NCBI GenBank assembly: GCA_025935755.1
Contig: JAICUQ010000012.1
Location: forward strand, 1 to 38,416
Origin: Chthoniobacterales bacterium
GTDB taxonomy: Bacteria > Verrucomicrobiota > Verrucomicrobiia > Chthoniobacterales > UBA10450
Direction of reading: 5' to 3'
Length of the DNA stretch: 38,416 nt
Shown here: positions 1 through 38,416 of the stretch, one piece after another
Position numbering within the stretch: the stretch's first letter is position 1
How the letters are laid out: each line of letters opens with the position of its first letter
Made by a program: the position numbers and the translations under genes
Notes under the pieces: generated by a model
Told to the model about the DNA's origin: nothing
The model's database searches: none
What the model saw: the letters and a program-made list of their open reading frames with translations, nothing else

Positions 1-165
1 CGCCGTTATCGCGGGCCGCTTTAATCGCACATATGTACGCATCCAATTTTCGCCGAGCACGACCCGATTGCTGCGCAAGGGCATTGCTTGCCAATGCACA
101 AATGGCAGGCGAAGCGCCTGCCCTGCAAATGCATGCCTGCCCATTGACCTAACGAGCGAAGCCTT
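1..165. other. Leading non-coding stretch with a strong hairpin
   Basis: No gene is supported here. One plus-strand frame stays open from the window edge only to base 24, so it could be the last codons of a gene outside the window, but nothing is recognisable. At 104-122 there is a perfect 8-bp stem (GGCAGGCG / CGCCTGCC) with an AAG loop, about 45 bases before the first gene. It is not followed by a T-run, so a rho-independent terminator is doubtful. Confidence 0.4.
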
Positions 166-879
166 ATGCATCCCACGGACAAAGCAGCACGTTTGGCGGG
201 CGCGGTGTACGCATCCATGGTATTTACCGGGCCATTCAGTTTAATTTATGTTCCGGGCAAACTCATCGTACGCGGCGATGCGACAGCGACCGCCGCCAAC
301 GTTCTTGCTCATGAGACGCTCTTCCGTGTTGCGATTTTTACCGACCTTGTCGGCCAAGTCCTTTTCATTTGCCTGGCAGTCGCGCTGTATCGCTTATTCA
401 GCAACGTAAATCGAAACTGGGCGTTGTTAATGGTTGGCTTTGTTCTGGTCTCGGCCGCCGTTGGTTTTCTCAACACGCTCAATAACATCGCTGCGCTTAT
501 TCTGTTTCACGGCGGCCAATTTCTCAGCGTGTTCAACACCGCCCAGCTTAACGCTTTGGGCATGCTGTTCGTTCGACTGCATTCTCAGGGCATCTTTATC
601 GACGAGATCTTCTGGGGGGTATGGCTCTTTCCGTTTGGGTTGTTAGTCTTTCGCTCCGGATTTTTGCCGCGAGTCATTGGTGTGTGGTTGATGATAAATT
701 GTTTCGGCTATGTGGTTCTGAGCGTGATCGCTTTATTCTTCCCCAGTAACTACAACACCGCTTTTAAGGTACTCCAACCGGTACTTTTTGGAGAACTGGC
801 CATCATGTTATGGCTGCTAATCAAAGGTGCAAGGCTGCCACGGCTCGAGCTCGGCGCAGTGGAAATGAAGAAAGCTTGA
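166..879 (+). CDS. DUF4386 family integral membrane protein (copy 1)
   Basis: The 237-residue protein is almost entirely hydrophobic, with about six predicted membrane helices separated by short loops. The N-terminal pattern (charged DKAARLAG, a helix, then GKL(I)VRGDATATAANVLAHETLFR) is the recognisable DUF4386 signature. The function of this family is unknown. The start at 166 follows the upstream hairpin; its ribosome binding site is weak. It is followed 2 bases after its stop by a second DUF4386 gene with only distant sequence similarity but the same topology, so the two may work as a pair. Family assignment is from recognised motifs; no role is inferred. Confidence 0.8.
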   Translation: MHPTDKAARLAGAVYASMVFTGPFSLIYVPGKLIVRGDATATAANVLAHETLFRVAIFTDLVGQVLFICLAVALYRLFSNVNRNWALLMVGFVLVSAAVGFLNTLNNIAALILFHGGQFLSVFNTAQLNALGMLFVRLHSQGIFIDEIFWGVWLFPFGLLVFRSGFLPRVIGVWLMINCFGYVVLSVIALFFPSNYNTAFKVLQPVLFGELAIMLWLLIKGARLPRLELGAVEMKKA

Positions 880-881
880 AC

Positions 882-1634
882 ATGATCGACGATTCGCAAC
901 GCAGAGCTGCGAGAATCGCGGGAGTCACAGGTCTCCTCGCAGTAATCATTGTGGTGTTTGGGAATTACGCATTGCTTGGCCCTCTTATCGTTCCGCGCGA
1001 TGCAGCAGAAACGGCCCGAAATATTATCGCACACCAAAGGCAGGCGCGACTGGCGCTCATTTGCTTTCTGCTGTACGGCGCAAATGTCGTTGTTCTGCTC
1101 GCGGCGCTTTATATGATTCTTAAACCAGTAGATCGACTCCTGGCCTTGGTCGCAGCACTGTTTCGTCTGGTATTCGCGGTACTATGGCTGCTGGCGACAC
1201 TGAATCTACTTGGCGCACTAAGGCTGCTGGGAACCGCGCCTTACCTTCAAGTATTCCAACCAGACCACGTCCAAGCTTTGGCCAGGTTGCAGATCGCGGC
1301 GAATTTCGACGATTACTATGTCGGCCTGCCATTTTTCGGGTTGGCCGCCACTGTTTGTGCCTGGCTATGGTTGCGATCTGGCTACATCCCCAAACCGCTT
1401 GCCGTTTTCGGTATCATTGCATCTGCGTGGTGCGTTATCTGCGCCTTCGTCTTCCTGGTCTTTCCGAACTTCAACAAAATCGTCAACGACTACATCTTCG
1501 ATACACCGATGGCCGTCTTTGAACTCGCAGTCAGCGTGTGGCTTTTGTTTAAGGGACTACAGCCGGTGAGAACACCAACAACGCCTAACCTTGTTACCAA
1601 CCTTCCTCATCACACATTGCCAATATTCTTATGA
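882..1634 (+). CDS. DUF4386 family integral membrane protein (copy 2)
   Basis: This 250-residue membrane protein repeats the DUF4386 plan: an N-terminal DDSQRRAARIAGV segment, a first helix, the motif GPLIVPRDAAETARNIIAH, and five or so further helices. The start at 882 is preferred over the in-frame 810 because 810 lies inside the previous gene and codes a charged, unconserved extension. A purine-rich AAGAAAG at 869-875 lies just upstream of 882. The stop overlaps the next start in an ATGA at 1631-1634, which implies translational coupling. Function is unknown. Tandem DUF4386 genes probably arose by an old duplication, since the two proteins match in layout more than in sequence. Confidence 0.8.
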   Translation: MIDDSQRRAARIAGVTGLLAVIIVVFGNYALLGPLIVPRDAAETARNIIAHQRQARLALICFLLYGANVVVLLAALYMILKPVDRLLALVAALFRLVFAVLWLLATLNLLGALRLLGTAPYLQVFQPDHVQALARLQIAANFDDYYVGLPFFGLAATVCAWLWLRSGYIPKPLAVFGIIASAWCVICAFVFLVFPNFNKIVNDYIFDTPMAVFELAVSVWLLFKGLQPVRTPTTPNLVTNLPHHTLPIFL

Positions 1635-2155
1635 AGATAGTTACAATCGTTATCAACTGGTCATTGCTACTTGCAGGCATCGCTTGTGCTTCGTCCCTGC
1701 AGGAACAAAACAAGGCACTCGCAAAGCGCGCGTTCGAGGAGCTTCTCAGCAAAGGAAAGTTTGAACTCGCTGAACAACTTTACGCCAAAGATTTCGTCAA
1801 TCATGGCATCCATCGAGATATCGGTTTTAACGAAGATCAGGCGGCCTTGAGAGGCTGGCATGAGGCGTTTCCAGATCTCGCAATCGTACCGGAAAAACTA
1901 ATCGCTGAAGGCGATATGGTGACGATTTATTGGATTGCGCGCGGCACCAATACCGGCGCAGGTAACGGCTTGCCCGCCACTGGAAAGAAGGCGGAGCAAT
2001 CTGGAATAACGATCTGGCGCATCGTGAATGGTAAAATAAAAGAGGAGTGGTCCGCTTTCGATCAACTTTCATTGATGCAACAACTGGGACTTCTCTCAGG
2101 ACAAAAAACAACCAGCAGTACTGAATCCGATGCAACTAACACGAAAAAGGAATGA
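1631..2155 (+). CDS. Secreted SnoaL-like (ester cyclase / NTF2-fold) protein
   Basis: The first 20 residues form a signal peptide (hydrophobic core VINWSLLLAGIACA, then SS). The remaining ~150 residues fit the SnoaL-like polyketide-cyclase/ester-cyclase family of the NTF2-like fold: helical NKALAKRAFEELLSKGKFE, then the typical YAKDFVNH and a W-H-E-AFPDL segment, and a C-terminal beta sheet with EEWSAFDQLSLMQQLG. Such proteins bind or cyclise small hydrophobic molecules; many have no known substrate. It overlaps the preceding gene by 4 bases, and the following oxidoreductase gene begins right at its end, so all are likely one transcript. A specific substrate cannot be stated. Confidence 0.78.
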   Translation: MKIVTIVINWSLLLAGIACASSLQEQNKALAKRAFEELLSKGKFELAEQLYAKDFVNHGIHRDIGFNEDQAALRGWHEAFPDLAIVPEKLIAEGDMVTIYWIARGTNTGAGNGLPATGKKAEQSGITIWRIVNGKIKEEWSAFDQLSLMQQLGLLSGQKTTSSTESDATNTKKE

Positions 2156-2156
2156 A

Positions 2157-3311
2157 GTGACAAGTATTGAGGGCAAACCCAGGCCGAGGCGTCCTCGTAA
2201 GCTGTGGAAGCGCTTCGTTAAATGGAGCCTGCTTGCGGTTGTTTTGCTGCTGGTCCTGTGGAGTTTTGTGACTTACTGGACATCGAGTAACGACTGCGCG
2301 CGCTACGCTTTAACACCAGCCAATCCGATGAAAGCCATTGTTTACTGCGATTACGGTCTGTCTAATCTGAAATTTCAGGACATCGAAAAACCAACGCCTG
2401 CAAACGATCAACTCCTGGTGAGAGTTCGCGCAGTTTCGGTGAATCCGCTCGACTGGCATTTTATCGAAGGCACACCGTATATCGGCCGGTTTCTGTTTGG
2501 ATTCGGAGCGCGCAAACCAAAAGAAACCCAACTTGGCGTAGATTTTGCCGGCATGGTGGAAGCAGTCGGCAAAAACGTCACTCAATACAAGCCGGGTGAC
2601 GAAGTGTTCGGCGGTCGAGCCGGGGCTTTCGCTCAGTATGTATGTGTTCGGGAATCTCGAGCGGTAGCGTTGAAGCCGGCTAACATCACGTTCGAACAAG
2701 CAGCGTCCGTTCCTATCGCAGCGATCACAGCGTTGCAGGCGCTTCGAGACAAGGGACACGTGCAACCCGGACAAAAGGTTTTGATAAATGGCGCATCCGG
2801 CGGCGTGGGCACCTTTGCGGTGCAGCTTGCGAAATCTTACGGTGCGGATGTGACCGGTGTTTGCAGCACGCGCAATCTCGATCTGGTCCGATCTATCGGC
2901 GCTGACCACGTCATCGATTACACGAAAGAAGATTTTTCAAAGACCGGGCAGCGTTATGACCTGATCCTCGACAACGTGGGAACTCAACCGCTGTCGCAGT
3001 TCAGGCGCGCTCTCGAACCGAAAGGCGAATGTGTCATGATCGGTGGTGGAGGACCAAACGACGGGCGCTTGATTGGTCCCATGGCCCGTCCCATCAAGGC
3101 GATGCTCATTTCCCCATTCGTCAGTCAAAAATTTGGGATGATGTTTGCCCAGTTAAATCACGATGACCTCTCATTTCTCGGAGAGTTGATGCAATCCGGA
3201 AAGGTTACGCCGGTTATCGATCGCACTTACAAATTGAGTGATCTTCCGGATGCGATCCGGTATCTCGAACAAGGTCATGCTCGGGGAAAAGTAGTTGTCA
3301 CTGTGGAGTAG
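2157..3311 (+). CDS. Membrane-anchored zinc-independent MDR oxidoreductase (quinone reductase type)
   Basis: A basic N-terminus and one membrane helix (about residues 22-40 from the GTG start) precede a full medium-chain dehydrogenase/reductase domain that begins at MKAIVYCDYG, where soluble homologues normally start. The NAD(P) site is clear: GASGGVGTFAVQLAKSYGA. The GVDFAGMVEAVG segment and the absence of the catalytic Cys/His zinc ligands and of the structural four-Cys lobe place it with quinone-oxidoreductase-like MDRs. The orientation of basic residues suggests the enzyme faces the cytoplasm. The GTG at 2157 is preferred: AAAAAGGA at 2145-2152 is a good ribosome binding site and it lies 1 base after the previous stop. 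An ATG at 2130 is in frame but lies inside the previous gene. Confidence 0.75.
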   Translation: MTSIEGKPRPRRPRKLWKRFVKWSLLAVVLLLVLWSFVTYWTSSNDCARYALTPANPMKAIVYCDYGLSNLKFQDIEKPTPANDQLLVRVRAVSVNPLDWHFIEGTPYIGRFLFGFGARKPKETQLGVDFAGMVEAVGKNVTQYKPGDEVFGGRAGAFAQYVCVRESRAVALKPANITFEQAASVPIAAITALQALRDKGHVQPGQKVLINGASGGVGTFAVQLAKSYGADVTGVCSTRNLDLVRSIGADHVIDYTKEDFSKTGQRYDLILDNVGTQPLSQFRRALEPKGECVMIGGGGPNDGRLIGPMARPIKAMLISPFVSQKFGMMFAQLNHDDLSFLGELMQSGKVTPVIDRTYKLSDLPDAIRYLEQGHARGKVVVTVE

Positions 3312-3419
3312 CAGCACGCTTTCAAAAGGCTCGCTCCTTGCGTAATCGACCCCTTTGGAAAAGCGCTTGACGGCGAGTTCGATTGCGGGCTCGATAGTTC
3401 ACTCACGAAAAGGAGACAT

Positions 3420-3944
3420 ATGCCGATCACTGCTTTCAACAGTTTCACTGATGGCCTGAAGCCAAATCAAAGAAACCGCGGACATTTCATCACCAACACT
3501 AATCTCGATGATGAGCGTCTCTGGGTTCCTTATGCAGACGGTGTCTGGTTTCAGCCGTGCTACTTCAATGTCACGTCGGGAGGATTCAGCGTCGTCCTGA
3601 AAGGACTGCCCGGCTCAATGGTGGGAACTCATTACCACATTGGCGGCGTCCATGGTTACACGATGCGTGGTCACTGGCGATACCTGGAGCATGATTGGAT
3701 TGCGAAACCTGGAACGTACATTTACGAACCCGCAGGCGAAGCGCACACGCTGGTAATCACCGAAGATTCACCGGAGCCGATGATCACATTCTTCGTAGTC
3801 CACGGTGGTCTGATCTATTTAGACAAGCCGGCTAACGGCAGCTTCGCGGCGTATGAGGATGGGTTCACCCTTCTCGAACTAACCCGAAAGCATTACTCGG
3901 GAGCCGGACTCGATCAGGCAGAGCTGGACGCGCTCGTTCGTTGA
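3420..3944 (+). CDS. Cupin protein, 2,4'-dihydroxyacetophenone dioxygenase-like
   Basis: A 174-residue single-domain cupin. The conserved metal-binding set is visible: H71 and H73 in GTHYHIGGVHGYT, with H109 in PAGEAHTL as the second-motif histidine. The flanking text (LWVPYADGVWFQP, GHWRYLEHDWIAKPGTYIYEPAGE) matches the family annotated as 2,4'-dihydroxyacetophenone dioxygenase, an iron cupin that cleaves an aromatic side chain; many members of this family have no tested substrate. A strong ribosome binding site (AAAAGGAGA at 3410-3418) sets the start. An oxidoreductase lies on each side, which fits a small catabolic or detoxification group, but the substrate remains unknown. Confidence 0.72.
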   Translation: MPITAFNSFTDGLKPNQRNRGHFITNTNLDDERLWVPYADGVWFQPCYFNVTSGGFSVVLKGLPGSMVGTHYHIGGVHGYTMRGHWRYLEHDWIAKPGTYIYEPAGEAHTLVITEDSPEPMITFFVVHGGLIYLDKPANGSFAAYEDGFTLLELTRKHYSGAGLDQAELDALVR

Positions 3945-4007
3945 GCGACCGATTTCGTGAGCTCGATAAATTGGGCAGCGGAATAACTCGCACGATAATG
4001 AGCTCTA

Positions 4008-5039
4008 ATGAAAGCGGTGCGGCTTGCGCAGATCGGAAGACCGCTCGAGCAATCGGAAATTGCAATTCCGGAGATTGGTTCGCGCGACGTTCTAATCCGT
4101 GTGGCGGCGGCCGGGATCTGTCACTCCGATGAGCATTATCGTGCCGGCATTTCCAAGATTGATCGTTTACCGCTGACTCTTGGACACGAAGTCGCGGGTC
4201 GCTTGGAGGACGTCGGCAGCAATGTGACGCATCTCTCAGTGGGAGACCGCGTTTGCGTGCATTATTTGGTCCACTGCGGTAGCTGCGAGTTTTGTATGCG
4301 CGGCCTGGAACAGTTCTGTCGCAGCGGACAGATGATTGGCAAACACCGCGACGGTGGTTACGCCGAATTCATCAAAGTTCCCAGCGCGAACGCCTTTCCG
4401 CTCCCAGACGAGATTTCGTTCGAAGTCGGCGCAATCATGATGTGTTCGTCTGCAACTGCGCTTCACGCGTTGAAAAAATCGCGATTCCAACCTAACGAGT
4501 CGGTTGCGATTTTTGGCTTCGGCGGACTGGGATTTTCAGCATTGCAATTGGCCCGCGCTTTCAATTGCAGAGATGTTTACGTGGTTGAGATCAATCCTGC
4601 GAAGCTGGCGTCTGCCGCGAGGATGGGCGCTGTGCCGATCGACGCCAAATCCGGAGATCCTGTCCAGCAAATCAAAGAAGCGACCGGCGGAAAAGGAGTC
4701 GATGTCGCGCTCGAATTAATCGGCTCCGCAAAAACAATGCGTCAGGCCGTACTCTGTCTGACACCTCTCGGACGCGCCGCTCTTGTCGGGTTAACCGCCG
4801 AATCAATGGCTATTCATCCGTACACTGAGGTCATCAACAAAGAAGCGGAAATCATCGGCGTCTCCGATCACCTCGCCACTGAAATTCCAGCGCTCATCGA
4901 ATTCGTGCGCAGCGGAAAACTTCAATTTCCGGCAGAGACATTGCGCGTGGTCGATCTTGATGCTGGTCAAATTAATGCGGCATTAGACGCACTTCAGCAT
5001 TCCATCGATCACGTCAGAACGGTGATTGTTGGCAAGTAG
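4008..5039 (+). CDS. Zinc-dependent alcohol dehydrogenase
   Basis: A complete 343-residue zinc MDR. Catalytic zinc ligands appear as C38 (GICHSDEHYR), H60-E61 (LGHEVAG) and C146 (MMCSSATALHAL); the structural zinc lobe is C90, C93, C96 and C104 (HCGSCEFCMRGLEQFC). The dinucleotide fold is FGFGGLGFSALQLA followed by an acidic residue in VVEINPAKL, which suggests NAD rather than NADP. It oxidises or reduces an alcohol/aldehyde pair; the sequence does not fix the substrate. It starts 63 bases after the cupin gene without a strong ribosome binding site. The bases from 5040 to 5189 contain no gene and separate it from a convergent minus-strand gene. Confidence 0.82.
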   Translation: MKAVRLAQIGRPLEQSEIAIPEIGSRDVLIRVAAAGICHSDEHYRAGISKIDRLPLTLGHEVAGRLEDVGSNVTHLSVGDRVCVHYLVHCGSCEFCMRGLEQFCRSGQMIGKHRDGGYAEFIKVPSANAFPLPDEISFEVGAIMMCSSATALHALKKSRFQPNESVAIFGFGGLGFSALQLARAFNCRDVYVVEINPAKLASAARMGAVPIDAKSGDPVQQIKEATGGKGVDVALELIGSAKTMRQAVLCLTPLGRAALVGLTAESMAIHPYTEVINKEAEIIGVSDHLATEIPALIEFVRSGKLQFPAETLRVVDLDAGQINAALDALQHSIDHVRTVIVGK

Positions 5040-5189
5040 TGACCAAGCGACTTGTGACGAGTAAGAAGGTCGTTTCGAATTGTTTGCCCTTTCAACGAGG
5101 GCTGAGTCCCTTCTGAGACAGGTTACAAATCGAGTGTAGGAGATGTCGTTTCGGCGATGCGCCGAACCCAATACGCCAGGACGCCTGCG

Positions 5190-6344
5190 CTACCCAGCGT
5201 AGTCAGCAACGGCTTTGGCCATGTCAAGCGTAGAGGCGTTCCCACCCATGTCATAGGTGCGGACTTTGCCTTCCTTGATGACGCGCGCAACAGCGTTTTC
5301 CAAACGCGCGGCCATGTCGTCTTCCTTCAACCAATCAAGCATTAGCTTTGACGTTAAGAGCATCGCGATGGGATTCACCTTGTATTGGCCGGCGTACTTC
5401 GGTGCTGAGCCGTGTGTCGGCTCAAACACGGCGTAATCGTCACCGAGGTTTGCGCTCGGAGCGAAACCGAGACCGCCGACCAGGCCGGCGCAGAGATCAC
5501 TCACGATATCGCCGAACATGTTCTCAGCCACGAGCACCGAATAATCCTGAGGATTCTTAAACATCCACATGCAGATCGCGTCGATGTTTGCGTCGTCGGC
5601 ACGTATATCCGGATAATTTTTGGCGACATCCTTGAAGCAACGCATCATTAAGCCGCCGGTCTCGCGCAGTACATTCGGTTTTTCGATCAGCGTGACTCGC
5701 TTGCGGCCGGTTTTTTTGGCGTGCTCGAAGGCCTCTTTGCAAATGTTGGTGCACCCTTGCACGCTCATAATGCGAGTGGAGAGCGCGATGTTTTCCAATC
5801 CCGCCTTATCCTTCCACTTTTTCATTTTCGGGTTCGCGCACAACGCGGTGTAAACCGGTTCCGGTAACGGGAAAAATTCCACGCCGCCGTACATGCCCTC
5901 GGTGTTTTCTCGAAACACGACTTGATCAATCGGCACATCTTCGCCGCTCGGATTCGTGACCTTGTTGCCGCGGAAATTGAGGGGATTGCCGGGATAACTT
6001 TTACACGGGCGCATGTTCGTGTGGAGATGGAACAGCTGACGCAGCCCGACGATCGGCGAAAAATACACCAGCCCTTTCCCTTTCAGCTCTGGTGCCAATT
6101 CCTCCTTTGCGTCGGATTGCGGTTTGCTGGTGATTGCGCCGAATAGACCGCAAGTAGTTCCCTCTAATGCTTTGACCGTTCGATCGGGAAGCGCGTTGCC
6201 TTCTTTGCACCAAAATTCCCAACCAATCTCGCAGGGCACATATTCGGCATCGAGTTTCAGCCGGTCTAAAACGAGGCGCGCAGCCTCCATGACATCGTGC
6301 CCGACTCCATCACCAGGCATCCACGCGATTCTGTATTTAGCCAT
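5190..6344 (-). CDS. Isocitrate/isopropylmalate-family dehydrogenase, probably isocitrate dehydrogenase
   Basis: A decarboxylating dehydrogenase of the IDH/IPMDH fold, 384 residues from the ATG at 6344 (MAKYRIAWMPGDGVGHDV, the usual family start); an upstream in-frame start adds 12 unconserved residues. Substrate-site features include LRQLFHLHTNMRP, FRENTEGMYGG and the metal-binding ENMFGDIVSDL. In the cofactor loop THGSAPKYAGQYKVNP, Lys, Tyr and Val match the positions that select NADP in E. coli Icd, but the later Arg of that enzyme is not evident. A neighbouring aconitase-family gene supports the TCA-cycle role: isocitrate to 2-oxoglutarate and CO2. Homoisocitrate as substrate cannot be excluded. 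Confidence 0.8.
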   Translation of the reverse strand: MAKYRIAWMPGDGVGHDVMEAARLVLDRLKLDAEYVPCEIGWEFWCKEGNALPDRTVKALEGTTCGLFGAITSKPQSDAKEELAPELKGKGLVYFSPIVGLRQLFHLHTNMRPCKSYPGNPLNFRGNKVTNPSGEDVPIDQVVFRENTEGMYGGVEFFPLPEPVYTALCANPKMKKWKDKAGLENIALSTRIMSVQGCTNICKEAFEHAKKTGRKRVTLIEKPNVLRETGGLMMRCFKDVAKNYPDIRADDANIDAICMWMFKNPQDYSVLVAENMFGDIVSDLCAGLVGGLGFAPSANLGDDYAVFEPTHGSAPKYAGQYKVNPIAMLLTSKLMLDWLKEDDMAARLENAVARVIKEGKVRTYDMGGNASTLDMAKAVADYAG

Positions 6345-6483
6345 AAGGGGGGACTGTAGCGGGTCGTGTAACCTCGGCAAGGTAAAGGAACTCGATTCAC
6401 AGCCGAGGTCAGACTTCGAAGAGCGATTTTAAATCAGGGAACCAGGAGCTCGGGGAAAACGAACGAAAATTGCGTTTGCCGCC

Positions 6484-6680
6484 ATTGTAGGCGCCTTGCT
6501 CTGTCGAGCCGCGGCACATTGTAGGCGCCTCGCTTTGAAAGCCCGGCCTCGCCTCCGGCTGCGTTACGGGTCGAGGCGCGGCGGATTGTAGCCGCCTCGC
6601 TTTGAAAGCCCGGCCTCGCCTCCGGCTGCCTTACGGGTCGAGGCGCGGCGTAGCACGGCGACAGAGCGCTGTCGCTACAT
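6484..6680. repeat. 67-bp tandem repeat plus palindromic unit
   Basis: Two adjacent near-identical 67-bp units lie at 6518-6584 and 6585-6650, each opening ATTGTAG[G/C]CGCCTCGCTTTG and closing GTCGAGGCGCGGCG; only two or so bases differ between them. A truncated relative of the first ~15 bases begins at 6484. Right after the second unit, 6658-6675 forms a 7-bp stem (GCGACAG / CTGTCGC) with a 4-base loop. The array lies between the aconitase and dehydrogenase genes, 1 base from the aconitase stop. The composition (GC-rich, self-complementary) is that of REP-like dispersed elements. 6381-6483 holds nothing recognisable. Confidence 0.8.
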
Positions 6681-8657
6681 TTACGCCTTTGCGCGCAACC
6701 GCGACGCCACCAGCTTTTCGGCACCACCGGCGACGATCAACTCTTGCGCGGCGGGACTGAGCGGCGGGAAGGGGAATGATTTTCCGTCCACGGTGAGGGT
6801 TGACTTGGCGTAGTCGATTGTGATTTCTGGGCCAACCATTGTTGGCGCACGATCATTCAACGTATCGCGCAAGTGCGTGACCAATTCTGGACATTCAAAA
6901 ACAACGAAGCCGTTGTTGAATGCGTTACGCTTGTAGGTTTCTGAAAAGCTTCCGGCGATGACGCACGGGATCCCTTTGAACTTCAGCGCGGTCGCTGCCT
7001 GCTCGCGGCTGGAACCGCTTCCAAAATTGAGTCCGCCCACCACGACGTCGCCTTTTTGATAGAGCCTGTTGAAGTTGGGATCGTAATTTTCAAATGTTAC
7101 TGCAGCCATCTCCTCTGGTGTCATGTCATCGCGGTAAGTGTGTTTGCTGCCGTAAATGCCGTCCGTGTTCAAGTTGTCTTTATCGATGAAGAGCACGCGA
7201 CCACGCACGCTTGGCGGAAAACCGGTCATGATCTCAACCGAACCCGGCGGTTTTGACTTCTTTTCGGCACGTCGAACAGCTGTGCCAGCGGCGCGTTCCG
7301 TGAAATGTTTGGGCGCACAAATAAATCCGGCCAGCGCGCTCGCGGCGACGACAGCGGGAGAACCCAAATAGACGTACGCATCGCGATCACCCATGCGGCC
7401 TTTGAAATTACGATTGGTGGCGCTGATCGCGATCTCGCCTTTTTGCACGAGACCGCGACCCAGGCCGATGCAAGCACCGCACCCGGGCGGCAGCGGAATG
7501 GCGCCGGCGCCTATTAGAGTTTGCCAATCACCAGTGGACTCGGACCGCGCTTGGACTTCGGCGCTTGCGGGCGCCAGGTAAAATTCGACGCCATCGGCAA
7601 CGTGTCCCCCCTTGGTGCGCACGACTTCGGCAGCGTCATGCAAATCCTCGAAACGCGCGTTCACGCATGACAACAAATATGCCTTCTGAATGGTCACATG
7701 CTTTCGTTCCATTTCCGGCAATGACACCATGGTCTTAACTTCGTTAGGACCGGACACATGCGGAACCACGGTCGCCAGATCGAGCTCCAGTTCGATGGCG
7801 TACTCAGCGTCGGCGTCGGCGCTGATCTCGCTGCGGTTCTTCCACCAGGCGTCGATATCGCCGTCCGTATATCCCGCGCGACTTTTCGGTCCCCGCGTTC
7901 CCGGGCGTTTCGGATTCGTGAATTCAGGAACGCGCGAGCGCAAGTAGTTCACGGTCACTTCATCGAACGGAAACACGCCCGCGAGCGCGCCCCATTCGGT
8001 GGTCATATTGGCGATGGTCATCCGCGCAGACATTGGAAGATTCGCCACGCCGTCGCCCAAAAATTCAACGGCGTGATTGAGGACCTCATCTTTGTTAAAC
8101 AGTCCGCACAAAGCGATGATGACATCCTTGCCAACGACGCCTGGCGAAAGAGTTCCTTTGAGCACTACCTTGGCGATTTTGGGAACCTGCCACCAAGTCA
8201 CTCCGGTTGCCCAGATGCTCGCGGCGTCGGTCCGCACGACGGGTGTGCCTAGCGCCGCCGCGGCGCCGTATAAATTCGAGTGCGAATCGCTAGCTACCAC
8301 CAGGGCGCCGGGAACGACATAGCCCTGCTCCACCATCACCTGATGCGAAATGCCGGTGCCAGCCGGGTAAAAATCAATGCCGTGCTTACGCGCGAACGCT
8401 TCGATGTTAGCGTACTTCTCCAGATTTTTAGGCGTGACGTTTTGGATGTCGTGATCGATAGCGAAGACCGGCTGTGCGGGGTCCGCGATGGATGTTGCGC
8501 CGATTTGTTTGAATTTCGGAATTACTGCGCCGGTGTTGTCATGTGTCATGACATGACGCGGCCGAATGGAAACGAAATCGCCGCTGCGCACCTGTGTTCC
8601 CGGGGCAAGACCGTCCGAATGACGAGTCGCAATTTTTTCAACCAGAGTTAATCCCAT
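6681..8657 (-). CDS. Aconitase-family hydratase (aconitase, possibly homoaconitase-like branch)
   Basis: A 658-residue protein with the complete aconitase architecture. The [4Fe-4S] ligands are C331 (LLSCVNARF), C393 and C396 (PPGCGACIGLG). DSHSN at 124-128, MTHDNTG near 38 and the SATNRNFKGRMG segment are the substrate-binding motifs; the C-terminal swivel domain carries GSGSSREQAA. At 658 residues it is shorter than AcnA (~890) and AcnB (~865) and longer than LeuC alone (~470), so catalytic and swivel domains are fused in one compact chain, as in mitochondrial-type aconitase and fungal homoaconitase. SCVN replaces the common SCTN. The next gene downstream is an isocitrate-type dehydrogenase, so citrate-to-isocitrate isomerisation is the most likely activity. 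Confidence 0.85.
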   Translation of the reverse strand: MGLTLVEKIATRHSDGLAPGTQVRSGDFVSIRPRHVMTHDNTGAVIPKFKQIGATSIADPAQPVFAIDHDIQNVTPKNLEKYANIEAFARKHGIDFYPAGTGISHQVMVEQGYVVPGALVVASDSHSNLYGAAAALGTPVVRTDAASIWATGVTWWQVPKIAKVVLKGTLSPGVVGKDVIIALCGLFNKDEVLNHAVEFLGDGVANLPMSARMTIANMTTEWGALAGVFPFDEVTVNYLRSRVPEFTNPKRPGTRGPKSRAGYTDGDIDAWWKNRSEISADADAEYAIELELDLATVVPHVSGPNEVKTMVSLPEMERKHVTIQKAYLLSCVNARFEDLHDAAEVVRTKGGHVADGVEFYLAPASAEVQARSESTGDWQTLIGAGAIPLPPGCGACIGLGRGLVQKGEIAISATNRNFKGRMGDRDAYVYLGSPAVVAASALAGFICAPKHFTERAAGTAVRRAEKKSKPPGSVEIMTGFPPSVRGRVLFIDKDNLNTDGIYGSKHTYRDDMTPEEMAAVTFENYDPNFNRLYQKGDVVVGGLNFGSGSSREQAATALKFKGIPCVIAGSFSETYKRNAFNNGFVVFECPELVTHLRDTLNDRAPTMVGPEITIDYAKSTLTVDGKSFPFPPLSPAAQELIVAGGAEKLVASRLRAKA

Positions 8658-8972
8658 ATGGAAGTTGGAGTCACCCGCGAATCACGCGGATGACGCGAAA
8701 ACAAGACTTTAAGCGTCTCGCGAATGTCATTCTGAGCAAAACGAAGCTGCAATCCAGTCCCGAAACGCTTTCGCGGGCGAGGCCAGTTCCATCTCCGAGC
8801 AGGCTCTAAAGTTGGTTTTTCACAATGAATCGGGCCAGAGATGTTTAAAAGCCTGGCCTCATGCTTCGCATTTCGTCGCAGCGCGTCGCTCAACATGACA
8901 GTAGTAATTAATGAAGCGGAAAATTCGCGTCAATTCGTGTGTTTCGCGGGTAAAAATCTCGAGTCGAACGAC
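8658..8972. repeat. Intergenic region with nested inverted repeats
   Basis: No gene. Two pairs of imperfect inverted repeats are nested. The outer arms are 8673-8702 and 8920-8951 (both reading ACCCGCGAA...TGACGCGAA on one strand or the other). The inner arms are 8725-8740 and 8885-8900 (TGTCATTCTGAGC and the reverse complement TGTCATGTTGAGC). The inner sequence belongs to the dispersed family seen elsewhere in this window. The whole ~280-bp block looks like a non-autonomous repeat element or a pile-up of two of them between the HD-domain gene and the aconitase gene. Confidence 0.65.
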
Positions 8973-9572
8973 TCACTTTGTGCTGGCGCGCTTTCCGAGG
9001 AATTTCGCGATATCGAAATCCACAAAATCGGCATGATGAAATATGATCGATTCGATGGACCGCTCGACCTTGTCTCCCTCATGGCTATGTGTGGCTATGA
9101 TGTGCAGCACTTCGCCGGGAAGGCCGTGCTTGTAGGCGAGCGCAACGCCGCTGAATGGATGTCGCACCTGCTGTCCGAATTTCCCTTGGATCACTTTGCC
9201 GGAACCATCTTTGTCGTATTCAAGCGGTTTGCCCACGTCGGCGAGGAGCGAACCGGCAATGAGATAGTCGCGCTGGACCGGAATGCCGCAGCGGAAGGAT
9301 TTTTCCAAAACGTCGGCGATAGCTATGCATTGCCACGCACACGAATTGAGATGCTCGACAAACGTCATATCGATATCGCCAGCCAGCAGGGTAAACTTCA
9401 CTGCGCGGAGCTGGTCGAAAGTCCAGCCTTTCCCGCCGCAACCAGTGGTGATCGCCTCGTTCCAAACGGCCGCGACTTTTTCGCGGAGCGATTGGTCTTT
9501 GATTTCCATGAGAGGCGGAAATAGCTCCGCAATTTCGGTAACGCCGTAATGGGTCTGCTGAGTCGTTGTCAT
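8973..9572 (-). CDS. HD-domain-like protein with altered HD dyad
   Basis: This 199-residue protein follows the HD phosphohydrolase layout: FVEHLNSCAWQ (H74), RDYLIAGSLLADVGKPLEYD where an HD dyad is expected, RHPFSGVALAYKHGLP (H138), HIIATHSHEGD (H162, H164) and FHHADFVDFD (H179, H180, D182). At the dyad the sequence reads A111-D112, so the metal-binding His is missing, although LADVGK is otherwise the standard LHDVGK. Enough His residues remain that a metal could still bind. The gene follows the DUF6958 gene with 6 bases between them and so is probably cotranscribed. HD proteins usually cleave phosphate esters of nucleotides; substrate and even activity are uncertain here. Confidence 0.68.
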   Translation of the reverse strand: MTTTQQTHYGVTEIAELFPPLMEIKDQSLREKVAAVWNEAITTGCGGKGWTFDQLRAVKFTLLAGDIDMTFVEHLNSCAWQCIAIADVLEKSFRCGIPVQRDYLIAGSLLADVGKPLEYDKDGSGKVIQGKFGQQVRHPFSGVALAYKHGLPGEVLHIIATHSHEGDKVERSIESIIFHHADFVDFDIAKFLGKRASTK

Positions 9573-9578
9573 TGGGAA

Positions 9579-9860
9579 TTATTTGGATTTGATCCGATAG
9601 GTCTGAGGCTTTGAAGCAGTTCTTTCGATTATTTTTCTGGCTTCCAAATCAAGCTTAACAGTTTCGCCGTACCAACTGATATTTCCTGAGAATTTGCGTT
9701 TTAAGTTCTTATTAAGGCGGCTGAACAATTGGGTGTGCGTGAGGTCACTTTCTCGCAGGGCTGATAAGATCGCGTTCTTGAGCGTGTCGTATTTTTCTCT
9801 GTCGATATTCCTGCCGGTTTTACCAAGTGGATGTTTCGTCAGTATCTTTTGCGAGGCCAT
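9579..9860 (-). CDS. DUF6958 family small protein
   Basis: A 93-residue basic protein with the recognisable DUF6958 pattern: HPLGKTGRNIDREKYDTLKNAIL, a middle segment ending SGNISWYGETVKLDLEARKIIER, and a short basic tail. The helix-rich start and the strand-turn near the end are compatible with a winged-helix fold, which is an inference. The start at 9860 is well supported by GGGAGGATAAAGGT just upstream on the minus strand. It is the first gene of a probable two-gene unit with the HD-like protein. No function is established for the family. Confidence 0.75.
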   Translation of the reverse strand: MASQKILTKHPLGKTGRNIDREKYDTLKNAILSALRESDLTHTQLFSRLNKNLKRKFSGNISWYGETVKLDLEARKIIERTASKPQTYRIKSK

Positions 9861-10035
9861 ACCTTTATCCTCCCTGGTTGTCCTGTTCTATCCGACGGCC
9901 ATGTCGCTGGACCTCACAAGCGTTTGTTTCGCTCGGTTTCGCTCAATCGGGGGCACGCCTTGGTTGAATTGTTAATTTGTTTGATGCAGACTTCGCGGCA
10001 TCGTTCCGAAAGCCTGAAGTCCAGCCAGATCGCTC

Positions 10036-10386
10036 ATGCCAACCTACGAATATTCGTGTCAGAAGTGCGGGCAAACCTTCGAAGCATTCCAGTCGATGCG
10101 CGATGAACCATATCGCGAATGTCCGAAGGAGCTTTGTCGTTTGCCAAAATGGGGACACGGAAAGGTGAAACGTTTACTCGGCACCGGGGCGGGTTTGATT
10201 TTCAAGGGCTCGGGGTTCTACAGCACCGATTATCGCAGCGAATCATACAAAGCAGCTGCAAAAAAGGAATCTGCTCCGAAAACTTCCGAAGGCGGCGACA
10301 AATCATCGAAAGCGGAGTCAGCAAAAACTCCATCGTCGAGCGATACAAGAGCGGCTGCGAAGAAACCGCCGAAAGAATCCGCCTGA
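10036..10386 (+). CDS. FmdB-type zinc-ribbon protein
   Basis: The first 60 residues are an FmdB-family zinc ribbon: MPTYEYSCQKCGQTFE gives C8 and C11, and C29 and C34 supply the second knuckle. Family members usually read CPxC at the second knuckle; here it is wider (CPKELC) and followed by an extra RLPKWGHGK, so the ribbon has a small insertion. GAGLIFKGSGFYSTDYR is the conserved end of the domain. The last ~45 residues are Lys/Ala/Ser-rich and probably disordered. These proteins are regulators of unknown mechanism. The gene stands alone; 9861-10035 upstream holds nothing recognisable. Confidence 0.85.
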   Translation: MPTYEYSCQKCGQTFEAFQSMRDEPYRECPKELCRLPKWGHGKVKRLLGTGAGLIFKGSGFYSTDYRSESYKAAAKKESAPKTSEGGDKSSKAESAKTPSSSDTRAAAKKPPKESA

Positions 10387-10449
10387 TACTTGCAACGGCG
10401 CGAATTTGCGTAACGCGAAATCGAGCCCGGATGGGTTCGACAGGATCGG

Positions 10450-10899
10450 TTAGCCCTTCGGCAATTTTTGCAACTGCTCGATGAAGGCTTCCGGGCCGCC
10501 GGGGAAATAACCGTCAAACTGCCAGATTTTTTGGCCGTTGCTGTTCAGGACCACAATGGTGGGAAATCCCAAAACCTCGTATTGCTGGGCCAGTTGTCTG
10601 TTTTGCTTCTGCTCTTCGGTCGGAAGGGCCTTTCTGCGGGGAAAATCGAGTTCCACCAGAACGAGATTGTCGTGCGCGAAATCTTTGAATTTCGCCTGCG
10701 ACAGGACGTCCTTGTCGAATTTGATGCACCACCCACACCAGTCAGATCCCGTGAAATTGAGGAGCATAAGTTTGTGGTTCGCTTTGGCCTCTTCCTGGGC
10801 TTTGGTGTAGTCATGCAACCAGGCGGATTCGGCTCGGGCGAACGCAGCGAGACCAAGCGAGATAGCGGCTGCGAGGAAAAATAAACGAGGGACTTTCAC
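10450..10899 (-). CDS. Periplasmic thioredoxin-fold protein with CGWC motif
   Basis: A 149-residue secreted protein: residues 1-23 form a signal peptide ending in ARA. The mature part is a thioredoxin fold with the redox motif W54-C55-G-W-C58 in FTGSDWCGWCIKFDKDVL, and the cis-proline loop GFPTIVVLNSNG. The extended helix after the motif and YEVLGFPT resemble the thioredoxin_7/DUF255-like secreted thioredoxins rather than TrxA. It probably acts in the periplasm as a disulfide reductase or oxidase; partners are unknown. The gene is convergent with the FmdB gene, which ends 63 bases away. Confidence 0.85.
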   Translation of the reverse strand: MKVPRLFFLAAAISLGLAAFARAESAWLHDYTKAQEEAKANHKLMLLNFTGSDWCGWCIKFDKDVLSQAKFKDFAHDNLVLVELDFPRRKALPTEEQKQNRQLAQQYEVLGFPTIVVLNSNGQKIWQFDGYFPGGPEAFIEQLQKLPKG

Positions 10900-10989
10900 T
10901 CGACCATCTTCGATGCAGTTGCAGCCCGACGCAAGAGCCCCGAAAGCATTCGGGACCCGGTAGTGCTGTTATTTTTCTGCAAGTCTGCA

Positions 10990-11017
10990 ATAGCCCGACG
11001 CGGCAACGTCGGGCTAT
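10990..11017 (-). terminator. Strong hairpin, possible terminator of the SWIB gene
   Basis: An 11-bp perfect stem (ATAGCCCGACG / CGTCGGGCTAT) with a 6-base loop lies 17 bases downstream of the SWIB gene stop. On the minus strand the stem is followed by TTGCAGACTTGC, not a clean U-run, so termination may be weak or the hairpin may instead protect the 3' end. Confidence 0.5.
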
Positions 11018-11033
11018 CGGAGGAAATCTTGAT

Positions 11034-11312
11034 CTATTTCAGATGCTTCGAGACGAGTTTGGTCATCTCGAACATGCTCACCTGACTCTTGCCATTGAAC
11101 ACCGGCCTGAGCTGGTCGTCGGCGTTGATCATGATCCTTTTCTTCTTGTCCTGCAGACCACGCTTCTTGATGTATGCCCAAAGCTTTTTTGTAAGCTCCG
11201 GCCGCGAGAGCGGCTGCGAACCGACGATGGCAGAAAGCTTATCGTCCGGCTGGACCGGCTTCATGAAGGCGGGATTCGGTTTGCGCTTGGAAGTTTTTTT
11301 GGTTTTCGGCAT
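11034..11312 (-). CDS. SWIB/MDM2 domain protein
   Basis: A 92-residue protein: a basic N-terminal tail (KKTSKRKPNPAFMKPVQP), then one SWIB domain with the conserved LSRPELTKKLWAYIKKRGLQDKKKRIMINADDQL and the closing VSMFEMTKLVSKHL. SWIB is best known from eukaryotic SWI/SNF complexes; in bacteria it occurs as stand-alone proteins or fused to topoisomerase I, chiefly in Chlamydiae and relatives. The basic tail suggests nucleic-acid binding. Its role in chromosome compaction or transcription is inferred. It lies between the thioredoxin-like gene and the phosphatase gene on the same strand, with gaps that argue for separate transcripts. Confidence 0.88.
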   Translation of the reverse strand: MPKTKKTSKRKPNPAFMKPVQPDDKLSAIVGSQPLSRPELTKKLWAYIKKRGLQDKKKRIMINADDQLRPVFNGKSQVSMFEMTKLVSKHLK

Positions 11313-11375
11313 GGACGCTGACTAACGTTTCGCCTGCGGGAGAGCAAGACTAATTTTCGAGCTAAATAAAATTTT

Positions 11376-12548
11376 TTATCGGGGGTCTTCCCGACGCACC
11401 GCGATTGCCGCCACGTCGTCGGGAGCAGCTGTAGCAGAATTAGCAGGAGCGATATGCGCTACAATCGGTTTGAGCAAAGCCTCCGCACTCGGAGCGGAAT
11501 GATCCAGCACCTTTTCAAGTTGCCTGGGAGTTACCTGATGGCCCTCATCGTTCTTCCATCGGAATAAGCCATCAGTGTAGAGAAGAAAGGCGTCGCCGGG
11601 TTCAAGATCGATAAGGGTCTCGTTGAATGCGGTGCGTTTTAACAACCCAAGTGGAGGCGCCACCGACGGAACGGATTTTGTTGTACCATCATGACGAACA
11701 ACCAACAGCGGTGGATGACCTGCGCCCACGACTTGCGCTTGTCCCGTTGCCGGGTCAAGGGCAACACACATTGCGGTCATGAATGAGCGCGCGCCAAAGA
11801 TGCTGCGAAAGTCGTTGTCCACGCCTTCCATCAAGCTGGCCGGCGAATCGTGATCCAGGCTGCCGTAGTGGAAAAGAAGTTTTGCCAGTGTGGTGAGCAA
11901 AGCCGCAGCCGCGCCATGTCCTGTGCCATCGGCAATCCAAAACAGGATTCGGCCGTCCCGCATTCGAAGCCAGCCGTAGATATCGCCGCCTACCTGGATG
12001 ACCGGGCGGTAATAGGTAGCAAGTTGCCAACCGGGAAGCAGCAACGATTTCTGTGGTATCAACGATTGCTGCGTTAAGCGGGCCGCTGCCAGGTCGCGTT
12101 CCAGATCGTGGCGCCATTTTTCAAGCTCATCGTTCTGCCGTTCGAGTTGTCGCCGCATTGAGCGGAGCCGAATCTGTGTTTCAATTCGCGCGCGCAACAC
12201 CGAGGAATTCACCGGTTTTGTCACAAAATCGTCCGCGCCGGCCTGCAGACACGAGACTTCGCTCTGTTCGCTGCCATGAGCAGTCAGCATGATCGCGGGA
12301 ATCTGGGCGATGGCCGGGTCCTCATCGGAACGAAGGCGCCGTAGCACTTCGGCGCCATTGAGTCCCGGCATGTCGAAGTCCAGCAGCAAAACCGAAGGCG
12401 GTTTATCGTGAATGCTCTCCAGCGCTTCGACGCCGTCTTTGCACACCCGGCAATTATAGCCAGTTGAGCTGAGCAGTTGCCCCAACACCCTGCGACTCAT
12501 TGCATCGTCATCAACGACTAAGATCTCTGCATGTGAATTGTCTTGCAT
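11376..12548 (-). CDS. Response regulator-SpoIIE/PP2C phosphatase fusion (RsbU-like)
   Basis: Residues 6-125 are a receiver domain: acidic pocket D13-D14, phosphoacceptor D57 (LLLDFDMPG), the LTAHG Thr and the Lys of VTKPV. A coiled-coil linker (SMRRQLERQNDELEKWRHDLERDL) leads into a SpoIIE-type PP2C phosphatase: ARLTQQSLIPQ, VGGDIYGW with the metal-binding Asp, WIADGTGHGAAAALLT and LLYTDGLFRW. The expected activity is dephosphorylation of a STAS anti-sigma antagonist, controlled by phosphorylation of the receiver. The STAS protein at 20215 is a candidate partner, although a second phosphatase sits directly beside it. No histidine kinase is adjacent. Confidence 0.9.
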   Translation of the reverse strand: MQDNSHAEILVVDDDAMSRRVLGQLLSSTGYNCRVCKDGVEALESIHDKPPSVLLLDFDMPGLNGAEVLRRLRSDEDPAIAQIPAIMLTAHGSEQSEVSCLQAGADDFVTKPVNSSVLRARIETQIRLRSMRRQLERQNDELEKWRHDLERDLAAARLTQQSLIPQKSLLLPGWQLATYYRPVIQVGGDIYGWLRMRDGRILFWIADGTGHGAAAALLTTLAKLLFHYGSLDHDSPASLMEGVDNDFRSIFGARSFMTAMCVALDPATGQAQVVGAGHPPLLVVRHDGTTKSVPSVAPPLGLLKRTAFNETLIDLEPGDAFLLYTDGLFRWKNDEGHQVTPRQLEKVLDHSAPSAEALLKPIVAHIAPANSATAAPDDVAAIAVRREDPR

Positions 12549-12688
12549 TCCTATTTCGGATTCGGATCACGGCTGCTGGCGTATCGTATTTGTGGTGTTC
12601 TTTTCAATAAATCCCACAGGTTGAACAAAGCGTGATTTAATCGTTGGCAACGAGTCGGACTCCGGATACGATAACGAAAATTTTCATT

Positions 12689-13084
12689 ATGAAGTTTTCA
12701 CTCCCGCTTGCTCTTCTTGCGGTTTTCTTTTTGGCCTCATGTGCCGAGGAGCCGCCACCACCACCGATTACGCAGCAACATCGGGCCTCAGCTTATCCCG
12801 CCACACAGCCGCAAGAATACCCGCCGCAGCAGCAACCGTTTAACCCTAATGGACCTGTCCAGCCAACACCGCCACCACCGGTGGTCGCATCTTCGCCTCC
12901 GCCCACGCCTGCGCCCTCGACAAAGGTGGCAAAGGGAGATTATCCGTACGGGATCCCTGTTCCGGGGAAACCCCACTTGGTGGAGAGTCCGTATTCGCCC
13001 GGTAAATATATCGATGTGGAAGGATTCCCTCCCGGGACCGAAGTGAAGGATCCTTATACCGACAAGATTTTTCTGGTGCCGTAA
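12689..13084 (+). CDS. Proline-rich lipoprotein
   Basis: The ATG at 12689 gives a classical lipoprotein signal (MKFSLPLALLAVFFLASC) with lipobox L-A-S-C; an upstream in-frame start at 12644 would add 15 residues that spoil it. After the Cys there are about 80 residues very rich in Pro and Gln, probably an extended cell-wall-spanning linker. The last ~45 residues (DYPYGIPVPGKPHLVESPYSPGKYIDVEGFPPGTEVKDPYTDKIFLV) form a conserved-looking small domain. It has no recognised function. It lies between divergent phosphatase and aroA genes. Confidence 0.75.
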   Translation: MKFSLPLALLAVFFLASCAEEPPPPPITQQHRASAYPATQPQEYPPQQQPFNPNGPVQPTPPPPVVASSPPPTPAPSTKVAKGDYPYGIPVPGKPHLVESPYSPGKYIDVEGFPPGTEVKDPYTDKIFLVP

Positions 13085-13193
13085 AGCGTGGCCCGGAGTT
13101 CCGCTGATGCGGGATGGTGAATACCCATTAACCCAGCACAGCCTTTCCCTGCAAACATGCGGACATGAACATCAGCAAGCTTAGCTTCATTTT

Positions 13194-14546
13194 ATGGAAT
13201 TGCGCGTAAAGCGATCGGGTCGAATCGATCTCGAAATCACGGTTCCGGGCGACAAGAGCATTTCGCATCGCGCAGTGATCATAGCCTCTCTCTCCAATGG
13301 AGTCTGCACGGTGCGCGGGTTTTTACCCAGCGACGATTGCATGCACACCGTCAACGCGATGCGTGCGCTGGGGATCAAGATCGAACAACCGGAGCCGAGC
13401 ACCTTGGTCATCCACGGAAAAAAACGCGTCCTCACCGCACCAACTCAGGAAATTAATTGCGGCAATTCGGGGACGACTATGAGGCTCCTGGCAGGCCTGC
13501 TCGCCGGACAGAAATTCGAGAGCCGGCTGGTGGGAGATCCTGGCTTATCCAAACGCCCGATGGAGCGGGTGATCGCGCCGCTTTGCGAGATGGGCGCCAG
13601 CGTTGTCGCTGAAGGCCCCGACGGAACGCCTCCCTTGCGCATTCATGGAGGTTCGTTACGTGGAATCCAATACCGCCCCTCGCTCGCAAGCGCACAAGTC
13701 AAAGCCGCGCTGCTCCTGGCCGGTCTCTTCGCAAAAGGTAAGACCACAATTGAAGAACCAGTCCCGACGCGAAATCACATGGAGAAGATGCTTAATTATT
13801 TCCTCGTCCGCACCACAAGAGAAGATGACGGAAGTGTTAGTGTTTTCGGCGATCAGGTTCCCGAATCTCGAGATTTCGATATTCCCGGCGACATCTCGTC
13901 GGCAGCATTTTGGTTGGTTGCTGCCGCGGCGCAGCAGCGCGGGCATCTCCTGATCCGCAACGTCGGATTAAATGATACGCGAACCGCCATGTTGGGCGTG
14001 CTCCTCCGCATGGGTGCGCACGTTCGCGAAGCGGTTGAAGAGGTCGAGCATCTTGAACCGCGCGGAGTAGTAGAAGTCACCGGGGTGCCGCTAAAAGCCA
14101 CGGTCATTCAGGGTAGAGAAGTGCCACAGCTGATTGATGAATTGCCCATTCTTTCCATCGCAGGCGTTTTGGCGACCGGCAAAACAACCATCCGCAACGC
14201 CGAGGAGTTGCGGGTGAAGGAAACCGATCGGATCGCGGCGATTGCACACAATCTGCGCACCATGGGCGCGCAGGTGGCCGAGCTCAGCGACGGGCTTGAA
14301 ATCTACGGGCCGGCTCCATTACATGGAGCACGGCTGCCGAGCTTCGGCGATCACCGGATCGCCATGGCCTTTGCGATCGCCGGCTTGTTCGCTGAAGGTG
14401 AGACTATTATTCAGGATGCCGAATGCGTTCGTGAATCGTACCCGGGATTCGAATCAGTTCTTGAAGAATTTACCAATCCGAAGCGGATGCAGGTCAGCAC
14501 GCCGGTGATCGGTTCGCTTGCTCCTGTGCCTGCACAGGAGAGCTAG
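13194..14546 (+). CDS. aroA: 3-phosphoshikimate 1-carboxyvinyltransferase (EPSP synthase)
   Basis: Full length (450 residues). It makes EPSP from shikimate-3-phosphate and PEP in aromatic amino-acid synthesis. Substrate motifs are visible: VPGDKSISHRA (K21, S22), NCGNSGTTMRLLAG, GDPGLSKRPMERV, SLASAQVKAALLLAG, PQLIDELPIL with the catalytic Asp, and EELRVKETDRI. The SASAQVK-type motif and the NCGNSGT context look nearer to class II enzymes than to E. coli AroA, but the Gly-to-Ala change of highly glyphosate-tolerant forms is not present, so tolerance cannot be read from sequence. It is the first gene of the aroA-cmk-plsC run; cmk starts 26 bases after its stop. Confidence 0.95.
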   Translation: MELRVKRSGRIDLEITVPGDKSISHRAVIIASLSNGVCTVRGFLPSDDCMHTVNAMRALGIKIEQPEPSTLVIHGKKRVLTAPTQEINCGNSGTTMRLLAGLLAGQKFESRLVGDPGLSKRPMERVIAPLCEMGASVVAEGPDGTPPLRIHGGSLRGIQYRPSLASAQVKAALLLAGLFAKGKTTIEEPVPTRNHMEKMLNYFLVRTTREDDGSVSVFGDQVPESRDFDIPGDISSAAFWLVAAAAQQRGHLLIRNVGLNDTRTAMLGVLLRMGAHVREAVEEVEHLEPRGVVEVTGVPLKATVIQGREVPQLIDELPILSIAGVLATGKTTIRNAEELRVKETDRIAAIAHNLRTMGAQVAELSDGLEIYGPAPLHGARLPSFGDHRIAMAFAIAGLFAEGETIIQDAECVRESYPGFESVLEEFTNPKRMQVSTPVIGSLAPVPAQES

Positions 14547-14572
14547 TTAGTTTCGTTAGGCGCGAACAAAAC

Positions 14573-15268
14573 ATGGGATCCTATGCTTCGCACCACCTTG
14601 TGATCGCTATCGATGGTCCTGCTGCCTCGGGAAAAAGCAGCGTTGCGCGCCAGCTCGCGCGGCAGCTCGGCTTTATCTACGTCAACTCGGGTGCGATTTA
14701 TCGAGCGATCACCTGGCATCTCCTCCAAAATAAAATTCTGCCGGACCAGAGCGAACGCATCAACGAGGCGCTGAATTCGGCGGCACTTACGTGCGATGTT
14801 CGAGACGATGAAGCCCGCATCGTTGTTAATGACATCGATCCCGCCGGGCATTTGCGCGATGACCGCGTGAACGAAAGCGTTTCTCGCGTGAGCAAATTAC
14901 CGCGAGTTCGCGAAATCGTTTCGCGGCGACTTCATGACTGCGCCGAAGGACGTGACGTTGTAATCGAAGGCCGGGACATCGGATCAGTCGTTTTTCCCGA
15001 TACGCCGTACAAATTCTATATCGATGCTTCGCCCGAGGTGCGTCTGCAACGTCGCGCCGCCCAGGGAGAGCGCGATGAGATCACCATTCGCGATCGCGAT
15101 GATGTCTCCCGGGCCGTCTCACCACTTGTGAAAGCAAAGGATGCGCACCTGATCGACACCTCACATGTCACGGTCCAACAGGTGGTGACGGAGATAATGA
15201 CGCGGCTTGAGCAGTTAGGTTTGCCGATTAGCGATGTTCGGATCACAAATCGCGCCCTCGGCGAATGA
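14573..15268 (+). CDS. cmk: Cytidylate kinase
   Basis: A 231-residue (d)CMP kinase. The P-loop is GPAASGKSS (residues 15-23), followed by the CMP-binding YVNSGAIYRAIT, the IEGRDIGSVVFPD segment and the LID-type RDRDDVSRAVSPLVKAKDA. It converts CMP/dCMP to the diphosphate with ATP. It lies between aroA and plsC, an order common in bacteria, and its stop overlaps the plsC start in ATGA at 15265-15268. The C-terminal tail after DTSHVTVQQVV is slightly longer than in E. coli. Confidence 0.95.
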   Translation: MGSYASHHLVIAIDGPAASGKSSVARQLARQLGFIYVNSGAIYRAITWHLLQNKILPDQSERINEALNSAALTCDVRDDEARIVVNDIDPAGHLRDDRVNESVSRVSKLPRVREIVSRRLHDCAEGRDVVIEGRDIGSVVFPDTPYKFYIDASPEVRLQRRAAQGERDEITIRDRDDVSRAVSPLVKAKDAHLIDTSHVTVQQVVTEIMTRLEQLGLPISDVRITNRALGE

Positions 15269-15879
15269 ATTTGTATTATTGGCTTGGTTATCATTTAAGC
15301 CGGCTGGCGGGCCGATTGTTATTCCGGTTTCGCGTTATTCATCGGGAGCGGATGATTCAAAGCGGGCCGGTGATCCTGGCTATGAATCACCAAAGCTATC
15401 TTGACCCGCCACTGGCCGGGATCACGTGCGATAGACCGATTTATTTCCTGGCCCGCCGAACACTTCTGGATGTTCCGCTGCTGGGGTGGGTTCTGCCAAA
15501 GGTGAACGTAATTCCGGTGAACCAGGAAGGGGTTGATCGCAGCGCCATCAAAGCCTTGATCCGCTTGCTGCAAGCGGGCAACGGCGTGCTGGTTTTCCCC
15601 GAAGGCTCCCGCACGCTGGACGGCAATCTTCAACCGGCGGAGCCGGGCCTGGGTTTGGTCATCGCCAAGACGCTGGCGCCCGTCGTGCCGATGCGGATCT
15701 TTGGCGCTCGCGACGCGCTACCGCGCGAAGGAGGCGGTCTTCGGCTTGTGCCCGTTACCATTGTAATTGGTGAACCGATCGTTTTCAGTGCAGCCGATCT
15801 CGAGCCGCCAGGGAAGAATCTGTATGCCGCGCTGAGCGATCGCGTCATGAAAGCGATCGCTGCGCTGCGCCTGGAGTGA
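15265..15879 (+). CDS. plsC: 1-acylglycerol-3-phosphate O-acyltransferase (PlsC family)
   Basis: A 204-residue acyltransferase. The catalytic NHxSxxxD-type motif is NHQSYLD at 41-47 (H42, D47); the phosphate-binding FPEGSRT is at 111-117, and PVVPMRIFGA is motif IV. Residues before 40 include a short hydrophobic stretch that probably associates with the membrane. It adds the second acyl chain to lysophosphatidic acid. It is translationally coupled to cmk by the 4-base overlap. It is shorter than E. coli PlsC (245) but normal for the type that sits next to cmk. Confidence 0.92.
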   Translation: MNLYYWLGYHLSRLAGRLLFRFRVIHRERMIQSGPVILAMNHQSYLDPPLAGITCDRPIYFLARRTLLDVPLLGWVLPKVNVIPVNQEGVDRSAIKALIRLLQAGNGVLVFPEGSRTLDGNLQPAEPGLGLVIAKTLAPVVPMRIFGARDALPREGGGLRLVPVTIVIGEPIVFSAADLEPPGKNLYAALSDRVMKAIAALRLE

Positions 15880-15928
15880 GTAGTTACCGGCGCATTTGCG
15901 ATTGTGATGTTCACTTGAATACTGGGTA

Positions 15929-16123
15929 ATGGATTCGCAGGATAGGACGACCGGGGGATCTCCAGCGCCCGGAGCTTCAAAGACCGCAATTCTGTTAATG
16001 GCGGCAATCGTGATTTGCCTCGCGATCCTGGCAGTTTTTGCCAACGTCCAGCGTTCCAGGCGTGAAAGTGTCGAAGCAGTGACAATTCGGTCGACGATCT
16101 CGCCGACACCACGACAGCGTTAA
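15929..16123 (+). CDS. Small single-span membrane protein
   Basis: This is a 64-residue candidate gene. It has a polar N-terminus (MDSQDRTTGGSPAPGASK), a single strong hydrophobic segment (TAILLMAAIVICLAILAVFA) and a basic tail, which is a plausible inner-membrane topology and not a random pattern. It lies 49 bases after plsC on the same strand. No family is recognised and the ribosome binding site is weak, so the call rests on composition and position. Confidence 0.45.
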   Translation: MDSQDRTTGGSPAPGASKTAILLMAAIVICLAILAVFANVQRSRRESVEAVTIRSTISPTPRQR

Positions 16124-16192
16124 CTTTCGTTTGACTTCGAAAACCTCTCCGATTTGTTCGTGCACTGCAAAAAGGTCCAACTCATCCGTAAT

Positions 16193-16642
16193 ATGAAAAA
16201 AACATTTGCTCTGTCGTTGCTCGTCCCGTTAGCGCTGGTTTGCTCGTGCCAAAAACAAGATTCGACCGCTGAGCAAGAACTCACTAAACGGAAAACGGAG
16301 TTGGATGCGCGGGAGAAGGCATTAGACGACAAGGAGAAGGCCCTGGAACAACGAGAACAAGTAATCGCAAAAACGAGAGTTCCTTCGGTGCCCCGAATAG
16401 CCCCAGTTCCCTCTCCCGCCCAGCCACGTCAGACTGTTCCGCCCGAGATGCAAGGTCTCGTTGCAGATCCTTCGCAGGGAAGAGCCGAACGAGAACAACG
16501 ACTGCAGGAGCGCCTCATCGAAAGACAGCGCAAGATCGAAGAGGTGCAAAGAAGGAGAGTTCGGGTGTCGCGACCAACTCAGGCAACCGCTCCTTCTACG
16601 CAGGAAGCTGCTTCACCGATTCCGTCGCCTACCCCTGAGTAA
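16193..16642 (+). CDS. Coiled-coil lipoprotein
   Basis: From the ATG at 16193 the protein (149 residues) starts with a lipoprotein signal (MKKTFALSLLVPLALVCSC), lipobox V-C-S-C with the modified Cys at 19. The next ~40 residues are heptad-like and charged (ELTKRKTELDAREKALDDKEKALEQREQVIA), a clear coiled coil, followed by a Pro-rich linker, a second charged helical stretch (REQRLQERLIERQRKIEEVQRRR) and a Thr/Pro-rich tail. The in-frame start at 16154 would hide the signal and is rejected. Function unknown. It converges on the exonuclease-ligase gene, whose stop is only 10 bases away. Confidence 0.72.
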   Translation: MKKTFALSLLVPLALVCSCQKQDSTAEQELTKRKTELDAREKALDDKEKALEQREQVIAKTRVPSVPRIAPVPSPAQPRQTVPPEMQGLVADPSQGRAEREQRLQERLIERQRKIEEVQRRRVRVSRPTQATAPSTQEAASPIPSPTPE

Positions 16643-16652
16643 TTTTGAGGGG

Positions 16653-19391
16653 TTATTCGGTGCTCTGATTCGCCGACTGCATCGCAAGCTCGCGCGCGAA
16701 CTGAAGCGTGTCGATGGAATCGACATCTTTGTCGCGTCGAATCGCCTTTATTCTCGGAAACCGCAGAGCAAGTCCACTGGCGTGACGAGCGCTGGGCTGG
16801 ATTGAATTGAAAGCGACCTCCAGTACCACATCAGGCTTCACTCTGCGGTACCGGCCAAGATCGGCGATGGTGTTCTGTTTGAAGTGCTCCGTTAACTCCG
16901 CAATTTCGACGTCAGTCAGCCCGCTATAGGCTTTACCGATTGGCAACAGTTCGCCAGTCGTTTCGTCGCGCACGGCGAAGGTGTAATCACTTAACACATC
17001 GTTGCGTTTCCCGTGGCCAAGCTCCGCCGCAACAACCACCACATCCAGGGTCGCCAGTTCGCGTTTCAATTTGAACCAGAACATCCCGCGAGCGCCCGGC
17101 AGATAAAAACTTTCGGCGTCTTTGATCATGAGACCTTCGTTCAACCGCCGGCGTGCATCCTGAAAAATTTGTTCAATCTCTTTCGCAGAATGCGCCGGCG
17201 TGACATTCGCCCTTTGAAATTGCGGCGGTAATATGAGTTTGCCGAGTTGTTCCCGCCGTTCGCGGAGTGGAGTTTTCAACAGCGACCGTCCGTCTATCCA
17301 GAGAAGATCGAAGATTACAAAGGCGACGGGCACGTCTGCTGCGGCACCTGTAAACAGGTCAGGAGTGCCCTCCTTGCGTCCGAGCCGCTTTTGCAGATCG
17401 AAAAAGGTCAGCCGCCGCCCTTCGTCAAAAGCGATGATCTCGCCATCGGCGATCAGCTCCTGGTCAAACGTCCTGGCTTGCTCAACAAGCTCCGGAAATT
17501 GCCCGGTGATTCGCCTGAGATCGCGCGAGAAAATCTCGACCCTATCGCTGCTACGGTGAAGCTGCGCACGAATGCCGTCGAATTTGTCTTCGACGTATAC
17601 CGTAGCCGGGACTGGTGATCCCGGTTGGCCGGCGTCAACGCCCGCGGCTACAGTAAAGCGTTCCCACACCGCCTCAGCGGTCGGTTCAGGGGTGGCAAGC
17701 ATACACTTGATAGGGCGAAGTACCGATAGTTCGGCACCGTGCAGTTCTTTCCGTGATGCCAGCAGCGCGGTCCGGCCAATGTCGCCTAACAACATGTTGG
17801 CTTGCTTCACTTCTTCGAGCGAAGCATCGAATGCCCTGGCGATCGCTTCTTCAACCAGGCCTTCGCGCAGACCGATGCGCAGGTCGCCTGTTAAAATCTT
17901 GACCACGTACTCGCCTTCGCGCGCAGATAGTTTTGAAAATCGTTCGCGCAGCAGCTTTGCCTTGGCGATCGGTCCGCGTGCAAGATGAAGGCTTTCGAAT
18001 AACCCGGCCGACTCGCCAATACTGAATGGCTGCGGCGTCGTTCGCTCATCGAGAACTTCAAACGCAGTCTTCCCGGCATCTCCATGTTTGCTGGCGATTC
18101 GATGAAACTCAGGCTCGCTGATGTTTGTCGCGTCTTGCAACGCGCGAAAGATTACCGCCCACCCGACCTGCAATACCCGCGGATCGGTTTGGGCAAATGC
18201 CCTTCCGGTGAAGTACGTAGTCGCAAACGGAAGCTGTTCACTTGTTAGGTCGCGCAGGTAATCGGATAGCAACCGTATCTTTTCCAGCTTAGCCGTCGTC
18301 GCACCGATGGTTTCTCCGACATTTGCGAAATCGAGAAACTCAGATCGTGGCGTCGAATTGGAACGTTGGCCGGTGCCGGATGTTTCAGGTGACGATCGGG
18401 GCGCGATCTCTTGGCCTCCGAAGTGCAGTTCCATCTGATTTTCTTCGGTCAGGGCCCATGCTTCCAAGCCGCGGGCGCGAAGATCCGAGGCAAAAGCTGC
18501 GGCAAAGCCGTGCAGCGTCAACACACGGCGCGGTTGCACCAATTCGACGTACCGAAGCAAATCGTCGTAGTCCGCATGATCCGACAGCGGAAATGCCCGA
18601 TCGACCTGGTGGCGATACACGGCCTGGGGATCGACGGCCCATCCACTAATCAGTGCCACACGTTTTCGCGGGATGTTTTCCAGCATCGGCGAGCGGTTCG
18701 CGCTCGGCGGACAGATCAACACTTTACCTGCTACATCGTTTCGATTGTATCGGACGTATTTGCAGAATGATTGCCCGAGTTGTTCGTAGATCCGCGTCAT
18801 TTGATAAACCGCGCCATGGAGCATGGGCGTCACACCCGCGCCTTCCAGCGCGCAGAGGATTTCCTGCGCTTTGCCTAACGAGTACCCCAGCAGCACCGGC
18901 ACCTCTCCTGCGTGGATGGTTTCGCTGCAGAAAGCGACCATCTGATCGATGACTTCTTTCGTTGGAGGAAAGCGATAGCGCGGCGTACCGAATGTCGTTT
19001 CCATGACGAGTGTATCAGCATGACGCCACTCCGCCGGTTCGGCGGACCCGCCGTTACGCAATTTGAAATCTCCACTGTAGAGCAGCGTCTCCTCATCAGC
19101 GAAGACCAGGCATTGAGCCGAGCCGAAAATATGCCCCGCTGGTATCAACATCATATCGACGCGGCGAACGGATCGTCTTTCTCCGAATCGCAAACAATGT
19201 TCGATCCGTGAGCCCGGCAGACGGGCGCGCATCAGCCGTGCTGTCCGCTCTGAAACGATCACCTCCCGGTGCGGCGCGATGTGGTCACTGTGCGCGTGAG
19301 ACACGAACGCGAAAGATTTTGCATCCCATGGGTCCAGCCATAAATCTTGTTCCGGCAGGTAAACCCCGCGCTGATATCGAACCTCGATCAC
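16653..19391 (-). CDS. Exonuclease-DNA ligase fusion (MBL/beta-CASP + ATP-dependent ligase)
   Basis: One 912-residue chain carries two enzymes that are usually separate genes. Residues 1-325 are a metallo-beta-lactamase/beta-CASP nuclease of the 'ligase-associated exonuclease' type: HAHSDH at 32-37, PAGHIFGSAQ near 84-93, LLYSGDFK near 103-110, SDHADYDDL near 270-278 and LHGF near 293. A Ser/Pro-rich linker (about 326-350) follows. Residues ~351-912 are a complete ATP-dependent DNA ligase: nucleotidyl Lys K603 in EDKFDGIR, DGEIIAF (649-655), EGLMIKD (752-758) and FWFKLKRE (771-778), with the DNA-binding domain before and an OB fold after. The start is GTG at 19391. Expected role: end processing and sealing in DNA repair. 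Confidence 0.92.
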   Translation of the reverse strand: MIEVRYQRGVYLPEQDLWLDPWDAKSFAFVSHAHSDHIAPHREVIVSERTARLMRARLPGSRIEHCLRFGERRSVRRVDMMLIPAGHIFGSAQCLVFADEETLLYSGDFKLRNGGSAEPAEWRHADTLVMETTFGTPRYRFPPTKEVIDQMVAFCSETIHAGEVPVLLGYSLGKAQEILCALEGAGVTPMLHGAVYQMTRIYEQLGQSFCKYVRYNRNDVAGKVLICPPSANRSPMLENIPRKRVALISGWAVDPQAVYRHQVDRAFPLSDHADYDDLLRYVELVQPRRVLTLHGFAAAFASDLRARGLEAWALTEENQMELHFGGQEIAPRSSPETSGTGQRSNSTPRSEFLDFANVGETIGATTAKLEKIRLLSDYLRDLTSEQLPFATTYFTGRAFAQTDPRVLQVGWAVIFRALQDATNISEPEFHRIASKHGDAGKTAFEVLDERTTPQPFSIGESAGLFESLHLARGPIAKAKLLRERFSKLSAREGEYVVKILTGDLRIGLREGLVEEAIARAFDASLEEVKQANMLLGDIGRTALLASRKELHGAELSVLRPIKCMLATPEPTAEAVWERFTVAAGVDAGQPGSPVPATVYVEDKFDGIRAQLHRSSDRVEIFSRDLRRITGQFPELVEQARTFDQELIADGEIIAFDEGRRLTFFDLQKRLGRKEGTPDLFTGAAADVPVAFVIFDLLWIDGRSLLKTPLRERREQLGKLILPPQFQRANVTPAHSAKEIEQIFQDARRRLNEGLMIKDAESFYLPGARGMFWFKLKRELATLDVVVVAAELGHGKRNDVLSDYTFAVRDETTGELLPIGKAYSGLTDVEIAELTEHFKQNTIADLGRYRRVKPDVVLEVAFNSIQPSARHASGLALRFPRIKAIRRDKDVDSIDTLQFARELAMQSANQSTE

Positions 19392-19493
19392 CCGGAAAAT
19401 TACTTCTCAATTTGTGTGAGTTCCATAGGATGCGCCGGTGAGCACCATGGTTGCTCGTTGACACCTGCTTCAAGGGGCCGCTTTATTACGGAA

Positions 19494-20084
19494 ATGAGAT
19501 TTGCCGCCGCAGTTGGAATTCTGGCTTTCACGGCTGTGTCCGTTTGCGCAAGGGGCGTACGCGAGGAACCCAAAGTCATCGAGAAAGTCACGCCGCTGCC
19601 AGTGGCATTGGATCCAAACTTCGAGTTCCGGAAGACCAAGCTCTTCTTCATGAGTGAGAAAGGGCCAAAGCCGAGTGAGCGGGCGCACGATTCGTCCAAC
19701 AAGGTTGGAGGCAAGGGCAATCAACCCAACCAAAAAACCGCCACGATTCAGGACGCCCCGATCGTTTTTGAGAGGCAATACCGTCTGTACGGTGCGGTGA
19801 CCGGACTCGATATGCGGCAGCGGTTCGGCAATTACTTCGATTTCTTCTGGAGAAGCAAGCGCCCCGCAGATGTCACCGTGCGCTTGGAATACCGGCAGGA
19901 GAAGTTGCACGAACACACCCAGGCACAGGAGATCACATATAGAAACGTGCGTGGCACTCACAAGACTGAGTTCAAGGTAATCGGTGACGATTATTTCGAT
20001 GATGGCAGAGTGATTGCCTGGCGATGCCTGCTTATCGCGAACGGCCGGATCGTCGCGGAAAACCGCTCGTTTCTGTGGGAGTAG
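19494..20084 (+). CDS. Secreted protein of unknown function
   Basis: The ATG at 19494 (196 residues) gives a clean signal peptide (MRFAAAVGILAFTAVSVCARG); an in-frame start at 19347 overlaps the divergent ligase gene and adds an implausible leader. The mature protein is basic, has a low-complexity KVGGKGNQPNQKTATIQD stretch and a C-terminal beta-rich part ending GRVIAWRCLLIANGRIVAENRSFLWE. No known family was recognised. It starts about 100 bases from the divergent ligase gene. Confidence 0.7.
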   Translation: MRFAAAVGILAFTAVSVCARGVREEPKVIEKVTPLPVALDPNFEFRKTKLFFMSEKGPKPSERAHDSSNKVGGKGNQPNQKTATIQDAPIVFERQYRLYGAVTGLDMRQRFGNYFDFFWRSKRPADVTVRLEYRQEKLHEHTQAQEITYRNVRGTHKTEFKVIGDDYFDDGRVIAWRCLLIANGRIVAENRSFLWE

Positions 20085-20214
20085 ACGGCGCCAGAGCCTC
20101 GCGCCAATGTTCTCAAGCCGGTTCCTCGCATCTTCAAAGGGATCCGGCTCATTAAGCAGTGCATTCCGAATCAGTTGATGAGCAATTTACCCATGCGCGG
20201 GGAGGTTTGACAGC

Positions 20215-20766
20215 ATGGGTTTCGGGCTGGTATCGTTCCAAAGAGTAACTGTGGACTCGTCAATTCAAGTTGGGGTAAAAGGGCCGACCGTATGGGTGAA
20301 AGTGGAGGGAAAAGGCAGTTTCCTCAATAGCGGCAACCTCAAGGAGTTCTCGCGCGAAATGTTACACCGCGGATATCGTGAATTTGTGGTGGATTTGGCC
20401 GATTGCGCGATGATGGACTCCACATTCATGGGAACGATGGCTAGCGTGGCGTTGCGACTGAAGGAACTCGGGCGCGGACACCTTCACATTGTTCATTGCG
20501 GCAATCGCAGTCTGCAACTTCTTTCCGGGCTCGGATTGGACCAGATTTTCGACATCCACAGCGATGGCACCAGTGCACCCGAATGTGAAGCGCTTGAACA
20601 GGCTTCGAAAAGCCAGACGTTGGATTCTCGTAAGAGGGAGCAGACGGAAACGATGCTCCAGGCACATGAGGCGCTTTGTGAGGCGGCGCCCGAAAACATT
20701 TTCCGTTTTAAGGACGTTCTCGATTTCCTGAGACAAGACCTTCATCACGAGACGTCTTCGAAGTAA
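20215..20766 (+). CDS. STAS-domain anti-sigma factor antagonist with C-terminal extension
   Basis: Residues ~16-115 are a STAS domain: VKVEGKGSFLNSGNLKEFSREML, FVVDLADCAMMDSTFMGTMASV with S69 as the likely phosphorylated Ser (T70 is adjacent), and GLGLDQIFDIH. Unphosphorylated STAS antagonists bind an anti-sigma kinase and free a sigma factor. The last ~60 residues are an unusual helical tail (EQTETMLQAHEALCEAAPENIFRF). A GGGGAGG at 20200-20206 supports the start. The phosphatase gene that could dephosphorylate it begins 14 bases downstream. Confidence 0.85.
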   Translation: MGFGLVSFQRVTVDSSIQVGVKGPTVWVKVEGKGSFLNSGNLKEFSREMLHRGYREFVVDLADCAMMDSTFMGTMASVALRLKELGRGHLHIVHCGNRSLQLLSGLGLDQIFDIHSDGTSAPECEALEQASKSQTLDSRKREQTETMLQAHEALCEAAPENIFRFKDVLDFLRQDLHHETSSK

Positions 20767-20780
20767 GCTGGCCTCGGACA

Positions 20781-22217
20781 ATGTGGCCGACTCTTCTCCT
20801 AGGACTGCTTGTCGCGTCTCTGGCTGGCTGGGGTATCACTGCTTACGCCCAGAGCCGGCGAATCCGGAAACTCGAGCGCTCGCATGAAGAGATCCAGGTC
20901 GAGGAAACGCTGGTGTTCGATTTCCTGCATGGACTGGGCGAGGCGTTCCGCGGGACCATTCGACCTCACGAACTGCATCGCCTTGTAGTGGAGGGGGCTG
21001 TGCGAATTCTCGATGCGCACGGCGGCGCGCTTTACGTCACAGATAGAACAGGTGGCAAGCTCACGCCCGCATTTATTTCCAAAGGTTGTCCGCCGCTGGT
21101 AGATGTTCCGCAACACATTTTGCAACAAGCCGCTGCCAATCCTCTTGCGCTGGAAAGTTTTCTGCGACTGCATTCGGTTGGTCCTGACGAGGGACTGATC
21201 GGCCACGTCTGGCACACCGGCCAGGCTATTTGTCTCAACGAATTCTCGGAGGCACCGGAGCTGGCGAAGTTGCGTGGAAGCGCGTTTGGCAGCGTGTCGA
21301 TCATGGCAACAGCGCTTCAATATGGCGACCAGGATCTCGGTGTGTTGGCGTTGGCCAACGGTCCCAAAGGTGTGCCGTTTTCGCAGGCTGATTTTGTCGT
21401 CTTCAAATCCATCGCCGAGCAATCTGCCTTTGCGCTTTACAACGCGATTATCTATTCGATGGCGAACGAAAAGAAACGGCTGGATCACGATCTCGAAATC
21501 GCGCGAGACATTCAACGCATCCTGCTGCCATCTGAAGCACCGGCTATCAATGGATTCCAAATCAGCGGGATTAATGTGCCAGCTCGCCAGGTAAGCGGCG
21601 ATTATTTTGATTACATCCACGTCGATGACGAGCGACTTGGCGTGGCAATCGCAGATGTTTCCGGCAAAGGCGTCCCCGCATCACTCATCATGGCGATTTG
21701 CCGCAGCGTATTGCGCGCAGAGGCTGCGCGGAATCCATCTCCGGCGGATGTGTTGCGAAAAGTCAACCGGCAGCTTTATCCCGACATCAAAGAAGACATG
21801 TTTATCAGTATGGCCTACCTGATTCTGAATCATCAGAATGATGGGATTATCCTGGCGCGGGCTGGACACGACGCGCCGTTGTGGTACCAGCGGCAGTCCC
21901 AAAGTGTAACACCGGTGAAGTCGCCGGGAATGGTCGTTGGAATTGACAGTGGAAGTGTGTTTGATAGGCTTACTGTCGATTTCGCGGTACCTCTGGAGCG
22001 CAACGATTGCCTCGTTCTTTACACCGACGGCCTGACCGAGACGCTGAACACCGAGGGAGACGAGTTTGGCGTTGATCGTATGATGGAGTCGGTTCGCGCC
22101 AGCGCGAACGATGGCGCGCAAGCGATTGTAAAGAGAATCATCGAGGACGTGCGAGATTTCACCGGTTCGGTGCCGCAAAACGATGACATGACCTTAATAG
22201 CTATTCGCAAGACATGA
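20781..22217 (+). CDS. Membrane GAF-SpoIIE/PP2C phosphatase (RsbU-like)
   Basis: A 478-residue signalling phosphatase. A single N-terminal membrane helix (residues 2-22) and a short coiled coil precede a GAF domain (about 50-215: EEGAVRILDAHGGALYV-like core, DEGLIGHVWHTGQAICLNEF, VLALANGPKGVPFSQADFVVF). The phosphatase domain follows: LEIARDIQRILLP, VSGDYFDYIH, AIADVSGKGVPASLIMA and LYTDGLTETLN contain the metal-binding Asp residues. The GAF domain presumably senses a small molecule or redox signal; the target is probably the adjacent STAS protein. Its stop overlaps the grpE start (ATGA at 22214-22217). Confidence 0.9.
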   Translation: MWPTLLLGLLVASLAGWGITAYAQSRRIRKLERSHEEIQVEETLVFDFLHGLGEAFRGTIRPHELHRLVVEGAVRILDAHGGALYVTDRTGGKLTPAFISKGCPPLVDVPQHILQQAAANPLALESFLRLHSVGPDEGLIGHVWHTGQAICLNEFSEAPELAKLRGSAFGSVSIMATALQYGDQDLGVLALANGPKGVPFSQADFVVFKSIAEQSAFALYNAIIYSMANEKKRLDHDLEIARDIQRILLPSEAPAINGFQISGINVPARQVSGDYFDYIHVDDERLGVAIADVSGKGVPASLIMAICRSVLRAEAARNPSPADVLRKVNRQLYPDIKEDMFISMAYLILNHQNDGIILARAGHDAPLWYQRQSQSVTPVKSPGMVVGIDSGSVFDRLTVDFAVPLERNDCLVLYTDGLTETLNTEGDEFGVDRMMESVRASANDGAQAIVKRIIEDVRDFTGSVPQNDDMTLIAIRKT

Positions 22218-22768
22218 AAAAGATGCCATCCCATGAGCGCGACCAAGTGAATTCATCAACGCAGGCGAAGCAGCAGTCCGCGTCGACCGAAACCGGTGGC
22301 GATCCCGAAGATGCACTGGCTGGTTTGCAAGCCGATCTCGACCGGTTTCGCGACCTCGCCCTACGCAGCCAGGCTGATTTCGAGAACTATAAGAAACGCG
22401 CCGTCCGCGAGAAAGAGGATGCGGTGAAATACGCCAACAGCGCGTTACTCGAGCGGTTGGTCTCAATTCTCGATAACTTTGAGCTTGGATTGGCAGCTGC
22501 GAAAAGCGAGGCCGAACAATCTCCGATCTATTCCGGAATGGTTCTGGTTCAAAAACAGCTGAATGACCTGCTTGAGGAAAACGGCCTGCAACCTATCGAA
22601 GCCGAAGGCCAGAAGTTTGATCCGAATCTGCACGAAGCGATTGCCCATGAGCCGAGCGATGCCCCGGAAGAAATAGTCATTCGCCAGAACCGGCGAGGTT
22701 ACCGGTTCAAGGATCGTCTGTTGCGACCCGCGCGCGTCGTTGTTTCCAGTGGCCCGCCAAGATCGTAG
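22214..22768 (+). CDS. grpE: Nucleotide exchange factor GrpE
   Basis: A 184-residue GrpE. A disordered N-terminus (about 35 residues) leads into the long dimerising helix (ADLDRFRDLALRSQADFENYKKRAVREKEDA) and the four-helix and beta domains, with the family signature in FDPNLHEAIAHEPS and NRRGYRFKDRLLRPARVVVS. It speeds ADP release from DnaK. It is translationally coupled to the upstream phosphatase gene and followed after 109 bases by dnaJ; dnaK is not in the window. Confidence 0.95.
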   Translation: MKKMPSHERDQVNSSTQAKQQSASTETGGDPEDALAGLQADLDRFRDLALRSQADFENYKKRAVREKEDAVKYANSALLERLVSILDNFELGLAAAKSEAEQSPIYSGMVLVQKQLNDLLEENGLQPIEAEGQKFDPNLHEAIAHEPSDAPEEIVIRQNRRGYRFKDRLLRPARVVVSSGPPRS

Positions 22769-22773
22769 GCATG

Positions 22774-22867
22774 TGTCATTCCGAGCGAGGTCGAGCAATC
22801 CCGTGACATTATCGTGCGAGTGGGCAACGGAATTCTTTTACTCCGCTTCGCTTCGCTCACCATGACA
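22774..22867. repeat. Inverted-repeat element between grpE and dnaJ
   Basis: The left arm (TGTCATTCCGAGCGAGGTCGA from 22774) and the right arm (CTTCGCTTCGCTCACCATGACA, ending 22867) are imperfect reverse complements, both belonging to the TGTCATTCTGAGCGAAGC-type family scattered through this window. Together they span nearly the whole grpE-dnaJ gap and could fold into a long imperfect hairpin in the mRNA. Confidence 0.7.
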
Positions 22868-22877
22868 ACTCCCGAAA

Positions 22878-24020
22878 ATGGCTACTGAGAAACGCGATTA
22901 CTATGAAGTGCTCGGCGTCGAACGAAATGCCGCCGGGGAGGAAATCAAGCGTGCCTACCGCAAGCTCGCCGTAAAGTTTCATCCCGATAAAAACCCGGAC
23001 GATCCGCACGCTGAGGAAAAATTTAAAGAGCTAGGCGAAGCGTACGACGTTCTGATGGATCCAGACAAACGCGCGGCGTACGATCGGTTCGGTCACGCCG
23101 CGTTCGCACAGGGTGGCGGCGGTTTCGGTGGTGGGTTTCATGATCCGTTCGACATCTTCCGCGAAGTTTTCGGCGGAGGAGGAATCGGCGGCGGAATTTT
23201 CGAAACGTTCTTCGGCGGCGGGGCTGGAGCCCGCCCGGACGATCGGCGCCGTGGATCGGATCTGCGGTACGACATGGAGATCAAGCTGGAAGAGGCGGCT
23301 TTCGGCGCAGAAAAGACGATTGAAATTGAAAAGCTCGATACGTGTGACAAATGCCACGGCAGCGGTGCCGAACCAGGCTCGCATAAAACAACTTGTCCGA
23401 CGTGCAATGGACGCGGACAGGTGATTAGCTCACGCGGTTTCTTTCATGTTTCGCAAACATGTCCGCGCTGCCACGGCGCCGGTGAGATTATCGAAAATCC
23501 ATGTCAGAAATGCCGCGGCGAAGGACGCATTGAAAAGCCAAGCCGAATCAAGCTGAAGATTCCTGCGGGAATCCGGGGAGGGACTCGATTGCGTTCGCCC
23601 GGAAACGGGGAGGCTGGAATGGGCGGCGGCGCAGCAGGCGACCTTTATGTGGTGGTCCACATCAAGGAGCATAAAATTTTTCATCGTGAAGCGGACGATT
23701 TGTATTGCGATGTGCCAATCTCGTTTTCCGTTGCGGCCCTGGGTGGCGAGGTCGACGTGCCAACGCTTGAAGGCAAAGCGCACGTTAAAGTTCCCGCAGG
23801 CACGCAAAGCGGACAAATGTTCAAGCTTCGTGGCAAGGGGATAACAAATGTAAACGGCCGCAGCCACGGCGATCTGTTCGCGCGCCTGATCGTAGAAGTG
23901 CCAACGCGTCTGAATTCAGAGCAACGCCGCAAGCTCGAGGAGTTCGCGGAGCTTTGCGGAGAGGAGAACACTCCAATGCGCAAAAGTTTCTTCGACCGCG
24001 CGAAGGAGTTCTTTCAGTAA
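22878..24020 (+). CDS. dnaJ: Chaperone DnaJ
   Basis: A full-length (380 residues) type I DnaJ: the J domain has HPD at 35-37 ([10 protein letters not shown]), then a Gly/Phe-rich region (about 78-118), and four CxxCxGxG zinc motifs ([32 protein letters not shown]) at about 156-217, followed by two substrate-binding beta domains and the C-terminal dimer region. It delivers unfolded proteins to DnaK and stimulates its ATPase. Confidence 0.97.
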
Positions 24021-24032
24021 CTCTGCAATGCC

Positions 24033-24896
24033 GTGATCTGCAACCCCGTCTCAGTGATTGAATGTCCGCGCGATGCGTGGCAGGGCCTCAGCCGGCAGAT
24101 TCCGACCGAGGTGAAAAGCCGATACCTGGGCGCCTTGATTGATGCCGGCTTCAAACACATCGACGCGGTCAGTTTTGTTTCTCCCAAGGCTGTTCCGCAA
24201 ATGGCCGACAGCGAAAAAGTGCTGGAACAGGTGGAACTGCCTAACGACGTCGAGATCATCGGCATCGTGGTGAATGAGAAAGGGGCCGAGCGCGCGATCG
24301 CGACACGTGCAGTTTCGACTCTCGGTTTTCCCTGCTCGGTGTCTGAAACTTTTCTTCGCAAAAACCAAAATCAGACACTTCACGAATGCTACGAAGTTTT
24401 GGAATCGATTAAGAGAAAAGCAGACGATGCGAGACTTGGAACTGTCGTTTACATTTCCATGGCGTTTGGGAACCCATACGGCGATGCGTGGGATCAGGCG
24501 AAGCTTGGACAGGCGCTGAGCACTATTGTTGGCTTTGGTATAGAATCCGTTTCGCTTGCTGACACTGTCGGCATGGCGGGTCCTGATTTGATTCGGAGCG
24601 TGTTTGAGTCAGTGACGGGTGAGTACCCCGGTTGCGGCATCGGCGCGCATCTCCATAGCGCGCCGGCTGAAGCTGAATCGAAAATTCTCGCCGCGTACGA
24701 CGCGGGGTGCCGCCGTTTTGATTCGGCCATCGGAGGCCTGGGTGGATGTCCATTTGCGCAGGATAAACTCGTCGGGAATATCCCAACCGAGTCGCTCATC
24801 GCTGCTTTGAAACGGCGCGGTGTAGAACTGCCGATTAGCGATGCGCTCCAGCGTGTTGTCCCGTTAAATTCGCAGATCGCAGCTGCGTATCAGTAA
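24033..24896 (+). CDS. Hydroxymethylglutaryl-CoA lyase-like enzyme
   Basis: A 287-residue TIM-barrel protein of the HMGL family (HMG-CoA lyase, isopropylmalate/homocitrate synthase superfamily). ECPRDAWQGL (R13, D14) replaces the usual VGPRDGLQ start, GAHLHSAPAEAE gives metal ligands H206 and H208, and GLGGCPFA (C239) carries the lyase-type catalytic Cys loop. HMG-CoA lyase makes acetoacetate and acetyl-CoA from HMG-CoA in leucine breakdown. The substitution in the first motif leaves room for a different acyl-CoA substrate. The start is GTG at 24033, 12 bases after dnaJ. Confidence 0.8.
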   Translation: MICNPVSVIECPRDAWQGLSRQIPTEVKSRYLGALIDAGFKHIDAVSFVSPKAVPQMADSEKVLEQVELPNDVEIIGIVVNEKGAERAIATRAVSTLGFPCSVSETFLRKNQNQTLHECYEVLESIKRKADDARLGTVVYISMAFGNPYGDAWDQAKLGQALSTIVGFGIESVSLADTVGMAGPDLIRSVFESVTGEYPGCGIGAHLHSAPAEAESKILAAYDAGCRRFDSAIGGLGGCPFAQDKLVGNIPTESLIAALKRRGVELPISDALQRVVPLNSQIAAAYQ

Positions 24897-24937
24897 CATC
24901 TGGTGTTTCTCGGCTGAGCCTTACTGAATTTATCAGA

Positions 24938-24963
24938 GATTCTTCGCTTCGCTCAGAATGACA
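24938..24963 (-). repeat. Dispersed TGTCATTCTGAGCGAAGC repeat
   Basis: Read on the minus strand, this is TGTCATTCTGAGCGAAGCGA followed by AGAATC. It is the cleanest copy in this window of the short repeat seen also at 8725, 22774, 37032, 38123 and 38240. It lies in the gap between the HMGL-like gene and rsmE. Confidence 0.7.
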
Positions 24964-24984
24964 GTTCTGGTTCCATAGATCTTC

Positions 24985-25734
24985 ATGCACCGCTTCTACA
25001 TCTCGCCGGAGAATTGGGATCCGCGTGCGCCGGTTTTGCGCGGCTCCGAGGCTCATCACGCGGCGAATGTTTTGCGCATGCAAACCGGAGACAAGCTTGT
25101 CCTCTTTAACGGAAAAGGCCGCGAACTCACTGCGGAAATTGCAAACGTTGGCGATGATGCAGTCCAGTTGCGAAAATTGCACGAAACGGAAACGGCTCCG
25201 CTGCGTTGCAGAATTGTTTTGGGACAGGCGATCCCGAAAGGCAAAAACATGGATCTCATTGTGCAGAAGGCAGTCGAGATCGGTGCAGCCGAGATTGCGC
25301 CCATCGTTTCCGATCGAACAGTTGTGCAACTCGATGCTGAAACTGCGGCGCAAAAGCAGGGGAAATGGCAGCAGATCGCGATCGAGGCAGCCAAGCAGTG
25401 CGGCCAGAATTGGTTGCCGTATGTGCAAAGGCCGAAGAAATTACCCGAAATCTTTTCTTCGTTAGACCAGTCATTTGATCTCCGTTTGATTGGATCGCTC
25501 CAGTCTGATGCGCGGCAGCTAAAGACAATTCTGCAAACCTATTCGAGCGAACACGGTGATCGTCCTCGAAGCGTTTTGATGCTCGTTGGACCTGAAGGTG
25601 ATTTTACACCTGCCGAACTTGCGCTGGCACGTCGTAATAATTGTCAGCCAATCACACTTGGTCCGATTATTCTTCGCGTAGAGACAGCGGCAATTTATTG
25701 CTTGAGCATCCTTTCGTACGAACTCCTCATTTAG
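24985..25734 (+). CDS. rsmE: 16S rRNA (uracil1498-N3)-methyltransferase
   Basis: A 249-residue SPOUT methyltransferase. The N-terminal PUA-like part (MHRFYISPENW, SEAHHAANVLRMQTGD) precedes the knotted domain with GQAIPKGKNMDLIVQKAVEIGA, LVGPEGDFTPAELALA and LGPIILRVETAAIYCLSIL, which form the SAM-binding knot. It methylates U1498 of 16S rRNA. A dispersed repeat lies just upstream and a probable terminator directly at its stop. Confidence 0.93.
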   Translation: MHRFYISPENWDPRAPVLRGSEAHHAANVLRMQTGDKLVLFNGKGRELTAEIANVGDDAVQLRKLHETETAPLRCRIVLGQAIPKGKNMDLIVQKAVEIGAAEIAPIVSDRTVVQLDAETAAQKQGKWQQIAIEAAKQCGQNWLPYVQRPKKLPEIFSSLDQSFDLRLIGSLQSDARQLKTILQTYSSEHGDRPRSVLMLVGPEGDFTPAELALARRNNCQPITLGPIILRVETAAIYCLSILSYELLI

Positions 25735-25768
25735 GCCACACGGCGCGCGGCCGCGTGGCTACAGTTTT
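25735..25768 (+). terminator. Rho-independent terminator after rsmE
   Basis: A 10-bp GC-rich stem with one mismatch (GCCACACGGC at 25735-25744 with GCCGCGTGGC at 25750-25759) starts at the rsmE stop and is followed a few bases later by TTTT. Confidence 0.5.
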
Positions 25769-25792
25769 CATCTCGACAGTTCCGCGGGATTT

Positions 25793-25975
25793 TTGCCAGA
25801 TTCCTAACTAATGGATCTGAATCAGGCGGAGGACTTATGCCCCGCCCAGGTTCTTCGCCTCTTCCGGGGCCTGCGGGCAAAATCCTAACGGAGCGTGGAA
25901 GAGGAAGAAAGAACCATGAATCCATTGATCCAGCTCAGAAAAGTCGTCGGTCGCTGTGAGGATGTTGCAATTTAG
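25793..25975 (+). other. Structured RNA-like leader with a 19-codon ORF, probable gene remnant
   Basis: No full gene. Long-range complementarity is clear: AATGGAT (25810) with ATCCATT (25920), GGTTCTT (25849) with AAGAACC (25909), and CCTCTTCC (25858) with GGAAGAGG (25897), plus a local GGCGG/CCGCC hairpin. Immediately after the 3' arms, ATG at 25916 opens a short ORF (MNPLIQLRKVVGRCEDVAI) ending 25975; its purine-rich ribosome binding site (GAGGAAGAAAG) is inside the stem. The start of that peptide resembles secreted-protein leaders, so this may be a truncated gene with its 5' leader. Bases 25976-26060 hold only a perfect 10-bp hairpin at 26004-26026. Confidence 0.45.
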
Positions 25976-26060
25976 ACGGGCACTCGCTTTTTGCGGAGTG
26001 ATTGCGTTCGGCAAACTGCCGAACGCTGCAGGCTGGCGGTCTGCGCACCCAGATGTTAAA

Positions 26061-27965
26061 CTATTTGGCTATCGCCGCTTCGACCGCGGATTCGGTGGCA
26101 GGCGTAGCTGCCGGCATGGTTTGGTCTGCCGGCGCGGGCGCGATTGAAATGATCGTGAGCTGAGCGGTGTCGTGCTCCGTGTTTAGCGAAACCGTTTCGC
26201 CGGCTTCATGACCCAGCAACGCCTGGCCGATGGCCGTTTGGTACGAGATGATGTGCCGATCGGGATCGCCGTCCCAGGCGCCGAGGATGGTATAAGTCTC
26301 TTCGTTATTTGTTTCCAGATTGCGCAACTTCACGATCGTGCCAATCGAAACACGCGACGTATCCGGATTTTCAAATGACGTGCCTCTCGCGTCGTGCAGC
26401 ATCACCTCGAGCTCGGCTTTGCGTCGCATCAAAACGCTTTGCATTTGCTTCGCTGCTTTGAATTCGAAATTCTCGCTCAGATCGCCGTAGGACCGGGCAA
26501 TCGCTATCTCCTTGGTGTTCTCGGGAATTTTTACCTTTACGATCTCTTCGTACTCCGCTCTGCGTTTTTCCAAACTGCTCCACGACACAATGAGAGGCGC
26601 AGTTTTTTCCTGCGGTTCTGCGCCGGCGATCATGTTTTCCAATTCCGGATGAACTTTGACCATCCGCGCCAGGAGGGATCGTTTTGTCAGTTCATCGAAC
26701 AAAGGTGTCAGCTGAAGACGCCGCATCGCATCGCGTGCCAGGCCGACATCGACTTTCTTGAAGATCTCTCCAAGCAATTCCCGGTCATCGACCAACGCCT
26801 TCTGCAATTTGCTGGCACGACCGGAAGAATTATGCTGTTCGCGCTCGAGCGCAGCGAGAATCGCCCAAAGCAAATCCGGCGTAATCAGATCGCTCCAGGT
26901 CTTTTTCTCCCCGCACAACCAAATAAGCATCTCGCTCGTGGCTGAATGTTCGCGAATGCTCCGCTCCAGCATCGCCCGAAGCTCGCCATGTCGCCCGCCT
27001 TCGGTTAAGATGCGCGGGATTTGTGCCACCATTCGCCCGTGGCTCGCCTCCATGAGACGCAAGGCGCGCTCTGTCCATCCTTCTCCCAGGGCCTCTGGCA
27101 AAGCCTGCAAAACGCGTTTCTCTTTTGCCGCTGGCAGATTTGGAAGGATCAACGTCAAACGCTTTTCATCTTCCACAATCAATTTCGAAAGAGTCAGACC
27201 GATGTGCGTGACGTGCAGCGATGGCACAAGCGCGAGCAAATCATCCCGCGCAATGATGAGTTCGAATGCCAGCTCAGGATGCAACTTTTGGTTTCGCGCC
27301 GCGGCGTTTTCGATCGCCACCACAACTGGTTGAAGTTGTTTCTCCGGTTCCTTGAATTGGTCATGCGATTTGATGATCTGTTCCACTGCCGCGATTTGCT
27401 GCTTCGGCTGCCTGGCCTTGTTAAACGCCGCGAGCAGTTCATCCGCATGCGACACCCCTTCGCCGCGGATTTCTATGGGCTCGGTCTTTTTTGAGGGGAT
27501 CGAAAACCGTCCGCTCGTTTTAAGAGCTTTCCTGGTCGATTCCCACCAGCGTTTCCACTCCGCTTCGGTGAAGATATCGCCAACGAGCCATTCTCCGATC
27601 TGTTGCGCACTGGCTTTGCCATCCAGGCTTTCCAAGATGTTCTGAACCAGCGCGACCGGATTCTCCCTGGCCAGGGTTTTGACCGATTCCACGTCCGTTA
27701 CTTTTCGGACCAAAAAATGTTCGGGTGGCAGCGGCGTCAGATTCTCTGCCGCGTATTGCGCCTGCATCGGATGAAACTTCTTGGTTGCAAAATCGATGAC
27801 GATTTGATTTAGCAACAGGTTCCATTCGCGGACGCGACCGAAACCCCAACTCTTGTGCAGGCAATATGTACCCGGTTTTAATTTATACAGTTGGCCTGCG
27901 GATTTTGTAGTGAGCTTGCCTGCTTCGACCAGTTTTTCTAATTCAGCATCCATTTGTGAGGACAA
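26061..27965 (-). CDS. Long GreA/GreB-family transcription elongation factor
   Basis: A 634-residue protein with the Gre module only at its C-terminus. The coiled coil carries the catalytic-tip acids in GDLSEN at 494-499 (D495, E498), within KEIAIARSYGDLSENFEFKAAK; the FKBP-like part follows (GTIVKLRN, YTILGAWDGDPDRHIISYQTAIGQALLGHEAGETV). The 470 residues before it are helical repeats with no Gre homology, apart from an N-terminal SH3-like KSWGFGRVREWN segment. Normal GreA is about 158 residues; chlamydial GreA is also greatly extended. It should rescue backtracked RNA polymerase; the extension may add RNA polymerase or ribosome contacts. A perfect hairpin lies ~35 bases after the stop. Confidence 0.85.
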   Translation of the reverse strand: MSSQMDAELEKLVEAGKLTTKSAGQLYKLKPGTYCLHKSWGFGRVREWNLLLNQIVIDFATKKFHPMQAQYAAENLTPLPPEHFLVRKVTDVESVKTLARENPVALVQNILESLDGKASAQQIGEWLVGDIFTEAEWKRWWESTRKALKTSGRFSIPSKKTEPIEIRGEGVSHADELLAAFNKARQPKQQIAAVEQIIKSHDQFKEPEKQLQPVVVAIENAAARNQKLHPELAFELIIARDDLLALVPSLHVTHIGLTLSKLIVEDEKRLTLILPNLPAAKEKRVLQALPEALGEGWTERALRLMEASHGRMVAQIPRILTEGGRHGELRAMLERSIREHSATSEMLIWLCGEKKTWSDLITPDLLWAILAALEREQHNSSGRASKLQKALVDDRELLGEIFKKVDVGLARDAMRRLQLTPLFDELTKRSLLARMVKVHPELENMIAGAEPQEKTAPLIVSWSSLEKRRAEYEEIVKVKIPENTKEIAIARSYGDLSENFEFKAAKQMQSVLMRRKAELEVMLHDARGTSFENPDTSRVSIGTIVKLRNLETNNEETYTILGAWDGDPDRHIISYQTAIGQALLGHEAGETVSLNTEHDTAQLTIISIAPAPADQTMPAATPATESAVEAAIAK

Positions 27966-28051
27966 ATATGTCCCTGTGACGTATAGGTCCCATCCGCGCG
28001 TCGCGCAATTTGCGATTGTCGCACACCTCTGCGCATGAAAGTCTGGCCCGC

Positions 28052-28987
28052 GTGACGACGAGCATCTGGTTCTGGATCGCGTTCCACGTTGGCGTGTTCG
28101 TCGCCATCGGCGTCGATCTTTTCACTTTTCATCTTCGCGATCGCGAATTGAGCATGGGCGCAGCGGCGCGGCGCAGTCTTGTGTGGGTTGTTGTCTCGCT
28201 GGCCTTTAACGCCGTCGTTTGGCGTGTTAAAGGGCCACACCACGGGCTCGATTTTCTCACCGGCTATCTGATCGAGTACTCCCTCAGCATGGACAACATT
28301 TTTGTGTTCGTGCTCATCTTCACCCATTTTCGGGTGCCGCCTCGCGCGCAACATCGCGTACTGGTGTGGGGCATCATTGGCGCTTTGATCATGCGCGGCA
28401 CCATGATCCTTTTCGGCATCGCGCTGGTGCGCCGGTTTCATTTCGTTCTGTACATCTTCGGTCTTTTCCTGCTCATCACCGCAGTGCGCATGCTGTTCGC
28501 GAAACATCAAGGACATGACTTCACAGAGACACGAATGATGAAATTCTTTCGCCGGATTCTTCCGATTACTCGCGAATTTCATAACCAGGATTTCAGAGTT
28601 CGCGTTGATGGGCGCTGGATGTTAACGCCGCTGGCTTTGACCATGATAGTGATTGAGATCACCGACCTTGCGTTCGCAGTGGATTCGATCCCGGCAATCT
28701 TCGCCATTACGCAGGATCCGTTCATTGTTTATACGTCGAACATCTGCGCCATCCTCGGGTTGCGGTCGCTTTACTTCCTGCTGGCAGGTCTGATGAACCG
28801 TTTCATTTATCTGAGAACCGGGTTGGCATTGGTGCTCGGATTCGTGGGCCTCAAAATGATTACGGCAGAATTTCTGCCGTTTCCGCGGGTAATCTCGCTG
28901 GCAATCATCGTTCTTACTTTGGGCATCACGATATGGCTTTCGATGTTGAAAACGAGGAACAGCGCCGCGCGCCAACACCCAAAATAA
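28052..28987 (+). CDS. TerC family membrane protein
   Basis: A multi-span membrane protein with the two TerC signature segments YSLSMDNIFVFVLIF and EITDLAFAVDSIPAIFAIT, each with conserved acidic residues in the membrane, plus the large cytoplasmic loop between. TerC/Alx proteins export manganese or act in metal homeostasis during secretion. GTG at 28052 gives 311 residues with a clean first helix; an in-frame TTG at 28010 adds 14 polar residues and is less likely. The gene is divergent from the long Gre gene, about 90 bases away; no metal riboswitch was seen in that gap. Confidence 0.87.
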   Translation: MTTSIWFWIAFHVGVFVAIGVDLFTFHLRDRELSMGAAARRSLVWVVVSLAFNAVVWRVKGPHHGLDFLTGYLIEYSLSMDNIFVFVLIFTHFRVPPRAQHRVLVWGIIGALIMRGTMILFGIALVRRFHFVLYIFGLFLLITAVRMLFAKHQGHDFTETRMMKFFRRILPITREFHNQDFRVRVDGRWMLTPLALTMIVIEITDLAFAVDSIPAIFAITQDPFIVYTSNICAILGLRSLYFLLAGLMNRFIYLRTGLALVLGFVGLKMITAEFLPFPRVISLAIIVLTLGITIWLSMLKTRNSAARQHPK

Positions 28988-29034
28988 AGTATTGCCTTTG
29001 CTATTCGGAATCCCTTAACTGGTAGGCAGCCCCT

Positions 29035-29454
29035 ATGAAAACAATTCTTGCGTTCGCTGTGGTTGTGAGCCTTGCCATCGGAGCGTTTGCGGATATCCAG
29101 GATCCTCCCGGGAACGATTACGGTCCAACACGGAAGCTCGGTCGCGGTATCTCAAACCTTGTTTGGGCGCCGACTGAGTTCTTTGTGACGGTCAACCAAA
29201 TCAATCAAACGGAGGGGAATTCCGCAGGCGCCGGGTATGGCGTTTTAAAGGGAGTGGCACGCTCTGCGGCCCGTCATGGCGCCGGTCTGGTTGAGATCCT
29301 GACTTTTCCATTTCCAATTTGGCACAACAGCTATCAGCCATTACTGCCCTCCAATATTCCTTACATCCATGGCGGGTACGCAGAGTTCCCGCCCGAAGTT
29401 GGCAACGAATCCAAATACCCGTACGTGCGCGACACGCACCAGGATTTCAATTAA
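29035..29454 (+). CDS. TIGR04073 family exosortase-system-associated protein
   Basis: A 139-residue secreted protein: signal peptide MKTILAFAVVVSLAIGAFA, then the family core RKLGRGISNLVWAPTEFFVTVNQ, YGVLKGVARSAARHGAGLVEILTFPFPI and a short C-terminus. TIGR04073 proteins occur almost only in Verrucomicrobiota and relatives that carry exosortase/PEP-CTERM systems; their role is unknown. No exosortase is in this window. Confidence 0.85.
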   Translation: MKTILAFAVVVSLAIGAFADIQDPPGNDYGPTRKLGRGISNLVWAPTEFFVTVNQINQTEGNSAGAGYGVLKGVARSAARHGAGLVEILTFPFPIWHNSYQPLLPSNIPYIHGGYAEFPPEVGNESKYPYVRDTHQDFN

Positions 29455-29500
29455 CGTCGACTTCGCCGAGGGTCGCTTGGTTGCATGCGAGCGCATCGCC

Positions 29501-29593
29501 GGTGTGTGGCCCTGCGCGGGAATGGCGCTGGCAGCCATACTCGGTGTTGGGTATCACCTGTGGCCGGCCATCTTTGTCGGCGCGTTTCATTAA
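29501..29593 (+). pseudogene. Relic of a MASE1 membrane sensor domain
   Basis: One frame reads GVWPCAGMALAAILGVGYHL followed by WPAIFVGAF and a stop. This pattern (WPxxGxALAxxxxxGxxxWPxxFxGAF) is the diagnostic core of the MASE1 sensor domain. It is only ~30 codons long, lacks a start, and the continuation shifts frame (FINTAPS). Nothing else of a signalling protein remains, so it is a decayed fragment in the 272-bp gap between the TIGR04073 and methyltransferase genes. Confidence 0.45.
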
Positions 29594-29726
29594 CACCGCG
29601 CCTTCGCGGTGGTCAAAGCGCAGCCTGTAAAGCAACGCTCCAGCGCTTTTCTGATCGTAGAAACCCCTAAAGCAGTTACACCGCAGGCTTGGCTAAGACA
29701 CTCAGCTGAAGCAGGGTCGTAAGAAG

Positions 29727-30860
29727 ATGCGGCTTGTTGACTTGAAAATTGAGGACGTTGCTTTCGGCGGAAAAGGCGTTGCCCGAGAACAGGGTAAAGC
29801 TGTTTTCGTCCCTTACGTCATCGACGGGGAAGTCGTTTCCGCTGAAATCGTGCGGGAAAAGAAACAGTTCGCCGAGGCAGAACTGGTCGAACTCAAACAG
29901 AGTTCCGCGGATCGTGTCACTCCGGAATGCCCGTATTTCGGCCGATGCGGCGGCTGCGCTTATCAGCACATCGCTTACGAACATCAACTCGCCATTAAGC
30001 AGCGGCAGGTAAGTGGGGCGCTCCAGCGGATCGGCAAAATGAACGACGTTCCCATGCGTCCAATTATTCCGTCGCCCAAGCAGTACGAGTATCGCAATCG
30101 CATCACAGTGCATGCCGAGGGTGGGGTGGTTGGTTTTTTCAGGCGCGATTCCCATCAATTGATTGATGTCGAGCGGTGTCCGATCTCCCTGGATGAAGTG
30201 AATCGAGCGCTCGCGAAGTTGCGCGGACAAAAGCATCTGCAAAACGGACATTACACACTACGGCCTGCTTCCGGGCTGCGCGTGTTCTCGCAGGTGAACG
30301 ATGAGGTTGCACAAACACTGCGGGACTTGGTTGCCGATCTCGTCGCACCGAACCAGCAATTGTTAATCGACTGCTACTGCGGCGCGGGATTTTTCGCGAA
30401 AGCGTTGCTCGACAAATTCGAGCGCGTGATTGGGATTGATTGGGACCGGTACGCTATCGCCGCTGCGAAAGAAAATGCGACTCAAAAAGAGACGTACATC
30501 GCTGGAGACGTGGAAAGCGAACTGACAAGGAGCGATGACTTGTTAGGCGCCGAAGTAGAAACACGACGGCTGGGAAGCCGTCGCTCCGTGACGATCATCG
30601 TCGATCCGCCGGCCACAGGACTCACTGAAGGAATCCGCAACGCGATAACCAATCTCGCCCCGGAAACATTGATCTACGTCTCCTGCAATCCGCCGACTCT
30701 TGCGCGTGATCTGAAAGAGTTGCAGAACAGATTTGCCATCCATTCAATCACACCGCTCGATATGTTTCCTCAAACTGCAGAGATCGAGGTCCTCGCGCAT
30801 CTTAGGCATAGACAAGCAGACCAATATCTTCCGGCAGCGAGTCCGAAACCTCGCGAATAA
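29727..30860 (+). CDS. TrmA/RlmD-type RNA m5U methyltransferase
   Basis: A 377-residue enzyme. An N-terminal TRAM domain (1-57) precedes a [4Fe-4S] motif with C68, C74, C77 (CPYFGRCGGC) and C151. The SAM fold has DCYCGAGFF (215-223) and DPPATGL (293-299), and the catalytic nucleophile is C320 in VSCNPPTLARDL. It makes 5-methyluridine in 23S rRNA or tRNA; which target cannot be decided by eye. Residues 280-287 (RRLGSRRS) are encoded by a perfect 8-bp palindrome with a GGGA loop at 30564-30583, which looks like an in-frame repeat insertion. Its last 59 bases overlap the convergent transporter gene. Confidence 0.87.
   Translation: MRLVDLKIEDVAFGGKGVAREQGKAVFVPYVIDGEVVSAEIVREKKQFAEAELVELKQSSADRVTPECPYFGRCGGCAYQHIAYEHQLAIKQRQVSGALQRIGKMNDVPMRPIIPSPKQYEYRNRITVHAEGGVVGFFRRDSHQLIDVERCPISLDEVNRALAKLRGQKHLQNGHYTLRPASGLRVFSQVNDEVAQTLRDLVADLVAPNQQLLIDCYCGAGFFAKALLDKFERVIGIDWDRYAIAAAKENATQKETYIAGDVESELTRSDDLLGAEVETRRLGSRRSVTIIVDPPATGLTEGIRNAITNLAPETLIYVSCNPPTLARDLKELQNRFAIHSITPLDMFPQTAEIEVLAHLRHRQADQYLPAASPKPRE
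30564..30583. repeat. Palindrome inside the methyltransferase gene
   Basis: CGACGGCT-GGGA-AGCCGTCG is a perfect 8-bp stem with a GNRA-type loop, located in the coding sequence at a variable loop between the SAM motif and DPPATGL. Confidence 0.75.
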
Positions 30861-32610
30861 CATCACCGCGAAGCAGGGCTATCAATGCGCTGCGTTGCGG
30901 CGCTCCGAGAATTACCCGCGATGCGCCGAGCGTTGCTGCAACGTCTACAATCGTTTCGGCAGCCGATGGGCTTACAGCATAACAGAATAATGGCGTGATG
31001 TTCGCCGCTTTGCGTTTGGCTTCAGCGAAGATGGCGCTCGCTTCCCGATCGTCCTGCCATTTGCGTCCGACATCCTCTTCAGTCATGAACGGTTGTTCGC
31101 GCACGAACAGCAGATAAAGCCTTGAACCCATCTTTGCCGCTTCGTGCAGCGCAAAATCCAGAGTGCGTCCGGCACTTCGAATTGCGCAGAGAACAGCTTC
31201 GCCATCGGAAGAAAGCAGTGGCTCGGCTTTCGGCTGCCTGAGGAGAAGCGGCGTATGACCGGCCTCGAGTGTTCCCGCGGTCTCTCTTTTCATTCGTCGC
31301 TCGAGGACCAAACCACGCAGAATCAAACCAACTGCCAGGATGGTGACCGCGAAATAGCGTGCGTTCGGTTTATCAATCAGCAGCGACATCTCGATCCCAA
31401 TCATTACGAGGAACGTGGTGAACATTAGTGCGCGCTCCCACATTTTGATCGCTAGCTTTCGGTCGGTCGCGGTCGCGCCGAGGTTGGTTGCGATCGCGCC
31501 GACCACGCCGACCGCATAGAGGTCAGCCAATCCGGCCATGTCCTTGACGCACAGCACCAGCAACATTGGTACAATCGTGGCTAACCCCATGCCAAAGGCA
31601 GGAACTCCCCAGCGATTGAGTCGCTGAAATATTTGCGGGATTTCCCGGTCGCGCGACATCAGGAACTGGATCGTGATGAGATCCACAATCGCGGTGTTTA
31701 CGGCGGAAAAGAGCAACAGGCCGAACACAACACTGATAACAAACCCGAATGCGTGACCGAGCGCGCCCCCAACGAACACTTGTCCCATATACCGCAGCAT
31801 GTAATCGCGTACGCCCTCGGCTCCTGGTGCGTTAACATCGCCGTTGACGTTTGTTAGGCCGGATAGCGCAAGCATGGCAAGGCCAAGCAGCGCGGTAAAT
31901 ACGCATACTTCGATCAATACGATTAAAATCGCGGGCGTAGATGTTTTCGTGACTCGAGGATTCGCTTCGGTGCTGCCAGGATTGAGTTTCATCACGCCTG
32001 TTGCGTTGGCAATTGCCTCAACGCCGGAGAGTGCCAGCACGATCCCAACAAAACCGGCCCAGTTTTTCGACGGTGATCCATGCAGGGGCTGCAAGTTGTG
32101 CCACGCGTTCGCGAGATGCGGAATACTCAGTGCGCCGAGTGCGATTACTACTAAAACCGTTGGCACTGAAATCAGAAAGGCAAGACCACCCGTATGGCGC
32201 GGACCGAACAAATTCAAAAGGCCGATAATTAAAATCGCGGCTGCAGCGAACTTTTCAGGATGTGGCACGCCGAGATACGCGAACGCCGACAAAGCGCTAA
32301 TTGCGGCTGTCACCAAATAGTCAGCGATAAGCAAAAAAGCCCCTACAATTGAGATAACTTCGCTCCGGTGTCGTACGCTGGCGTAGACGCCTCCGCCATC
32401 TGGATAAAGACGGCAGATTACGATGTAATTCAGGCCAACGAGAGCGGTCAGTATGCACATCGGCGCGATCAGCCAGAAAGAAGAATAGCCCGCAACGGCG
32501 AATGCCAGGCCAATCACATAGGCTTTGCTGGTTCCCCAATCGCCGTACAAAATCGCGGCCGCGCGCTTCCAATCTACATTGCGCGGTCGCTTAACGTTAG
32601 TTGGGATCAA
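30802..32610 (-). CDS. KimA-like APC transporter with USP-like C-terminal domain (copy 1)
   Basis: A 602-residue transporter from the TTG at 32610. About twelve membrane helices of the APC superfamily carry ILYGDWGTSKAY, YPDGGGVYASV, LSGVEAIANATGVMK and YAVGVVGAIATNLG; the last ~120 residues form a universal-stress-like domain (AIRSAGRTLDFALHEA, VAATLGASRVILGAPQ). This is the plan of B. subtilis KimA (YdaO), a high-affinity K+/H+ symporter; an amino-acid substrate remains possible. An ATG at 32733 is in frame but lies inside the upstream riboswitch and is not the start. The start is TTG because copy 2 has an in-frame stop before the same conserved codon. Confidence 0.85.
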   Translation of the reverse strand: MIPTNVKRPRNVDWKRAAAILYGDWGTSKAYVIGLAFAVAGYSSFWLIAPMCILTALVGLNYIVICRLYPDGGGVYASVRHRSEVISIVGAFLLIADYLVTAAISALSAFAYLGVPHPEKFAAAAILIIGLLNLFGPRHTGGLAFLISVPTVLVVIALGALSIPHLANAWHNLQPLHGSPSKNWAGFVGIVLALSGVEAIANATGVMKLNPGSTEANPRVTKTSTPAILIVLIEVCVFTALLGLAMLALSGLTNVNGDVNAPGAEGVRDYMLRYMGQVFVGGALGHAFGFVISVVFGLLLFSAVNTAIVDLITIQFLMSRDREIPQIFQRLNRWGVPAFGMGLATIVPMLLVLCVKDMAGLADLYAVGVVGAIATNLGATATDRKLAIKMWERALMFTTFLVMIGIEMSLLIDKPNARYFAVTILAVGLILRGLVLERRMKRETAGTLEAGHTPLLLRQPKAEPLLSSDGEAVLCAIRSAGRTLDFALHEAAKMGSRLYLLFVREQPFMTEEDVGRKWQDDREASAIFAEAKRKAANITPLFCYAVSPSAAETIVDVAATLGASRVILGAPQRSALIALLRGDVIREVSDSLPEDIGLLVYA

Positions 32611-32690
32611 TTCGTCTGACTGGATCGAAGCACTACTCGCGCGACGAGGGCGCTTTACTTTGCCAGGAGCCGCTTTGACGACTTCCTTTG

Positions 32691-32850
32691 CCTTTAATGA
32701 TGCTGACGAGGTTAGCTGTCGGGCTGGAGCCATTAAATGCTCCCGATGCCGCGCATCGTTCGCCCCGATTTGCGCAGTCTTCTCCGCGCAAAATTTGGTT
32801 CCCCCGTTGGACCGGCCACTCACCGGGCCATTAAGCGAAACAAAGAACTG
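32691..32850 (-). ncRNA. c-di-AMP riboswitch (ydaO/yuaA class), copy 1
   Basis: Read on the minus strand, the leader contains in order CGCTTAATGG (5' side), CGGGGGAACCA, a variable arm, GGGGCGAACG, hairpins GATGC/GCATC and GGAGC/GCTCC, and the hallmark CCCGACAGCTAACCTCG at 32707-32723 (as its reverse complement). These are the conserved core segments of the ydaO c-di-AMP riboswitch. A 79-base stretch (32691-32769) differs from copy 2 by only one base, far more similar than the downstream coding regions. In B. subtilis the same riboswitch controls kimA, which is what follows here. Confidence 0.88.
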
Positions 32851-32855
32851 CCCGA

Positions 32856-32884
32856 AACATCTGGTTAACTCGAATTCGAGTCAA
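32856..32884 (-). promoter_or_regulatory. Predicted promoter of the copy 1 riboswitch transcript
   Basis: The minus strand reads TTGACT (at 32879-32884), a 17-bp spacer and GATGTT (32856-32861). The same -35 and the same 17-bp spacing occur before copy 2. The predicted start of transcription falls where similarity between the two leaders begins (AGTTCTTTG). A 14-bp perfect palindrome, ACTCGAATTCGAGT (32868-32881), overlaps the -35 and spacer and could be an operator. Confidence 0.5.
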
Positions 32885-32968
32885 GCGAGCCGGACCAGCA
32901 CGCAAATTCGCATCCGCGAGTCCAATTGCGCATCGGTTCGCCCCATCCAGATCGAAGTGCGCGGCATG

Positions 32969-34795
32969 CTACGCATAGACCAGCAGGTCGATATCATCGG
33001 GCAGTGAGTTGGAAACTTCGCGGATGACATTTCCGCGAAGCAGATTGATTAACGCGCTGCGCTGCGGCGCGCCCAGAATGACTCGCGATGCACCGAGCGT
33101 TGCCGCAACATCGACGATCGTATCCGCAGCGGAAGGGCTGACCGCGTACGCGAAGAGTGGTTGATGATCGCCGGCCTTTTGTTTCGCTTCTGCGAAAATC
33201 GCACTCGCTTCGGGATCTTCCTGCCATTTGCGCCTGACGTCCTGTTCAGTCATGAACCGTTGTTCGCGAACGAACAGCAGATAAAGCCGGGCATCTGTTT
33301 TTCGAGCTTCGCGCAAAGAAAAATCGAGTGTCCGGCCGGCGCTACGGACGGCGCAGAGAATCGATTCACCGCCTGGAGGAGCGAACGTTTCAGGTTTTGG
33401 CTGGGAAACGTTGGCGACCAGCCGTTCCGGAACACCGCCCAAGCCCGGCGGCGTTTCCTTTTTCATCCGCCGCTCGTGTACGAGACCGCGCAAAATCAAC
33501 CCCACGAGCAGAACGGTAATTACAAAGACCCGCGCGTAAGGTTTGTCCACGAGCAGTGTGATTTCGATACCGGCCATCACCAGGAACGTGAAAAACATCA
33601 ACCCGCGTTCCCACGGCTTTATCGGGCGAGTCCGATCGGTGGCGGTGGCGCCGAGGTTTGTCGCAATCGCACCAACTACACCGACAGCATAAAGTTCAGC
33701 GAGACCAGAGATGTCTTTGACTAGAATCACCAGCGCCATTGGCACCCCTGTGGCGAGAACCATGGCGAGGGTAGGAACGCCCCATCGGTTGAGCCGTTGA
33801 AATACCTTTGGAATCTCACGATCTCGCGCGAGTAGAAATTGTACGCTGATTAGCGCGACGATCGAAGTGTTAACCGCCGAAAAGAGCAGCAACCCGAATA
33901 CAATGCTAACCGCTATCGCGAAAACATGCCCGACTCCCGGACCCAACGTCGCACCGACGAAGATTTGGCCCATGTAGCGCAGCATGTAATCGCGGACACC
34001 TTGTGCGCCGGGGGCATTAACGTCGCCGTTAACAATTTCCAATCCGCTGAGCGCGTGCATCGCGAGTCCAAGCAGCGCAGTGAACACGCACACTTCAATC
34101 ATCACGATCAAAAGCGCCGGCGTAGAGGTTTTCGTGACTGAAGGGTGCGCTTCGGTGGTGCCGGGATTCAGTTTCATCACGCCGGTTGCGTTTGCGATCG
34201 CTTCGACGCCCGAAAGAGCGAGCACAATACTGACGAACGCCGCCCAGTTATGCCAGAAACCTCCCTGCAGTGGCTGCAAATGTCCGATCGCCTGGCCGAG
34301 ATGTGGCAGGCTGAATATGCCGAGCGTGATCACCACGAGTGCAGTGGGAACTGAAACCAAAAACGCCAGGCCGCCGGTGTGTTTTGGACCCAGCAGGTTG
34401 AGCAAGCCGATCGCGAGGATCGCCGCCGCTGCAAATTTTTCCGGATGCGGAACGCCGAGGTAAGCGAATGCCGAAAGAGAACTGATCGCTGCCGTCACCA
34501 AATAATCGGCGATGAGCAAGAACGCTCCGACGATTGAAATCACCTCGCTGCGGTGCCGTACGCTCGCGTAAACGCCGCCCCCGTCCGGGTAGAGGCGGCA
34601 GACAATCATGTAGTTGAAACCGACCAGCAGAACGAGAGCGCACATCGAGGCGATGAGCCAAAAAGATGAGTAGCCCGCGACTGCGAAGGCCAGACCGATG
34701 ACGTAGGCCTTACTAGTGCCCCAATCGCCGTACAGAATCGCCGCGGCGCGGGGAACGTCGACGTTGCGTGGACGTTTTATGCTGGTTGGAATCAA
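32969..34795 (-). CDS. KimA-like APC transporter with USP-like C-terminal domain (copy 2)
   Basis: A 608-residue close paralogue of copy 1, with the same helices and C-terminal USP-like domain (AVRSAGRTLDFSLREA, VAATLGASRVILGAPQ). The start must be the TTG at 34795: upstream in frame there is only a stop (TGA at 34838-34840), and no ATG or GTG lies between. The MAPARQ reading upstream is riboswitch RNA, not protein. Tandem with copy 1 on the minus strand, each with its own leader, so each is probably its own transcript. Predicted role: K+ (or amino-acid) uptake, shut down when c-di-AMP is high. Confidence 0.85.
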   Translation of the reverse strand: MIPTSIKRPRNVDVPRAAAILYGDWGTSKAYVIGLAFAVAGYSSFWLIASMCALVLLVGFNYMIVCRLYPDGGGVYASVRHRSEVISIVGAFLLIADYLVTAAISSLSAFAYLGVPHPEKFAAAAILAIGLLNLLGPKHTGGLAFLVSVPTALVVITLGIFSLPHLGQAIGHLQPLQGGFWHNWAAFVSIVLALSGVEAIANATGVMKLNPGTTEAHPSVTKTSTPALLIVMIEVCVFTALLGLAMHALSGLEIVNGDVNAPGAQGVRDYMLRYMGQIFVGATLGPGVGHVFAIAVSIVFGLLLFSAVNTSIVALISVQFLLARDREIPKVFQRLNRWGVPTLAMVLATGVPMALVILVKDISGLAELYAVGVVGAIATNLGATATDRTRPIKPWERGLMFFTFLVMAGIEITLLVDKPYARVFVITVLLVGLILRGLVHERRMKKETPPGLGGVPERLVANVSQPKPETFAPPGGESILCAVRSAGRTLDFSLREARKTDARLYLLFVREQRFMTEQDVRRKWQEDPEASAIFAEAKQKAGDHQPLFAYAVSPSAADTIVDVAATLGASRVILGAPQRSALINLLRGNVIREVSNSLPDDIDLLVYA

Positions 34796-34875
34796 ATTGT
34801 TAATGCGAACCGAGACTGGCTCGCGCGACGAGCGGTCTCACCTCAGCAAGCGCGGATCGGCACCGCAGCTCTTGC

Positions 34876-35032
34876 CCTTTAATGATGCTGACGAGGTTAG
34901 CTGTCGGGCTGGAGCCATTAAATGCTCTCGATGCCGCGCATCGTTCGCCCCGATCCGCTGCGCCTGCGCACACGGAAGTGGTTTCCCCGTTGAACCCGCA
35001 CTCGCCGGTCCATTAAGCGGAACAAAGAACTG
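34876..35032 (-). ncRNA. c-di-AMP riboswitch (ydaO/yuaA class), copy 2
   Basis: It has the same conserved segments as copy 1: CGCTTAATGG, CGGGGAAACCA, GGGGCGAACG, GATGC/GCATC hairpin and CCCGACAGCTAACCTCG (as its reverse complement at 34892-34908). The variable arm between them differs from copy 1, as expected for a structured RNA whose core is constrained. One stem position changes (GGAGC to AGAGC). It lies 80 bases upstream of the TTG start, leaving room for an expression platform. Confidence 0.88.
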
Positions 35033-35038
35033 GCGCCA

Positions 35039-35067
35039 ATGATGTGATTGAGTCCATTCGCAGTCAA
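35039..35067 (-). promoter_or_regulatory. Predicted promoter of the copy 2 riboswitch transcript
   Basis: The minus strand reads TTGACT (35062-35067), a 17-bp spacer and CATCAT (35039-35044); this matches copy 1 in -35 sequence and spacing. It lies in the divergent region shared with the plus-strand copy 3. Confidence 0.5.
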
Positions 35068-35130
35068 GCAAACGCTCTAGAAAGAGCTTGCAAGTGGAGG
35101 TGCGACCAATCGAAATTTACCGCTTTAGCG

Positions 35131-36954
35131 ATGGCCGAGATTATTTCTGCAGGCGTCCATCGGCCGCGCAACGTTGATTGGCAGCGCGCCGCCGGGCTGC
35201 TTTACGGAGATTGGGGCACGAGCAAAGCCTATGTGCTCGGGTTGGCCTTTGTCGCGGCGGGTTTTGCCTCCTTTTCCATCGTCCTTGCCGTATGCGCGCT
35301 CACCGCCATCGTGGCTTTCAATTACATCATCATCTGCGCGCATTTTCCTGATGGCGGCGGCGTGTATTCCGCCGCGCGACAGCAGAGCCGATTTTTAGCC
35401 TCGGTCGGCGCCCTTTTGCTGATTGCAAATTTCATCGTCACCGCCGCCTTGAGTGGTTGGGCGGGGGTAACCTATCTCGGCGTATCAACAGAATATGCGC
35501 CATACGCAGCGATGGGAGTGATCCTGGTGCTTGGCGTCGTCAATCACTTTGGTCCAAAGCACAGTGGCAGTGTCTCGATATGGCTGGCAGTGCCCGCTGT
35601 GGTCGTTGTTGTCGCTACAATTGCGTTTAGCGCAAAGCATCTCACTCTCACGCACCTGGAACCTCCGCACACCGATCTTGAAACGTTGTGGGTGCAGTTC
35701 GTCGGGGTGATCCTTGCTTTGAGCGGCGTTGAAGCAATCGCCAACCTCACCGGCGTGATGAAACTGGATGCGAATGCCACCGTCGAAGCTCCGAAAGTCA
35801 CCCGCACTGCAACAAAGGCGATCCTGTTCGTGGCGATCGAAGTAGTTCTCGGTACCGCCCTGTTGGGTTGGGCGATGCTTTCGTTGCCGAAGTCGTATGC
35901 CCCGGAATTGGGGGCGCACAAGGAAGACATGTTGCGTTTTCTTGGGGAGCGTTACGCAGCACTTGTCGGCGGCCCATGGTTCGGTGAAGCCTTTTCGTTG
36001 TTCGTGGGTATCGTGTTCGGTCTTCTGCTTATCAGCGCAGTGAATACTGCCATTGTGGCGCTGATTGGAGTCACATACATGATGGCGCAGGATGGAGAAA
36101 TGCCGCGCCAGTTTGCGCGACTAAACAATCACGGAGTGCCTCGAATACCGCTCGTGGTAGCCGTTGCGATTCCGATTCTCGTCCTTGCATTGATCCGGCA
36201 ATTCGAAGGACTTGCCGGTCTTTATGCCATCGGTGTGGTCGGCGCGATCTCAGTCAATCTTGGTGCATGCACGTTTAACAAACGGCTCGGCCTCCGCTGG
36301 TACGAGCACCTGCTCATGGGCGGAACGTTCGTGATCCTGGCACTGGTCGAAGTAACAATCGCAAAAACCAAACCCGACGCGCTGTTTTTCGCCGTGTGCG
36401 TCCTGGGCGTCGGTCTTGGCTTTCGAGCGTACTCGCACAAAATCGCTGGATTAAAAACTTTGACCGTGACGCGCAAAGTCGCCGAGATGGTCACGCAGGA
36501 TTTGGTGACCACGGTGCAGACGCGGATTGAGGAAGGTCACAGGATCCTGGTCGCTGCGCGCGGCATCACGCGCGTGCTTGGATTTGCATTGGATGAAGCA
36601 CAGCTTCGTAATGCGACGTTGTATGTCTTATACGTGAAAGAGGTTGCGGTCTTTTACGGACGCGGACCGACGACAGCTGGCCGTCCAAAATGGCAGAACG
36701 ATCCTGAGGCCGCGGCGATCATGTCAGCCATGCTGAAACTCGGTGCAGAACGCGGCGTTTCGATCCTGCCGATTTATGCCGTTAGCGACGATGCAGCCAC
36801 GACGATTCTCGATCTCGCTGCCACACTTGGTGTGGATTACCTCGTTATTGGCGCCTCGCAACGAACGGCAATGACGAAGCTCCTCCGCGGCAGTGTGGCC
36901 ACTAATGTTGCCCAGCAACTGCCTGACTCGATTCATTTGATCATATATGGATAA
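35131..36954 (+). CDS. KimA-like APC transporter with USP-like C-terminal domain (copy 3, no riboswitch)
   Basis: From the ATG at 35131 (607 residues) this is a third, more diverged member: HRPRNVDWQRAAGLLYGDWG, FPDGGGVYSAARQ, LSGVEAIANLTGVMKLD, YAIGVVGAISVNLGA, then a USP-like end (AARGITRVLGFALDEA, LAATLGVDYLVIGASQRTAM). It is divergent from copy 2. No AGCTAACCTCG element occurs on the plus strand upstream, so it is not under the same RNA control. A GTG at 35044 is in frame but adds an unconserved 29-residue leader that overlaps copy 2's promoter. Confidence 0.83.
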   Translation: MAEIISAGVHRPRNVDWQRAAGLLYGDWGTSKAYVLGLAFVAAGFASFSIVLAVCALTAIVAFNYIIICAHFPDGGGVYSAARQQSRFLASVGALLLIANFIVTAALSGWAGVTYLGVSTEYAPYAAMGVILVLGVVNHFGPKHSGSVSIWLAVPAVVVVVATIAFSAKHLTLTHLEPPHTDLETLWVQFVGVILALSGVEAIANLTGVMKLDANATVEAPKVTRTATKAILFVAIEVVLGTALLGWAMLSLPKSYAPELGAHKEDMLRFLGERYAALVGGPWFGEAFSLFVGIVFGLLLISAVNTAIVALIGVTYMMAQDGEMPRQFARLNNHGVPRIPLVVAVAIPILVLALIRQFEGLAGLYAIGVVGAISVNLGACTFNKRLGLRWYEHLLMGGTFVILALVEVTIAKTKPDALFFAVCVLGVGLGFRAYSHKIAGLKTLTVTRKVAEMVTQDLVTTVQTRIEEGHRILVAARGITRVLGFALDEAQLRNATLYVLYVKEVAVFYGRGPTTAGRPKWQNDPEAAAIMSAMLKLGAERGVSILPIYAVSDDAATTILDLAATLGVDYLVIGASQRTAMTKLLRGSVATNVAQQLPDSIHLIIYG

Positions 36955-37031
36955 TGGAAAGGTTGAAGGGTTGAAGCCGAGGCGCTGACATCGGCAGCCT
37001 GCAATTTGCCAGACTTTCCAGATCAGATTTA

Positions 37032-37060
37032 GAAATTCCCCGACTTCGGTCGGAATGACA
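37032..37060 (-). repeat. Dispersed repeat downstream of the third transporter
   Basis: On the minus strand it reads TGTCATTCCGACCGAAGTCG, a variant of the TGTCATTCTGAGCGAAGC family. It lies between the convergent transporter and lycopene-cyclase-domain genes, in a 131-base gap with no gene. Confidence 0.6.
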
Positions 37061-37085
37061 CAAGCCGCAATAACTCGTGGCGGGG

Positions 37086-38057
37086 TCAGCGACCCGGGCT
37101 ACAGCGAATCGCCGCTATGCATTTCCGTATTCCGAAGAATGCTTGGAGCGCGCGCGTTCCCAGTGCTTTCCAGATTTTGATCACTTCATAGGTGATCACT
37201 GTGGTGAACGTCACAGCGAACCAAACGAAAACTGCTTCGATCGGCAGACCGGACCATGCTCCAATGTGCAGCCCCATCATCGTGCGCGGCCGGTATTCCC
37301 ACCAACCGTATGGCAACGCGAGCGTCGCTTCCCATAGCAAGCTGATCAGCAGCAGCAAAAAAAACGTAAAACCGAATGCGCGCCAATTGATGAATGCCTT
37401 CGCAGTGTGGAAAAAGCCCGCGGATGGAATCAGCGACGCGCAGACCAGGTAAAGGAAGTACCACGGGAAACCTTCTGGTGCGCCCGACAGAAATTTTCGA
37501 TACAGAACCGAAGCCGCGATCAGCACAACTCCAAGTGCGACAGAAGCGAAATGAAAACGAACGATCCGCGGTATGTTTTCGGCTGTCGCGGCGTAATCGC
37601 GGACATTGTATTTGCCCATCCAGTATTCATCGCACCAAATGTAACTCAGCAGCACCAGCATGAACCCGGCGAGATAAAAAACGAATTCTTCGATCGGGAT
37701 CGGTCCGCCCACCGCAGGGACTTCCCAACCGAGAGTGGCCGATTTATTTGGGAAAACGAAGAAAGCATTCCCAAACAACAGGTCGAGCAGGAAACCCAGC
37801 GGCGTTAGCACCACGATCGTTCGCCAGAACGCTTTCCTGGGAAACTGCAAATCGGGTCGACAAGCAAACCACCAACCAAGCGCGCCGATCGGGATTATGA
37901 ACAACAGCAAGCTCCACGTGTACCCAAGCGGCGTGGGATTATCAGATGTGACTTGCAGAACGACCGGATGAATCACCGTGCGCAACGTGATCGCAGCGGG
38001 AACGATTAGCGCACCGGCGATGGCGAAAATGACAAGGAACGCTCTTCGTTCTTGCAT
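37086..38057 (-). CDS. Two-repeat lycopene cyclase domain membrane protein
   Basis: A 323-residue protein with about eight membrane helices. Two repeats of the carotenoid-cyclase domain (CrtYc/CrtYd, TIGR03462 type) can be seen: the first has the signature GPIPIEEFVFYLAGFMLVL, the second GLPIEAVFVWFAVTFTTVITYEV. In Gram-positive bacteria and archaea such halves form a lycopene beta-cyclase, the halves being separate or fused. ATG at 38057 is chosen; an upstream in-frame TTG adds 7 unlikely residues. No other carotenoid gene is nearby, so a different prenyl substrate is possible. The second Glu is followed by Ala, not Glu, in the second repeat. Confidence 0.78.
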   Translation of the reverse strand: MQERRAFLVIFAIAGALIVPAAITLRTVIHPVVLQVTSDNPTPLGYTWSLLLFIIPIGALGWWFACRPDLQFPRKAFWRTIVVLTPLGFLLDLLFGNAFFVFPNKSATLGWEVPAVGGPIPIEEFVFYLAGFMLVLLSYIWCDEYWMGKYNVRDYAATAENIPRIVRFHFASVALGVVLIAASVLYRKFLSGAPEGFPWYFLYLVCASLIPSAGFFHTAKAFINWRAFGFTFFLLLLISLLWEATLALPYGWWEYRPRTMMGLHIGAWSGLPIEAVFVWFAVTFTTVITYEVIKIWKALGTRALQAFFGIRKCIAAIRCSPGR

Positions 38058-38122
38058 GCGCCGAGAGTTTAAGCACAAGCCGTTTTAGCTTTTAAGATTT
38101 AAATGCGTGTCCTCCTGATGAT

Positions 38123-38265
38123 TGTCAGGCTGAGCGAAGCCGAAACATTACTGGCCCTATTCATTTACAAGACACTACTTCAGAAAATAATCAGCGATTG
38201 AAAGCCTGGCCTCGCCTCGAACGTCTTCGAGGCTACGTTGCAGCTTCGCTTCCCGCAGAATGACA
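38123..38265. repeat. Inverted pair of dispersed repeats upstream of serA
   Basis: Arms at 38123-38150 (TGTCAGGCTGAGCGAAGCC, beginning 38124) and 38240-38265 (reverse complement of TGTCATTCTGCGGGAAGCGA) face each other. Between them, GAAAGCCTGGCCTCGCCTCG at 38199 echoes the 67-bp tandem repeat at 6518. The rest of 38079-38304 holds no gene. Confidence 0.55.
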
Positions 38266-38304
38266 TTTTGTGAAAGCTAGTCGGGTACCTAAAGGTTAAC
38301 TGCT

Positions 38305-38416
38305 GTGACTCCCAAAGTCCTCATCGCTGATTCTATTTCGCAACGTGGAGTGGATGAACTCGCGCGCGAGAACGCGCTCGAAGTCACGGTAAAAACCGGT
38401 TTGAGCGAGCGCGAAC
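38305..38416 (+). CDS. serA: Phosphoglycerate dehydrogenase, N-terminal fragment (cut by window end)
   Basis: A GTG at 38305 opens a frame to the window edge: MTPKVLIADSISQRGVDELA, then VTVKTGLSERE. This is the start of the D-3-phosphoglycerate dehydrogenase substrate domain, which makes 3-phosphohydroxypyruvate for serine synthesis. Only 37 codons are present; catalytic residues lie outside the window, so related D-2-hydroxyacid dehydrogenases cannot be fully excluded. Confidence 0.75.
   Translation, partial: MTPKVLIADSISQRGVDELARENALEVTVKTGLSERE

Follow-up and report, generated by a model that had tools for sequence, protein, structure and literature searches.

Two c-di-AMP riboswitch leaders upstream of KUP/KimA-related transporter genes in a Chthoniobacterales bacterium, with signs of translational control

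Analyzing a window of 38,416 nucleotides (the whole stretch of Chthoniobacterales DNA considered here), we found that two neighboring transporter genes are each preceded by a leader that is a real, well-supported new example of the known riboswitch class RF00379, whose ligand is presumably c-di-AMP in both cases. The best overall explanation, to which we assign a probability of roughly 0.75, is that these leaders are c-di-AMP OFF switches on K+ importers and that they act on translation. The aptamer class, the covariation of a pseudoknot and of hairpins, a UUG start rule, the homology of the transporters, their K+-site residues and a cyclase were obtained by computation; the OFF direction, K+ as substrate and the switching step we infer. 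According to the mechanism proposed here, CdaA would make c-di-AMP and a PgpH-type enzyme would probably destroy it, and at high c-di-AMP, i.e. when cell K+ is sufficient, each leader would lower expression of its transporter, a K+ importer that is probably a K+/H+ symporter of the KUP type. Once bound to its ligand and closed by the loop-tail pseudoknot, the aptamer would most likely act through two platform hairpins to alter how accessible the ribosome-binding region and the UUG start are, and control would be exerted at translation rather than through an intrinsic terminator. The features are listed in Table 1.

Table 1. Positions of the features described in the text, counted from the first letter of the window
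Feature	Positions	Strand	Basis
c-di-AMP (ydaO-type) riboswitch aptamer of transporter gene 1	32686..32847	-	RF00379, 55.1 bits, E 2.9e-10, gathering score 38
c-di-AMP (ydaO-type) riboswitch aptamer of transporter gene 2	34870..35029	-	RF00379, 51.4 bits, E 3.1e-9
3' half of aptamer 1	32691..32769	-	One mismatch to 34876-34954; conserved across 26 family aptamers
3' half of aptamer 2	34876..34954	-	Counterpart of 32691-32769, one mismatch
Platform hairpin X of gene 1	32666..32686	-	Native pairing above all 5000 permutations, 26 leaders; boundaries by eye
Platform hairpin X of gene 2	34846..34875	-	Same 5000-permutation test; boundaries by eye
Platform hairpin Y of gene 1 (core CUCGUCGCGCGAG)	32628..32655	-	Pairing and covariation over 26 leaders; 0/5000 permutations
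Platform hairpin Y of gene 2	34812..34839	-	Pairing and covariation over 26 leaders; 0/5000 permutations
Putative -35 element TTGACT, gene 1 leader	32879..32884	-	TTGAC position conserved in family leaders; no -10 consensus seen
Putative -35 element TTGACT, gene 2 leader	35062..35067	-	TTGAC position conserved; promoter scan alone at chance level (1 found, 1.3 expected)
Transporter gene 1, KUP/KimA-related APC-type, C-terminal Usp domain, UUG start	30802..32610	-	Usp PF00582; 77.7% identical to gene 2; start by comparison
Transporter gene 2, KUP/KimA-related APC-type, C-terminal Usp domain, UUG start	32969..34795	-	AA_permease_2 + Usp; KimA is best solved relative
Gene 3, divergent paralogue, about 46% identity	35131..36954	+	No own riboswitch found (only the two RF00379 matches above in window)

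Both leaders scored above the gathering cut-off of RF00379, in agreement with the earlier note, which had placed them in the ydaO class, and both alignments are full-length, covering model positions 1-134. These two aptamers are the only Rfam matches at gathering score in the window and the only RF00379 matches in the whole draft genome (3.67 Mb, 90% complete). The aptamer core sequence is CAGCUAACCUCG; the ordered ydaO core that had been described for both leaders is present as given in leader 1, whereas leader 2 carries GGGGAAACCA instead of GGGGGAACCA. A loop-tail pseudoknot, which we take to be the one named P7, joins the loop of the final aptamer hairpin to the 3' tail. Native partners gave a mean energy of -10.0 kcal/mol versus -6.3 kcal/mol for swapped ones, and 0 of 2000 permutations reached the native sum (58 aptamers, 46 distinct, in both comparisons). 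Given that the loops differ widely (AUUUAAUG with CAUUAAAG in the window, ACUUCC with GGAAGG elsewhere) and yet pair, the covariation is real. The TTGAC of the putative -35 element starts 35-38 nt upstream of the aptamer-opening TTCTTT in 24 of 25 family leaders examined.

The two platform hairpins, X and Y, were analyzed in an alignment of 26 of 28 leaders, from which L052 (short platform) and L057 (start unclear) were left out, and both beat all 5000 partner permutations. Hairpin Y is built of an inner stem CUCG/CGAG, a loop UCGCG and a variable outer stem; over the 26 leaders 94.2% of its cells are paired, both-sided changes occur in five of ten pairs, and in a comparison with 500 shuffles four of five measures lay above all of them while the fifth was reached by one. 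A scan of 2.9 kb returned 8 terminator-like sites (4.0 expected); in the two leaders none was seen on the minus strand from the aptamer to the start codon. When 27 leaders were folded, the accessibility of the start region did not shift in a consistent way, the mean unpaired fraction being 0.41 in the whole leader versus 0.45 in the platform alone. Pairing of the 3' arm of hairpin X with the ribosome-binding region showed no covariation (2145 of 5000 permutations were as good), and an anti-ribosome-binding-site pairing was rejected on this ground. The 5' arms of X and Y gave marginal results with the same region (90 and 135 of 5000 permutations as good, respectively), to which no weight was given because six pairings had been tried.

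It is possible, though unlikely, that the switch is transcriptional, i.e. that c-di-AMP leads to Rho-dependent or non-canonical termination within the leader, with hairpins X and Y serving for pausing or termination. The ydaO switch of B. subtilis, the first described, acts by termination according to passages of PMC9960051, and GUUU stands directly 3' of hairpin Y in 21 of the 26 leaders, though not in the window's two. However, a U-run terminator is absent, hairpin Y ends 14-22 nt before the UUG in all 26 aligned leaders, a spacing apt for a start site, and the same passages include a presumed translational member in C. glutamicum.

The start codons bear on the translational reading as well. 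Transporter genes 1 and 2 start with TTG at 32610 and 34795, respectively, both outside the aptamer. All 22 family leaders with DNA that lead directly into the transporter, the window's two included, have UUG as its start codon; L027, from another family of the order, was excluded. The regular expression that located these starts required TTG, and the alignment shows the same codon independently of it. A stop codon precedes any in-frame ATG or GTG upstream of the TTG in 18 of the 22 leaders, including that of gene 2. The leader of gene 1 belongs to the other four: it has an in-frame ATG within the aptamer and, farther upstream, a GTG, and because its upstream frame is open to these codons its start assignment rests on comparison. 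A second, overlapping collection gave UUG in 19 of 19 leaders of the same clade and four more distant riboswitch-led transporter lineages gave AUG (4/4): the UUG rule is limited to this clade. The start-codon table covered 40 of 49 loci, the others being incomplete or without a gene start. As second gene after a porin the transporter starts with AUG (6/6), and the porin, as first gene, with UUG in five of six loci (L057 has an in-frame AUG). Each of the traits compared changes 9 times along the tree, and four independent pairs on well-supported branches agreed in direction in 3.8 of 4 on average, too few for significance (sign test p 0.125). GAG precedes the UUG in 21 of 26 leaders and is missing from the window's two copies. 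An alternative start AUG in the aptamer loop (GGGAGC-AUUUAAUG-GCUCC, with an SD-like GGGAG) was rejected, given that the frame is closed before ATG or GTG in 18 of 22 leaders and that the loop bases are also engaged with the tail in the pseudoknot. We infer that the UUG is part of the regulated start; the absent terminator, the covarying hairpins and the UUG/AUG pattern would fit translational control.

Judged by their sequences, genes 1 and 2 belong to a KUP/KimA-related family with a Usp domain and are not KimA orthologues. The earlier note had called them KimA-like, which holds insofar as KimA is the best solved relative by profile and by fold. A 26-row profile, built from the three window proteins plus 23 of 49 loci, matched KimA with an E of 8.9e-12 among solved structures, the next match being the ATP-binding protein MJ0577 (0.0079, over the Usp part). 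Foldseek with the predicted structure of gene 2 (mean pLDDT 75.9, pTM 0.66) placed KimA structures at ranks 1-3, two of them with c-di-AMP bound, at modest TM-scores of 0.51-0.55 by query length, an rmsd of 14-15 and unreliable domain placement. Profile-profile comparison gave KimA-type proteins at 95.3% and Kup at 86.9% (E 4.2e-6). The name fails in that TM1 carries YGD, the KimA c-di-AMP contact Arg337 is replaced (Lys in gene 2, Gln in gene 1) and a single-sequence search of PDB with gene 2 had no match at 1e-3. LYGD in TM1 is invariant over the 26 rows and aligns with Kup YGDIGTSPLY; it is KUP-type and absent from KimA, described in passages of PMC6994465 as being without the VFGD/IYGD motif of other KUP proteins, and we therefore classify the genes as KUP/KimA-related rather than KimA. 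Arg337 itself is not required for inhibition in KimA according to passages of PMC10284832. Pfam assigned AA_permease_2 plus Usp to genes 2 and 3 and Usp alone to gene 1, and PF02705 (KUP family) had no match at 1e-3 in any of the three.

The K+-coordinating residues of KimA, given as D36, Y43, T230 and Y377 in passages of PMC6994465 and PMC10284832, have D24, Y31, S195 and Y369 as counterparts here. The last two (S195 being a conservative Ser) are matched in the profile alignment and the first two follow from equal spacing, the HMMER local alignment setting W25 at Y43. Furthermore, KimA D117, Y118, T121, S125, E233 and N237 are aligned to identical residues (D97, Y98, T101, S105, E198 and N202). 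That the transporters carry an amino acid or another solute and not K+, the riboswitch tuning osmolyte uptake, appears improbable: Pfam labels the membrane part of gene 2 AA_permease_2, and in the Foldseek ranking the KimA entries are followed by amino-acid transporters and cation-chloride cotransporters, but profile and fold both give KimA as the best solved match, the K+-site residues vary little or not at all across the 26 rows and TM1 aligns with the Kup motif. With the K+-site residues kept and KimA the only strong solved relative, K+ uptake is the likely target, as had been proposed. The data also point to an apparently undescribed family of K+ importers that combines KUP and KimA traits with a Usp domain.

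The longest ungapped stretch shared by the two leaders with at most one mismatch is 79 bp, exactly the stretch that had been pointed out, and the coding regions are indeed much more divergent, with 70.6% identity in DNA, 77.7% in protein and only 41.4% agreement at third codon positions. Mean pairwise identity among 26 family aptamers, two from the window and 24 from other genomes, was 96.4% in the 3' half versus 75.5% in the 5' half. This count used 26 of the 30 leaders of an alignment (without L027, L028, L032 and L033) that itself comprises 30 of 36 order and family leaders (without L029, L030, L031, L042, L044 and L057) and 0 of 22 other phylum leaders. That the same aptamer half is on average 96.4% identical with 24 of 26 copies coming from other genomes indicates a constrained RNA, as the earlier note had concluded. 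A recent copy or gene conversion, which the adjacency of the two loci would favor, is very improbable as the main cause of the leader identity and was refuted as such, because the coding regions and their third positions have diverged, the 5' aptamer halves of the two copies are 70% identical and the stretch is conserved across other genomes, although conversion could still contribute.

Regarding the tandem duplication, the arrangement is as claimed, whereas a recent event is disfavored: gene 1 groups with L072 of another genome (support 99/96 and 100/99) and gene 2 stands apart, though forcing a clade of gene 1 and gene 2, at a cost of 21.4 log units, was not rejected (p-AU 0.20). An older duplication or the acquisition of one copy would explain the data at least as well as a tandem event of recent date. 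A second tandem pair of full-length copies of this type was not found in the other genomes of 83 family genomes, many of them incomplete; the nearest cases are a second, partial copy in G431 and two overlapping fragments on different contigs in G418.

The genome encodes one DAC protein, CdaA by NCBIfam (215.5 versus a cut-off of 188.8), so the diadenylate cyclase for which the earlier note had suggested a search is present, and neither of the two outcomes that it had named as refuting was obtained. The cdaA-type frame adjoins an open frame that by eye resembles dihydropteroate synthase, and a PgpH-type 7TMR-HD protein was found at 87.5 bits. Passages of PMC6741144 list cyclases from Verrucomicrobia. 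Co-occurrence with a cyclase was discarded as a test of the riboswitch: DAC is present in 24 of 24 riboswitch genomes and in 371 of 387 phylum genomes, leaving no discrimination. c-di-AMP is, from these genes, likely to occur in this organism.

Across the family, 35 RF00379 hits were found in 34 of 83 genomes, four of the hits being counted from coordinates without DNA. Thirty of the 35 lead into a gene 1/2-type transporter, 24 directly and six via a porin; in these six loci the riboswitch is followed by the porin gene and then the transporter, with a TAATG overlap of the porin stop in five of six. One of the six porins was checked in Pfam and is BBP2 (PF07642), the other five being alike by eye; the two locus collections overlap largely, and the porin loci are the same six genomes in both, matched by coordinates. 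Two further hits precede a Band_7-type protein (L033 by Pfam, L032 by eye), and the remaining three are in G423, in G428 at a contig end and in G446 below the cut-off. No missed riboswitch was found at gathering score in 12 loci searched. The order sample gave a riboswitch in 6 of 38 genomes and the phylum sample a match in 24 of 387, 23 of them above the cut-off. The targets in these samples, identified by reading the open frames, with Pfam or NCBIfam checks for some, included KimA relatives, Kup, KdpA, Band_7 proteins, a citrate synthase and two that scored under their cut-offs, TrkH (NCBIfam) and a CPA2-type antiporter; closer KimA relatives lie behind RF00379 elsewhere in the phylum (eight-protein profile, E 9e-72). 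Control of K+ uptake by c-di-AMP in Verrucomicrobiota, as the earlier note had it, thus has a likely target but is not a new idea, given that, according to passages of PMC6488665, c-di-AMP riboswitches upstream of K+ transporters had already been predicted in a number of phyla, among them Verrucomicrobia. The apparently new features are the transporter type, the outer-membrane porin placed behind the same switch in certain relatives and the indications of translational action; among open-licence papers we found no published description of a porin-transporter operon behind a c-di-AMP riboswitch. More tentatively, and somewhat short of probable, promoter, c-di-AMP aptamer, two-hairpin platform and UUG may form, in this Chthoniobacterales clade, a single portable cassette for translational control of K+ entry across both membranes, leading either the KUP/KimA-type importer of the inner membrane or an outer-membrane porin coupled to it by the TAATG overlap; the strictly conserved UUG would belong to the switch, since this importer has AUG when it is the second gene.

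The window thus provides two defined c-di-AMP aptamers that can be put to the test, from a member of the Verrucomicrobiota related to Candidatus Udaeobacter, a group that is abundant in soil and mostly uncultured. The relatives suggest a regulated porin-importer operon, of a kind needed only by bacteria with two membranes. A further candidate for a translational c-di-AMP switch is added to one published case, that of C. glutamicum in passages of PMC9960051.

Among known transporters, the Kup/HAK/KT family (PF02705) shares YGD-x-GTS-xx-Y in TM1 and the profile-profile match with the window's proteins, which are however without a PF02705 match. B. subtilis KimA (6s3k, 8b70, 8b71) is the closest solved relative and has in common with them the K+-site residues, a membrane part with a cytosolic C-terminal domain and a c-di-AMP riboswitch; unlike KimA, they have YGD in TM1, do not have Arg337, and gene 2 is without a single-sequence match. 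Their C-terminal domain is Usp by Pfam, that of KimA being described as PPAT-like in passages of PMC10284832. The nlpC riboswitch of C. glutamicum is likewise without a canonical terminator and presumed translational, and passages of PMC9960051 propose that its CUCC stem-loop could pair with the ribosome-binding site; a CUCC-type element occurs in hairpin X of many of our leaders, but the target gene differs and the CUCC-type pairing is without covariation support here and weak in the window's copies. The ydaO/yuaA (kimA) riboswitch (RF00379) has, like the leaders described here, a full-length aptamer with a loop-tail pseudoknot upstream of likely K+ uptake genes, whereas the present leaders come from Gram-negative Verrucomicrobiota and, without an intrinsic terminator, carry a conserved two-hairpin platform and a UUG start.

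A beta-barrel porin gene was found behind the same c-di-AMP riboswitch, continuing directly into the transporter gene, at loci L063, L069, L077, L082, L083 and L090, which represent the six genomes of L046, L037, L016, L044, L057 and L059. At five of the six porin/transporter junctions the porin stop codon overlaps the transporter start (TAATG). The Verrucomicrobiota arrangement of transporter and riboswitch was also present on L067, a contig filed as Acidobacteria, a label that is possibly a binning error.

Other genes follow c-di-AMP riboswitches as well. Band_7/SPFH-type proteins are encoded downstream of them in several Verrucomicrobiota lineages, as assigned by Pfam (L012, L022, L029 and L033) or by eye (L011, L023, L025, L031 and L032), and a strong RF00379 match (86.3 bits) precedes a citrate synthase gene at L005. 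Two further genes of the window are listed with the remaining features in the table.

Coordinates of transporter relatives and other genes
Feature	Location	Strand	Remark
Transporter relative, Parachlamydiaceae	L105:6001-7776		49% identity
Adjoining transporter pair, family genome	G428:C28:7867-11600		~45% identical to gene 2
Adjoining transporter pair, family genome	G432:C238:20135-23873		~45% identical to gene 2
Citrate synthase	L005:1693-2772		
Metallo-beta-lactamase/RMMBL-type and ATP-dependent DNA ligase domains	window 16653-19391	-	single 912-aa frame
GreA/GreB-type protein	window 26061-27965	-	~460 residues ahead of domain in listed frame

A search of the Parachlamydiaceae locus, which carries a relative of the transporter, found no riboswitch. 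Transporter genes also adjoin one another in two genomes of the family to which the window's genome belongs, indicating that members of this superfamily have come to stand in tandem at other loci as well.
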